DNA of 58,888 bases from Halanaerobiales bacterium (lineage in GTDB: Bacteria > Bacillota > Halanaerobiia > Halanaerobiales > M55B127): assembly GCA_018334565.1 (NCBI GenBank), contig JAGXLU010000009.1, positions 1 to 58,888 of the forward strand, read 5' to 3'. Made by a program: the position numbers and the translations under genes. The first letter of the stretch is position 1. Each line of letters begins with the position of its first letter. This document shows positions 1 through 58,888 of the stretch, one piece after another. Under the pieces are notes generated by a model that was not told where the DNA came from, did not search any database, and was given only the letters and a program-made list of their open reading frames with translations.

Positions 1-64
1 AGTTATATATAAAGATAGTTTTTTTATTTTACTCATTTGTAATCACCTCGTGCTATTTATTATA

Positions 65-385
65 TTATTTATTGTTTAGAACATTCATTCTGTCTTCTAG
101 ATCATTTTGTATAACATTATCTACACATACAAAATAATTTATTATGCAAGGAGTTCTTAGTGAATAATAAACTTTTAGTCCATCTTTTTCGGCTTTTACT
201 ACTCCAGCAGTTTTTAATATATTTAAATGTTTTGAAACAGAAGACTGATTTAAGTCAAGTTTTTTTACTAAATCAGAGACACACATCTTTATATTTTCTC
301 CTAAAGTATCAACCACTTTTAACCTGTGTTTATTTGCAAGTGACTTCATTATTTTTGCCCTTGCTTCAAATAATTTTTCATCCAT
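65..385 (-). CDS. ArsR/SmtB-family HTH transcriptional regulator
   Basis: Winged-helix pattern LANKHRLKVVDTLGE...CVSDLVKKLDLNQSSVSKHLNILKTAGVV; RBS GGTGG upstream on the minus strand. Confidence 0.88.
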   Translation of the reverse strand: MDEKLFEARAKIMKSLANKHRLKVVDTLGENIKMCVSDLVKKLDLNQSSVSKHLNILKTAGVVKAEKDGLKVYYSLRTPCIINYFVCVDNVIQNDLEDRMNVLNNK

Positions 386-400
386 TTTTCCACCACCTCA

Positions 401-425
401 TTAGAATATTACCATATTAGAATAT
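401..425. promoter_or_regulatory. Direct repeat TTAGAATAT-N7-TTAGAATAT in front of arsR-like gene, candidate operator
   Basis: TTAGAATAT at 401-409 and 417-425, just upstream of the minus-strand start codon. Confidence 0.45.
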
Positions 426-430
426 AGTTG

Positions 431-840
431 TCAAATTGAATTATTTTTGGCTAAAAGAGAATTCATAACTTCTTTTAGCTCTGTGATGTTTTGGACCTCT
501 GCTTTATCTAAAATCTTACGGATTTTACTTTCATCAGGTGGTATATTATTATCTTTAATTCGTGCAAACCCAGGATCATTTAATAGGTCATTGTAGTGTA
601 AAAAAATGTTTACCAACTAAATTATAATCTATCATATGCTCAAATATATCATAATCGGAATACTGGATGTTGTTACCGTGGTTAAAGTTAACAAAGTCTT
701 TGAATGTTTTTTCTAACTGAATGTAATTTTTGAAGTGATCTAAGAAGACAAAGTTACCAAAGGAAGTTACAGTATCATTATCAAAAGCAAAATCAGGAAG
801 TTGAGATAAAAGTGATTAAAACATTTTATCAGCTTGATTA
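431..840 (-). pseudogene. Frameshifted N-terminal fragment of a DDE transposase (IS1380/IS4-like)
   Basis: Minus-strand conceptual translation LSQLPDFAFDNDTVTSFGNFVFLDHFKNYIQLEKTFKDF...YDIFEHMIDYNLVG // IFLHYNDLLNDPGFARIKDNNIPPDESKIRKIL spans two frames; resembles N-termini of these transposases. Confidence 0.4.
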
Positions 841-929
841 TTTAATATTTTCTTTTCTTTTAAAGCAAGTGAACCTTAGTGTAAAATAACTTTTGGGTAA
901 ATTTTCAAATATCATAGGTTAGGTTTGTT

Positions 930-1645
930 TTGTGTTTTTACTTTCCGAATTCAGGAAAAAAGTAATATTTACAGTTAAAATAGCCAGTAAAGAAATCAAA
1001 AAAGACAATAATAACTATTTATCTATTGACTTAGTTATTAGTAATTTAATAAGCTGTTACTGTAATAAAACTAAAGAAAGTTTTATCATAGATGGAGTTC
1101 AGCATTTGTCCACCAATAGATACTTTGCTAAAAAGATAAAATACTATCAATCAATACTGAATGGTAGGGCAATAGAAATTCTCAAAGAATCCAGCATTTA
1201 TATTCTAAAAGCATAAAACAGTTAATTCATTTAACCCATCGTGCTAAAAAAAGGATAGTAAACTATGCAGTAGATAATGATACAATAAGGGTTATTATCG
1301 GTGATATTAAGTAAATTTTAGACGAAACCAATCTTGGTAAAAAGAATAATTAAAAATTTTACAGATGGCCCTTTAAAAGAATAATTCAACAACTGGAATA
1401 TAAGCTAAATAAAGCAGTAATATTATTAATCAAGAAATAAGAAAGCTATACAAATAGCTGTAGTCCCTACCCTAAAAAAGGTAATAAAAAATATTCACAG
1501 CCTGCTAATAGAATATAACGAGGTTTATATGAAGATAAAGGAAGTAATATAGCATTTAATTGTGATCTAGTAGGTGCTTATAATATTATGAGAAAACACT
1601 TGCAGTCAAGACAAAAAGGGGACGATATAGAATTAAAAATATAGG
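930..1645 (+). pseudogene. 5'-truncated, stop-interrupted TnpB (IS200/IS605-family OrfB) remnant
   Basis: YLSIDLVISNLISCYCNKTKESFIIDGVQHLSTNRYFAKKIKYYQSIL aligns with the TnpB GIDLGINNL...IDGRPLKSINRYYNKxIAxLQSIL pattern; then in-frame stops; then FYRWPFKRIIQQLEYKLNKAVIL..ESYTNSCS and RGLYEDKGSNIAFNCDLVGAYNIMRKH. Confidence 0.75.
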
Positions 1646-1835
1646 GTCTCAATAAGATAAGTAAAAATAAATGTAATAATCAGCAATTTGTAGCTTAAAA
1701 GGTATCTTTTAAGTCCCTAACAGGATAAGGATAGTGGTGTTGGACATACCAAGAGGGTAACATAATCGATATTACGTGCAACACCCATGAGATTATACGA
1801 CCTTGAAGCTCTCTGCTTTAGCTCTGAGTAGTTCA
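1640..1835 (+). ncRNA. IS605-type right end / candidate omegaRNA (reRNA) scaffold downstream of the TnpB remnant
   Basis: Structured tail after the TnpB remnant: GGTGTTG (1736-1742) pairs with CAACACC (1779-1785); ends in GAAGCTCTCTGCTTTAGCTCTGAGTAGTTCA, resembling IS605 right-end sequences. Confidence 0.5.
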
Positions 1836-1930
1836 GTCTCTTTACCTTTTTTGTGTTGTATTTTTTAATTGTTGAATGATATTAATAAAAAAAAGGAAAA
1901 TCCTGATGAATATATAATTATGAATAACAA

Positions 1931-1962
1931 GGGATATTTGCAAATATCCCTGAATTTTTTAT
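1931..1962 (+). terminator. Perfect 20-nt palindrome followed by a T-run
   Basis: GGGATATTTG/CAAATATCCC (1931-1950) then TGAATTTTTT. Confidence 0.6.
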
Positions 1963-1968
1963 AAGGGG

Positions 1969-2661
1969 TTGATTAATATTCTCAACAAAAAGAATTTATT
2001 TTTGATTATTTTTATTAGTTTGCTAATAATCATGAGTCCAAGTATTATTGATGCCCAAAATAATGATGAAGCTTTTGAAGATCTTGAATTACCATCTAAT
2101 GTAGATGAGTTAGTAAAAAATTTCAGTTATATGAGTTATGATGTAGTAGTGATTCGAGGTGATCAGAAAAGTCAGGATTCGACTATAGAATATGGTTATT
2201 TAGGTAAAGAAAATGTTGAAAATGTGGAGACAGATAAAGTGTCATTCCAAATTAAAGATAGTTTAAATAAGGATATACCTGCTGATATGTTATTCTGGTT
2301 TGATGGTTCAGATATCAAAAAAATGGAAGTAGAAGGAGAAATTATTCCTACTCAAGTGGCTGGTGTTATGGGAGATAGGGTACTTAGTGCTATATTTTCA
2401 CCATTTTATACTTTATCAGAATATGATATAGATAAACTGAGTAAAATGGGAAAAGTAAGTCACTCAAAGGAAAAGTTCGGAGAAGAAAATATAGATATAA
2501 CTATAATTGAAGTTCAAAATATTCCTGAATATGAAATTGAATCTATTATAACAAAAATTGGTAAATATAAAAATGTATCATTTGTATTAAGCTATAATTA
2601 TGTATCTTCTGAAGAAGATTTAAAAATAAAGTTCGAGGTCAATGATATTAAATTCCATTAA
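1969..2661 (+). CDS. Hypothetical exported protein (N-terminal signal peptide)
   Basis: 230-aa ORF; hydrophobic N-terminus LFLIIFISLLIIMSPSIIDAQ; TTG start behind AAGGGG. Confidence 0.65.
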   Translation: MINILNKKNLFLIIFISLLIIMSPSIIDAQNNDEAFEDLELPSNVDELVKNFSYMSYDVVVIRGDQKSQDSTIEYGYLGKENVENVETDKVSFQIKDSLNKDIPADMLFWFDGSDIKKMEVEGEIIPTQVAGVMGDRVLSAIFSPFYTLSEYDIDKLSKMGKVSHSKEKFGEENIDITIIEVQNIPEYEIESIITKIGKYKNVSFVLSYNYVSSEEDLKIKFEVNDIKFH

Positions 2662-2869
2662 TATTTATTTAAATATTAATGTTAAATATAAAATTATATA
2701 AGTTTGAATACTCAGCTATATAATCAGATTATGAGGACAGAATATCATTCAAATATATTATTGAACAGATACATATTACAAATACATATTATTAAAAAAC
2801 TTGATAAGGATAATTATTTAAGGGGGAACGAGGCTGTTAAAGGATCATAAAAACTTTTTTATTGGGGTT

Positions 2870-3838
2870 TTGGTTATCTCATTAATTTTTACTTTTTCAC
2901 TCACAATTTATGCTTTGCCTGAAGATGCACAATTAAAAGATGTACCAAATAGTAGTGACCACCCCCACATCCCAAGGTTTAAAGGTTCCTATATTAGATA
3001 TTATGATCACATAAATTACGATGAATTTACTTTTCCTTTTAGTAGGTTAAAAGATACTGAAGAGGATAAAAAAATAGAAGGTGAGATTACTAAAAACTTT
3101 TATGTAATACCTGACGGTCATTCAGTATTAGAGGTATTTAGAAATTATGAGATTGCCTTAGAGGAAGCAGGATTTGAGACTATACGTATGCAAAAAAAGG
3201 ATTTTGGACACGGTATCTCCAGTCAAATTTATTCTAAAGTTAATTGGAATTCCTGTCCTGGCAACAACTTTAACGGAGTAGGAGTTTATTATGATAGTGG
3301 CGATCAATCTTATCTAGCAGCCAAGCTAGAGCGTTCTGAGGGAGATGTATATATTTCCCTTTATGTAGCAGACCACGGAATACATGGAGGTAATTGGGGA
3401 GAAGAACGGCCTGCAGTATATCAGGTGGTTGTAGAAGAAAAAGAAATGAGAACTGGTCTTGTAACTGCGGGGAGTATAATACAGGATATTAAAAGCAAAG
3501 GGAAAGTCAGTATTTATGGAGTATATTTCGATACAGACAGTGCTAAAATAAAATCAGAATCAGAACCCTCAGTAAAAGAAATTGCTAAAGTACTTAATGA
3601 TAATCATGATTTAAACCTCTATATTGTAGGACATACTGATGATACTGGAGAATTTGAATACAATATGGATCTCTCTCAAAGAAGAGCAGAATCGCTTGTA
3701 AATGTACTTGTTGAGGAGTATGATATTAGTAGAAATCTCCTTAAGCCGGCTGGAGTAGGTCCTTTAGCTCCTAAAGCAAGTAATGAAACTGAAGATGGTC
3801 GAGCCAAAAATCGGCGGGTAGAATTAGTAAGAATGTAA
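2870..3838 (+). CDS. Exported protein with N-terminal DUF4892-like region and C-terminal OmpA-type peptidoglycan-binding domain
   Basis: C-term VSIYGVYFDTDSAKIKSESEPSVKEIAKVL...LYIVGHTDDTGEFEYNMDLSQRRAESL...GRAKNRRVELV. The RBS GGGGGAACGAGG suggests the true start lies upstream (~2834, non-ATG), giving a complete signal peptide. Confidence 0.8.
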   Translation: MVISLIFTFSLTIYALPEDAQLKDVPNSSDHPHIPRFKGSYIRYYDHINYDEFTFPFSRLKDTEEDKKIEGEITKNFYVIPDGHSVLEVFRNYEIALEEAGFETIRMQKKDFGHGISSQIYSKVNWNSCPGNNFNGVGVYYDSGDQSYLAAKLERSEGDVYISLYVADHGIHGGNWGEERPAVYQVVVEEKEMRTGLVTAGSIIQDIKSKGKVSIYGVYFDTDSAKIKSESEPSVKEIAKVLNDNHDLNLYIVGHTDDTGEFEYNMDLSQRRAESLVNVLVEEYDISRNLLKPAGVGPLAPKASNETEDGRAKNRRVELVRM

Positions 3839-3870
3839 ATGATTATATTTATTTATCAGAAAATTTTTGA

Positions 3871-3899
3871 TTGACAAATTACGTTAATTATATTATTAT
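3871..3899 (+). promoter_or_regulatory. Candidate sigma-A promoter of the GntR gene
   Basis: TTGACA (3871-3876), 17-bp spacer, TATTAT (3894-3899). Confidence 0.6.
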
Positions 3900-3907
3900 A
3901 ATAACAG

Positions 3908-3922
3908 GTAATACCATATTAC
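3908..3922. promoter_or_regulatory. Palindromic GntR/FadR-type operator GTAATACCATATTAC
   Basis: GTAATA-CCA-TATTAC dyad, just downstream of the -10; near-identical copy at 4678-4692. Confidence 0.6.
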
Positions 3923-3979
3923 AACTTATTTAAAATAATAGATATTTTGAAATTAAAGGTTTTTAGGAGTGAAAACATA

Positions 3980-4660
3980 ATGCCATTTGTAAATATAAAT
4001 AAACACTCTACTTCGGAAATGGTTATTAGTCAAATTAAAAATGAGATTAAGTCAGGTGAATTAAGACAGGGCGATAAGTTACCTTCTGAGAGAAAATTAG
4101 TTGAAATAATGGGCGTGAGTCGTACCTCAATCAGAGAGGCGATACGTGCATTGTCATATTCTGGATATTTAAAATCAATTCAAGGAAAAGGGACTTTTGT
4201 ATCTGAGAATGCTAAAAAGTATGATGAGATAAGTAATTTTTTAACCAATTCTTCTGATTATTCTTTTACATCATTGTTAGAAGTAAGAAAGATGTTGGAG
4301 GGCGAGCTTGTTAGGTTGACTACCTTAAGATCTACTGAAGAAGAATTGAAAAAAATATATAAAGCTTTTGAAAAGATGAAAAAAGCTGATGATATCAGAG
4401 AATTTGTGAGAGAAGATTTAAATTTTCATTTATGTATAGCTAATAGTTCACATAATCCTTTAATGAATACTTTAATGAGGGTTTTTGGAGAAATATTACA
4501 TAAAGAAACAAACAACATTATAAAAGAATCGACTAAAACCAGGGCAAAAACTCTTGAGATAACAGAAAAGATGATTGAGGCAATACGAAATAGAAATTCT
4601 TTGGAGGCAAAAAATCTAATGATTGAACATATTAGAGTTTTAAAGGATAGGTACAAATAA
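3980..4660 (+). CDS. FadR-subfamily GntR transcriptional regulator
   Basis: VISQIKNEIKSGELRQGDKLPSERKLVEIMGVSRTSIREAIRALSYSGYLKSIQGKGTFV plus FCD-like C-terminus; ORF opens at 3947, ATG at 3980. Confidence 0.9.
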   Translation: MPFVNINKHSTSEMVISQIKNEIKSGELRQGDKLPSERKLVEIMGVSRTSIREAIRALSYSGYLKSIQGKGTFVSENAKKYDEISNFLTNSSDYSFTSLLEVRKMLEGELVRLTTLRSTEEELKKIYKAFEKMKKADDIREFVREDLNFHLCIANSSHNPLMNTLMRVFGEILHKETNNIIKESTKTRAKTLEITEKMIEAIRNRNSLEAKNLMIEHIRVLKDRYK

Positions 4661-4677
4661 TTTTTTTGATTTAAATG

Positions 4678-4692
4678 GTAATACCATACTAC
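4678..4692. promoter_or_regulatory. Second copy of the GntR-type operator (GTAATACCATACTAC)
   Basis: One mismatch to the 3908-3922 site; lies after the regulator and before the catabolic operon. Confidence 0.55.
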
Positions 4693-5286
4693 ATATTATC
4701 AATTTGAATTTAAATTATAATTTTAATAATTCAAAAATATATTTTAAGAGCTTTTTTCAATAGAAAAAAACAAATATTAATATATTAACAAATATTAACA
4801 TTAAAATTATAAGATGACAATCTATTCATATAAATATAATAGATTGATTTAAAATAAACTGTATTTAAAAATGAAGCCAAAATATAGCAAATAATATATA
4901 CAAAGAAATTTGTATTATAGCCTTTTTAAAAGTATTATTAGATAATAATAATTTCAATTATATCTGTTAATCTAGAAATTTGTTTATATTTTTTCCTCTT
5001 TCCCTTTTCACATCATTTTTTGATATTTTTATTTGGTAGATATGATAATACAGAGTAATGAAAACTTCCATTAAATTTTTAATTTATACCACAACAAATT
5101 AATATTTATTTTATAAATTTTATTTCATATTGTGATTCTTTTAAAAAAAGATTGTAGTTGCTAAATTTAAGTTTTTTAAATATAATAGTCAGAAAAATAT
5201 ATAAAATTTTTAAAAAATGAGATGGTATAGATTTTAAAAGGCAAGTGTTAATCAGGTAATCTTAAATTTATACGAGGAGGTATAAT

Positions 5287-6363
5287 ATGGAAAAATTAAA
5301 ATTTGGACTTATTGGAGGGGGAATGGCAGGTCCGCTTACTGCTAAAGCATTAACCGATATACCCCATGCAGAATTAGTAGCGTTTTGTGATCTAAATTCA
5401 GATCTTTTTGAAAAATACAAGGAATATGGAGCAGAAAATTTTTATACAGACTATCAAAAAATGTTAAAACAAAAAGATATTGATGTAATCTGTATAGCAA
5501 CTCCTCCTTTCCACCATAAAGAAGCGGTGATTGCAGCAAGTAAAGCAGGCAAACATGTTATTGTTGAAAAACCAATAGCTATTAATCTTATGGAAGCTGA
5601 TGAAATGATTGAATCATGTAAACAAGCTCAAGTGAAACTTGGTGTCATATCAATGTATAGGTTTATGAAGCCTGCAAAAATAATTAAAAAAGCCCTAGAA
5701 AAAGGTAAATTGGGGGAAATTATATCAGCAAGTTGTATTGGTAAATCTTATCGGGATAACGATTATTATGATATGGCAAAATGGAGGGGAACTTGGTGGG
5801 GTGAAGGTGGAGGCTCTCTTATTAGTCAAACTATTCATTTTATTGATTTATTGATTTATTTTCTCGGAGATGTAGATTCAATAAACGGTCAATATCGAAC
5901 AGCAATTCATCCTAATATTGAAGTTGACGATGTAGCAATAGCGAATCTAACTATGAAAAATGGTGCTATTGCTAATATTTACAGCAGTACTGCTGTACAA
6001 CCGGGATATCCACGTCGCCTCGAAATCCACGGCACAAAGGGAACGATAATTTTAGAAGAAGAAAAGATAATAGAGTGGAAAGTCCAGGGGATGGATGAAA
6101 CAAAATATTTAACCAAAGAAGAAAAAGACTCAGGAGATACCAGTAGTAAAGCAGGTTTTATTAATAGTGAATATCATCAAGAACAAATAGAAGATTTTTT
6201 ATTATCTCTTCAAGAAAATGGGAAGGCCCTTATAGATGGTCTAGAAGGACGTCGTACACTGGAGGTGATTAGGGGGATTTATCAATCTGGTGATTTAGGA
6301 AAAACCGTCAAATTACCAGTACAAGATAGTAAAAAGTTTGGCAGAAAACATCTTATTAAATAA
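5287..6363 (+). CDS. Gfo/Idh/MocA-family NAD(P)-dependent oxidoreductase
   Basis: KFGLIGGGMAGPLTAKALTDIPHAELVAFCDLN Rossmann start; EKPIAINLMEADEMI; C-terminal GFO_IDH_MocA pattern. Confidence 0.92.
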   Translation: MEKLKFGLIGGGMAGPLTAKALTDIPHAELVAFCDLNSDLFEKYKEYGAENFYTDYQKMLKQKDIDVICIATPPFHHKEAVIAASKAGKHVIVEKPIAINLMEADEMIESCKQAQVKLGVISMYRFMKPAKIIKKALEKGKLGEIISASCIGKSYRDNDYYDMAKWRGTWWGEGGGSLISQTIHFIDLLIYFLGDVDSINGQYRTAIHPNIEVDDVAIANLTMKNGAIANIYSSTAVQPGYPRRLEIHGTKGTIILEEEKIIEWKVQGMDETKYLTKEEKDSGDTSSKAGFINSEYHQEQIEDFLLSLQENGKALIDGLEGRRTLEVIRGIYQSGDLGKTVKLPVQDSKKFGRKHLIK

Positions 6364-6375
6364 GGGGGAAATATA

Positions 6376-7080
6376 TTGATAAATTTTGATGAAATAATCG
6401 AAGAAGTTATTAATGAACAGTCTAAACGCACAATTGATAAAATAGATAAAGCCATTGAAGAAAAAGATATAAAAAAAATAAAAGAACTACATAAAGAAAA
6501 TGTTGAAGGGAAAAAGGGTTTTCATGATTTTGCTGTAAGATGGGTTAATTTGACATTAAAATATTTACATAAATATGGTGGTGACCAAGGAGTTTTAGAA
6601 TGCATGCAAGAATATGCACAGACCTTTTATCCCCCTGTAGTCCGCGAGTGGATTGAAGGTTATGAAAAAGGTAATCTAGAGCCAAAAGATTTTCCTTTTG
6701 AAGATTTTATGCGAAACAGGGCAACTTTATGGCAGATGGTCCATGATAATTTACAGGAATGGTATCAAGATGAAGAAAAGATAACATTTGTCTTAGACCC
6801 CTGCAATAGCGGAGGATTTTTGGTATCAGAGTGTGCTAATGAAGTGGTAAAAACAGATAAAGCGCACAACTGGACTTATGATCGTAAAATTCAATGTTAT
6901 TGTTTGAATTGCACAACGATGTGGGAGTTTGGTTGGTATGAATGGTATGGGTGGCCTTTATTTATCATGGATGTTCCAGAAGTGGGTAGTGATGGAAAGT
7001 GTACAATGGTTATGTATAAAAATCCAGCAAACATACCTGATGAATATTATGAGAAAAGAGGATTAACTAGAAAAATCTAA
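6376..7080 (+). CDS. Conserved protein of unknown function with Cys/His-rich putative metal site
   Basis: Contains DPCNSGGFLVSECANE...IQCYCLNCTTMWEFGWYEWYGWP; good RBS; co-oriented with neighbours. Confidence 0.6.
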   Translation: MINFDEIIEEVINEQSKRTIDKIDKAIEEKDIKKIKELHKENVEGKKGFHDFAVRWVNLTLKYLHKYGGDQGVLECMQEYAQTFYPPVVREWIEGYEKGNLEPKDFPFEDFMRNRATLWQMVHDNLQEWYQDEEKITFVLDPCNSGGFLVSECANEVVKTDKAHNWTYDRKIQCYCLNCTTMWEFGWYEWYGWPLFIMDVPEVGSDGKCTMVMYKNPANIPDEYYEKRGLTRKI

Positions 7081-7093
7081 GGAGGAAATATTT

Positions 7094-8071
7094 GTGAATA
7101 CGTTTGTGCCAGAAAATACACTTCCTATAGAAATTTTCAATCAATTAAGCAAGATTAAAATTGAACATCCTCAACTAGTATTTGAAATTGCAAAACTAAG
7201 AAAAAAGCCTGAACCTTTAGGTAGTAATGGTAATGTTTTAATAGTTGCAGCAGATCATAATGGCAGGATGATTACTGCTTATAGAGATGATAAAATTGGA
7301 CTGGGTAATCGTTATCTTTATCTTGCTCGCTTATGTCGTATTTTAACTAAAGAAGCAGTAGATGGAATAGAAGGAACTCCTGATATTATAGAAGACTTAC
7401 TTTTATTAAACCATTTATTTAAGAAAAATGGAAACGAAGAATTTTTAAATAATGTTAACCTTATAGGAACAGTTAATAGAGGAGGACTGTTGAAAACAGC
7501 CTGGGAATTAGATGATCGACCTTTATCTTTTACAATTAAAGGTATTAATAGGTTAATGTTAGATGGTATCAAAGTAATGTTCCGTATAAAAGATGATGAT
7601 CTACAGAGCGGAAAAACCTTAAAGTATTGTGCTGAAGTAATAAATGAGGCATCTTATAACAACATTCCTATTTTTATTGAGGGCCTTTATTTAAAGAATA
7701 AGAAAAAAAGTTATGAAATAGATTATGATACAGAAGCATTAGTGAAAACAGTTGGTGTTTCTCTAGCTTTAGGTACAAGTGCGGTCCGAAAATGGTTAGA
7801 GGTGCCTTTTACCTCTGATCTTTCGAGAGTTGGTCTTGCATCTTCAGGACCTATGATAATGATACAAGATGAAAAGGAAAGCGATCCAAAAAAAATTGTT
7901 AAAGAATACTGTCAGGGTTTTTCTGAAATGCCCAATGTGTATGGTACACTTCTTGGCCGTAATATACTTTTTGCAGAGCAAGACCCTCTATTATTAGCTG
8001 AGGTAATTGCTTCTATATGGAAAGATGGATTAGATATAGATTTAGCTATAAAAAAACATTTTAATAATTAG
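7094..8071 (+). CDS. Cgl0159-like (beta/alpha)8-barrel / class I aldolase-like protein
   Basis: VLIVAADHNGRMITAYRDD...YLYLARLCRILTKEAVDGIEGTPDIIEDLLLLNHL...LIGTVNRGGL. Confidence 0.7.
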   Translation: MNTFVPENTLPIEIFNQLSKIKIEHPQLVFEIAKLRKKPEPLGSNGNVLIVAADHNGRMITAYRDDKIGLGNRYLYLARLCRILTKEAVDGIEGTPDIIEDLLLLNHLFKKNGNEEFLNNVNLIGTVNRGGLLKTAWELDDRPLSFTIKGINRLMLDGIKVMFRIKDDDLQSGKTLKYCAEVINEASYNNIPIFIEGLYLKNKKKSYEIDYDTEALVKTVGVSLALGTSAVRKWLEVPFTSDLSRVGLASSGPMIMIQDEKESDPKKIVKEYCQGFSEMPNVYGTLLGRNILFAEQDPLLLAEVIASIWKDGLDIDLAIKKHFNN

Positions 8072-8158
8072 AATCAGAAAAATAATTTTAATTATTAATA
8101 GGAGGTTATAAAAATTAAAGACGATCATGCAATTGTTTATGACTGGGAAAAAAGATTA

Positions 8159-9418
8159 TTGGATGCTAGAAAGCAAAGTAAGGTACGAAAAAATTGGCTT
8201 AAGAAAAAAATGAAACGTGTACTTCCCGAAATTATGAAACGAGAAGGATTGGATATGTGGATAGTGGTTAATAGAGAAAATAATGATGATCCAGTCTATA
8301 AATCCTTGACCCTTAAAGTTGCCAGAAGACAATCGATTTTAGTATTTTATTTAGACGAAAATGAAGAGTTAGAGACCTTATCTGCTTCCAGATATGGATT
8401 AGAGATTGAAGGATTTTATAAACCACAATGGTTACCAGACAAAGAAGGCCAATGGGAGTGTTTAGCAAGAATAGTTAAAGAAAGAGATCCTGAAACAATA
8501 GGATTGGACTATGGTGAAACATTTGCTTATGGGGATGGAATTAGTTATACCCAGTATAATAAGATTGTGGAAGCTTTAGGTTCAAAATATGAAGAAAGAA
8601 TTAAAAGTGCAGAGAAAGTTGTTGTAGGATGGTTAGAAACTAGAATCGAAGAAGAATTAGAAGCTTATCCTGGAATGATGGAGCTGACTCATGGTGTTAT
8701 AGCAGAAGCTCTTTCTCCGCGAGTTATTCATCCGGGTGTTACTACTACAAAGGATGTTCTGTGGTGGTTTAATAATCGTTTACCCGGTTTTGGATGTGGT
8801 TATGTTAAAGTTCAAAGATGCGGGAAAAAGGGGTCAGAACAAAATTTGGATGAATTGAAAAAAACTGGTTCAGAACAAGATTTGGGAGAGATTAGTGATA
8901 CAGTAATAAGGCCAGGAGATATTGTCAGATGTGATGTAGGAATTTCTTATCTGGGTTTACATACTGATGTTCAACAAAATGCTTATGTTCTGAAACCTAA
9001 CGAAGAAGAAGTTCCAGAAGGATTAAAGGTAGCTATGAAAAACTGTAATAGACTGCAGGATATATTAGCTGAAGAATTTATTTTAGGCCGAACTGGCAAT
9101 GAAATCCTTCAAGCAGCCCTAGACCGAGCAGGAAAGGAAGGCTTAAAAGCCACTATTTATAGTCATCCAATAGGAACCCATGGTCATGGAGCAGGACCCA
9201 CCATCGGGCTTTGGGATCAACAGGATAGGGTTGAAGGTGTTGGTGATTATCCATTGTATGATGATACTTGTTATGCTTTTGAATTAAATGTGGTAACACC
9301 TGTCCCGGAATGGAATAATCAAGAAGTGAAAATTGCTTTAGAACAAGAAGTTGTTTTTACAAAAGGGAAAGCTACTTTTATTGGAGGTCGTCAGACCAAG
9401 TTTCATTTAATTCGTTAA
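8159..9418 (+). CDS. M24-family metallopeptidase (Xaa-Pro aminopeptidase/creatinase-like)
   Basis: Metal ligands intact: VRCDVG, HTDVQ, PIGTHGHGAGP, FELNVVTPVPEW, LEQEVVFT. Translation may start slightly upstream. Confidence 0.85.
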   Translation: MDARKQSKVRKNWLKKKMKRVLPEIMKREGLDMWIVVNRENNDDPVYKSLTLKVARRQSILVFYLDENEELETLSASRYGLEIEGFYKPQWLPDKEGQWECLARIVKERDPETIGLDYGETFAYGDGISYTQYNKIVEALGSKYEERIKSAEKVVVGWLETRIEEELEAYPGMMELTHGVIAEALSPRVIHPGVTTTKDVLWWFNNRLPGFGCGYVKVQRCGKKGSEQNLDELKKTGSEQDLGEISDTVIRPGDIVRCDVGISYLGLHTDVQQNAYVLKPNEEEVPEGLKVAMKNCNRLQDILAEEFILGRTGNEILQAALDRAGKEGLKATIYSHPIGTHGHGAGPTIGLWDQQDRVEGVGDYPLYDDTCYAFELNVVTPVPEWNNQEVKIALEQEVVFTKGKATFIGGRQTKFHLIR

Positions 9419-9502
9419 GGATATAAATAGCGAGGAGGTGAGTAGGTAAATAAAAAAACTGCTGGTGTAGTAAGGAATATTAAATAATAGGAGGAATATT
9501 AA

Positions 9503-11197
9503 GTGAAAAAAATTATTATAATAACTATGTTATTGTCTCTTTGTTTGATGATAATGACTACAGGTGCTCTTGCACAAGAGCCTCAATATGGTGGAACTTT
9601 AAAATTTTCTATGTACAGTTCTCCTGAGGGACTTTGGATACCTGCAAGAGGAGCTAGTACCTATGATGTTAATGTAAACAACATGGTCTATGAACCATTA
9701 ATACAGCTCGATAAAAATATGGAGCCAACAATACCACGTATTGCAGAAAGTTGGGAATTTAATGATGATAAGACTAAAGTAACTTTTAAATTAAGAAAAG
9801 ACATTAAATTTCATGATGGTGAACCTCTCACAGCAAGAGATGTCTGGTATACTTATACTCAAATAGGACATATTGACTATGAGGGAACTCATATGGCTTA
9901 TAATAGTTATCTAAAAGGTTTTGATGCATTTCGCGAAGATGAAAGTCAAAGAGGAAAAGCACTTGACTATGAAGCTTATATGAGTGGAGAAGAAGATTAT
10001 ATAACTGGTATTCAGGTTATAAATGACTATGAAATAGCATTTGAAAGTACAGATTATAGCAGTAGAATGCTTGCTGACCGTGTATTAGGTATAATGCCTT
10101 ATCATATCTGGAAAGATGTTCCGATAAAGAATCAACATTTAGCAGAAGAGTTAGAAAAACCAATAGGTTCAGGTCCATTTAAATTCGAAGAGTATGCACG
10201 TGATGAATATGTACTTTTAACCGCTTATGAAGATTATTATTTAGGCAGACCCTATGTAGATGAATTAATCTGGGCAATTAGAGATCAAGAAGTTGCCTTA
10301 ATGGAGTTAGAAGTGGGTGAATTACACCTAGCAGAATTCGATCCTAATTCTTATAATCTGATCGAGGGATTTGAAGAGTTAGATGTATATAATGATTTAA
10401 GTCCGGTATATCAGTATATGGGCTTTAATCTTCAGGATCCTAAATTAACATTAAAAACAAGACAGGCAATGGCACATGCTATAGACCGTCAAGGTATTGT
10501 TGATAGCGCATTATTAGGTTTTGGAGAAGTAGTCGAAACTCCAATTGTTCCCTTTCACTGGGCTCATAATCCCAATCTAGAAGGTTATGACTATAATCCA
10601 GAAAAAGCAAAAAAAATGCTTGCTGAAGATGGCTGGGAAATGGGAGATGATGGTGTACTCACCAGAGATGGAATGAAGTTTAGAGTAGAGCTTCTTTATC
10701 CAACAGGTAATCAGGTTCGTATTCAGTCTGCACCAATTATACAGCAAAATCTTGCAGAGGTTGGTATTGATGCCAGGCTTAACATGACTGACTGGGGTAC
10801 ATTACTTGATAAAACCGAACGCAGAGGAGTTCCATTTAATGCAGATCAATTTGATTTAGTTCTAGTTGGTTTAGCAGGTGGAGTTGTACCTGACCAGAGT
10901 GCAAAATACCATTCAAGAAATATTCCAGATGGTAACTATGTAGGTTATTCGAATGAAGAATTTGATAAAATGTTAGATGATGCTTTAACAGAACCAGATA
11001 GAGAAAAAGCAGTTAAACTATATTGGGAAATCCAAGAGGTAATGAGCCATGATTTACCAGTTTTAACCCTCTACAGTCCTAATCGCCTGACAGCTGTTAG
11101 TTCCTCTATCCATAATGTTCGTCCAGAAGCAGTTGAAGATAATGATTGGAGAGCATTTGGTTTAGTTAATATACATGAATGGTGGATTGAAGACTAA
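9503..11197 (+). CDS. ABC transporter substrate-binding protein, SBP_bac_5 (peptide/opine) family
   Basis: Signal peptide; YGGTLKFSMYSSPEGL...MEPTIPRIAESWEFNDDKTKVTFKLRKDIKFHDGEPLTARDVWYTY. Confidence 0.93.
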   Translation: MKKIIIITMLLSLCLMIMTTGALAQEPQYGGTLKFSMYSSPEGLWIPARGASTYDVNVNNMVYEPLIQLDKNMEPTIPRIAESWEFNDDKTKVTFKLRKDIKFHDGEPLTARDVWYTYTQIGHIDYEGTHMAYNSYLKGFDAFREDESQRGKALDYEAYMSGEEDYITGIQVINDYEIAFESTDYSSRMLADRVLGIMPYHIWKDVPIKNQHLAEELEKPIGSGPFKFEEYARDEYVLLTAYEDYYLGRPYVDELIWAIRDQEVALMELEVGELHLAEFDPNSYNLIEGFEELDVYNDLSPVYQYMGFNLQDPKLTLKTRQAMAHAIDRQGIVDSALLGFGEVVETPIVPFHWAHNPNLEGYDYNPEKAKKMLAEDGWEMGDDGVLTRDGMKFRVELLYPTGNQVRIQSAPIIQQNLAEVGIDARLNMTDWGTLLDKTERRGVPFNADQFDLVLVGLAGGVVPDQSAKYHSRNIPDGNYVGYSNEEFDKMLDDALTEPDREKAVKLYWEIQEVMSHDLPVLTLYSPNRLTAVSSSIHNVRPEAVEDNDWRAFGLVNIHEWWIED

Positions 11198-11220
11198 AAA
11201 CTAAAGTAAAATGAAAATAT

Positions 11221-11258
11221 ATTCAGAAGCTGTATTGATTTAAATACAGCTTCTGAAT
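11221..11258 (+). other. Intercistronic stem-loop after the SBP gene
   Basis: ATTCAGAAGCTGTATT (11221-11236) / AATACAGCTTCTGAAT (11243-11258): perfect 16-bp stem, 6-nt loop, no T-run. Confidence 0.8.
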
Positions 11259-11268
11259 TAATAATGAG

Positions 11269-12234
11269 GTGATGAACTTGAGAAGCTATATTTTACAAAG
11301 ATTTCTATTAATGATTCCAATATTGATTGGAGTAAGCCTTTTTACTTTTTTTCTCAGTCGTATGGCCCCAGGTGATCCGTTAATGCATTATACAGATCCC
11401 GATTTTACTCAAGAGATGCGTGAAGAAATGATGGAAAAAATGGGATTAAATAAACCTATATATGTTCAATATATTAGTTGGTTAAGAGAGGCTTTAAAGG
11501 GGAATTTGGGTGTATCGCTTAGATATCGTTCTGAAACAGTGGTTCATCTAATTCGGGAAAAGATTTCTCCTACGATTGCTCTTACCTTAACTTCATTAAT
11601 TTTAGCGGTATTCATTGCAATACCAATAGGAATATATTCCGCCGTTAAGCAATATTCTATAGGGGATTATATATTTACTTTAGGTTCGTTTTTAGGTATT
11701 TCTGTACCTTCATTTTTCCTTGCTTTAGGACTTATATATATTTTTTCATTAAAATTGAGGTGGTTCCCCATGGCTGGAATGCAAACTATTGGCAGCAGAG
11801 GTGGCGGATTTATAGATATTCTTAGACATTTGGTTTTGCCTGTTACTGCTTTAACACTGATGCGTTTAGCTGCCTTTGTACGCTACTCCAGAGGAGCGAT
11901 GTTGGAGGTTATTTCTCAAGATTATATTAGAACAGCTCGCTCTAAAGGGGTCACAGAAAAAATAGTTATTTTTAAACATGCTCTTCGTAATGCAGCTATT
12001 CCGATTGTAACTATGGTGGGTATGTCGATTGCAAGACTATTCAGTGGAGCCTTAATTGTTGAAACTGTTTTTAGCTGGCCCGGTCTGGGTAAGCTATCTT
12101 ATGAAGCTGTTTTGCAGAGAGATTACCCAGTATTGATGGGCACAACTTTACTTGTGGCTTTAATGGTTGTAGTAGGAAATATGGTTGCAGATATTACATA
12201 TTCTTTAATAGATCCCCAAATTCGTTATGATTAG
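11269..12234 (+). CDS. dppB: Dipeptide/oligopeptide ABC transporter permease, DppB-like
   Basis: SYILQRFLLMIPILIGVSLFTFFLSRMAPGDP; DYIRTARSKGVTEKIVIFKHALRNAAIPIVTMVG. Confidence 0.9.
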   Translation: MMNLRSYILQRFLLMIPILIGVSLFTFFLSRMAPGDPLMHYTDPDFTQEMREEMMEKMGLNKPIYVQYISWLREALKGNLGVSLRYRSETVVHLIREKISPTIALTLTSLILAVFIAIPIGIYSAVKQYSIGDYIFTLGSFLGISVPSFFLALGLIYIFSLKLRWFPMAGMQTIGSRGGGFIDILRHLVLPVTALTLMRLAAFVRYSRGAMLEVISQDYIRTARSKGVTEKIVIFKHALRNAAIPIVTMVGMSIARLFSGALIVETVFSWPGLGKLSYEAVLQRDYPVLMGTTLLVALMVVVGNMVADITYSLIDPQIRYD

Positions 12235-12246
12235 GAGGTAAATAGG

Positions 12247-13149
12247 ATGTATGATGAAAATGTAGAAACTACTAAAGAAATAAAAAGTTCCCCTGGAACA
12301 TTGGTATGGCGGAGGTTTCGTCATAACAGAATGGCTTTAATAGGTTTGGGGATGTTATCTATAATTGTTCTAATATCTATTTTAGCTCCTTTGTTAGCTA
12401 CTCATGATCCTAATAAAATTTATATGGACAAATTTAGACAACCACCAAATGATGAACATATTCTTGGTACAGATTCTCTTGGTAGAGATGTATGGTCAAG
12501 ATTAGTATATGGTAGCAGGGTTTCTATGACTGTAGGAATAACAGCTGTTGCAATGTATTTATTAATTGGAGTTACTATTGGGACTTTAGCGGCCTATTTT
12601 GGTGGAGTGGTGGATATGGTATTGATGAGGCTTACTGACATAGTAATGTCTTTCCCTTTTTTACTATTTGCTTTAGTTATAGTGGCTACTCTAGAAGGTG
12701 AGGGTAATATTTGGGTTGTTATGGGCGTAATAGGTCTTTTAGGTTGGACCACTAATGCTCGTTTGATTAGAGGGCAAATATTATCTCTAAGAGATAAAGA
12801 TTATGTTCAATCTGCAAGGGCTTTAGGGGCAAGTCATTTTCGCATAATTTTTAAACATCTACTACCTAATGCCATGGCACCTGTACTAGTGGCTTCTACT
12901 CTTTCTATGGCTTTTGCAATAATGACAGAAGCAGCCTTAAGCTTTTTAGGAATGGGGGTTCCACCAACCATGGCGAGCTGGGGAAGCATGCTGTCAGAAG
13001 CAAACTCAAGACTGGTAATGGATCGGATGCCTTGGTTATGGGTTCCACCCGGGATTGCAGTCCTAGTTTCTGTTTTAAGTATAAACTTTGTAGGTGATGG
13101 ACTGCGAGATGCATTGGATCCAAAACAAAAAAATAATAAAGAAGTATAA
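12247..13149 (+). CDS. dppC: Dipeptide/oligopeptide ABC transporter permease, DppC-like
   Basis: LVWRRFRHNRMALIGLGMLSIIVLISILAPLLATHDP...HILGTDSLGRDVWSRLVYGSRVS. Confidence 0.9.
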   Translation: MYDENVETTKEIKSSPGTLVWRRFRHNRMALIGLGMLSIIVLISILAPLLATHDPNKIYMDKFRQPPNDEHILGTDSLGRDVWSRLVYGSRVSMTVGITAVAMYLLIGVTIGTLAAYFGGVVDMVLMRLTDIVMSFPFLLFALVIVATLEGEGNIWVVMGVIGLLGWTTNARLIRGQILSLRDKDYVQSARALGASHFRIIFKHLLPNAMAPVLVASTLSMAFAIMTEAALSFLGMGVPPTMASWGSMLSEANSRLVMDRMPWLWVPPGIAVLVSVLSINFVGDGLRDALDPKQKNNKEV

Positions 13150-13160
13150 GGAGTGGAAAG

Positions 13161-14351
13161 ATGTTAAAACTTGAGAAAGAAATTAATAATATACTCCCCA
13201 AGGTGATTGAATGGAGGCGTCAAATACATCAATTTCCCGAACTGGGTTTTAAAGAATTTAAAACTGCTGCTTTAGTTACTAATGTACTTGATAATTTAGG
13301 GCTAAAAATAGTGAGATACCCTGATTCAACGGGTGTTATTGTTGTTTTAGAAGGGGAAAAACCGGGTCCAACGATCGGATTTCGGGCAGACATGGATGCT
13401 CTAGAAGTCACCGAACAAGTGGACGTTCCTTTCAAATCAAAACATAAGGGAATAATGCATGCATGTGGACATGATTTTCATGTTGCTATTTTAATGGGAG
13501 CCGCTAAGATTTTAAGTTCTCATAAAGAAAATTTAGAAGGAAAAATAATTTTTGTATTTCAACCAGCTGAAGAGGCTCCTCCAGGTGGTGCACAGGAACT
13601 AGTCAAAAAGGGATTGTTTAAGGATTTTGAAATAGATAGAATGATGGCCTTACATGTTGCAAGAGACTTAGAAGTTGGTCATATTCAAATTACTCCGGGT
13701 TACAGTTCGGCAAATACAGACGGTGCAGTTATTGAGATTCATGGAGAAAGCTGTCACGGAGCAACACCTAATAAAGGTGTAGATGCTGTAATGATAGGAG
13801 CTCAACTTGTTGTAGCTTTACAGAGCATTGTTAGTCGTAATGTAGATCCCCTTGATGCAGCAGTGATTTCTGTTGGTATTTTAGAGGGGGGAGAATTGGA
13901 TAACAGTATTGCTGATAAGGCAACTTTAAAGATAACTATACGTTCCCTTACTCAAAAAACTAGAGAATTATTAAAAAAGAAAGTTTATCAGGTAACTCAA
14001 GGGATATGTCAAACTTTTGGAGCGGAAGCAACCATAGATTACCAAGAGGGTTATCCTGCCGTATATAATGATGATAAGGTTATAAAACAGATAAAAGATA
14101 CTGCAGCTGAAGTACTGGGTAAAGACAGGATTCATGAAGTTCCTCAATCTAATATGGGTGGAGATGATTATGCGTATTTTCTGCAGGAAGTACCTGGCGC
14201 AATATTTCTTTTAGGTGGAGCATTTCCGGATAAGAAAAATTATCCACACCATAGTCCTTTTTTCCAAATAAACGAGAATTGTATAATTCATGGACTGCGC
14301 ATGGTAACCAGTTTGTTACAGAATAATGGAAATGAAGAAAGTGGGATCTAG
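13161..14351 (+). CDS. M20-family amidohydrolase (IAA-Leu/hippurate hydrolase type)
   Basis: HQFPELGFKEFKTA; MHACGHDFHVAILMGAA; FQPAEEAPPGGAQ; HHSPFFQIN; catalytic/metal residues present. Confidence 0.92.
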   Translation: MLKLEKEINNILPKVIEWRRQIHQFPELGFKEFKTAALVTNVLDNLGLKIVRYPDSTGVIVVLEGEKPGPTIGFRADMDALEVTEQVDVPFKSKHKGIMHACGHDFHVAILMGAAKILSSHKENLEGKIIFVFQPAEEAPPGGAQELVKKGLFKDFEIDRMMALHVARDLEVGHIQITPGYSSANTDGAVIEIHGESCHGATPNKGVDAVMIGAQLVVALQSIVSRNVDPLDAAVISVGILEGGELDNSIADKATLKITIRSLTQKTRELLKKKVYQVTQGICQTFGAEATIDYQEGYPAVYNDDKVIKQIKDTAAEVLGKDRIHEVPQSNMGGDDYAYFLQEVPGAIFLLGGAFPDKKNYPHHSPFFQINENCIIHGLRMVTSLLQNNGNEESGI

Positions 14352-14353
14352 AT

Positions 14354-15649
14354 ATGGATTATAATAAATTAAAAAAGCAAACTAGCCTTTATATTAATAA
14401 AAACAAGGATGATATTTTAAAATATTTAAAGGCGTTAATACGCCTGCCCAGTCCTAAAGGTGAAGCCACTTATGCCCAAGAATTAGTTTATCAGTTTTTG
14501 GCAGATTTAGATTTTTCAATCGATATGTTCCCGGGAGATTTAGAAAGTACTAAAAAATATAAAGATTACTGCCCCTTACCTCAGGGAGAATTAAATAATA
14601 GAGCCCTAAATTTAGTAGGGACAAAAAAAGGCGGTAATGCACCTAAATTGATGTTGTTTAGCCATGTAGATACAGAGCTCCCTTTAGAAAATATTTGGGA
14701 AGGGGAGGCTTATTTACCCGCAGAAAAGGATGGTAAAATATGGGGATTAGGTGCTGCAGATGCAAAGAGTGGTCTTGTCATGATTTTGATGGCTGTTAAA
14801 GCTGTTTTAGCTGTAATGTCGGAAGATATTCCAGGTGATTTATTATTAATGAGTGTTCTGGGAAAAAGAGGCGGAGCAGCTGGAGCTCTTACTGCTATTG
14901 ATAAAGGTTATACTGCAGATGGTGCAATTTATTGTCATAGTGCAGAGACTCAACACGGTTTTAGAGAAATAAAAAATTACTCTATGGGGACTTTAGATTT
15001 TAAGGTGTTAGCTACCGGGAAACCCGGAGTTCCTTTTGAGGATTTGGATATTAGTGATGTAAATGCTATTAAAAAAGGAAAAAAAATTATACAAGCTTTA
15101 GAAAAATGGGATGAAAAAAGAAGACAAAAAATGGTATTTCAAGATGGTAGTTTTACTGGAGAAGCGATGACAAAACTACATTTTGGTCGTTTGATTTCTG
15201 GCGATTATGTAGGTAATGATCCTATTTCCTTTGAATTACAGTGTCGTTTATATTTCCCTCTAGGGGAGACGGTTGATGAACTCTTAGACTCTATACAGAA
15301 ATATCTTAACACAACTTTACGGCATGATCATTGGTTTGCTGCAACCCCCCCGCAGGTAGAACCGATGTTCATCAGGGCAAACCCGGCTGAAACAAGTAAA
15401 GAAGAATCTTTGATAAAAATAGTAGAAAATAATATTAACTTAGTTAAAGGCCCCCAAAATTTTATCTATCAGCACCATGGAGCTAGTGACATTAGATTCC
15501 CTATTTTATATCTGGATATTCCTGCTGTTGGTATAGGTTCTTTGGCAGGAGGATTTTCAGGTAAGGAATGGATAGATAAAAAAGACTTAATTAATGGTGT
15601 AGAGATTTTAGCAAACACAATTTTAGATTGGTGGTCACACAATAGTTAA
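14354..15649 (+). CDS. M20-family peptidase/deacylase homologue with degenerate catalytic motifs
   Basis: LMLFSHVDTELPLENIW and WGLGAADAKSGLVMILMAVKAV match M20, but the DEE dyad region reads LGKRGGAAGAL. Confidence 0.75.
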   Translation: MDYNKLKKQTSLYINKNKDDILKYLKALIRLPSPKGEATYAQELVYQFLADLDFSIDMFPGDLESTKKYKDYCPLPQGELNNRALNLVGTKKGGNAPKLMLFSHVDTELPLENIWEGEAYLPAEKDGKIWGLGAADAKSGLVMILMAVKAVLAVMSEDIPGDLLLMSVLGKRGGAAGALTAIDKGYTADGAIYCHSAETQHGFREIKNYSMGTLDFKVLATGKPGVPFEDLDISDVNAIKKGKKIIQALEKWDEKRRQKMVFQDGSFTGEAMTKLHFGRLISGDYVGNDPISFELQCRLYFPLGETVDELLDSIQKYLNTTLRHDHWFAATPPQVEPMFIRANPAETSKEESLIKIVENNINLVKGPQNFIYQHHGASDIRFPILYLDIPAVGIGSLAGGFSGKEWIDKKDLINGVEILANTILDWWSHNS

Positions 15650-15826
15650 TCAGTAATAAAGATTCTTAAAACTTTAATGAAATTTTGTGCCGGGTTTGCC
15701 AAAAATATTTTAGTAATTGAAATAATTATTTTAAGATAATCAGAACTTAGAACTCCTTGTTTTGTTAGGGAGTAATAAATAATATTTTGATGATTGACAC
15801 CCAAAAAATATTAGGAGGATAAAGAA

Positions 15827-16648
15827 ATGAAGAAAACAGGAATTATTGGTTTGGGCAAAATGGGATATTCTCTTCTTACGGGTTTTATGAATTCAGGTGC
15901 TCTCAAAGAAGAACAGGTGTGGATATTTGATTTAAAGAAGGAAAATATGGATAAAGCGAACAGCCATTGGCCCAAGATAAATACAGGAGAATCTGTTGAA
16001 GAAATTGTGGAAGATGCAGATCTTTTATTCATTGTTGTTGAACCAAAAGATGTATTTAATGTTTTAATGCAAATCAAAGATTTACTTAAACCAGAAACTC
16101 ATGTTATTTCTTTAGCTGCCTGTATCACTATAGATAATATTTCTAATGTAATACCTTCAATGATAACTAAAGTTATACCGGCTGTTTTGTTTAAACATCA
16201 AGCGGGAGTCACATTAATGTCTCATAGCAGCAGAGTGACATCTCAAGCAGAACGATTTATTGAAAAATTATTTAAACGAGTATGTACGTTAAGGGTTATA
16301 AAAGAACAAGATTTTGAAGCAGTAGCTAATTATACTAGTGTCGGGCCTGCTCTCATAGCTAGTTTAAGTGAAGAGATTGTGGCTACAGGTTTAAAATATT
16401 CGGATATTTCTAGAGAAGAAACAGAGGAATTATTACTTTTGACAATTAAAGGAACAATTAAGATGCTCCAACAAGAAGGTTTATCATTTGCCAATATGGT
16501 TGATATGGTAGCTACTAAAGGTGGTATAACTGAAGCAGGAGTTAAGGTTTTAGATAAAAAGTTTCCTCCGATAATGGAAGAATTTTTTAATATTACTTTA
16601 AAAAAACATGAAGATATTAAAGCAGAACTCGGTAAAAAGTTTGAATAA
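15827..16648 (+). CDS. Pyrroline-5-carboxylate reductase family protein (ProC-like)
   Basis: KKTGIIGLGKMGYSLLTGF...VATKGGITEAGVKVLDKKFPPIMEEFF. Confidence 0.85.
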   Translation: MKKTGIIGLGKMGYSLLTGFMNSGALKEEQVWIFDLKKENMDKANSHWPKINTGESVEEIVEDADLLFIVVEPKDVFNVLMQIKDLLKPETHVISLAACITIDNISNVIPSMITKVIPAVLFKHQAGVTLMSHSSRVTSQAERFIEKLFKRVCTLRVIKEQDFEAVANYTSVGPALIASLSEEIVATGLKYSDISREETEELLLLTIKGTIKMLQQEGLSFANMVDMVATKGGITEAGVKVLDKKFPPIMEEFFNITLKKHEDIKAELGKKFE

Positions 16649-16826
16649 TATAATTAAGTAGTATTAAATAACAGGTTAATAAATATTTCTGAGAATATTT
16701 TATCGGAGGCTTCAAGTTCAAAAAGGTAAATTTAAAAAATTAAACAACTTGATAAATCAAAAATTTAATTTACTTCATATCAACAATTATGACTATGACG
16801 CATCTACTATTCTAAATAGATTAAGC

Positions 16827-16862
16827 TTCCCATAATTATCATATATTTATGGGAATTTATTA
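16827..16862 (+). terminator. Probable weak terminator hairpin
   Basis: TTCCCATAA (16827-16835) / TTATGGGAA (16847-16855) then TTTATTAATAATTT. Confidence 0.4.
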
Positions 16863-16900
16863 ATAATTTCTAATCTTATTTCAAAGAGGGAGAGAGATAA

Positions 16901-17788
16901 ATGTATAAATTACAAGGAGTAATTCCAGCAATGGTAACACCGTTTAAAGAGGATAGAAGTATTGATGAAAAAGGTCTTCAAATCTTGGTTAAAAAGCTTT
17001 CGGATCAAGGATGCCATGGAATACTTATTGGTGGAAGTACAGGAGAATATACTTTAATGAGTATTGAAGAAAGAAAAAAAATATTTCAACTTGCAGTAGA
17101 AGCAGCTAAAGATGAACCGGTAGCAATTATTGCTAATACAGGTTGCCACGCTACTGAGCATACTATAAAACTATCTCAGTCTGCTCAAAAAGCAGGTGTT
17201 GATGCAGTTATGGTTTTACCTACTTATTATCTAAAAACTACTAAAGAAGGTATAAAGAATCACTATAAGAATATATCAAAAAAATTGGATATACCTATGA
17301 CAATATATCATTATCCAGAGGCTACTAATGTTTTATTATCACCTGAAGAAATAATTGAACTAAGTAAAATTGAAAATATAATAGGCATAAAAAACACAGC
17401 TCCTATGCAGCATACAAGCAAACTTTTACATTTAACAAAAGATATGGATAAATTTGATGTATTAACTGGCTATGAGCATTTGTTTTTGTCAACCCTTGCT
17501 TGTGGGGGAAGTGGCGTTATTGGTATTGTTAATAATATTGTTGCTGAAGAGCTTGTTGAAATGTATAATTTAATACAAATGGGTGACATAAAAAAAGCTA
17601 GAACAGTAAATGACAGTCTTATAAATTTATATAGTCTTATGGAAGAAGAGCCCTGCCCCGGCCCTGTAAAAGCAGCATTAAATAAAATGGGATGGCCGGC
17701 TGGCCCAAGTAGACTTCCAATAGTACCTGCCTCAGAAGAAATGAAGAAAAAAATAGAAGTGGAATTAAAAAAACTGGGGAAAATATAA
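16901..17788 (+). CDS. DHDPS/N-acetylneuraminate lyase (DapA) family; candidate pyrroline-4-hydroxy-2-carboxylate deaminase
   Basis: GVIPAMVTPFKEDRSIDEKGL...GGSTGEYTLMSIEERKK...IYHYPEATN...IIGIKNTA (Schiff-base Lys). Specific substrate inferred from context. Confidence 0.85.
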   Translation: MYKLQGVIPAMVTPFKEDRSIDEKGLQILVKKLSDQGCHGILIGGSTGEYTLMSIEERKKIFQLAVEAAKDEPVAIIANTGCHATEHTIKLSQSAQKAGVDAVMVLPTYYLKTTKEGIKNHYKNISKKLDIPMTIYHYPEATNVLLSPEEIIELSKIENIIGIKNTAPMQHTSKLLHLTKDMDKFDVLTGYEHLFLSTLACGGSGVIGIVNNIVAEELVEMYNLIQMGDIKKARTVNDSLINLYSLMEEEPCPGPVKAALNKMGWPAGPSRLPIVPASEEMKKKIEVELKKLGKI

Positions 17789-18132
17789 TATTATAAAATA
17801 TTTTAATAAATTCAGAAGAAATGAGTTTATTTATTAAAACACTACTTGTATTTCAAATTTTTATTCTTTTTTCACATAGTTTAAGTAAAAAATAGTTTTT
17901 TAAATATTAATAAGATTTTTCTTCATCATTATTTTATTAGTTATTTAACTATATAATAGAGAGTGTTTTAAGGTTTTTGTATAAAGATTTCCCTTTATTT
18001 ATCTAGTTATAGCGGGAGATAAACCTCTTATTTTTTAGTGTTTTTTTGATTTTTTCTCTACATATAGTCCATAAATTGGAGAACAGAAAACATTTAAAAT
18101 TAGATGAACATAAGATAAATATAGGTTAATTA

Positions 18133-19170
18133 ATGGGGAAGGTGAGAATTATGAGGTTTGAAAGAGTTTTTAATACGATAAGCACCCACACTGCTGGGCA
18201 ACCAACCAGGACCATAGTGGGGGGAATTCCCTATGTATTAGGAACAACTATGCAAGAAAAGATGCAGCATATGCAAAAAAACCAAGATTGGATTAGAAAG
18301 GCTTTGATGTATGAACCCAGAGGTAATAATGTTATGTCAGGAGTAATATTAACCGAACCTTGCAATCCCGAAGCTGATATAGGTGTTATATTCATTGAAG
18401 TGGGCGGTTATTTGCCAATGTGTGGTCATGATACGATAGGAGTATCAACAGCGTTAATTGAAAGTGGTATAATAAAAGCAAAAGAGCCGGTTACAAAAAT
18501 AACTCTTGACACACCAGCCGGGTTAGTAAAAGTAAAAGTTAATGTAAAAGATAATGTAGCTCGCGAAGTTAGTTTTACCAATATACCATCTTTTTTATTT
18601 CTTAAAGAAAAACAAATAAAAGTAGAAAAATTAAATCAAATAAAAGTAGATATCGCTTATGGCGGTAATTTTTATATTATAGTAGATGAATCAGATTTGG
18701 GAGAAAAGTTAATTCCGGAATATGCAAATAAAATTATTGAAAAAGCGAATCTAATTAAATCTGCTGTTAATAAACAGATAAATATATATCACCCAGAAAA
18801 AGAATTCATTAATAAGGCAACTCATGTAATGATAACATCTAATCCTTTAACAGATAAAGGGGATACAAAAAATGTTGTAGTACTTCCACCGGGTTCTATA
18901 GATCGTTCACCGTGTGGCACAGGAACTTCTGCAAAATTAGCCTGGTTATATGCCAATGATCTGGTTAAGACTAATGAAAAATTAAATTTTGAAAGCATTA
19001 TTAATACCTATTTTACTGGAAAGATAATAGATGTTACTAAGGTTGGAAAGTTCCAGGCAGTAATACCAGAAATAACCGGTCGTGCATATGTAACAGGAAT
19101 GAATCAGTGGATTATTGATCCAGAAGATCCGATCCGGGAAGGTTTTTTGCTTGGTAGGAAAACGGATTAA
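18133..19170 (+). CDS. Proline racemase family; candidate 4-hydroxyproline 2-epimerase
   Basis: STHTAGQPTRTIVGGIP; GGYLPMCGHDTIGVS; SIDRSPCGTGTSAKLAWLY: both catalytic Cys present (racemase/epimerase, not the Cys->Thr dehydratase). Confidence 0.88.
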   Translation: MGKVRIMRFERVFNTISTHTAGQPTRTIVGGIPYVLGTTMQEKMQHMQKNQDWIRKALMYEPRGNNVMSGVILTEPCNPEADIGVIFIEVGGYLPMCGHDTIGVSTALIESGIIKAKEPVTKITLDTPAGLVKVKVNVKDNVAREVSFTNIPSFLFLKEKQIKVEKLNQIKVDIAYGGNFYIIVDESDLGEKLIPEYANKIIEKANLIKSAVNKQINIYHPEKEFINKATHVMITSNPLTDKGDTKNVVVLPPGSIDRSPCGTGTSAKLAWLYANDLVKTNEKLNFESIINTYFTGKIIDVTKVGKFQAVIPEITGRAYVTGMNQWIIDPEDPIREGFLLGRKTD

Positions 19171-19187
19171 TTTAAGGGGGAAAATCT

Positions 19188-19514
19188 ATGGCTGGTAGAA
19201 TTGATAGACACCCTATCTTGGGAAAAAGAAAAGCAAAAGAAGAAGTTGAAATAATTTTTAACGGCAAAAAAATCAAGGCTGAAAAAGGTGAGATGATAGC
19301 TGCAGCCTTGCAAGCTAAAGGAATCAGAATTCATAGATTTACAATAAAAAATAAAGAACCTCGCGGGGTTTTTTGTGGTATTGGCCAGTGTACCGACTGT
19401 GCTATGGAAGTAAATGGACAGCCGAACGTGAGAACCTGTGTAACTCCTGTAGAAGAGGGTATGGTTATAAATACTCAATATGGTTTAAATAGAGATGGTG
19501 ATAATATTGATTAA
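19188..19514 (+). CDS. (2Fe-2S)-binding protein, HcnA/D-hydroxyproline dehydrogenase small-subunit-like
   Basis: VEIIFNGKKIKAEKGEMIAAALQAKGI...RGVFCGIGQCTDCAMEVNGQPNVRTCVTPVEEGM. Confidence 0.9.
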   Translation: MAGRIDRHPILGKRKAKEEVEIIFNGKKIKAEKGEMIAAALQAKGIRIHRFTIKNKEPRGVFCGIGQCTDCAMEVNGQPNVRTCVTPVEEGMVINTQYGLNRDGDNID

Positions 19515-21132
19515 AATGGAGATGGTAGTTATAGGTGCAGGACCTGCTGGTTTATCATCTGCTATAGAAGCAGCTAAAGAAGGGGTTGAGGTTCTTCTTG
19601 TTGATGAAAATCTTAAAGCTGGAGGACAGCTATTTAAGCAGATACATAAGTTTTTCGGATCCAGTGATCATCGTGCTGGCGTTCGAGGAATAGATATTGG
19701 TAAAGAACTTATTAATGAGTCGAGAAAATTAGGGGTTAATATTTGGTTGAATAGTATTGCTATTGGTATATTTGATGATAAAAATATATTAATAAAACAG
19801 AATAAAAATGGACGAGAAAGTCTAAAAAGAGTTCAGGCAGATAAAATAATTATTGCTACAGGAGCTTCAGAAAAGGTAATTAATTTTACAAACTGGACTC
19901 TTCCTGGAGTAATGGGAGCTGGAGCAGCTCAAACGATGATTAATGTCCATCGAGTTCTTCCAGGAGATAGATTTCTTATGGTTGGTACAGGTAATGTTGG
20001 ACTGATAGTTTCCTACCAGTTAATTCAGGCTGGAGCAAAGGTTGTAGGATTAATAGATGCAGCAGAGGAAGTAGGCGGTTATGGTGTTCATGCAGCTAAA
20101 ATAGCTAGAAAAGGAGTTCCTTTTTATTTAAATCATACTATCATTAAAGCTGATGGGAATAATAAAGATGGAGTAACCGGGGCAGTTATAGCTGAAGTTG
20201 ATGATAATTGGCAGCCTATTTCTGGAACTGAAAAAGAATTAAAAGTAGATGTAATTACATTAGCAGCAGGATTAAAACCACTTTCAGAGTTGGCTAATAT
20301 GGCTGGTTGTAAAAGAACATATATTTCTGAACTCGGTGGTTGGGTTCCCCTGCACAATGAAAACATGGAATCAACTGTGTCAGGGGTTTATGTGGTAGGA
20401 GATGTTACCGGTGTAGAAGAGGCCAACACAGCTTTAGAAGAAGGTAGGCTGGCCGGGATAGATGCAGCCGAAAAATTAGGAAGAATAGCTGCTAAAGAAA
20501 GTAATAATAAAAAGAAAAATATTACAAAAAGAGTAAAAAACTTGAGGTTGGGTCCTTTTGGTGAAAACAGACTGAAAGCAAAAGAAAAATTGATAAAAGA
20601 ATATTATGAATTAACAGACAAAGACTGCAGAGAAAAATATGATCCAGTAAAAGCAATGGAACACCAGTCAGGTGAAAAAATAAAGAGAATATCTGTAGAC
20701 CATATTGACAAAACTCAAGGGCCAGTAGCAGTAATAGAATGCAATCAAGAAATTCCTTGTAATCCCTGTGAATTAGCTTGTAAGTTTGGTGCTATTGAAA
20801 TTGGAGAACCAATCACAAATATTCCTATACTAAATGAAGAAAAATGTACGGGATGTGGTCTTTGTTTGCCTCAGTGTCCAGGTTTAGCAATATTTTTAAT
20901 AGATAAAAGCTATAGTTCAGATAAAAGTACAGTTGCTTTTCCATATGAATATAAGCATATTCCTAAAAAAGGAGATATTGTTGATGCAGTTGATCGTCAG
21001 GGTAATTACCTATGCAAGGCTGAGGTGGTAAAAGTGCTTCAACTAGAAAAGTTTGATAAAACACCGATAGTAACTATTAGTGTTTTAGATAAATATATAG
21101 ATGATGCCCGAAATATTAAAATGTCTGATTGA
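19495..21132 (+). CDS. FAD/NAD(P)-dependent oxidoreductase with C-terminal 4Fe-4S ferredoxin domain (HcnB-like)
   Basis: VIGAGPAGLSSAIEAAKEGVEVLLVDENLKAGGQLFKQ; CTGCGLCLPQCPGLAIF. Actual start may be 19507/19516, after the upstream stop. Confidence 0.9.
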   Translation: MVIILIKMEMVVIGAGPAGLSSAIEAAKEGVEVLLVDENLKAGGQLFKQIHKFFGSSDHRAGVRGIDIGKELINESRKLGVNIWLNSIAIGIFDDKNILIKQNKNGRESLKRVQADKIIIATGASEKVINFTNWTLPGVMGAGAAQTMINVHRVLPGDRFLMVGTGNVGLIVSYQLIQAGAKVVGLIDAAEEVGGYGVHAAKIARKGVPFYLNHTIIKADGNNKDGVTGAVIAEVDDNWQPISGTEKELKVDVITLAAGLKPLSELANMAGCKRTYISELGGWVPLHNENMESTVSGVYVVGDVTGVEEANTALEEGRLAGIDAAEKLGRIAAKESNNKKKNITKRVKNLRLGPFGENRLKAKEKLIKEYYELTDKDCREKYDPVKAMEHQSGEKIKRISVDHIDKTQGPVAVIECNQEIPCNPCELACKFGAIEIGEPITNIPILNEEKCTGCGLCLPQCPGLAIFLIDKSYSSDKSTVAFPYEYKHIPKKGDIVDAVDRQGNYLCKAEVVKVLQLEKFDKTPIVTISVLDKYIDDARNIKMSD

Positions 21133-21147
21133 AAGGAGGGTTAAGTT

Positions 21148-21420
21148 TTGAAGGATGATGTAATAGTATGTCGTTGTGAAGAAGTAACTTTAGGTGAAAT
21201 TAAAGAAGCTATAGAAGCTGGAGCGAGGACAGTAACCGATGTTAAAAGAAGAACTAGAGCGGGGATGGGTCTCTGTCAAGGGAAGTCATGTGAAATAATT
21301 GTTCAACGGCAGCTTTGTAAGCAGTTAAATTTATCATCTGAAGAAGCGCATCCTGCTAGAGATAGAGCTCCGGTAAGACCAATTTCTTTTGGGGTATTAG
21401 GAGATGAATACAATGATTAA
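21148..21420 (+). CDS. BFD-like (2Fe-2S)-binding protein
   Basis: VCRCEEVTLGEIKEAIEAGARTVTDVKRRTRAGMGLCQGKSCEIIV. Confidence 0.9.
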   Translation: MKDDVIVCRCEEVTLGEIKEAIEAGARTVTDVKRRTRAGMGLCQGKSCEIIVQRQLCKQLNLSSEEAHPARDRAPVRPISFGVLGDEYND

Positions 21421-22603
21421 ATATGATGCTGTAATAGTTGGAGGAGGAGTTATTGGTTCCTGTATTTCTTATTATCTTACTGAGGCCGGTCTAAAAGTAG
21501 CCTTAGTTGAAAAAGGAGATATAGCGAGTGGAACAACCAGCAGCTGTGATGGCAATATACTAATTTCAGATAAAAAACCAGGTTTTGATACCGATTTAGC
21601 GGCTGTCAGCCAGAACTTGTTTGAAGAACTTGATCAAAAACTGGATTATGAGTATGATTATACTAAAAAAGGCAGCCTATATCTAATAGAAAGTCAAGAA
21701 GAATGGTCAGTTGCAGAACAGTTTGTAAAAGAACAAACTGCAAATGGATATGCAATGAGGATGCTCGATTATGATCAAGTTCATAGAGATGAGCCCCTTC
21801 TGGCTGATGATATAATTGGTGGTATAGAAATAGAGACTGATGCAGCAGTTTATCCAATGGCCTTTACTTATTCTTTAATAGATAAAGCTTGTAAAAATGG
21901 ACTTAAACTTTATAATTATAATTCTGTAGAGGATATTATTTTAGATACTAAAGGTCAGATTGAGTCTGTTTTGCTATCCGGTGGCGAAAAGATTAGGACA
22001 ACTAATGTAATAAATGCTGCAGGAGTATGGGCTCCTGAAATTGGGCAAATGGTTGGTCTAGATATTCCGATCCAACCTCGTCAGGGGCAGATTCTTGTTG
22101 CAGAAAGGACAAGGCAGGTTGGAAAACGCAAAATTGTTGAATTTGGTTATATGATGGCCAAATTTGGCAGCAAGAATTATAAGAGGGATATCCATCCTAT
22201 TCTAGAGAAATATGGGATTGCTTTTGTTTTTGAACCAACAGCTGCAGATAATTTCCTAATTGGAAGCAGTCGTCAGTTCGTTAATTTTGATAATAGAATA
22301 TCTATAGAAGTCATGAAGGGTCTAGCAGCCAGGGCTATTAGATTTTTCCCGAGTATGAAAGATATTAATGTCATTAGAGCTTATGCTGGTCTCAGACCTT
22401 ATGTTAATGATCATTTTCCTATTGTTTCTGCTGTTGAGAATGTGCCCGGCTTTTATATAGCAGCAGGTCATGAGGGAGATGGAATAGGATTGGCTCCGGT
22501 CACAGGCAAACTAGTCGAACATTTAATAATAGGAAATGACATCAATATACCCTTGGATTTAGATTTTGCAGTCCAGAAATTAAGTTTCAACAGGTTTTTT
22601 TAA
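21404..22603 (+). CDS. FAD-dependent (DAO-family) oxidoreductase, HcnC/D-amino-acid dehydrogenase-like
   Basis: YDAVIVGGGVIGSCISYYLTEAGLKVALVEKGDIASGTTSSCDGN...AGHEGDGIGLAPVTGKLV. Confidence 0.92.
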   Translation: MNTMIKYDAVIVGGGVIGSCISYYLTEAGLKVALVEKGDIASGTTSSCDGNILISDKKPGFDTDLAAVSQNLFEELDQKLDYEYDYTKKGSLYLIESQEEWSVAEQFVKEQTANGYAMRMLDYDQVHRDEPLLADDIIGGIEIETDAAVYPMAFTYSLIDKACKNGLKLYNYNSVEDIILDTKGQIESVLLSGGEKIRTTNVINAAGVWAPEIGQMVGLDIPIQPRQGQILVAERTRQVGKRKIVEFGYMMAKFGSKNYKRDIHPILEKYGIAFVFEPTAADNFLIGSSRQFVNFDNRISIEVMKGLAARAIRFFPSMKDINVIRAYAGLRPYVNDHFPIVSAVENVPGFYIAAGHEGDGIGLAPVTGKLVEHLIIGNDINIPLDLDFAVQKLSFNRFF

Positions 22604-22786
22604 GATAAGTGCTAAGATATATGGATCTGAATATAAGAATGTTGCTGATTCTATCAATGTTATAGCTTAAATTGGCAAGAAGATGGACTGTGTCGTAAAG
22701 TTAAAGCAATAATTATTGTGAAAGTAATTAAATTATCTTTGATAAAAGATTTTGAGAATGATATTTTGGATTACATAGAAAAGTAA

Positions 22787-24688
22787 ATGATAGGAGGTAT
22801 AACTTTGAAAGAAAAGTTATTTGGATATGCAGGTAAACAACTTAGAATTTCACTATCAGACATGAAAGTAACAAAAGAAGAATTAGAGCCTAAATTGATT
22901 CGTAAGTATTTAGGAGGTACAGGTTATGGTATTAAAGTTCTCTATGATGAGCTTGAAAGCGGTATTGATCCCTTAGGAGAAAAAAATAAACTTGTTTTCA
23001 CTACCAGCCCATTAACAAAAAGACAGGTACCGGGAGGTGGCAGCCTTGAAATATGTTTTAAGTCTCCCTTAACAAAAACCTGGAGTGAATCTCGAGTTGG
23101 TGATGAATTTGGCTTTGCCATGAGGTCAGCAGGATACGATTTTCTTATCATTGAAGGCAAGGCTAAAACCCCATCCTATATAGTTATTGAAGATGACAAA
23201 GTAAAAATTAAAGATGGTAAAAATTTAATTCAAAAATCTTCCTCAGAAAAAGCTGAAGTTTTAGAAGATATATATGGGAAAGGTTATTCGATAATGACTA
23301 TCGGTCAAGGGGGAGAAAATGAGGTTTTTTATTCTGCTATAATGATTAACAACAGGGCAGCTGGTAGGGGTGGAGCTGGAGCAGTAATGGGATCAAAAAA
23401 TTTGTTGTCACTTATTTGTAAGGGCAGTAAAAAAGTAGAAGCAGCTGATCAGAATAAATTTATGAAGGCTGTTAAGGACACACATAAAAAGATTAAAGAT
23501 AACCCTGATACCAAGGGATTTAGAAAGCACGGCACGACCGGAGATATGGGTGAATGTGATGATATGGGTGATTTCCCAACCAAGAACTGGCAGTCTAATT
23601 CCTGGGGTAAGGGTGATGAGCTTTATGAACATTTCTATAAAAATAATCTTGTAGATAATAAGCAGTGTTATAAGGGCTGTCCTATAGGATGTGGAAGAAT
23701 TGCACGTGTGAAAGAAGGCAAATATAAGACGCCTTTACATGAGGGAGCTGAATATGAAACCCTAACTGCTTTTACAGCATTTGTTCTAAATGAAGATGTA
23801 GATGCAGCTGTTCACTGCGATTACCTTTGTAACGAATATGGTATTGATACAATTTCTACAGGAGCAGCTATTGCGTTTGCTATGGAATGTTATGAAAATG
23901 GATTGCTTTCAGAAGAATATACAGATGGTTTAGAACTTAAATGGGGTAATACAGAAATCTTACCTAAATTAGTTAAAAAAATTGCTAATCGGGAGGGGCT
24001 TGGAGATTTACTGGCCGATGGTGTGAAGAAGGCAGCAGACAAACTGGGAGGTCGAGCAGTAGATTTTGCTGTTCAGGTCAAGGGATTAGAAGCTCCAGCC
24101 CATGATCCTCGTTCTGGTAAAGCTCTGGCGGTAACATATGGCACTGGTAATAGAGGTTCTTGTCATATTCATCCAGTAGAAGCAATGGGGTTTGATGCTG
24201 GCAAGATGGATTTTAGTCTATCTGAATTTGGCTTACCTGACCCGGAAGATTTTGATCGCTGGGATGAAGAGGGCAAAGGCAAAGTTGTTAAGCTTCTTCA
24301 AGATGGCGGTACAATACCTGATATTATTGTTGTTTGTAAATTTATGCTTTATGTAGGGGCTGAGATTAAAGATTATGCAGATATGCTCACTGGATTAACC
24401 GGTTGGGATATTGATGGTTGGGAATTACTTGAGATAGGAGAAAGAGTTATTAATCTTCAAAAACTCTTTAACCAAAGAGAGGGCTTTGATCGAGGAGATG
24501 ATATGATTCATCCCAGAATGGGTAAAATCCCTGCTTTCGGAAAATATAAAGATCAAAAAGACTGTGCTATATATGACTATATAGCTATGCTCGATGAATA
24601 TTATCAAGAGCGGGGTTGGGATAAAGAAACCGGCCAACCACTTCCAAATAGGCTGAAAAAATTAGGTTTAGAAACATATATTACTTAA
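22787..24688 (+). CDS. Aldehyde:ferredoxin oxidoreductase (AOR, tungsten-pterin)
   Basis: RKYLGGTGYGIKVLYDE; RAAGRGGAGAVMGSKNL; QCYKGCPIGCGR; DPRSGKALAVTYGTGNRGSCH. Confidence 0.95.
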   Translation: MIGGITLKEKLFGYAGKQLRISLSDMKVTKEELEPKLIRKYLGGTGYGIKVLYDELESGIDPLGEKNKLVFTTSPLTKRQVPGGGSLEICFKSPLTKTWSESRVGDEFGFAMRSAGYDFLIIEGKAKTPSYIVIEDDKVKIKDGKNLIQKSSSEKAEVLEDIYGKGYSIMTIGQGGENEVFYSAIMINNRAAGRGGAGAVMGSKNLLSLICKGSKKVEAADQNKFMKAVKDTHKKIKDNPDTKGFRKHGTTGDMGECDDMGDFPTKNWQSNSWGKGDELYEHFYKNNLVDNKQCYKGCPIGCGRIARVKEGKYKTPLHEGAEYETLTAFTAFVLNEDVDAAVHCDYLCNEYGIDTISTGAAIAFAMECYENGLLSEEYTDGLELKWGNTEILPKLVKKIANREGLGDLLADGVKKAADKLGGRAVDFAVQVKGLEAPAHDPRSGKALAVTYGTGNRGSCHIHPVEAMGFDAGKMDFSLSEFGLPDPEDFDRWDEEGKGKVVKLLQDGGTIPDIIVVCKFMLYVGAEIKDYADMLTGLTGWDIDGWELLEIGERVINLQKLFNQREGFDRGDDMIHPRMGKIPAFGKYKDQKDCAIYDYIAMLDEYYQERGWDKETGQPLPNRLKKLGLETYIT

Positions 24689-24811
24689 AAAAATATTATA
24701 CATCACTATTATCTTTTAAAAAGCTGATTAATTATAAAAAAAATAGTATCTACTAAGAATATTAACTTAATACAAAATAAATTTTAGAAAATATTGCTAA
24801 AAATATATATT

Positions 24812-24878
24812 GAGAGCTCCCTTTTTAAATAAAATGTTTGTATTAAAACAAATTAAAAAAAGGAGCTCTCTTTTTTTT
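24812..24878 (+). terminator. Rho-independent terminator of the AOR gene
   Basis: GAGAGCTCCCTTTTT / AAAAAAGGAGCTCTC arms (24812-24826, 24856-24870) followed by eight T. Confidence 0.85.
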
Positions 24879-25234
24879 ATTACTGATAATCCCATAAATT
24901 TCTTTGAGAAATTTTTATTCATAGATGTAACGAATAGATACAAAAGAGATCCGCGAAACATATATAAGAGATTATAAACAATATCACAATTATTTTTCAT
25001 GTAATAAAATAATCAAGGAAAATTTAATTTAACAATTATTCAAAAATATAAAAAAACTTTTTAGAATATACATGTGAAATTAATAATATGTTTTTATCAA
25101 ATGGATTTAATACCCTTGCAATCTTAATTAATTTAATATACAATAATTATAAAGTATAATTAAGTAAAATTTAATATAAATTAGTATATACTTAATTAAA
25201 TATTAATAATTATTATTTATATTTTAATTTATTA

Positions 25235-27127
25235 ATGAGTTTTAAGCACATGACAAAAGGAGGTTTTAATTTGGGAGAACCTACTCAAAAAAATAAACAA
25301 AATAATACAAAGATATATAATAAAGTGAAGCCAAAAAAGAAACAAAGTTCAAATAAAGAGATGATATCTACTTTGATGAGATTAATTGGATATGCGAAAA
25401 GGTACTGGTTAAAAATTACTATTACTACAATTGCAGTTATTATTTCAACTGCTATGGGATTAGCACCACCCTGGTTAATTCGTTATGGTATTGATAATAT
25501 GATTGCTGAGAATAAAATAGATCAACTTTGGATTTTAGCTCTAATTATGATTGGTACAGCTTTAGTAAAAGGATTTTTTGATTTTATAAAAAGTTATTTT
25601 TCTGAGTATATTGCTCAAAATATAATTCATGATATTAGGGTAAAATTATATGACCATTTATATAATTTATCATTTTCCTTTTATGATAAGAGTCGGACTG
25701 GTGATTTGATGTCTCGTTTAACTGCTGATGCTGATTCACTACGCCGTTTTTTGGGAAGAGTTGGTCCTTATGTTTCCGAAAATATTTTAACGATTATCGG
25801 TATATTGATAATTATATTAGTATGGGATTATAGATTAGGTATTTTGTATATATTACTGCTTCCCCTGATGGTATTTGGAATGACAGTATATGCAAAAAGA
25901 GTAAGGCCTATGTTTAAAAAGGTTAGAAAAAAGTTTGCAGGTTTAACTCAAATTGTTCAGGAAAATTTTGTTGGGATAGAGGTAATTAAACTATTTGGTA
26001 ACGAAAAAGAAGAAGAAAAGAAATTTAATAGAATAAACCAGGAGTATATAGATATTAATCTTCAAGCCGCAAAGGTTTCTGCCTTTTGGATGCCCTATGT
26101 TGGTTTCTTAATAGGCCTAGGGACTGCTTTAGTAATTTGGTATGGGGGGCGCCTTGTAATCAGTGAAATAGTAACTTTAGGAACTTTAGCAGGTTATATA
26201 AGCTATATATCTATGCTCATGAGGCCTGTAAGGCAGACAGGTATGATGATTAATTTTAGCAGTCAGGCCATAGCAGCTGCAGAAAGAATTTTTAAAATTA
26301 TAGATACTTCTTCTGATGTAAAAGAAGATCCTAAGGCTTATAAATTGCCAGAAATCAAAGGAAAAGTTGAATTTAAAAATATCAGTTTTTCCTATCAAGA
26401 GAGTAAACAGATATTAAAAGATATAAATTTTAAAGTAAATCCTGGAGAGACTGTCGCAATTGTTGGGCCTACGGGGGCTGGGAAAAGTACTTTAATTCAT
26501 CTCCTGCCCCGTTTTTATGATCCAAATAGAGGAAAAATTTTAGTAGATGGTCATGATATAAAAAAGATTACAATTGATAGTTTGAGAAGGCAAATAGGAA
26601 TAGTTCTCCAGCACACTTTTTTATTTGGGGCTTCTATTAAAGAGAACATTTCTTATGGAAAACCGAAAGCAAAAATGGAGGAAATTATTAGAGCTGCAGA
26701 AGTTGCACAGATACATGATTTTATAAGGTCTTTGCCCTTAGGATATGAAACACCTGTAGGGGAAAGAGGAGTGACTTTATCAGGAGGGCAAAAACAAAGA
26801 TTGGCTATGGCAAGGGTTTTGCTGACAAACCCAATATTACTAATCCTTGATGAGCCAACTTCAAGTGTAGATGCAGAAACTGAAGAGAAAATGCAGAAAG
26901 CAATGCACAAAGTAATCAAAAACAGAACAACATTTGTTATTGCTCATAGGTTGTGGACCGTCAAAAATGCCGATCAAATTTTGGTAATTAAAGATGGAGT
27001 TATTGAGGAAAAAGGCACTCATCAAAAGTTAATAAATAAAAAAGATGGTTTTTACAATAGAGTATATGAACAGGTACTAAAAAAAGGTGATTTTTATAGT
27101 GATAAAAAGGATGGTGATATAAAATGA
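25235..27127 (+). CDS. ABC transporter, fused permease-ATPase (multidrug exporter type), heterodimer half 1
   Basis: GPTGAGKSTLIHLLPRFYDP; LSGGQKQRLAMARVLL; LILDEPTSSVDAETE; six-TM N-terminus. Confidence 0.93.
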   Translation: MSFKHMTKGGFNLGEPTQKNKQNNTKIYNKVKPKKKQSSNKEMISTLMRLIGYAKRYWLKITITTIAVIISTAMGLAPPWLIRYGIDNMIAENKIDQLWILALIMIGTALVKGFFDFIKSYFSEYIAQNIIHDIRVKLYDHLYNLSFSFYDKSRTGDLMSRLTADADSLRRFLGRVGPYVSENILTIIGILIIILVWDYRLGILYILLLPLMVFGMTVYAKRVRPMFKKVRKKFAGLTQIVQENFVGIEVIKLFGNEKEEEKKFNRINQEYIDINLQAAKVSAFWMPYVGFLIGLGTALVIWYGGRLVISEIVTLGTLAGYISYISMLMRPVRQTGMMINFSSQAIAAAERIFKIIDTSSDVKEDPKAYKLPEIKGKVEFKNISFSYQESKQILKDINFKVNPGETVAIVGPTGAGKSTLIHLLPRFYDPNRGKILVDGHDIKKITIDSLRRQIGIVLQHTFLFGASIKENISYGKPKAKMEEIIRAAEVAQIHDFIRSLPLGYETPVGERGVTLSGGQKQRLAMARVLLTNPILLILDEPTSSVDAETEEKMQKAMHKVIKNRTTFVIAHRLWTVKNADQILVIKDGVIEEKGTHQKLINKKDGFYNRVYEQVLKKGDFYSDKKDGDIK

Positions 27128-28920
27128 GAGGCGGATTTGGACACAGGATAAGTTCGGGCGAAGAGGAAAGTTTTTCAATTAAAGAGCTTGATAAAAAAGT
27201 TTTAAAATTTTTATTTCACTATCTAAAAAAACATATAAAAACCCTATTATTTGCAGTTTTTTCTATGCTTATGGTGTCAGGATCATCATTAGTAGGACCT
27301 TTTTTGAGTAAAGTTGCTATTGATAGATATATAAGTCAGGGAAATTTATCCGGATTAAATTGGATATTTGTATTTATGGTGATTTCATATGCTACTTTGT
27401 GGTTTTTTTCATACTATCAAACCTATTTGTCCAATTATATAGGGCAGAAAGTAGTGGGTAATATTAGAGAAGACCTTTATAAACATCTACAAAGTCTTTC
27501 TATAGATTTTTTCAAAGAAAATAATACTGGAGATATAATGTCAAGGGTTACGCATGATGTAAATGCTTTGTCAGATTTAGTATCTACTGGTTTTGTTCAT
27601 CTATTAAATGACATTTTTACCATTTTAGGTATTGTAATTATAATGCTTATTTTAGATCTTAGATTAGCTTTAATAAGTTTTATTACAATTCCTTTTATAT
27701 TTTTTGTGGTATATTTTTTGGGTAAGAGAATGAGGATTGCTTATCAGGATGTCAGAGAAAAATTGGCAGCATTAAATGCTGATGTAGAAGAAAATCTTTC
27801 AGGTATTAGGTTAATTCAAGCCTTAAATAGAGAAGCTGTTAATACAGGTAATTTCAAAAAACTCAGCTGGGAAAATTTAAAAGCAAACCTTAAAGCCGCA
27901 TCATATTTTTCACTGTTATTTCCAGTAATGAATTTAAGCAAAGTTTTTGGTGAATCATTGGTTTTGGGTTATGGAGGCTGGAAAGTAGTGCAAGGTACAG
28001 TTTCTTTGGGAGTAATTATTGCTTTTATGGGTTATGTAAGAAGATTTTTTGCGCCTTTAGCAGATTTAAGTCAGGTATATAATACCTATCAATCAGCAGG
28101 TGCTGCTTTAGACAGGGTGTATGAGTATATGGAGATCAAACCCAAAATAGAAGCTTCAAAGATGATAAAATTTAACGAGAAAGAAATAAAAGGTGACGTT
28201 GAATTTAAAAATGTAAGCTTTGCTTACAAAAATGAAGATGTAATTAAAAATATAAATATCAAAATTGCAGCGGGAGAAGTATTTGCTTTAGTAGGACCAA
28301 CCGGTGCAGGGAAGACCACGATAGTAAATCTTTTAACAAGGCTTTATGATGTAGAAAGTGGACAAATCCTTGTAGATGGTACTGATATTAGAGATCTTCC
28401 TCTTAAGGGCTTGAGAAATATTATATCAGTTGTTCCGCAAAATATCTTTCTTTTTGATACTTCTATTAAAAATAATATAAGTTATGGCAAGCCCAATGCA
28501 GAATTTGAGGAGATAAAAAATGTTGCTAAACAGGTTCAAGCTCATGAATTTATCAAAAACTTACCTGATAGTTATGAAACTAGAGTAGGTGAAGGTGGAG
28601 TAAAACTCTCCGGTGGACAAAAACAGTTGGTTTCTTTTGCAAGGGCAATGTTAGCTGATCCCAGGGTGTTAATATTGGATGAGGCTACCTCAAGTGTAGA
28701 TGCTTATACTGAGGTTATGATTCAAAAAGCGATGAAAGAGTTATTAAAAAACAGAACTGTATTAATGATAGCTCATCGTTTTACTACTCTAAAGAGAGCA
28801 AATAAAATTGGTGTTTTAAAAGAGGGCGAATTAATAGACATTGGCGAACACGGAGAGCTTCTCACCAATAATGATGTATATAGAGAACTGTTTAATAAAC
28901 AAAAAAGAGACAATCAATAA
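27124..28920 (+). CDS. ABC transporter, fused permease-ATPase, heterodimer half 2
   Basis: GPTGAGKTTIVNLLTRLYDV; LSGGQKQLVSFARAML; LILDEATSSVDAYTE; overlaps preceding CDS by 4 nt. Confidence 0.93.
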   Translation: MRGGFGHRISSGEEESFSIKELDKKVLKFLFHYLKKHIKTLLFAVFSMLMVSGSSLVGPFLSKVAIDRYISQGNLSGLNWIFVFMVISYATLWFFSYYQTYLSNYIGQKVVGNIREDLYKHLQSLSIDFFKENNTGDIMSRVTHDVNALSDLVSTGFVHLLNDIFTILGIVIIMLILDLRLALISFITIPFIFFVVYFLGKRMRIAYQDVREKLAALNADVEENLSGIRLIQALNREAVNTGNFKKLSWENLKANLKAASYFSLLFPVMNLSKVFGESLVLGYGGWKVVQGTVSLGVIIAFMGYVRRFFAPLADLSQVYNTYQSAGAALDRVYEYMEIKPKIEASKMIKFNEKEIKGDVEFKNVSFAYKNEDVIKNINIKIAAGEVFALVGPTGAGKTTIVNLLTRLYDVESGQILVDGTDIRDLPLKGLRNIISVVPQNIFLFDTSIKNNISYGKPNAEFEEIKNVAKQVQAHEFIKNLPDSYETRVGEGGVKLSGGQKQLVSFARAMLADPRVLILDEATSSVDAYTEVMIQKAMKELLKNRTVLMIAHRFTTLKRANKIGVLKEGELIDIGEHGELLTNNDVYRELFNKQKRDNQ

Positions 28921-28974
28921 ATGTCTAAATAAATCAAATATTACAATAAAAAGATCAAAATGAAGATAAAATAT

Positions 28975-29245
28975 AGGTCGAGGAAAAGTTGAACTGTTTG
29001 AAGAGTACCAAAATAAATTATAAGAATTAGAAGATTTTTATATATCTTTATGGAGAATAAAAAAAGATAGGGTTATTCTATTCGGGCTTTCAGTACTTTT
29101 ATATTAATAGGAGCACCAATAATATGTAAAGGTACTACTTATTATATTAAAAATATTGGATAATACACCACTACTTGATATCAAGCCATATCTTCCAGAA
29201 TATGATAAAAAATACAAGGATTGGATAATCAGATGAAAATGTCAA
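28975..29245 (+). pseudogene. Decayed TrmO/TsaA-family (YaeB-like) gene
   Basis: Across frames: GKVELFEEYQNKL*ELEDFYISLW..., IRAFSTFILIGAPIICKGTTYYIKNIG, NTPLLDIKPYLPEYDKKYKDW; resembles TsaA/TrmO (ARFSTRAPxRPNPIG..., DGTPLLDIKPYxPEYD). Confidence 0.6.
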
Positions 29246-29396
29246 GAAATTTTCTTCTACTAGAGACGATTAATTTTATCCCTGTATTCCAGGTCTAGGT
29301 GCTTATATAAAAGAAATCTAAAGTATTTGTCATTATATAAGAGTTTGATTTTTTTAAAATAATTAAAATTACATAGACAACGAAAATTAAAAGAGG

Positions 29397-29675
29397 GTGA
29401 ATAGATTGAAACAAATTATGAGGGGGATTAAAGCCATAGCAGATGAAAATAGATTTAAAATAATAGAACTGTTATTAGAGAAGAGATTTTGTGTAAGTGC
29501 ATTGGCAAAAAGGTTAGATATATCTGAGTCTGCCGTCTCTCAGCAGTTAAAAATTCTCAGAAAAGCGAATCTAGTTATAGGAATTAAAAAGGGTTATTAT
29601 GTTCATTATAAAGTTGAAAAAGAGGAGTTGGAAAAGATCGGAGATTTTATTTCCAGTTTGTTTGAAAAAAAATAA
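29397..29675 (+). CDS. ArsR-family HTH transcriptional regulator
   Basis: GIKAIADENRFKIIELLLEKRFCVSALAKRLDISESAVSQQLKILRKANLV. Confidence 0.88.
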   Translation: MNRLKQIMRGIKAIADENRFKIIELLLEKRFCVSALAKRLDISESAVSQQLKILRKANLVIGIKKGYYVHYKVEKEELEKIGDFISSLFEKK

Positions 29676-29871
29676 TAAGCCCAGATTAAAATAAAAAAAC
29701 ACGGAATAATAAATTTAAGATTCAGTCTGGATATTAGATATTTACTTTAATTAAAGGAAAAATGCAATTGAGATTTTAACTTTTTTAAAAAAGAAGGGAT
29801 ATTTTCTAAAAGGACTTCAGTATTTTTTGCTTAACTATAGTAATATAATATTCTAATAGGAGATGTAAATT

Positions 29872-32481
29872 TTGAATTTTAAATATATGGATTATAATAA
29901 AGACTTGATAGAAGAATCTATTTCATTTCAAAACCCAGAAGTCTATGTTTTTAACAATCACCCTACAATGGTTAAAGCCCAACAATATTATGATGAAAAT
30001 AAAGATATTTTAGCTAAAGACAGCCTATTTGTTATGAAAGAAGACTTATGGAATCGATTATTTATCACCGCCAAGACTATTATTAAGGAAGATAAGGCCA
30101 ATCTCATATTTTACAGCTTATTAAATGAATCCCATAGAGAGTTTTTCAATGTAGATAACTACTTTGATGTAATAGATACAGCAGTAGAATTTTTTCATTT
30201 TTATGATTTCATAAACAAGAATATGATTGATTTAGATCAACTGGACTTAAATGTTAGATGGCAGCAGGAGAGATTAAATAAGTTTAGAGATATTAGAGAG
30301 AGGTATAAAAATCAGCTGAAAGATTTAGGTTTAATAGATAAAGTATTAAAAAGAGATTTCACCTATTTTAATACAGATTATATAGAAACTTTTAAAAAGA
30401 TAAATTTTGTAAACATACTTTATTTTAGTCGTTTTGATAAAAAGTTAATAGAAAAAATAGAGAAAAAAAACAAATTAGTGGAAATTCATATTCAAATAAA
30501 TAAAAAAGACTATGATCAAGATAAATTAAGAATTAAATCTTTTGCCTTTTCTGATATAGATATTGATAAAATTAATATCTATTCTAACCGGGATAAGCTG
30601 GTGCAGTTTGTCAATGTTTTATCAAAAATTGAAGATGGGAAAAAGACAACTGAAATAATCGATTGGAATCATGAAGAAAATAGTTTTGAAAAAATTATTT
30701 CTAAAGACTTAATTAAGTTTGATAATAAACCTTCCTTTACAGAAACCGATATCTTTCAATACTTAAAAGAGTTATATAATAATCTTTCCCGCTTTAAAAT
30801 ACTTAATAACAATTACCATCTCGATTTAAATCAGCTTCTTAAAAGTACACATACTAAACCATTTAAAAGTTATTATAGTTTAGAAGAAAATGATCTAAAG
30901 ATATTAAAAGAAAGATCAAAAGATGAGTATGTATATTTAGATCAGTTGAGCATCAATAATATTTGTAATAATAAAATAGATAAGATCATCGAAGACCTCA
31001 GAGTATTAAAAAAGACAAAAAATATGGGACAGTTAATTGATTTTTTTAAGAATATTAATGTAGAAAATTTAAAAGAAAATAAATATAAGGGGAATGATTT
31101 AGAACAGTATTTTGATTCACTGTTAGAGTTAGAAACTATCGGATTATTAGAGATGGATAATTATCTTAAGATAGATCAAGATTTTGCAGACCAATTACTA
31201 AAACTAGTAATAAATTATATGGAATTCAAAAAGGTTAAAATAAAGGCAGAGAAAGACAATATAAAAGCAGAAGTAAAGAAAATAGAACAGGCTGCATATA
31301 AAAACAAAGACTTACTGGTTATGATAAATGTCAATCAGGGGAACATACCAATTGATTACGATAATGATACTTTCTTAACAGATAGTGACCTAAAAAGATT
31401 AGGGTTGGATTTAAAAGAGATAAACTATCTTAAACAGAAGTATAATTTTTTTAATCATATATTTAGCAGTAACCAGGTTGATCTTTTTTATTTAGAAAAT
31501 GTTGATAACAATACTACGGGTAGTTCCTTTATTGAAGAGTTAAAAATAGAATATGATATAAAAGAGAACGAACCTATTTTTCTTGCAAATGATCAAAAAG
31601 AGATTATTAATGAAATATTTAAAATAGATGAATTAAAAGGTTATAAAGATCAACTGAATAGTGAAATATTCAAAGAAGATCAGATGGAAATGGATGTTGA
31701 ACTTGATATTCCTAACAAAAAAATATCTATGGGTTACTACAAGCATGAATCTTTAAAAAGATGTCCTTTTAAGTTTTTTATGGAGCACATGATTGATATT
31801 GAGGAAGAAAATTATGATTTAGAAAAAGAATTAGGACTAAGAATGATCGGAATTATTGCCCATAAATTTTTTGAAGAAGTAATAGAGAAGTACGGTTTGC
31901 CTATAGATAATCAATATAAAGATAAGATCAAGTCAATATTGAAAGACATATTAGAGAGATATAATCTTCATATTCATAATTATTTCAAAATATACTACCA
32001 TGATATCCTATTTAAAAGTTTAGTAGATTCTATTTTTGAACTAGAAAGAAGTATAAAAAGTAGAATTGGTAAGATTGATCACATTGAAACCGAGGTTAGT
32101 TTAAGGCAAAGAGATATTTATAAAAGCCAAGATGAAGTTAAAATATATATAAGCGGTAGGCCCGATCTTTTGATTGAAAAAAAAGATAAGAGTAATTATA
32201 TAGTTGATTTAAAAACGGGCAAGGGAAGTATGGAACAGTTAGCATTATATTCTTTAATATTAAATTATGATAAAAGAGATTTTTCAAAAACATCGAAGAC
32301 AATATATAAGATAATGGATAGACAACTACAGATTAGCAATAAAGATATAGAAGAAAAGTTAGAAGAAGAAATAATTAAAGAGCTGGATAATTTATTTAAA
32401 GAAAAGGTATATAAAAGAATATATAAATCTGATTGTAAAAGATGCAGTTACTATGATATATGTAGGGTTGTGGTAAAATGA
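29872..32481 (+). CDS. AddB-like PD-(D/E)XK nuclease family protein
   Basis: C-terminal GRPDLLIEKKDKSNYIVDLKTGKGS nuclease core; RCPFKFF...CKRCSYYDIC Fe-S type cysteines; no Walker A seen at N-terminus. Confidence 0.75.
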   Translation: MNFKYMDYNKDLIEESISFQNPEVYVFNNHPTMVKAQQYYDENKDILAKDSLFVMKEDLWNRLFITAKTIIKEDKANLIFYSLLNESHREFFNVDNYFDVIDTAVEFFHFYDFINKNMIDLDQLDLNVRWQQERLNKFRDIRERYKNQLKDLGLIDKVLKRDFTYFNTDYIETFKKINFVNILYFSRFDKKLIEKIEKKNKLVEIHIQINKKDYDQDKLRIKSFAFSDIDIDKINIYSNRDKLVQFVNVLSKIEDGKKTTEIIDWNHEENSFEKIISKDLIKFDNKPSFTETDIFQYLKELYNNLSRFKILNNNYHLDLNQLLKSTHTKPFKSYYSLEENDLKILKERSKDEYVYLDQLSINNICNNKIDKIIEDLRVLKKTKNMGQLIDFFKNINVENLKENKYKGNDLEQYFDSLLELETIGLLEMDNYLKIDQDFADQLLKLVINYMEFKKVKIKAEKDNIKAEVKKIEQAAYKNKDLLVMINVNQGNIPIDYDNDTFLTDSDLKRLGLDLKEINYLKQKYNFFNHIFSSNQVDLFYLENVDNNTTGSSFIEELKIEYDIKENEPIFLANDQKEIINEIFKIDELKGYKDQLNSEIFKEDQMEMDVELDIPNKKISMGYYKHESLKRCPFKFFMEHMIDIEEENYDLEKELGLRMIGIIAHKFFEEVIEKYGLPIDNQYKDKIKSILKDILERYNLHIHNYFKIYYHDILFKSLVDSIFELERSIKSRIGKIDHIETEVSLRQRDIYKSQDEVKIYISGRPDLLIEKKDKSNYIVDLKTGKGSMEQLALYSLILNYDKRDFSKTSKTIYKIMDRQLQISNKDIEEKLEEEIIKELDNLFKEKVYKRIYKSDCKRCSYYDICRVVVK

Positions 32482-35400
32482 ATAAGATCTTAAAAGCAAG
32501 TGCAGGTACAGGTAAGACATATAGGCTTTCTTTAGAATATATTAATGCAGTACTCAATGGTACTGACTTTAGAAATATAGTGGTTATGACTTTCACAAGG
32601 AAAGCAACAGCTGAAATCAGAGAGAGAATAATAGAGCATCTTCAAGATTTAAAAGAAAACAAAAGTAATTCAAAAGTCTTTGATAATCTTAAAAAGATGG
32701 GTGTTAATAGTAATAGTATATTAAACAATATTGATGTTTTATATAAAAAAATACTAATTAATAAAGATAAGATTAATGTGCATACTATAGATAGTTTTGT
32801 AAATAAGTTATTTAAGAAATCGATCGCTCCTTATTTAGGTATAAGAAACTATGAGGTGACAGATAAAGATAAAGAAAGTACAGAAATAGTATTTAAAAAG
32901 GTCTTAGAAGATGAGAAAACATTTAATTTGATGGAAGGATTTTTATCTGAGAATACAAGCAGAGATATCCAAAGTTATCTTGGAATTATTTCTGATATAT
33001 TAAAACAGAGATGGAAGTTTGAGTTGATTAATTATCAAAAGAGGACAAAAAAGAAGAATACTAACTATATAAAAAGACTGGATAACTGTATAGATATCCT
33101 TGATGATATTGCAAATAAAAAGAATAATAACTTTGATTCAAATTATTTTAAAAGCGGATATCAAGATATTCTAGAAATTTATTTAAACTTAAATGATAAA
33201 GATAAAAAGGAAGATTTAATATATACAGAATATAAGAAATTTTTAAAATCACATTTTTGGAATGGACATAAAATAGGTGGAAAAGCAGTAAAAGATTTAA
33301 AAAATGCTTTAGTAATAGAGTATGAATATATGCAGAAAGCATTAGCAAATACTGTTTTCAATAGAGAAATTATTAATTATGAAAAACAAGTATTTACTTT
33401 TATCGACAACATATTTAGCATTTATGATCAGATAAAGTTTAAAGAAAAAGTATTTACTTATGATGATATAAGTAACTATACCTATCGGTATTTAAGCAAA
33501 GATAAATTACATTTAATAGAAAACAAAAAAATTACAGAATATTTTAAAGAGCTTGTAGGTGTTGATATTGATTATTTATTAATAGATGAGTTTCAAGATA
33601 CGAGTGTACTGCAGTGGAAGATACTTAAACCTATTATAGATACTATTGAAAACACAGTTATTGTTGGTGATGAAAAACAGTCTATTTATGGATGGCGAGG
33701 TGGGGAAAAGGATTTATTTTCTAATTTAGAAAATATCATATCAGGAAAGGTAGTTAATCTAGATATATGTTATAGGAGTGGTGGGATAATATTAGATTTT
33801 GTAAATGATTTCTTTATAAATATGTATCCAGAATGGGATTATCGAAAGGTGAATGCATTAGACAGAAAAAAAGATGAAGGGCACCTTTATCTCATTCTGG
33901 GGGGAAGCGCTAGTATTATAAATACAAATACTAAAATATTCAAAAGAAAATCAGAAGATAAAAAACAGCAGATTATTAATATAAATAAATTGGTTAAAAA
34001 AGATTTGAAGAAAGAAATAGTTAAAGACATAGTAGATAATAAGGATATGTTAAGGGATATAGCTGTTTTAGCAAGAAAAAATAATGATCTAAAAGAGATA
34101 GCTGAAGAATTGGATGAGAAGGGTATAAAGCATATAAAAGGAAGTGCCAATAGTATAATTGAACATCAAGCAGTTAAGCCTATTTATTTTATATTGGATT
34201 ATCTTTATTGCAATGATTATTTAAGTTTATTAAAGTTTTTGAGAAGTGATCTAATCGGTATCAATCATAAAACATTAAAGTATCTATTAAGAAATAAGCA
34301 GAAACTAGAAGCATTTATAGAGGGAAAAGGAGAAACAGACCGAGATGATATTGAAACAATATTAGCTAAAATTAAAAAGCTAAAAGACATGGATTATAAT
34401 AAGTTAATTCATCATTTATTTAACGAGATGGGTTTATTTAAAATTTATAAAGGTCAGGCAGATACCTTAAAAAACCTATATTACTTTTATGAATTAACCA
34501 ACCAATTTAATTCTGTTAATAATTTAATAGAGTATATAGAGGAAAATAAAGACAGTGAAAAATTGCAGCAAGTAGGAATTGAAGATTCAGAGGCAGTAAA
34601 ATTATCAACTATTCATAGTGCAAAAGGTTTAACTTTTAAGACAGTATATTTTTACTTTAAGCCGAAGGTATTAGGTGGCGGTTTTTATAATAATAGTATC
34701 AAAATTTATATTGATTTTGATGATAATTATGATCAAATAGAAAATTATTTATTAACCAATACTAAGTACAATAAGATTTTGGCAAGTTTATCCTATAACT
34801 TTATTGAAGAAGAAAAGCATAAAGAGTTAATGGAGGAGATAAACAATACTTATGTTGCCATGACAAGGGCTGCCCATAACCTATTTATTTATGTAGAAAA
34901 CCCACGTAAATTAAAAATAGGTAATAATCTATGTTGGAGCAGCAGCAAATATGGATTTTATGAATTGCCATTACTAAAGGCAAGTAACAGCCTTGATATC
35001 AAAGATTTATTAACCGGTAAAGAATTTGGTAAATTAATAAAAAATAAACCCGAAAGTAAAGATAGAAATATTAATTTAACAAAAATAGCTAAGTATTTTA
35101 AAGAAGCCAAAGTAGAATTTATTGAAAAGCAAACATTATTAGATTACCAAATGAACAAGAAGAGATTAATGGGGAATATAGCACATGATTATCTAGAACA
35201 AATTATATACAACGAAAAAAGAGAACATAGACTAGCTAAAGATATTATAAATGATAAGTATGTTAATATAGTTGGTAGAGAGGTAATAACAAGTATAATA
35301 ACAGCTGTGAGAGAGTTTATTGACAACAACAAGTCTTTATTTGATGAAAGTTATGAAATATTTACTGAATATACTCTATATGATGGAGATGATATTAAAA

Positions 35401-35570
35401 GAATTGATAGATTAATGGTTGATAGAGTTAATAAAAAAATTAAGATATTAGATTACAAAACAGGTGAACAATTTAAAGAAAAACAACTAACTGAATATGC
35501 TGCTGTATTAAAAAAGAGACTTGATAAAGATTATATTATAGATACAGCTTTTATAAATATTAGGTTGTAA
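32478..35570 (+). CDS. UvrD/RecB-like (AddA-type) helicase with C-terminal PD-(D/E)XK nuclease
   Basis: LKASAGTGKTYRLSLEYI (Walker A); LLIDEFQDTS; VGDEKQSIYGWRGGE; LSTIHSAKGLTFKTVYF; VAMTRAAHNLF; KKIKILDYKTGEQ. Overlaps previous CDS by 4 nt. Confidence 0.88.
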   Translation: MNKILKASAGTGKTYRLSLEYINAVLNGTDFRNIVVMTFTRKATAEIRERIIEHLQDLKENKSNSKVFDNLKKMGVNSNSILNNIDVLYKKILINKDKINVHTIDSFVNKLFKKSIAPYLGIRNYEVTDKDKESTEIVFKKVLEDEKTFNLMEGFLSENTSRDIQSYLGIISDILKQRWKFELINYQKRTKKKNTNYIKRLDNCIDILDDIANKKNNNFDSNYFKSGYQDILEIYLNLNDKDKKEDLIYTEYKKFLKSHFWNGHKIGGKAVKDLKNALVIEYEYMQKALANTVFNREIINYEKQVFTFIDNIFSIYDQIKFKEKVFTYDDISNYTYRYLSKDKLHLIENKKITEYFKELVGVDIDYLLIDEFQDTSVLQWKILKPIIDTIENTVIVGDEKQSIYGWRGGEKDLFSNLENIISGKVVNLDICYRSGGIILDFVNDFFINMYPEWDYRKVNALDRKKDEGHLYLILGGSASIINTNTKIFKRKSEDKKQQIININKLVKKDLKKEIVKDIVDNKDMLRDIAVLARKNNDLKEIAEELDEKGIKHIKGSANSIIEHQAVKPIYFILDYLYCNDYLSLLKFLRSDLIGINHKTLKYLLRNKQKLEAFIEGKGETDRDDIETILAKIKKLKDMDYNKLIHHLFNEMGLFKIYKGQADTLKNLYYFYELTNQFNSVNNLIEYIEENKDSEKLQQVGIEDSEAVKLSTIHSAKGLTFKTVYFYFKPKVLGGGFYNNSIKIYIDFDDNYDQIENYLLTNTKYNKILASLSYNFIEEEKHKELMEEINNTYVAMTRAAHNLFIYVENPRKLKIGNNLCWSSSKYGFYELPLLKASNSLDIKDLLTGKEFGKLIKNKPESKDRNINLTKIAKYFKEAKVEFIEKQTLLDYQMNKKRLMGNIAHDYLEQIIYNEKREHRLAKDIINDKYVNIVGREVITSIITAVREFIDNNKSLFDESYEIFTEYTLYDGDDIKRIDRLMVDRVNKKIKILDYKTGEQFKEKQLTEYAAVLKKRLDKDYIIDTAFINIRL

Positions 35571-35661
35571 TAATTGTGTTTTGTATCTTTATAATGAGAA
35601 TTTTATTCATATACGGCTGATTTTACAGGGGAAGAATTACATATGTAGGAGGAAAAGGTTG

Positions 35662-36033
35662 ATGAAACCTAAATTAGAATCTGCTTATATATCTGCGGAA
35701 AATATTGATAGAGCTTTAAAATTTTATGAATGGTTTTTAAAAAGAGCAGCAACTAAAAAAGGTGATAGCTTATATTTTTTTAATATTGATAGTTTCCGAC
35801 TTTTTCTATTTGATTATAATAATGAAGATGAAGAAATTCAGTATGGAGATAACTGTCTTTTGAGTTTTGAGGTAGAGGATGCTGAAAAAATAAAAGATCA
35901 AATAGAAGAACGTGGCCTAAAAATAGTTTTCCCTTTAACAAAAATCCTAGAAAATATAGTTTTTGAGTTTCAAGATTTTGAGGGCAACCACATTGAAGTT
36001 TTTTCTAAAGCTGTGAGATCAAGTAACATATAG
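35662..36033 (+). CDS. VOC (glyoxalase/bleomycin resistance) family protein
   Basis: MKPKLESAYISAENIDRALKFYEWFLKRAA...FEFQDFEGNHIEVFS; RBS GGAGGAAAAGGTTG before ATG 35662. Confidence 0.8.
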   Translation: MKPKLESAYISAENIDRALKFYEWFLKRAATKKGDSLYFFNIDSFRLFLFDYNNEDEEIQYGDNCLLSFEVEDAEKIKDQIEERGLKIVFPLTKILENIVFEFQDFEGNHIEVFSKAVRSSNI

Positions 36034-36113
36034 TGAATATTTCATTAATAACTAATGGTTGTTAAAGTGCACAATAAATTATCTCCATAACAGCTAAAGA
36101 GCGAGTCTACCAT

Positions 36114-37049
36114 TTGGGATATTCCTTTTGTCATAAAGATTATATAGAACAGTATAAATTTACAGGTGGGATTAACTCAGAAAGTAAGGTCATAAACATG
36201 AAAGTACAAAATATAAACTCAACAAAAATAGCAAATAAAAAAATCAAGCTACCTATCAATCTAAAGCTATTCTTTTTAATTACTATTATTTTTACTTGGG
36301 TATTTTGGATTCCAGATGCACTTGCAAAGCAAGGTTTAATATCATCATCAATTTTTACTAATTTAGGTTTCCTGGGTTCATTAGGGCCCCTTATAGCTTC
36401 AATTCTAATTGTATTAAAAGAATCAGGTAAAGATGGTCTAAAAAAATTATTTATAAAAAACTTACATAAAAAATTTGAAGCTAAATGGTGGTTTTTGATT
36501 TTTCTTCTCTTCCCAGCCCTAATTATTTTATCGTATTATATAAGTGTAAGTCTTGATCAAGTTTACCCAAAATCTGAAGCGTCCGGTTTGTATTATTTTA
36601 TCCCATTTATTTTTTTCAGTGTAATGTTTACTGGAGGACCTGTGCAAGAAGAATTTGGTTGGAGAGGTTATGCACTTCCAAGATTGCAAGAGAAATTTTC
36701 ACCATTCTTATCATCATTAATCTTGGGATTTATTTGGGCAATCTGGCATTGGCCACAATTTTTAGTTCCAAAGGAATTAACCGGTATGTTTTTCATAACT
36801 CCCTTCTGGTCTTTTATTTTGACGGTTATTTCAGCTAACTTTATCTATACATGGATATATAATAATACAAAAGGAAGTATACTGGCTGTTCTTATCCTTC
36901 ATACGCAGATGAATCTATTTCTATGGATATTTCCAGTGTTATATACCCAATATGGATATCTTATTATTTTAGTGACATTTACGATAGCAGCTAGTGTGGT
37001 TATTTTATTAGATAAAAAACAATTTTTTAATAAAGTGAGAAGATATTGA
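36114..37049 (+). CDS. CPBP-family intramembrane metalloprotease
   Basis: QEEFGWRGYALPRLQ and GFIWAIWHWPQFL motifs; multiple TM segments. Real start probably ATG ~36198. Confidence 0.87.
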   Translation: MGYSFCHKDYIEQYKFTGGINSESKVINMKVQNINSTKIANKKIKLPINLKLFFLITIIFTWVFWIPDALAKQGLISSSIFTNLGFLGSLGPLIASILIVLKESGKDGLKKLFIKNLHKKFEAKWWFLIFLLFPALIILSYYISVSLDQVYPKSEASGLYYFIPFIFFSVMFTGGPVQEEFGWRGYALPRLQEKFSPFLSSLILGFIWAIWHWPQFLVPKELTGMFFITPFWSFILTVISANFIYTWIYNNTKGSILAVLILHTQMNLFLWIFPVLYTQYGYLIILVTFTIAASVVILLDKKQFFNKVRRY

Positions 37050-37256
37050 ATTTAAAAGATATCATAACAATAATAAAGGGCATATTTTCTCTTAACTTGT
37101 TTGTTACATATAGCTAAAGAGGTGTTAATAGCTTTAAAAAGTGGGAAGGTTAACAGAATATAGAGTTAATAAGGTTTTATTCCATTTAAATCAATATAGA
37201 AAGGGGTCTATCTAAAATTCCAAATTAATTAGATACTATCATCTGGAAATTTTTTC

Positions 37257-37285
37257 TTGACATTATTACTTCTCGGTGGTAAAAT
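37257..37285 (+). promoter_or_regulatory. Sigma-A promoter of the T-box leader
   Basis: TTGACA (37257-37262), 17-bp spacer, TAAAAT (37280-37285). Confidence 0.75.
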
Positions 37286-37289
37286 CATT

Positions 37290-37592
37290 ATCAATAACAT
37301 ATGATTAAATTCTTTGACCAAGAAGAGTATCTTTATGATTTCATTTACAGAGAGCCGACAGAGCTGAGATTCCGGTGATGAAAAAATAAAGAGAATGGCC
37401 TTGTGAGAAGCAGGGGGAAATATCTTTGATATGATAAATTATCCTGTGCCGGTTTTTGCCCGTTAGTAGCAAATAAAAATCATTTTTTAATAGATGGTTT
37501 TTAATAAAGTGAGTTAATATTAATTAACTAACAAGGGTGGCAACACGGAATTATTAATCTTTCGTCCCTAAGCGGGGTGAAGGGTTTTTTTA
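37290..37592 (+). promoter_or_regulatory. T-box riboswitch leader with terminator
   Basis: Stem I with AGTA (37327-37330)/GAA (37393-37395) specifier loop, AGAGAGCCG and GCTGAGA distal elements; T-box AAGGGTGGCAACACGG (37533-37548); terminator stem TTCGTCCC/GGGGTGAA (37561-37581) plus T-run. Confidence 0.92.
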
Positions 37593-37659
37593 TTTCGTGT
37601 GCCACCTTTTTTTAATTATATATATTACATTAGAAACCAAAAGAAGGGAGTTGCTTATT

Positions 37660-38385
37660 TTGTATGATTTAAAGATTGTTGTAGAAAGTATAGAAGGTTT
37701 TTGTGATTTACCAATGGAAATTGGTGATTATTTCACCGTCAGTGGGGGGAAGATAGAAATACCGGAAGGTAAACATATGTGTTTGTGGGCTCTGCAAAGT
37801 TTGATGCCGGTACTGCCAGCAAAACAGAGAGAATTAAATGAAGAAAATGACTGGATTCCACATACCAAAAGATTTATATGTCCTGACCCTAATGGAAGGG
37901 TTATTTTCAGGATCGATAGGCTGGATCCCAAAACAGGTAAACCGTTAGAAGAAGAAATAGAAATACCGCCAAGGATACTGGTTAACCCAGATGCCTGCAC
38001 TGGCTGTAGGGCTTGTGAAACAGTCTGTGCTTTTGTACATACTCAAAGCTTTAATGCTTTGAGATCGCGTATAAAAATCGAAAAAAACGAAATTAAAGGT
38101 GAAGATATTCCATATATCTGTAGACAGTGTGGAGATGCTCCTTGTATTAAAGCCTGTCCTGTTGAGGCCTTAAGTAGAAGCCCCAAAACCAATGCAATAT
38201 TAGTTGATGAGGATAAATGTATTGGGTGTAACAAATGTGCTGAAGCCTGTCCCTTTGATGCGATTTCTTTTAATGAAAATAATGTGGCTTTGATCTGTGA
38301 TCTCTGTGATGGAGATGTAGAATGTGTGCAGAGATGTCCAACAGATGCCTTGAAGTTTGATAATAAAGGAGGTAGAAAAAAATGA
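37660..38385 (+). CDS. TIGR04076-like domain fused to a 4Fe-4S ferredoxin (AOR partner)
   Basis: N-term MEIGDYFTVSGGKIEIPEGKHMCLWALQSLMPVLPAKQRE...FICPDPNGRVIFRIDRL; then CTGCRACETVC, CRQCGDAPCIKACP, CIGCNKCAEACP, CDLCDGDVECVQRCP. TTG start at 37660 fits RBS GAAGGGAG. Confidence 0.8.
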   Translation: MYDLKIVVESIEGFCDLPMEIGDYFTVSGGKIEIPEGKHMCLWALQSLMPVLPAKQRELNEENDWIPHTKRFICPDPNGRVIFRIDRLDPKTGKPLEEEIEIPPRILVNPDACTGCRACETVCAFVHTQSFNALRSRIKIEKNEIKGEDIPYICRQCGDAPCIKACPVEALSRSPKTNAILVDEDKCIGCNKCAEACPFDAISFNENNVALICDLCDGDVECVQRCPTDALKFDNKGGRKK

Positions 38386-40280
38386 ACTACGGATACTGTA
38401 ATAAGGCTTTAAGAATAGACCTTTCAAATAATTTAATAAAAAAAGAAAAATTAGATGAAGAATTTTTAAAAAAATATCTGGGAGGACGGGGGTTAAATGT
38501 ACGCCGCCTTTATGATGAAGTACCTCCTGAAGTTGATCCTTTAAGTACAGAAAACAAGATGTTTATCGGAGTTGGTCCTTTAACGGGTACCTTATTTCCT
38601 GGAGCAGCCCGTGTGAACTTTACAGCCAAATCACCTCAGACTAAAATTTTAGGTGACTCAAATACAGGTGGATTTTTGGGCCCAGAGATTAAATTTGCCG
38701 GTTTTGATCAGATAATTATAGAGGGTAAGGCTGATCAATTATCTTACATATATATTAAAGACGGTGAAGCTGAAATTAAATCAGCCCAACATTTAAAACA
38801 GTTAGATACCTTTGAGACCCAAAAGAAGATAAAAGAAGAATTGGGTGACAACCGTGTACAGACTGCTGTTATCGGACCAGCTGCTGAAAATGGGGTTAAG
38901 TATTCCGGTATTTTCTGTAATATGGTAAGGGCAGCTGCAAGAACCGGTATGGGGTTAGTGTTAGCAAGTAAAAATATAAAAGCGATTGCGGTTAGAGGTA
39001 CAAAAGATCTTAGTGCAAGAAAACCAGATAAATTTAAACAACTAATTGATAAGATGGATGAGGAAATAAAAAACCACTCCGAATATGAGATAAGAACTAG
39101 ACTTGGGACTACTCAACTAATTTCTTCTCTAAATGAATTAGGCTGTCTGGCTACCAGACATTTTCAGACCGGCTATTTTGAAGATGCTGACAAAGTAAGT
39201 GGTGAATACTTTGAAGAAAACTATAAGCAGAAAGAAAAAGGTTGTTTTGCCTGTACGATTCCCTGCAGCAGATACTTCGAAATTACAAAAGGCAAGTATA
39301 AAGGATTAAAAAGTGAAGGGCCTGAATTCGAGGGGCTAGCAGGTTTTTCTTCTCGAGTGGGAGTTTCTGATATTGAAGATGCCCTATATGGAGTTGATTT
39401 ATGTAATCGATATGGACTTGATGTAATAACAACTTCGGAGTGTATATCTTTTACCATGGAGCTATATGAAAAAGGTATATTAACCAGTGAAGAGATTGAT
39501 GGACTAAAACCTGAATTTGGCAACAGTGAAGTAGTATTTAACCTAATTGAAAAGATTAAAAATAGAGAAGGTTTCGGAGATATCCTGGCAGATGGAGTAG
39601 TTACAGCGGCTGAAAAAATTGGTAGGGGCACAAAAAAACTTGCTATGCATGTAAAGGGATTAGAAATATTCCAGGCTGATCCCCGTGGGATAAAGGGTTA
39701 TGGTCTAGGAGTAGCAGTTGCTACCAGAGGGGGAGACCATCTTCGTAGTGAACCCTGGTTTGAATTCAGTGAAGATGCTGAAGAAGGCAAGAGAAGATTT
39801 GGCCATCCGGAATCAGCTTTTAGATTAGAATATAAAGGCAAAGGGAGGGTAGTAAAATACTATGAAGAGAGGTGTGTATTAGCCGACTGTTTAGAAGCCT
39901 GTAAAAATACAGTTGTAAATATGGAGATTATTTCATTTAAAGAAGCAGCTGAATTGCTTAATACATTAACGGAGTATCGATTTACACCTGAAGAAATTAA
40001 GAAATCAGCAGAAAGAATTATGAACGTTGAAAGGGCTTATATAGTAAGAGAAGGAATCAGGCGAAAAGATGATACTCTACCAGATCGTTTTTTAAATGAA
40101 CCTCTACCTGAAGAATGCGGGGTCTCGGCAGGAAGTGTTGTAGAATTAGAACCAATGTTAGACGAATATTATAAGGCAAGGGAATGGGAAGTAAATACAG
40201 GGCTTCCGACCGAAAGCAAGTTAAGCGAACTAAGTTTAGATAAAATTATGCTCGATTTAAAGAAAAGAGAAATTATTTAG
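38382..40280 (+). CDS. Aldehyde:ferredoxin oxidoreductase family protein (second AOR)
   Basis: KKYLGGRGLNVRRLYDEVPPEVDPLSTENK; GCFACTIPCSRYF; CVLADCLEACKN; AARTGMGLVLASKNIKAIAVRGT. Confidence 0.94.
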   Translation: MNYGYCNKALRIDLSNNLIKKEKLDEEFLKKYLGGRGLNVRRLYDEVPPEVDPLSTENKMFIGVGPLTGTLFPGAARVNFTAKSPQTKILGDSNTGGFLGPEIKFAGFDQIIIEGKADQLSYIYIKDGEAEIKSAQHLKQLDTFETQKKIKEELGDNRVQTAVIGPAAENGVKYSGIFCNMVRAAARTGMGLVLASKNIKAIAVRGTKDLSARKPDKFKQLIDKMDEEIKNHSEYEIRTRLGTTQLISSLNELGCLATRHFQTGYFEDADKVSGEYFEENYKQKEKGCFACTIPCSRYFEITKGKYKGLKSEGPEFEGLAGFSSRVGVSDIEDALYGVDLCNRYGLDVITTSECISFTMELYEKGILTSEEIDGLKPEFGNSEVVFNLIEKIKNREGFGDILADGVVTAAEKIGRGTKKLAMHVKGLEIFQADPRGIKGYGLGVAVATRGGDHLRSEPWFEFSEDAEEGKRRFGHPESAFRLEYKGKGRVVKYYEERCVLADCLEACKNTVVNMEIISFKEAAELLNTLTEYRFTPEEIKKSAERIMNVERAYIVREGIRRKDDTLPDRFLNEPLPEECGVSAGSVVELEPMLDEYYKAREWEVNTGLPTESKLSELSLDKIMLDLKKREII

Positions 40281-40298
40281 ATTTAAAGTATAAGAGGA

Positions 40299-41708
40299 GT
40301 GAGTATTAAAATGAAAAAAAAGAAGGATAATGAGATTTTAAAGTTCTATGGCGGAAAGTTTATGGTTTTTGTTCCTATTTTTTTAGCATTAGTTGGACTG
40401 GTATACATAGCTTTACAAAATGCAAATATTCCTGAATATTGGGTTGTGTTTTTACTCCCCTTAATTTTTATCATGCCTTTTGTGAAAGACAAAGAAAAAT
40501 TTGCAAATGTTATTATAGACGGTTTTAGTTCCAGGGTTGCCATGATTTTAGTGGTTGCTGTAATGTTGGCGGGTATTTCCGGAACTATCTTAAATGAAAG
40601 TGGACTGATAAAAACTCTTGTAACTTATCTTGTCAATTTGAACCTGGTTGGTAGTAAATTTGTGGTTGCCACCTTTATACTAACAGGTATTGTGGCATTG
40701 TCTACTGGGACATCAGTAGGAACAATCTTTGTGGTAAGTCCTATATTATATCCGGTTGGATATTTGGTTGGAAGCAACCCGGCTCTTTTGATCGGAGCTA
40801 TAGTTTCAGGTGGTGCTTTTGGAGATAATCTATCTCCTGTTTCTGATACAACAATTGCTTCAGCCACAACCCAGGGCATGGATATTGGAGGTGTTGTAAA
40901 AAGTAGGCTTAAATATTCAATACCAACTGCCTTAATTACCATTTTACTCTACAGCTTTATCGGCAGAGGTGGTAGTATGTCTGATCAAATTAGTGAATAT
41001 GTTGGTACTCCTCAACCGATTAACTTGCTTTTTCTCTTAGTTCCAATTGTGATAGTTTACCTTTGTGTAAGGCAACACCATTTAATTGAAGCTTTGAGTT
41101 ACGGTATCATTACTGGCTTAATAATTGGACTTTTTACTGGTGTTATTACTCCCAATATGATTATTAATGTTCCGGAACCTTTTGGAGCGGGCGGCATTAT
41201 ACTTGAGGGGATTCAGGGTTCAGTCCCTACTATTATAGTAGTTCTAATCTTATTTGCCCAGATTAACTTTTTAAAAGAAGGTGGTGGTATTGATATAATT
41301 ATCAATATGATGGCTAGATTTGTTCGGGGTATTAAAACTGCTGAACTGGCAATTGTTTCTCTTCTTATTTCACTAAATATTTTAACCGGTCTAAATACAG
41401 CTGCAATAATTGGCACTGGTGAAATAGCAAATGAAATGGGAGAAAAATACAATATTAGTGGTTACAGACGTGCAAATCTAATGGACTGTGCAGGTACCAC
41501 CTTAAATTATCTTATACCTTATATGGTTCCCGTTGTAGTGGGTTCTATGATGAGTTCAATGTATGCACCTTTTGAAGATGCTGTTCAGGTGAGTACTTTA
41601 GATGTTGTAACAAATCAGTTTTATCCCTGGGTTATGCTTGTTGTCTTAATTTTTTCTATTGCAACAGGTTATGGCCGTGAATTTGCCTTTTTTGCCGATG
41701 TGGATTAA
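40299..41708 (+). CDS. NhaC-type Na+/H+ antiporter family transporter (possible amino-acid transporter)
   Basis: ALSTGTSVGTIFVVSPILYPVG...GAIVSGGAFGDNLSPVSDTTIASATTQGMDIGG; ~12 hydrophobic segments. Confidence 0.88.
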   Translation: MSIKMKKKKDNEILKFYGGKFMVFVPIFLALVGLVYIALQNANIPEYWVVFLLPLIFIMPFVKDKEKFANVIIDGFSSRVAMILVVAVMLAGISGTILNESGLIKTLVTYLVNLNLVGSKFVVATFILTGIVALSTGTSVGTIFVVSPILYPVGYLVGSNPALLIGAIVSGGAFGDNLSPVSDTTIASATTQGMDIGGVVKSRLKYSIPTALITILLYSFIGRGGSMSDQISEYVGTPQPINLLFLLVPIVIVYLCVRQHHLIEALSYGIITGLIIGLFTGVITPNMIINVPEPFGAGGIILEGIQGSVPTIIVVLILFAQINFLKEGGGIDIIINMMARFVRGIKTAELAIVSLLISLNILTGLNTAAIIGTGEIANEMGEKYNISGYRRANLMDCAGTTLNYLIPYMVPVVVGSMMSSMYAPFEDAVQVSTLDVVTNQFYPWVMLVVLIFSIATGYGREFAFFADVD

Positions 41709-41754
41709 TGTATTTTTGTTGATTTAATTATTAAATTTTCTTAAGAACATATAA

Positions 41755-41797
41755 CCTGCTGGATAAATTTTTATGATTCATATCCAGCAGGTTTTTC
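41755..41797 (+). terminator. Rho-independent terminator of the T-box/AOR operon
   Basis: CCTGCTGGATA (41755-41765) / TATCCAGCAGG (41781-41791) then TTTTTCTCTTT. Confidence 0.9.
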
Positions 41798-42049
41798 TCT
41801 TTAAAGTAATAACTTTAATTATGTCTTGAGTTATTTTTGTAATTCTAAATATTCAACATTTTAATCTTGTAGGGCAAAAAAATTTTTATGATACACTTAA
41901 TCAGCATTTTAAAGTCAAGAAAATATTATTTATCCTTTATGCTTTCTTCTAAAAAATTCTTATCGTAAACATTGGTATAAAAAAAGACGTTGAAAAAAAT
42001 TCTTCAATAATTTAAATAGGAATAATTACAAAATTAGGAGGTCTCGTTA

Positions 42050-42965
42050 ATGTCTGATGTTAGTATAGAATCTTTATTTTCCTTTCGCTTAGTAAAAATA
42101 AAAAGTTTCTTTAAAATTAAAGAACCTGATCTTGAATCTATATATTTTCTAATTCTAAGGTCTGATAAAAGATATACTCCAATCTTTCATAAATGTAAAA
42201 ATAAAGCTGAGGGCATATATTCCTGACATAAAAGAAAAATAAGAAATCTAGATATCCCGGATGTTGAATGTAATGTAAATTCTCATTACCGAAAAATTCA
42301 TTGTCCCAATTGTGGAATAAAGGTTGAAAAAACTGTTTTACTTCACCCGGAGGTCAACGAGTTACTAATAGATTAACTCAATATACCCAGGAATTATGCC
42401 AACATATGACGGTAAAAAAATTAGCAGAGCATCTTAACTTACACCAGGAAATAGTAAGAAAGATATATTGAAAAGTTTCTCAAAAAATTTGAGGAAACCA
42501 ATTATTCCCATTCAGGATTATTGATGGTAGGATAATTTTATTAGGAGAATATCATAAATGTTTAACTGTAGTTTTAGATTTCAAGACCAATTGTATAATC
42601 TGATTGAAAAAAGGTTGCAAGACAGTGACTTGAAATGAATTTTTTTAAAAGATGCTGTAAGCAAAACTAAATTCAATCAAAGCTATTGCTATAAATATGT
42701 AAAATCTTTTTATTAAGGCTGCCTGCGAACATAGTTCTCCGTCTTAAATAGTATTTGATAAATACCACTTAGTAGCCAGTTATAATAAAGATTATATTGA
42801 TAAAATAAGACAAACTGAACAGCATGAAAAGTCAAAAGTAAATCCCGAATAAAAAATATATCAAAAAAGTAGATGTAGAAAAGGTAATCATCTACAAAAG
42901 GTAAAAATTAATATTATATTTGGCCATCTTAGAAAGCAATAAAGATAATATGACATAAGATAAAG
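42050..42965 (+). pseudogene. Decayed ISL3-family transposase
   Basis: Across frames: IFHKCKNKAEGIYS, YRKIHCPNCGIKVEKTVLLHP, TQYTQELCQHMTVKKLAEHLNLHQEIVRKIY, IILLGEYHKCLTVVLDFKTNCII; many stops. Confidence 0.6.
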
Positions 42966-44632
42966 AAAGTAATAGTAAAGATTATACTTCAATTTTATCT
43001 AACTCAAAAAATAATTTTTTTAAAAAATGATCATAGGTATTTATAAGAAGACTATTTTTCTAAGTTATTGAATTATTAAAATTTTAACAAAAAGGAGTCT
43101 TATTTTTTTTATCAATAATTTTTTAAAGTTTCTTTTCTTATAATTTTTTTATATGTTTTATTAATTGGTTATTATAGATCTATCTTCTAAATAAATGTTC
43201 ATCTTTTTATCTGTTTTGGTATAACTAACTTAATTCATGTTCTGTTCTTCCCTGAATGTTTTCTTTGATGACAAATATTTTAGAGGTTAAAGGCATGTGC
43301 CTATTAGTTACTCTGTTATAAATTTTGTTTGTATTAAAAAAAATTTTTAAATATTCAGATAAATTTGACAATTTAGTATATATGAAATATAATAAAATTA
43401 AATAAAAATAAAGGTCAAGATAAAAATAGTTTTAGAAAAAAATATGAATAAAGTTATTTTCTTCTTAAATCCCTGATATAGAGATGTTTTAATATCAATA
43501 TTATAATAAAATATGGATATGTAATTGTAATTATAGATATAGTTTTTTATTAGTGACTTTAATTATACTAAATAGAATGAAAAAATTAATTGAGGTTTTT
43601 GCTTAAATTCCTTTTTATAATATTAAAAGTTTATTGATGAATTTAATAGTAAAGCATCTAGTATATAATTCAATTTAATCATTCACAACTCAACTCGATT
43701 AAATGAGGGTCTACGTATTCAGATAAAATTTCTAATTTTACCAAATAGATTTATTTAAGTTATTTTTTACTGTGATTTATTCAATAATCAAGTTGATACA
43801 GCTTAATAATATATTATGATCTTTGACTTTATTTCTTTCCTTAATTATAAACTTTTTAAGCCAAAAATTCTTTTTATTCACCAAAGACTCTTGCAACACT
43901 TATACCTTACTGCAAATTTTCTGCCGAGTTTTTATGGTCTTCTTTTGGTCTTTATTTGGTTATATGGTCATAAACTAGAATCAGAAGACGATGTTTAATT
44001 ATTTAATAGATTGCAATTCATCAAAACTTGATAATAGTATTATTATAAATAAATTTAGTAGATCATCTTATATCCTGAACAAAAAAGCAAAAAACACCAA
44101 AAGCATAATAAATGACAGTTATCATCTAAGCTTGTGTTAAATTAAAATGATAGTCCAGCTGTCATCACCAAAAAGTATTATTTCATAGATTTAATGCTAT
44201 AAACTATTATAAATTAAGATGAAGTATTTAAATTTTATTGGGAAAAATATTATTCATAAGTTAATGACTAAATAAGTTAATAAAGTAATTTGTCTATCAG
44301 TATGCTTAAAATATTTCAAGGTATTTTTTAAAAAGGAATGTTTATACTGACTATAGAACATAAAGGAAATATCCCGACTTTAAGTAATTGAAAATTCAAC
44401 TTTATGGGGGTGATAGATATATATTCTGAAATATAGTGCAAGATCGGATGCTTAAGGTTAGGGTTTATTGCAATGACAGATATCGATTAATGTAAATCGC
44501 AGAGAAATTAAACTAAACAAGTTATTACATTTTTTAGTTAAACAAAATAATTCATTCAGGAAATATTTTTAGGATGATCAAATTTAAAGATTTTTGTTTA
44601 ATAAAAGAATTAATTTGGAGGTATTTAAAACT

Positions 44633-45751
44633 ATGAAAAGAACAACTTTAATATTAAGCTTTATTTTTATCTTAACTATTAGTCTTTCTATGGGAGTTCT
44701 TGCTCAGACTGATACAGTTAAAATAGGTCTATCTGCTCCTTTAACTGGTGATTATGCTGAATATGGAGAAAACTTTCAATATTCAGTCCAAATTGCAGCA
44801 GACGAAATCAATGCTGAAGGTGGAATTAGAGGTAAAGAAGTAGAGATTGTTGTTAGAGACAGTCAAGGTAATCCTGCACAGGCAGCAGCAATAGCTCAAG
44901 AATTTGTTAATAATCAAGATATTGTTGCTGAAATTGGGGATTTCACAAGTACAGCTTGCTTAGCTGCTGCACCAATATATGAATCAGCTGGAATGGTACA
45001 ACTATCTCCAACCTCATCTCATCCTGATTTCGCACCTTCTGGAGAGTATATGTTTGGAATAGTTGGTACTCAGGCGGTTGAAGGTCCTTTTAATGTCAAA
45101 GAATTAGCATTAAATTATTTAGGTTTAGATTCCTCTGCAGTTATTTATATTAACAACGACTGGGGAGTAGCAACTATGGAAAATTTCGTGGCATCTGCAG
45201 AAAGAAATGGCCTGGAAATAACTGGTACTGAATCCTTTATGGAAGGTGAGACTGATTATAGTGCAATATTGACAAATCTAGAGAGGGATAATCCAGATGG
45301 TATTTATATAGCAGCAATGTATCAAGAAGCTTCTCAAATTGTTAGAGAAATAGACAGAATGGACTGGGATGTAGAATTGTTTGGCCCTAGTTCTGTATTT
45401 TCAATGGAGTTTTTAAAACTTGCTGGTGAAGCAGGAGAAGGTTTTGTGACAAATACAATATTTTACTGGGAAGAAGATAGAGCCGCAGTACAAAACTATG
45501 TTGAAGAATTTGAAAAAAGAGCTGGTAGAAGGCCTAATCTTCATGCAGCAGTGGCTTATGACTCAATGAATATTTTAGCTGATGCTATTGAAAGAGGAGG
45601 ATTCGATAGATCTGATATTAGAGATGCGCTGGCTGAAACTGGTGAATATATGGGTGTAACTGGAAAAATTAAATTTACTGATGCTGGTGATGTTGTAAGA
45701 GATTATTTAATCTTAAAAGTTGTTGATAATGATTGGAAGGTTATTGAATAG
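44633..45751 (+). CDS. Branched-chain-type ABC transporter substrate-binding protein (LivJ-like)
   Basis: VKIGLSAPLTGDYAEYGENFQYSVQIAADEINAEGGIRGKEVEIVVRDSQGNPAQAAAIAQEFV; signal peptide; ORF opens at 44594 but RBS GGAGG precedes ATG 44633. Confidence 0.92.
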   Translation: MKRTTLILSFIFILTISLSMGVLAQTDTVKIGLSAPLTGDYAEYGENFQYSVQIAADEINAEGGIRGKEVEIVVRDSQGNPAQAAAIAQEFVNNQDIVAEIGDFTSTACLAAAPIYESAGMVQLSPTSSHPDFAPSGEYMFGIVGTQAVEGPFNVKELALNYLGLDSSAVIYINNDWGVATMENFVASAERNGLEITGTESFMEGETDYSAILTNLERDNPDGIYIAAMYQEASQIVREIDRMDWDVELFGPSSVFSMEFLKLAGEAGEGFVTNTIFYWEEDRAAVQNYVEEFEKRAGRRPNLHAAVAYDSMNILADAIERGGFDRSDIRDALAETGEYMGVTGKIKFTDAGDVVRDYLILKVVDNDWKVIE

Positions 45752-45775
45752 ATATAGTTATTTTTAATATAATTA

Positions 45776-45800
45776 GGCGCAGGATTAAAAGTCCTGTGCC
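45776..45800 (+). other. Intercistronic stem-loop after the SBP gene
   Basis: GGCGCAGGA (45776-45784) / TCCTGTGCC (45792-45800), one G-U pair. Confidence 0.7.
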
Positions 45801-45838
45801 TTGTCTATATAACAAGATAAGTAAAGGGGGTTTACCTT

Positions 45839-46708
45839 TTGTTCTGGATCAGACAGATTATTAATGGCATAACTCAGGGCTCTATATATGCGCTCATGGC
45901 AATTGGATATTCATTGATTTTTGGGAAACTACTTTTAGTTACTTTTGCTTTTGGTGAAATGGTGGTATTTGGAGTTTTTGTTAGTTACTATTTATACGCT
46001 ATAGTAGGTTTAAATTTATTTCTTGCTATTATTATTGCATTACCAATATCATGGGGTTTAGGGATGTTGGTTGATAAGATATGTTATGAGAAATTTAGAG
46101 ATGAACCTCGATTTTTAATGTTGATAACAACTATTGGGTTTGGAATATTTTTAAAGAGCTTTACTCAACTTATATTTGGTACTGGTTATCGTAGTTATCC
46201 AAACTTTATAGAAGGTAAAATAATAGTTGGTGGTGTTCGAATTACATATATTCAAATTTTTATTATTTTGACTACTCTATTATTATTATATGGGTTAAAC
46301 TTATTTTTTAAGAAAACCAAACTTGGAGTAGGAATAATTGCACTTTCTAATGATCTTGATGCTGCCAAACTAGTTGGAATTAATGTTAATAAGTCAATTA
46401 AATTTGGCCACTCTCTTGGAGTTGTATTAGGAGTTTTCGGTGGCATGATGATGGTTTCATATTATAATGCAATAGGTGCATCTATGGGACCTATACTTGG
46501 ATTAAAAGCTTTTACTGTAGTAGTTTTTGGAGGAATTACAAGTTTGCCTGGAGCTATAATTGGTGGATTTACATTAGGTATTTTAGAAAATTTATCAGTC
46601 GCAACTTTTGGGTCTGGGTATAAAGATATTGTAGCTTTTGTGATTTTAATATTGATATTAGTTTTAAGACCGTCAGGTCTTTTAGGTAAAAAAATTGATC
46701 TATTCTAA
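45839..46708 (+). CDS. livH: Branched-chain amino acid-type ABC permease
   Basis: INGITQGSIYALMAIGYSLIFG; FGGITSLPGAIIGGFTLGILENL. Confidence 0.9.
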   Translation: MFWIRQIINGITQGSIYALMAIGYSLIFGKLLLVTFAFGEMVVFGVFVSYYLYAIVGLNLFLAIIIALPISWGLGMLVDKICYEKFRDEPRFLMLITTIGFGIFLKSFTQLIFGTGYRSYPNFIEGKIIVGGVRITYIQIFIILTTLLLLYGLNLFFKKTKLGVGIIALSNDLDAAKLVGINVNKSIKFGHSLGVVLGVFGGMMMVSYYNAIGASMGPILGLKAFTVVVFGGITSLPGAIIGGFTLGILENLSVATFGSGYKDIVAFVILILILVLRPSGLLGKKIDLF

Positions 46709-46811
46709 TCTATTTTAATTGCTTAATAATTGCGTGAATAATTCAATAAAATAATTCACCGAGTAAACATCAATATGACACAGTCAAAAGATTTTTTGAG
46801 AGGTGAAAATA

Positions 46812-47807
46812 ATGTTTTCAAATTCAAAGATATCTAATATAATTGGAAATTTAAAAGGAATTATATTGGAAAACAAACTTAAGATTTACTTAATTATACT
46901 AATATTAGCATTAATTTTCCCATTTATCACAAATAACCAGTATTACATTTATATAGGAGTATTAACGCTGATGTATATGATATTGGCTAGTAGTCTGAAT
47001 ATAATTGTGGGTTATACTTACCAATATTTAATTGGATTTGCAGGATTTTTTGCGATTGGAGCTTATACTACTGCTATAATCACAACTTCTTTTGAAGTAA
47101 ACTTTATTTTTGTTTTTTTAATTAGTGGAATTATAGCATCTATTTTTGCATTACTAATAGGAATTCCCACCTCAAGGTTAGGAGGAATATTTTTTGCATT
47201 TGCTACTTTGGGTTTCGGGGAAATCATTAGACTTATTATAATCAATTGGGATACACTTACAAGAGGAACTTTTGGGATACCAGGAATACCACGTCCTAAA
47301 TTATTTAACTTCATCATTAATACCAATACAAATTTCTATTTTTTTGCTTTATTAATTTTGTTAGTTCAGCTTTTTATATCATATAGAGTTATTAATTCCA
47401 GGGTAGGAAGAGCCTGGTTGTCATTAAAAGAGAATTCAGAGGCTGCCAAGGCAATGGGAATAAAAATAGCGAAATATAGAGTATTAAACTTAATGTATGG
47501 AACTTTTTGGGCAGGAATAGGCGGAGCTTTTTATGCTTATTTTACTCAATATGTAAGTCCTGACACTTTTGTTTTAGATGAAGGATTTAGAATATTTGCG
47601 ATGGTTTTAGTAGGAGGAATGGGAACATTAATTGGGCCCATAGCAGGTAGTGGCTTATTAACCATATTACCTGAGTTAGTCCGAGAATTTGCCAGATATC
47701 AGCTAATTATTTATGGTGTAGCGATATTATTAATAATCCATTATCGTCCACAGGGTTTATTTGGGGCAAAAGAGTTAGCCCAAGCAAAAGTAAAAGATGA
47801 AAAATAG
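46812..47807 (+). CDS. livM: Branched-chain amino acid-type ABC permease
   Basis: LNIIVGYTYQYLIGFAGFFAIGAYTTAI; RVGRAWLSLKENSEAAKAMGI; LVGGMGTLIGPIAGSGLL. ORF opens at 46803; ATG 46812 fits RBS. Confidence 0.9.
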   Translation: MFSNSKISNIIGNLKGIILENKLKIYLIILILALIFPFITNNQYYIYIGVLTLMYMILASSLNIIVGYTYQYLIGFAGFFAIGAYTTAIITTSFEVNFIFVFLISGIIASIFALLIGIPTSRLGGIFFAFATLGFGEIIRLIIINWDTLTRGTFGIPGIPRPKLFNFIINTNTNFYFFALLILLVQLFISYRVINSRVGRAWLSLKENSEAAKAMGIKIAKYRVLNLMYGTFWAGIGGAFYAYFTQYVSPDTFVLDEGFRIFAMVLVGGMGTLIGPIAGSGLLTILPELVREFARYQLIIYGVAILLIIHYRPQGLFGAKELAQAKVKDEK

Positions 47808-47860
47808 GCTTAAAAAGTAAAAATTATTTCTTATAATAAAAGAAGTAAAGGGGTGATTAT

Positions 47861-48628
47861 ATGGCGACTATTTTAAAGACTGACAAAGTTTGTAAATATT
47901 TTGATGGCGTAAAAGCTGTTGATAAAGTTAGTATAGAGGTCGAAGAAGGAATAATTTTAGGGATTATCGGGCCTAATGGTGCTGGTAAAACTACTTTATT
48001 TAATGTTTTAACAGGTATGCTTGCCGAAACAGAAGGTAAAGTGATTTACAAAAATAAAGATATTACAAAATTATCTCCACAAGATATTACAAATATAGGT
48101 ATGTCCAGAACATTTCAAAATATTAAGCTTTTTGACCATTTGTCTGCACATGAAAATGTCAAAATAGGTTTTCATACAAAAACAAAAACTGGGTTTATTG
48201 ATGCAATATTTAAAACTAAAACATATAATAATGATGAACAAAAAGTAAATGAAAAAGGTATAAAGCTTTTGAAAAGAGTTGGTTTGGCTGAAAAACAGGA
48301 GATTTTAGGGCAAAATTTATCTTATGGTGATAAGAGAAGATTAGAAATAGCAAGGGCTTTGGCTGTTGAGCCTGATCTCTTATTGGTTGATGAACCAACT
48401 GCTGGAATGAATGCCAAAGAAACAAGAACAATAGTCGAATTATTAGATAAACTTAATGATGAGGGAATAACCGTGATAATCATTGAACATGATATGGGTG
48501 TTATTATGAATTTGTGTGATGAAATTGTAGTTTTAAATGATGGAAATGTAATTTCTCGAGGAGATCCAAATTACGTTCAAAATGATCCTGCTGTTCGGGA
48601 GGCTTATCTTGGTAAAGGTGCTTCATAA
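47861..48628 (+). CDS. livG: Branched-chain amino acid-type ABC ATPase
   Basis: GIIGPNGAGKTTLFNVLTGML; LSYGDKRRLEIARALAVEPDLLLVDEPTAGMN. Confidence 0.93.
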   Translation: MATILKTDKVCKYFDGVKAVDKVSIEVEEGIILGIIGPNGAGKTTLFNVLTGMLAETEGKVIYKNKDITKLSPQDITNIGMSRTFQNIKLFDHLSAHENVKIGFHTKTKTGFIDAIFKTKTYNNDEQKVNEKGIKLLKRVGLAEKQEILGQNLSYGDKRRLEIARALAVEPDLLLVDEPTAGMNAKETRTIVELLDKLNDEGITVIIIEHDMGVIMNLCDEIVVLNDGNVISRGDPNYVQNDPAVREAYLGKGAS

Positions 48629-48672
48629 AATATTCCTATAAAATTTAATTTTATTTAGGAGGTGGAAATCAT

Positions 48673-49386
48673 TTGTTAGAAGTAAAAAATTTAAGTGTAA
48701 GTTATGGACCGATTAATGCAGTCAAAGGTATTAGTTTTAAAGTTAATAAGGGAGAAATTGTTACTATAATTGGCTCTAATGGAGCTGGGAAAACCAGTAC
48801 TTTAAGAAGTATTTCTAATATAACACCTAAAGCTGGTGGTAAGATTAAATTTTTCAATGAAGACATAACTAATCTACCGTCTCATAAAATTGTAGAAAAA
48901 GGGATATGTCATGTTCCTGAAGGTAGGAAGATTTTTGGTAATTTAACAGTAGAAGAAAATTTATATATGGGAGCCTATGTAAAAACCAATCAGGCTGAAA
49001 AAGAATTTGAAGAAAATAAAAGACAAGTTTACGATCTTTTTCCCAGATTAGAAGAGAGAAAAAAGAATGATGGGAAAAACTTAAGTGGTGGGGAACAACA
49101 AATGCTTGCTATAGGAAGAGGTTTGATGCTTAATCCTAAGATAATGATGTTGGATGAACCTTCATTAGGGTTGGCTCCTATGTTGGTTGAAAAAATATTT
49201 GAATTGATTGAAAGAATTAATAAGGAACTGGATACTACTTTCTTATTAGTAGAACAAAATGCAAAAAAAGCGCTTCAAACTGCGGATCGAGGTTATGTAA
49301 TTGAATTAGGTAAAATAAGTAAAGAAGGTAATTCAGAAGAATTACTGGATGATTCCAAATTGGTTGAGGCTTATCTGGGTGTATAA
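48673..49386 (+). CDS. livF: Branched-chain amino acid-type ABC ATPase
   Basis: IIGSNGAGKTSTLRSISNI; LSGGEQQMLAIGRGLMLNPKIMMLDEPSLGLAP. Confidence 0.93.
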   Translation: MLEVKNLSVSYGPINAVKGISFKVNKGEIVTIIGSNGAGKTSTLRSISNITPKAGGKIKFFNEDITNLPSHKIVEKGICHVPEGRKIFGNLTVEENLYMGAYVKTNQAEKEFEENKRQVYDLFPRLEERKKNDGKNLSGGEQQMLAIGRGLMLNPKIMMLDEPSLGLAPMLVEKIFELIERINKELDTTFLLVEQNAKKALQTADRGYVIELGKISKEGNSEELLDDSKLVEAYLGV

Positions 49387-49474
49387 AGTTAAAGTATAAA
49401 TTATATGCACTTTACCTAAGTTATAGATGATTTATATTTCTTTTAAGATATAAAATATTAAAGGAGGAAAAATA

Positions 49475-49963
49475 ATGACTATTAAAAATGAAAAATCAAT
49501 TAAAGAAGAACAAGTGGAAGAATTAAGGGGGCATCTTGAACATCGAGCAACCTGGTTTTATTTTCTGGTAGAAGAAGCTTGTAATCATGGACTTGAGATG
49601 GAAGACTTTGCTAGAACTGCTATTGGAAAAGTTGGAGAGTTTCATGGCGATAATAAATTGGTAGATACTGATAGTCTTGAAGAATTTGCTGAAAATTTCC
49701 TGTCAGAAAACGTAAGAAAAATATTTGAAATGGATGTTGAAATAAAAGGAAACCAACTTATAGTAGACTTTCATTATTGTCCTTTAGTAGCCGCATGGAT
49801 GAAACATACAGATGATGAAGATAAAATAGATGTTATGTGTGATATAGCTATGGAAGGTGACAGAGGGATAATCAGTACTTACGACAAATTTAATTATGAC
49901 TTACAAAAAACAATAGCTTCTGGTGATGAATTTTGTCGTTTAGTAATTACAAAAAGAGAATAA
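49475..49963 (+). CDS. L-2-amino-thiazoline-4-carboxylic acid hydrolase-like protein
   Basis: ATWFYFLVEEACNHGLEMEDFARTAIGKVGEFHG...VDFHYCPLVAAWMK...CDIAMEGDRGIIS resembles the ATC hydrolase family. Confidence 0.7.
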   Translation: MTIKNEKSIKEEQVEELRGHLEHRATWFYFLVEEACNHGLEMEDFARTAIGKVGEFHGDNKLVDTDSLEEFAENFLSENVRKIFEMDVEIKGNQLIVDFHYCPLVAAWMKHTDDEDKIDVMCDIAMEGDRGIISTYDKFNYDLQKTIASGDEFCRLVITKRE

Positions 49964-50141
49964 CTTTTGATAGCTAAATTTTTATTGTGTATACCAGTTA
50001 AGATTGTTAAGTAAATTTATTGAAAGAAGGTTAATATATTGTACTAATTTCTATTAAACTTTAAAGATAGGTTAATATCTTTGGTTATTAAAAATCAAAT
50101 TTTTCCTGACAAACATAAGTTCTAACCTAAGGAGGGAAAAA

Positions 50142-51125
50142 ATGAACAAAAAAATATTAAATAACCCAGAAAAAGTTGTAGAAGAAATGGTTGAAGGTAT
50201 GGCCATGGCTAATCCTAATAGACTGAAAAAAGTTAATGGTTTTAATATATTAATTAGAAGCAAAAAAAAGCAAGAAAGGGTTGCTTTGATTAGTGGAGGA
50301 GGCAGTGGGCACGAGCCTGCTCATGGAGGTTATGTGGGACCAGGAATGCTGGATGCTGCTTTAGCAGGTCCAGTATTTACTTCTCCCAATCCTAGGTCAG
50401 TATTGAAGGCTATAAAAGAAGTTAAAACAAATGAAGGAGTTTTACTAATAATCAAGAATTATTCCGGTGATGTAATGAATTTCAAGATGGCTGCTCAGAA
50501 AGCTCAAGATGAAGGAATAAAATGTGATTATGTTATTGTGAATGATGATATTGCCATCAATAATCCTGAAGATAGACGTGGTATTGCCGGGACAATTTTT
50601 GTTCATAAAATAGCAGGGGCAGCTGCTGATGCTGGGTATAATTTAGAAGAAACAAAAGAGGTTGCCAACAAAGCAATTAATAATATCAAATCTAAAGGGG
50701 TTGCCTTAGCCCCATGCTATTCTCCTGGTTCTGGAAGACCATCTTTTGAAATTGGTGAAAATGAAATGGAAGTTGGTCTTGGTATTCATGGAGAGCCTGG
50801 AGTAGAAGTACAAGAGTTGAAAAGTTCTCGAGAAATTTGTAAAATGATTACAAATAATATTTTAGAAAAGATGGAATATGATAAGAATTCTCAATTCTCT
50901 TTAATGATTAATTCTTTGGGCGCTACTCCTCTGATGGAATTAAATGTAATGGCTAAAGATACTCTTGAATTATTAAAAAATAGAGGGTTGACAATATATA
51001 ATTGTTATGTGGGTAATTTTATGACATCAATGGAAATGAAAGGTGCTTCTCTAACATTATTTAAACTTGATGAAGAGTTAAAAAACCTTTTAAATCATCC
51101 TGTTGATGTTTCCATAAAACTGTAG
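50142..51125 (+). CDS. dhaK: Dihydroxyacetone kinase subunit DhaK-like (copy 1)
   Basis: ALISGGGSGHEPAHGGYVGPGMLDAALAGPVFTSP; NYSGDVMNFKMAA; GLGIHGEPG (substrate-binding His). Confidence 0.9.
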   Translation: MNKKILNNPEKVVEEMVEGMAMANPNRLKKVNGFNILIRSKKKQERVALISGGGSGHEPAHGGYVGPGMLDAALAGPVFTSPNPRSVLKAIKEVKTNEGVLLIIKNYSGDVMNFKMAAQKAQDEGIKCDYVIVNDDIAINNPEDRRGIAGTIFVHKIAGAAADAGYNLEETKEVANKAINNIKSKGVALAPCYSPGSGRPSFEIGENEMEVGLGIHGEPGVEVQELKSSREICKMITNNILEKMEYDKNSQFSLMINSLGATPLMELNVMAKDTLELLKNRGLTIYNCYVGNFMTSMEMKGASLTLFKLDEELKNLLNHPVDVSIKL

Positions 51126-51797
51126 GTGATTATTGTGAATACTAAAAAAGAAATAAAAATTGATATAATGGTTGAGGTAATAGAATATATTTCAAATAAA
51201 ATTGTTAATAATTGTGATAAGTTATCAAAACTAGATGGTAAAATTGGGGACTCTGACCATGGAGAAAATATGAAACGGGGATTTAAAAATGTTATAAAAA
51301 ACAAAGAAAAATTGAAGAAAAAAAATACAGTCAGGGAATTATTTAATGAGATTGGAGAGATTATAACATTTAATGTAGGAGGAAGTGCTGGCCCTTTATT
51401 TGGTAGATTATTCAGTGACTTTGGTAGTAGTTATGAAGAACATAAGTATTTTACGATTGAAATGTTGCCGTCAGCTATGAATTCGGCTTTGAATGGTGTG
51501 AAAAAACTAGGGGGAGCAGATGTTGGTGATAAAACCATGGTTGATACAATAGCCCCTGTAGTTGATTTTCTAAATGAAGTTAATTTAAGTGAATTAGAAT
51601 GTAATATTCTCCTTATCAAACTTAAAGAAGAAGCAAGAAAAGGGCTTGAATCTACAAAATTAATTTCTGCTAGAAAAGGCCGAGCAAGGTATCTAAATGA
51701 TAGAAGTATTGGCCATATGGATCCTGGCGCTTACTCTTGTTATTTAATTTTTGAAGCAGTTGAGGAATATTTTAATGATAATACTGAGGAGGTATGA
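51126..51797 (+). CDS. dhaL: Dihydroxyacetone kinase subunit DhaL-like (copy 1)
   Basis: LDGKIGDSDHGENMKRGFKNV; GGSAGPLFGRLF; GGADVGDKTMVDTIAP; SARKGRARYLNDRSIGHMDPGAYS. Confidence 0.88.
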   Translation: MIIVNTKKEIKIDIMVEVIEYISNKIVNNCDKLSKLDGKIGDSDHGENMKRGFKNVIKNKEKLKKKNTVRELFNEIGEIITFNVGGSAGPLFGRLFSDFGSSYEEHKYFTIEMLPSAMNSALNGVKKLGGADVGDKTMVDTIAPVVDFLNEVNLSELECNILLIKLKEEARKGLESTKLISARKGRARYLNDRSIGHMDPGAYSCYLIFEAVEEYFNDNTEEV

Positions 51798-52810
51798 GGT
51801 TGAAAAAATTTATTAATAAGCCTGAAGACTTTGTTGATGAAATGATAGAGGGTATATTAATGGCCTATCCCAATTTTTATAAAAAAGCTAAAGATAGCTT
51901 ACGGGAAATAGTTAGAAGTAATTCGCCTGAACAAACAAAAGTAGCAATTGCAACTGGAGGAGGCTCTGGTCATTTGCCTGTTTTTTTAGGTTATGTAGGA
52001 GAAGGATTATGTGATGGAGTTGCTGTGGGAGATGTTTTTGCTTCTCCCAGTGCAAGAGAAATGTACAATGTTACAAAAGCAATTGACGGAGGCAAAGGAG
52101 TTTTATATTTATATGGTAACTATGGTGGTGATGTCATGAACTTTGATATGGCTGCCGAAATGGCTGAAACTGATAACATTGAAGTTGAAACAGTATTAGT
52201 TCGTGATGATGTGGCTTCTTCGAAAAATATTGAAAAAAGAAGAGGAGTTGCAGGATTATTTTATGCTTATAAAATTGCTGGAGCCGCTGCTAATAATGGT
52301 AAAGATTTGCAAGAAGTTAAAAGTTTTACCGAAGAAGCTTTAGATAATACTCGTAGTATGGGTGTGGCACTTTCACCTTGTACTATCCCAGAGGCAGGAG
52401 AGCCCACATTTAAAATTGCTGATGATGAAATGGAAATAGGAATGGGAATACACGGTGAACCTGGTATTGAGCGAACAACTTTAAAACAGGCTGATAAAGT
52501 AAGCAATATAGTTATAGAGAAGATTTTAGCTGATGGTCCTTATGAGAAAGGGGATGAAGTTTCTATATTAGTAAATAGTTTGGGCGCAACTCCCTTAGAA
52601 GAACTTTATATTATTTACAATAAAGTAAAAGACATTTTAAAAGGTAAGGAGATTGAAGTATATAACAATTATATTGGAAATTATGCTACTTCCTTAGAAA
52701 TGTCAGGTATGTCAATTTCCTTAATGAAATTAAATCCTCAACTGAAAACACTTTTAGATGCGCCTGCTCATTCACCCTTCTTTAATCAACAAGATTTAAG
52801 AGATAATTAA
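51794..52810 (+). CDS. dhaK: Dihydroxyacetone kinase subunit DhaK-like (copy 2, divergent)
   Basis: AIATGGGSGHLPVFLGYVGEGLCDGVAVGDVFASPS; NYGGDVMNFDMAA; GMGIHGEPG; overlaps previous CDS by 4 nt. Confidence 0.9.
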   Translation: MRLKKFINKPEDFVDEMIEGILMAYPNFYKKAKDSLREIVRSNSPEQTKVAIATGGGSGHLPVFLGYVGEGLCDGVAVGDVFASPSAREMYNVTKAIDGGKGVLYLYGNYGGDVMNFDMAAEMAETDNIEVETVLVRDDVASSKNIEKRRGVAGLFYAYKIAGAAANNGKDLQEVKSFTEEALDNTRSMGVALSPCTIPEAGEPTFKIADDEMEIGMGIHGEPGIERTTLKQADKVSNIVIEKILADGPYEKGDEVSILVNSLGATPLEELYIIYNKVKDILKGKEIEVYNNYIGNYATSLEMSGMSISLMKLNPQLKTLLDAPAHSPFFNQQDLRDN

Positions 52811-52821
52811 GGAGGAATAAA

Positions 52822-53457
52822 ATGAATATTAATATAGAAGATCTTCATTTAATCATTAATAAACTGGAACAAGAAGCGCTAAATAATAAAAAGAAATTAA
52901 TTAAATTAGATGCAGCTTTAGGTGATGGAGACTTAGGAATTACAATGGTTAAAGCTTTTTCTGCAGCTAAAAATTATATGGAAAGTTACGAGGAACAAGA
53001 TATTGGAAAGGCATTAAAAAATATTGGTTTTGAAATTGCAAATGAAGCTGCTGCTACAATGGGAACTATAATTGCTAGTGCTTTTATTAAAGCGGGGAAA
53101 AGTGCTGCATGTGAAAAAAAATTAGATTATAAAGACATATTAGACTTAACTGAACTGGCGATTGAGGGGATTAAAGAAAGAGGTAATGCGGAATTAGGGG
53201 ATAAAACTATTTTAGATTGTCTTATTCCTGCATATGAATCTTTCAAACAAGCGTATGAAAAAAATAAAAATTTACAGGAAGGATTAAATGAAGCACTTAT
53301 AGCTGCTGAAAAAGGAGTTGAAAAAACAACAGATATGGTTTCCAGTCATGGTAGAGCACACTATTATGGTGAAGAGTCTAAAGGCAAGAAAGACCCAGGA
53401 GCTGTAGCAGCTTTAATTTTTCTAAAAAGTATTAATGAATATATTCAACAAAAATAA
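52822..53457 (+). CDS. dhaL: Dihydroxyacetone kinase subunit DhaL-like (copy 2)
   Basis: LDAALGDGDLGITMVKAF; AAATMGTIIASAFIKAGK; GNAELGDKTILDCLIPAYESF; DPGAVAAL. Confidence 0.88.
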   Translation: MNINIEDLHLIINKLEQEALNNKKKLIKLDAALGDGDLGITMVKAFSAAKNYMESYEEQDIGKALKNIGFEIANEAAATMGTIIASAFIKAGKSAACEKKLDYKDILDLTELAIEGIKERGNAELGDKTILDCLIPAYESFKQAYEKNKNLQEGLNEALIAAEKGVEKTTDMVSSHGRAHYYGEESKGKKDPGAVAALIFLKSINEYIQQK

Positions 53458-54037
53458 GCATTATATACAAGATATTTAAAGATGGGTTTAGACTAATAAT
53501 ATAAAAAAACAAAAATCAAGTTTAACAAAGATTAGCAAACTTATTATAATTAATTTAATCAATAACCATAAATGTAATATTGGCAGTGATATAAAATACT
53601 TATATTTTTTTAAAAAATATCTTAGAGTTATAAATTAATATGTAAGAAAAATAAAAGAATATAGTCAGTTTAACCAGGGTGTTTTTAAAACTAGAAAAAT
53701 TTATTTTACTTTAAGATAACTTTGTAGATAAAACAAATATAAGATTGAATAATTTATATTTAATAAAAAAAAGTATGCAGAATTAGCACCTAAATATACT
53801 GGGTTTAATCGATTAGTGAAAATGTGTGGTAAAATGGTAAGAAGGGCCCAATTATAATATATGTTTGTTTCCAAACTTTTCTCACAAGTTCTAAACCTTG
53901 TTTATTATTCAGTTTTAGTCAAGAGGTCAGCACTTTATTTTTAATTTTTATCAGTTTACACAATGTTATAACATATAAGCAAAAATAAACAACTTTATAC
54001 AAAAAAATTTTGTGATTTTAGAATGTAATAATCAATC

Positions 54038-54646
54038 TTGATATTTAAAAATAATAAAGGGGGTTTGATCATAATTTCTGACTTTGTATATATTGGTAAA
54101 AAGATAATAAAAGAGAGAAGAAGGCGTGGTTGGTCTCAAAAGGTTTTATGTGATAAGGCAGATGTTTCTCCTTCGTTATTAAGTCAAATCGAAAATGGAA
54201 AAATTAATCCTTCTTTAAAGTCTTTGGATAAAATTGCTTCTGCTTTTTCAATTCATATTTCGAAATTATTTATTGATTATAATAGAAATGAACATAGTAT
54301 GCATTTTACAAAAGATGATCATATGATAATTAATGATGAAGGCAAAAGGACTTTAGAATTATTGATGCCTGAAATGGAATCAATGAAAACTGTGTTACTT
54401 ACACTCAAACCTAAGGCTATAGACCATGATTATACTAAACATTCTGGTATAGAATTTGTTTATGTTTTCCAAGGAGAAATCCAGGTTATTTTTCAAGAAT
54501 TTAATGAAAAGCACAAATGTTCTGCTGGCCAAACAATAGTATACCACGCAATTAGTCCACACAAATTGATTAATCTTTCTGATAAAACAGCTAAGTGTTT
54601 TATTGTCAATTTGCCTAAAACAGATAATATAAACTTAAATTCCTGA
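54038..54646 (+). CDS. XRE-family HTH regulator with C-terminal cupin domain
   Basis: IGKKIIKERRRRGWSQKVLCDKADVSPSLLSQIENGKINPSLKSLDKIASAF; cupin-like HSGIEFVYVFQGEIQVIF...AGQTIVYHAISPHKLIN. Confidence 0.88.
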   Translation: MIFKNNKGGLIIISDFVYIGKKIIKERRRRGWSQKVLCDKADVSPSLLSQIENGKINPSLKSLDKIASAFSIHISKLFIDYNRNEHSMHFTKDDHMIINDEGKRTLELLMPEMESMKTVLLTLKPKAIDHDYTKHSGIEFVYVFQGEIQVIFQEFNEKHKCSAGQTIVYHAISPHKLINLSDKTAKCFIVNLPKTDNINLNS

Positions 54647-54963
54647 TTTTTCGTGGTGATAATAATATAAATAATGGGATAATCTTAATATAAAAAACCA
54701 TCTAATCTAAAAAAATATTATTTAAACAATAGGTAAAAAAGACTGCATTATGGAAAAGACAAATAAAATAGCAATCAACTCAACTTTCAACAACTAGATT
54801 TTAAGCTAAATAAAAAGGCTGTCTTATTAATTAAAAAATAAAGAAATATGTACAAACAGATTAAATCTTTTATCTAAAAAGTAATTAGAAGATATTTTTC
54901 TGATAATAGAGTTAAAAAGTTTAATGGAGAGATTATTTTTTTCATTTTATTGGAGGGAAATTT

Positions 54964-56250
54964 ATGGTCTTATCAAAAGAGGAGTTCAATAAATATATAG
55001 CGATATTAAAAAAAGAATTAAAACCTGCTATGGGTTGTACTGAACCAATAGCTATTGCTTATTCAACAGCAAAAGCTAAAAAAATATTAAATAATGTTCC
55101 AGATTCAATAAATATCAAATGTAGTTCTAATATTATTAAAAACGCTGATGGAGTAACTGTACCTAATTCAGGCAAGTTAAAGGGAATTGAAACGGCTGCG
55201 ATTCTGGGTGCTTTAGGTGGTAACTCCGAAAAAGAGCTAGAAGTATTGACTGATGTAACGAAACAAGATGTAATAAAAACAAAGAAATTGCTAAATACTA
55301 ACTATTGTAATGTAGAGTTGCTAGAAAGTAAAGCCAAACTTCATATAAAAGCATACGCATATTATGAAGATGAAAAAGTAATGGTTGAAATGTTAAATGA
55401 GCATACAAATATAGTGAAAATTATCAAAGATGACAAGTTGATATTTGAAAAAGACGCAAAATTAATATCAGAAGATGAAAGTAAAAAAAATAAAAAATAC
55501 ATGAGTGTAAAAAAAATAATTGAGTTCGCAAATAATGTTGACATAAAAGAGGTAAGTGATATTATTAAACGTCAAATAAAATATAATTTAGAAATATCAA
55601 ATGAAGGAATAAGTAATGATTATGGTCTAAATGTAGGCAGCACAATATTAGAATCAAAAAAAGATTCCATTGAAGCAATACTAAAAGGATATAGTGCTGC
55701 AGCATCTGATGCAAGAATGAGTGGATCATTGTTACCAGTAGTTATTAATTCAGGCAGTGGAAATCAAGGTATCACAGTTTCTATACCTGTAATAAAATAT
55801 GCTGAATATTTGAATATTGGAAACGACAAACTTATCAGATCATTGATAATAAGTAATTTAATATCAATTTATATAAAAGGCAAAATTGGCATATTGTCTG
55901 CATATTGTGGTGCAGTTAGTGCAGCAGCTGGAAGCGGTGCTGCCTTTACTTATTTAAGTGGTGGAGGATACAAAGAAATTTCCGATACAATTACAAATAC
56001 TCTAGGTAATACATCTGGAATATTATGTGATGGTGCAAAGCCATCATGTGCTGCTAAAATTGCTTCTTCTATTGATTCTGCTATTCTAGCTCATAAATTA
56101 ACAATGGCTAATAAATCTTTTGGACCAAATGAAGGGATAATAAAAGATAATATAGAAGATTCTATAAATGTCATTGGTAAAATTGCAGATAAAGGAATGA
56201 ATAATATTGACAAAGAAATATTGAAAGCCATGTTAAACGACAATAAGTAA
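54964..56250 (+). CDS. cyuA: L-cysteine desulfidase / CyuA-family (UPF0597) protein
   Basis: LKKELKPAMGCTEPIAIAYSTAKAK; SGSGNQGITVSIPV; YCGAVSAAAGSGAAFTYLSGG; GILCDGAKPSCAAKIASS. Confidence 0.88.
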   Translation: MVLSKEEFNKYIAILKKELKPAMGCTEPIAIAYSTAKAKKILNNVPDSINIKCSSNIIKNADGVTVPNSGKLKGIETAAILGALGGNSEKELEVLTDVTKQDVIKTKKLLNTNYCNVELLESKAKLHIKAYAYYEDEKVMVEMLNEHTNIVKIIKDDKLIFEKDAKLISEDESKKNKKYMSVKKIIEFANNVDIKEVSDIIKRQIKYNLEISNEGISNDYGLNVGSTILESKKDSIEAILKGYSAAASDARMSGSLLPVVINSGSGNQGITVSIPVIKYAEYLNIGNDKLIRSLIISNLISIYIKGKIGILSAYCGAVSAAAGSGAAFTYLSGGGYKEISDTITNTLGNTSGILCDGAKPSCAAKIASSIDSAILAHKLTMANKSFGPNEGIIKDNIEDSINVIGKIADKGMNNIDKEILKAMLNDNK

Positions 56251-56794
56251 AGGATTCCCTATTTTATAGATATGTTTAAAATCTTAAAAGACCGCAAGAT
56301 TTTCAATTCCATTAATTATTGTATATTATTAGTGCAGCTAAAATCCCTATTAAATTTCGGTGAGTTTTATATATAGGATGTCTTATTATTTAGTGGTATC
56401 TGATAATAAAGTATTTTACAGAATATAATTATATAATGTTTATTTGTTTTTTTTAATTTTCAAAGAAATACATATTTTTATAGGATAATAAGCTGAAATT
56501 CAAAGTCCTTTGCGTATGGTATTTTAAAACTTATCATACTAAATTAACTATGATAGGAATATTTATTTTAATAAATTTTCATATTTAAATAATATATTTA
56601 ATAAAAAAATTGTTTTGGATAATAAGAGTTTGATTTATCTTGATGATAAGAAATTTAATCGGAAGTTACTAAATTATAATATATTTACTTGAATTTGAAT
56701 ATAATTATTTTAGATAAACTATTATTATGTGTTTTAATTATCTAAGGTTATATGTTTTGTTTTAAGGACTTTTAGCTTTTTATAGTGTTTTTTG

Positions 56795-58361
56795 GCCTCT
56801 TCGCTATTTTGTGTGGGTAATTTAATTTCATATTAAAACTATAATTTCATTTTTCATATTCATTTCTGTTTCCAAATATGGTACACCTTTTCCTACTATT
56901 AAAAGGAAACAGAAAGGGTGGATTTAATGTATAACAATATTGATTTATTTACCAAAGCCTTAGGTATTGAAAAACCTTGGAAAATAGATAAACTTAATTT
57001 TGATAAGAAAGCAAAAAGATTAACTATATATATTTCTCATGTTAAAGGAGCTAAATTACCCCGTAAGATATGTGGTGATAAATATGGTATTTATGATACT
57101 ACTAAAAAAAGAACCTAGAGAAATTTAAACTTCTTTCAACATAAAGCCTTTATTCACTTCAGCATTCCCCGCATTAAGTGTAAAGAGCATGGAGTCCTCC
57201 AGGCAGAAGTATCATGGTCAAGACCAAGATCAGGTTTTACTTGACTTTTTGATGCTTTTATTATTAAGTTAGCTTCTTATATGACTGTTAATGAAATATC
57301 TCAATTGGTTGATGAATATTATACTAGACTTCAAAGAATAATTAATCATTAATGTTGATCAAGCAAGAGTTAAAGAAAATTATTCTAATGTTGAAGATAT
57401 TGGTATTGATGAAACATCTAGCAAAAAGGGTCATAATTATATTACCCTATTTGTTGATTTAGAAGAATCTAAAGTCCTTTATGTTGCTGAAGGTAAAGAT
57501 GCTTCAACTATTGATAGATTTTATTTTGATTATATTTTGCATCAAGGCAAGCCAGAATCTATAAAAAACATTTGTTGTGATATGTCACCTGCCTTCATTA
57601 AGGGTAGCGAAGTTAATTTTCCCCGGACTAAAATTACTTATGATAAATTTTATGTAATGAAAAATATCAACGAAGCTGTAGATCAAGTTAGACGTGAAGA
57701 AAGATATGAAAATGAATTTCTTAAAAGAACACGCTATATTTGGCTTAAAAATCCTGAAAATTTAACTAAGAGACAAAAAAAATATTTGCATCTTTATCTA
57801 AGATGATTTTAAAAACACTAAGAGCATACAATCTTAAATTGGCTCTTAAAGAATTCCGGGAAATAGACGATCTAACAACAGCTGCCAGCTATTTGCAAAA
57901 ATGGTATCTATGGGCTAAAAGAAGTCGTTTAGAACCTTTTAAAGAAGCAGCAGAATTTATTAATCGGAACTGGCAAGGAATAATGCAATATATTACAAGT
58001 AAAATTAATAATGGTATATTAGAGGGTAAAAATAGTGTTATCCAAACTGTAAAAAGGAAAGCAAGAAGATTTAGAAATACAAAGAACTTTATCACAGCGA
58101 TATATTTAAAATGCAGTAAATTAGACTTTGACTTACTTCAAGCACGAGCTCATGATTAAATTAATTTTCGTAATTGTAATGGAAAGCCATTTTAAAATTT
58201 TTGTCAAGGCCGGACTTTAGTCCGTAAAATTTAGCCTTTAGAAAAATTTATAAAATGATTTATACTATCAAAAGAGAATGAATTAACAAAATATAAAAAC
58301 TCAATTACCAATATTGTTAAATTATACCAAATGTCTTACCCACACAAAATAGCGAAGAGGC
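56795..58361 (+). mobile_element. ISL3-family insertion sequence, complete ends but decayed transposase
   Basis: Perfect 26-bp terminal inverted repeats GCCTCTTCGCTATTTTGTGTGGGTAA at 56795-56820 and (inverse) 58336-58361. Confidence 0.85.
56918..58159 (+). pseudogene. ISL3-family transposase, interrupted by stops/frameshifts
   Basis: Pieces in order: MYNNIDLFTKALGIEKPWKIDKLNFD...RKICGDKYGIYDTTKKRT*; NVEDIGIDETSSKKGHNYITLFVDLEESKVLYVAEGKD...ICCDMSPAFIKG; KWYLWAKRSRLEPFKEAAEFINRNWQGIMQYITSKINNGILEGKNSVIQTVKRKARRFRNTKNF. Confidence 0.85.
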
Positions 58362-58364
58362 TTT

Positions 58365-58888
58365 ATTATTAATCTTTCTATACGTTTAATATTATAATTA
58401 TAGCCTTCTTTTTTAAGTTTTTTGTGTATACGGGGACTACAATATGTGTCCAGGTATTGCCAGGATATTTCAGCTATTTTTAGTTTTTTATTTTTTAATT
58501 TTCTATTGCTGGAGTTTTATTTAACCGGCTGTAATATTTTGAGTAAGGAAACATTTAATACCTGACACATCTTCTTCACAGGAAATTGGTCATTGTGTTC
58601 CCGGATATAACCATAAATTACTTTGGTTTCTTTGAGAAGATAGCCACTGCTTTTTTTAATATATCACGTTCTGTTTGAGTTTCTCTTGGTTTTTTCAACC
58701 TGTGCACTTCCTCCTGTTCAGGAGTTAGTTCCTGTTTACCTTTTCCAGGAAAAGAGAGATCCCCTTTATTACTGTAATCTCGTTTCCATTTGGAGAGATT
58801 ATATGAACTGGTACCTAGATTTTCAGCTACTGCTTTGATAGTTTTATTAGAATTAAAACACAGTTCGACTGCATCACACGTTTGAATT
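58365..58888 (-). pseudogene. IS3-family transposase remnant (OrfA plus decayed OrfB start), runs off the window
   Basis: Minus strand: [84 protein letters not shown], then [26 protein letters not shown] and [11 protein letters not shown]. Confidence 0.7.

Follow-up and report, generated by a model that had tools for sequence, protein, structure and literature searches.

No physiological role is known for most tungsten oxidoreductase (WOR) clades; 38 of the 40 class II clades are without a characterised member, and the 2026 classification of these enzymes mentions neither tryptophan nor riboswitches (PMC13328260). The window analysed here, the whole 58,888-nucleotide stretch of DNA from a Halanaerobiales bacterium, carries an operon in which such an enzyme (AOR) lies behind a T-box leader. 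It raises the question of which tRNA this leader senses and what a tungsten enzyme would do under its control. Our search, which did not extend to subscription papers, found no literature joining T-box, tryptophan and this enzyme family, and targeted searches on attenuation or a regulon for the family returned nothing relevant.

The T-box leader and its specifier codon

The operon is arranged on the forward strand in the order promoter, T-box, terminator, Fe-S protein, AOR, NhaC-like transporter and terminator. A consensus scan placed a promoter, TTGACA-17-TAAAAT with TG ahead of the -10, at 37257–37285 (11 of 12 matches, a consensus match only). The leader at 37305–37572 was recognised by cmscan as RF00230 with 107.6 bits (E = 7.8e-23), exceeding the gathering score of 93. 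The GAA preceding the specifier is found at 37393–37395 in the sequence and in the Infernal alignment, the T-box bulge UGGC at 37538–37541, and an intrinsic terminator, consisting of a hairpin (37556–37586) and a T-run, at 37556–37593 by terminator scan and folding. The 5′ arm of this terminator shares its strand with the 3′ strand of the antiterminator, making the two structures mutually exclusive, and the modelled terminator is the stronger (-13.7 versus -6.3 kcal/mol). Thus, the complete T-box leader with promoter and terminator that a first-pass annotation had described was recovered in all its features.

That annotation had read the specifier as UGG (Trp) or GGC (Gly), depending on the register, and had preferred Trp. 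The Infernal alignment to RF00230, which it had proposed for settling the register, was run and placed UGG at 37396–37398, immediately 3′ of the GAA. The register was calibrated on the 11 other T-boxes of the window's genome (97% complete, 12 T-boxes in total), where the leaders with clear targets had their codon directly 3′ of the GAA or one purine later. The calibrating leaders were those of proBA (CCC), valS (GUC), serS (UCC), leuS (CUC), argG (CGC), pheS (UUC), thrS (ACC), ileS (AUC) and trpP (UGG), the trpP identity of the last being confirmed by PF17099 (166 bits). The 3′ ends of the host tRNAs, read directly, are ...GTGCCA in tRNA-Trp (G73), whose GCCA is the predicted partner of the UGGC bulge, and ...CTCCA in every tRNA-Gly (U73). 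By these discriminators the bulge is compatible only with Trp among the three neighbouring specifier frames, and Met (AUG, -1 frame) is out, both tRNA-Met having A73. A GGC codon can be read one base downstream, and sensing of tRNA-Gly is nevertheless extremely improbable, as U73 cannot pair with UGGC, the spacer would be U where all eight same-spacing leaders of the genome have a purine, and the orthologous leaders keep UGG, which is invariant in a seven-leader alignment. The call of tRNA-Trp is thereby upheld by the register calibration, the trpP leader as nearest paralogue, the tRNA discriminators and the UGG of 10 other orthologous leaders, and the earlier argument from G73 and U73 holds for the discriminators of the host itself.

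The leader resembles the Trp T-boxes of trp operons, trpP and trp transporters in its stem I, GAA-UGG, UGGC/UGGU bulge and terminator/antiterminator; a UGGU bulge with G73 occurs in 46% of the Trp T-boxes in TBDB (PMC7778990). It differs from them in controlling a tungsten oxidoreductase operon and in the base 3′ of the specifier, which is C in the window leader and in its G037 orthologue, whereas A or G is usual and is found in the trpP leader and the remaining orthologous leaders; a purine at this position is common and not obligatory. Judged by its sequence, the window leader is a transcriptional tRNA-Trp T-box, for which we infer antitermination itself. Among other leaders, that of thrS has a UGGG bulge that would form a G-U discriminator pair with U73 of tRNA-Thr (as read from the TGT-anticodon tRNA alone), and an Ile (AUC) T-box under the gathering score precedes a peptide-transport-type substrate-binding protein.

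Proteins of the operon and neighbouring loci

The first gene (37660–38385) starts with TTG at 37660, preceded by AAGAAGGGAG, and encodes a WorS-like Fe-S protein recognised by TIGR04076 (84 bits), Fer4 families and orthologue conservation. Its sequence contains an N-terminal TIGR04076 domain and 16 cysteines, enough for four [4Fe-4S] clusters and kept in the orthologues. The AOR (WorL) gene at 38382–40280 overlaps it by 4 bases and encodes the catalytic subunit with AFOR_N and AFOR_C domains (PF02730, PF01314) and a match to 1aor at E = 3.9e-122. Residues C288, C291, C295, C507, E317 and H453 align to the cluster cysteines and the catalytic Glu and His of 1aor, and we take their roles to be those of the P. 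furiosus AOR. The small subunit is encoded next to WorL and, as judged from cysteine conservation, would hold four [4Fe-4S] clusters, which places the pair with the class II enzymes (WorLS), like PfASOR and CbGOR (PMC13328260); unlike these, the small subunit of the window bears the TIGR04076 domain and the operon is Trp-controlled. When the AlphaFold model of this domain (pLDDT 81) was used for a fold search, nothing reached E ≤ 0.001, and the best weak matches, 3on5 (xanthine dehydrogenase, E 0.06) and 2we7 (Rv0376c homologue, E 0.53), offer a lead only.

The transporter gene (40299–41708) follows the AOR gene after 18 bases. Its product belongs to the NhaC family by PF03553 (103.6 bits) and falls far below the cut-off of the NhaC Na+/H+ antiporter equivalog TIGR00931 (90 versus 370 bits), so that its sequence suggests an NhaC relative and at most a putative antiporter; a PDB sequence search returned no match. 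NhaC-family genes downstream of Tyr T-boxes are known (PMC2494555), and the present operon differs from those in its Trp specifier and the co-transcribed AOR. A strong intrinsic terminator ends the operon at 41753–41797 (fold of 41740–41805, -21.9 kcal/mol). Beyond it, nearly 2.8 kb (41800–44590) is without intact genes and contains a decayed ISL3-family transposase (HTH_Tnp_ISL3, 36 bits). A second AOR of the window (22787–24688) has no adjacent Fe-S partner and lies in a cluster (16901–24688) with a DHDPS-like protein, a proline racemase, 2Fe-2S and FAD proteins and a DAO-type oxidase, where it could replace the semialdehyde dehydrogenase in hydroxyproline breakdown.

Tryptophan attenuators in front of related operons

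The AORs nearest to that of the window are 87, 80, 72 and 72% identical. Synteny of the Fe-S, AOR and NhaC genes is shared with G037, G036 and G022, and G033 has an NhaC gene (35% identical) and an aminotransferase gene upstream of the Fe-S/AOR pair. A scan of named genomes returned seven records, namely those four, two from Thermotogaceae and one from Clostridiaceae bacterium BRH_c20a (G038). In the tree, these AORs form one clade with support 100/100, to which the order's remaining AORs do not belong. A phylum-wide sample of 399 genomes added 11 AOR orthologues with 52–66% identity; the related genomes include MAGs. The partner transporter differs among the operons (NhaC, APC or Liv-type ABC) and the Fe-S protein and AOR are constant. 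The upstream region was readable in 17 operons, those of G036 and G290 being interrupted by contig ends, and 15 of the 17 carry a Trp attenuator.

Eleven of these, the window included, are UGG T-boxes. A T-box with UGG/UGGC is conserved at the G037 orthologue, and G038 has one of 129.6 bits (UGG-G, bulge UGGU) ahead of Fe-S, AOR and APC permease genes. UGG/UGGC T-boxes precede Fe-S, AOR and Liv-type ABC genes in seven genomes, five of one genus, G200 of a second family and G164. That of G164 scored 96.7 bits, over the Rfam gathering score; three other scanned ones are under it (42–49 bits), their leader being rich in G+C and interrupted by long inserts, and those of G200, G135 and G173 were recognised by eye and similarity only. 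In G364, a UGG/UGGC T-box found by motif, and not by Rfam, precedes NhaC (55% identical), Fe-S protein and AOR genes. Global alignment to the window leader scored 159 for the G037 orthologue, 98 for the trpP leader and at most 34 for the other leaders of the genome. Because these scores place the window leader beside the trpP leader, a duplication of the latter is the most likely origin of the former. The G038 leader scored 18 against the window leader and 16–47 against unrelated T-boxes, and is thus no nearer to the former than to the latter. UGG T-boxes were probably recruited before these operons at least three times.

Two further kinds of attenuator were found in front of the same operon. 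G022 and G033 are without a T-box and have (G/U)AG arrays, each followed by a terminator, as in TRAP (MtrB) attenuation; the array of G022 has 8 repeats, spaced 2–3 nt, and that of G033 has 7. None of 5000 shuffles matched the arrays, and no further chain of seven or more was present in 2.07 Mb with both strands counted. The G022 array is able to pair with the 5′ arm of its terminator in the predicted fold, and the MtrB search, which covered G022, identified MtrB/TRAP there (76 aa, PF02081, 136 bits). This identification is based on Pfam and not on the phmmer query; the gene lies at C22 and not in the first 1.59 Mb read. A T-box scan of both Thermotogaceae genomes found none; each has instead a short leader peptide with WWW (MKKLRLSLNLKRNAKINSAWWWHRSLFFEGSRVAV; ...KINNAWWWYRSLFFEGSRAAT), and in the fold of the leader RNA the Trp codons lie within a hairpin that is accompanied by a terminator. 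Thirteen bases of this first hairpin are complementary to the 5′ arm of the terminator. This 1:2/3:4 layout is that of the classical trp attenuator. The target of both kinds, unlike in known TRAP and trp leader-peptide systems, is an AOR operon and not trp biosynthesis genes. No T-box, TRAP array or leader peptide was found in the short upstream region of G099, and no attenuator was visible at the G237 AOR operon. Weaker tandem TRAP-like repeats with terminators occur in G237 (minus strand, about 1790–2030 of L203) before a divergent APC permease gene adjoining that operon.

The AOR paralogue loci scanned in the order had no T-box at the gathering threshold, which rules out the T-box as a general AOR feature, and the nine matches at these loci are Moco/tungsten riboswitches (RF01055 at L055, L056, L057, L059, L064, L065, L066 and L068). 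A T-box near an AOR in Halanaerobium lies downstream of the AOR and belongs to argG. That three unrelated RNA mechanisms place one WOR clade under tryptophan control is a strong and testable pointer to its function. More generally, where the substrate of an enzyme is unknown, attenuators that have converged on its operon can serve as a method of linking it to a pathway.

A proposed role in tryptophan supply

T-box, TRAP and leader-peptide attenuation all switch genes on when tryptophan is scarce. In the window, uncharged tRNA-Trp would pair with UGG and the UGGC bulge and stabilise the antiterminator, letting RNA polymerase enter the operon, whereas with charged tRNA-Trp the terminator would stay formed and the operon off. 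Expression would then be expected under tryptophan scarcity and would yield a ferredoxin-linked two-subunit tungsten oxidoreductase (WorS/WorL) and a transporter, which plausibly has a link to tryptophan and may import tryptophan or a related compound. TrpB was not found above the cut-off in the window's genome, where the best match was threonine synthase-like, and the organism is on this ground likely a Trp auxotroph. The operon is, in our judgement, likely to be a tRNA-Trp-controlled module for tryptophan acquisition or salvage, with the tungsten enzyme catalysing a ferredoxin-linked acid/aldehyde conversion that contributes to supply and not to degradation.

The first-pass annotation had instead assigned the AOR to oxidation of indoleacetaldehyde derived from imported tryptophan or aromatics. 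AORs accept many aldehydes (PMC13328260) and the genome has an indolepyruvate oxidoreductase-like gene (583 bits versus a cut-off of 651), yet a Trp-degrading step turned on at Trp shortage would be self-defeating, the organism is a likely auxotroph, and this catabolic role is now disfavoured as quite improbable. Tryptophan uptake by the transporter alone might also explain the regulation, with the AOR pair as a passenger or as reduced-ferredoxin or redox support, given that the NhaC, APC and ABC families are established as carriers of amino acids and as targets of T-boxes (PMC2494555). We consider this unlikely, because the transporter is interchangeable across lineages that all keep WorS/WorL and the Trp attenuator, which argues for a part of the AOR itself in the Trp-supply response; moreover, in the Liv-type genomes and in G038 the attenuator lies immediately upstream of WorS. 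The enzyme thus probably contributes to the tryptophan supply of the cell through a route that has yet to be described. A tentative and rather doubtful form of this supply role is a tungsten-dependent salvage, in which the transporter would import an indolic acid or aldehyde under Trp starvation, WorLS would reduce or oxidise it, and indolepyruvate oxidoreductase or an aminotransferase would complete tryptophan; if true, a tungsten enzyme participates in amino-acid supply. Alternatively, the AOR could be a source of reduced ferredoxin and have no indolic compound as its substrate.

In G038, by comparison, trpB-A is under T-box control and an RF00230 match lies ahead of a trpE operon. The same genome carries a Phe (UUC) T-box of 82 bits, below gathering (L186 8492, minus strand), before a phenylacetate-CoA ligase-like gene, named by eye from its sequence, and another small gene. 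The ligase step is one of aryl-acid activation, and the locus suggests a T-box-controlled aryl-acid salvage, a parallel that supports the supply reading of the Trp operon.
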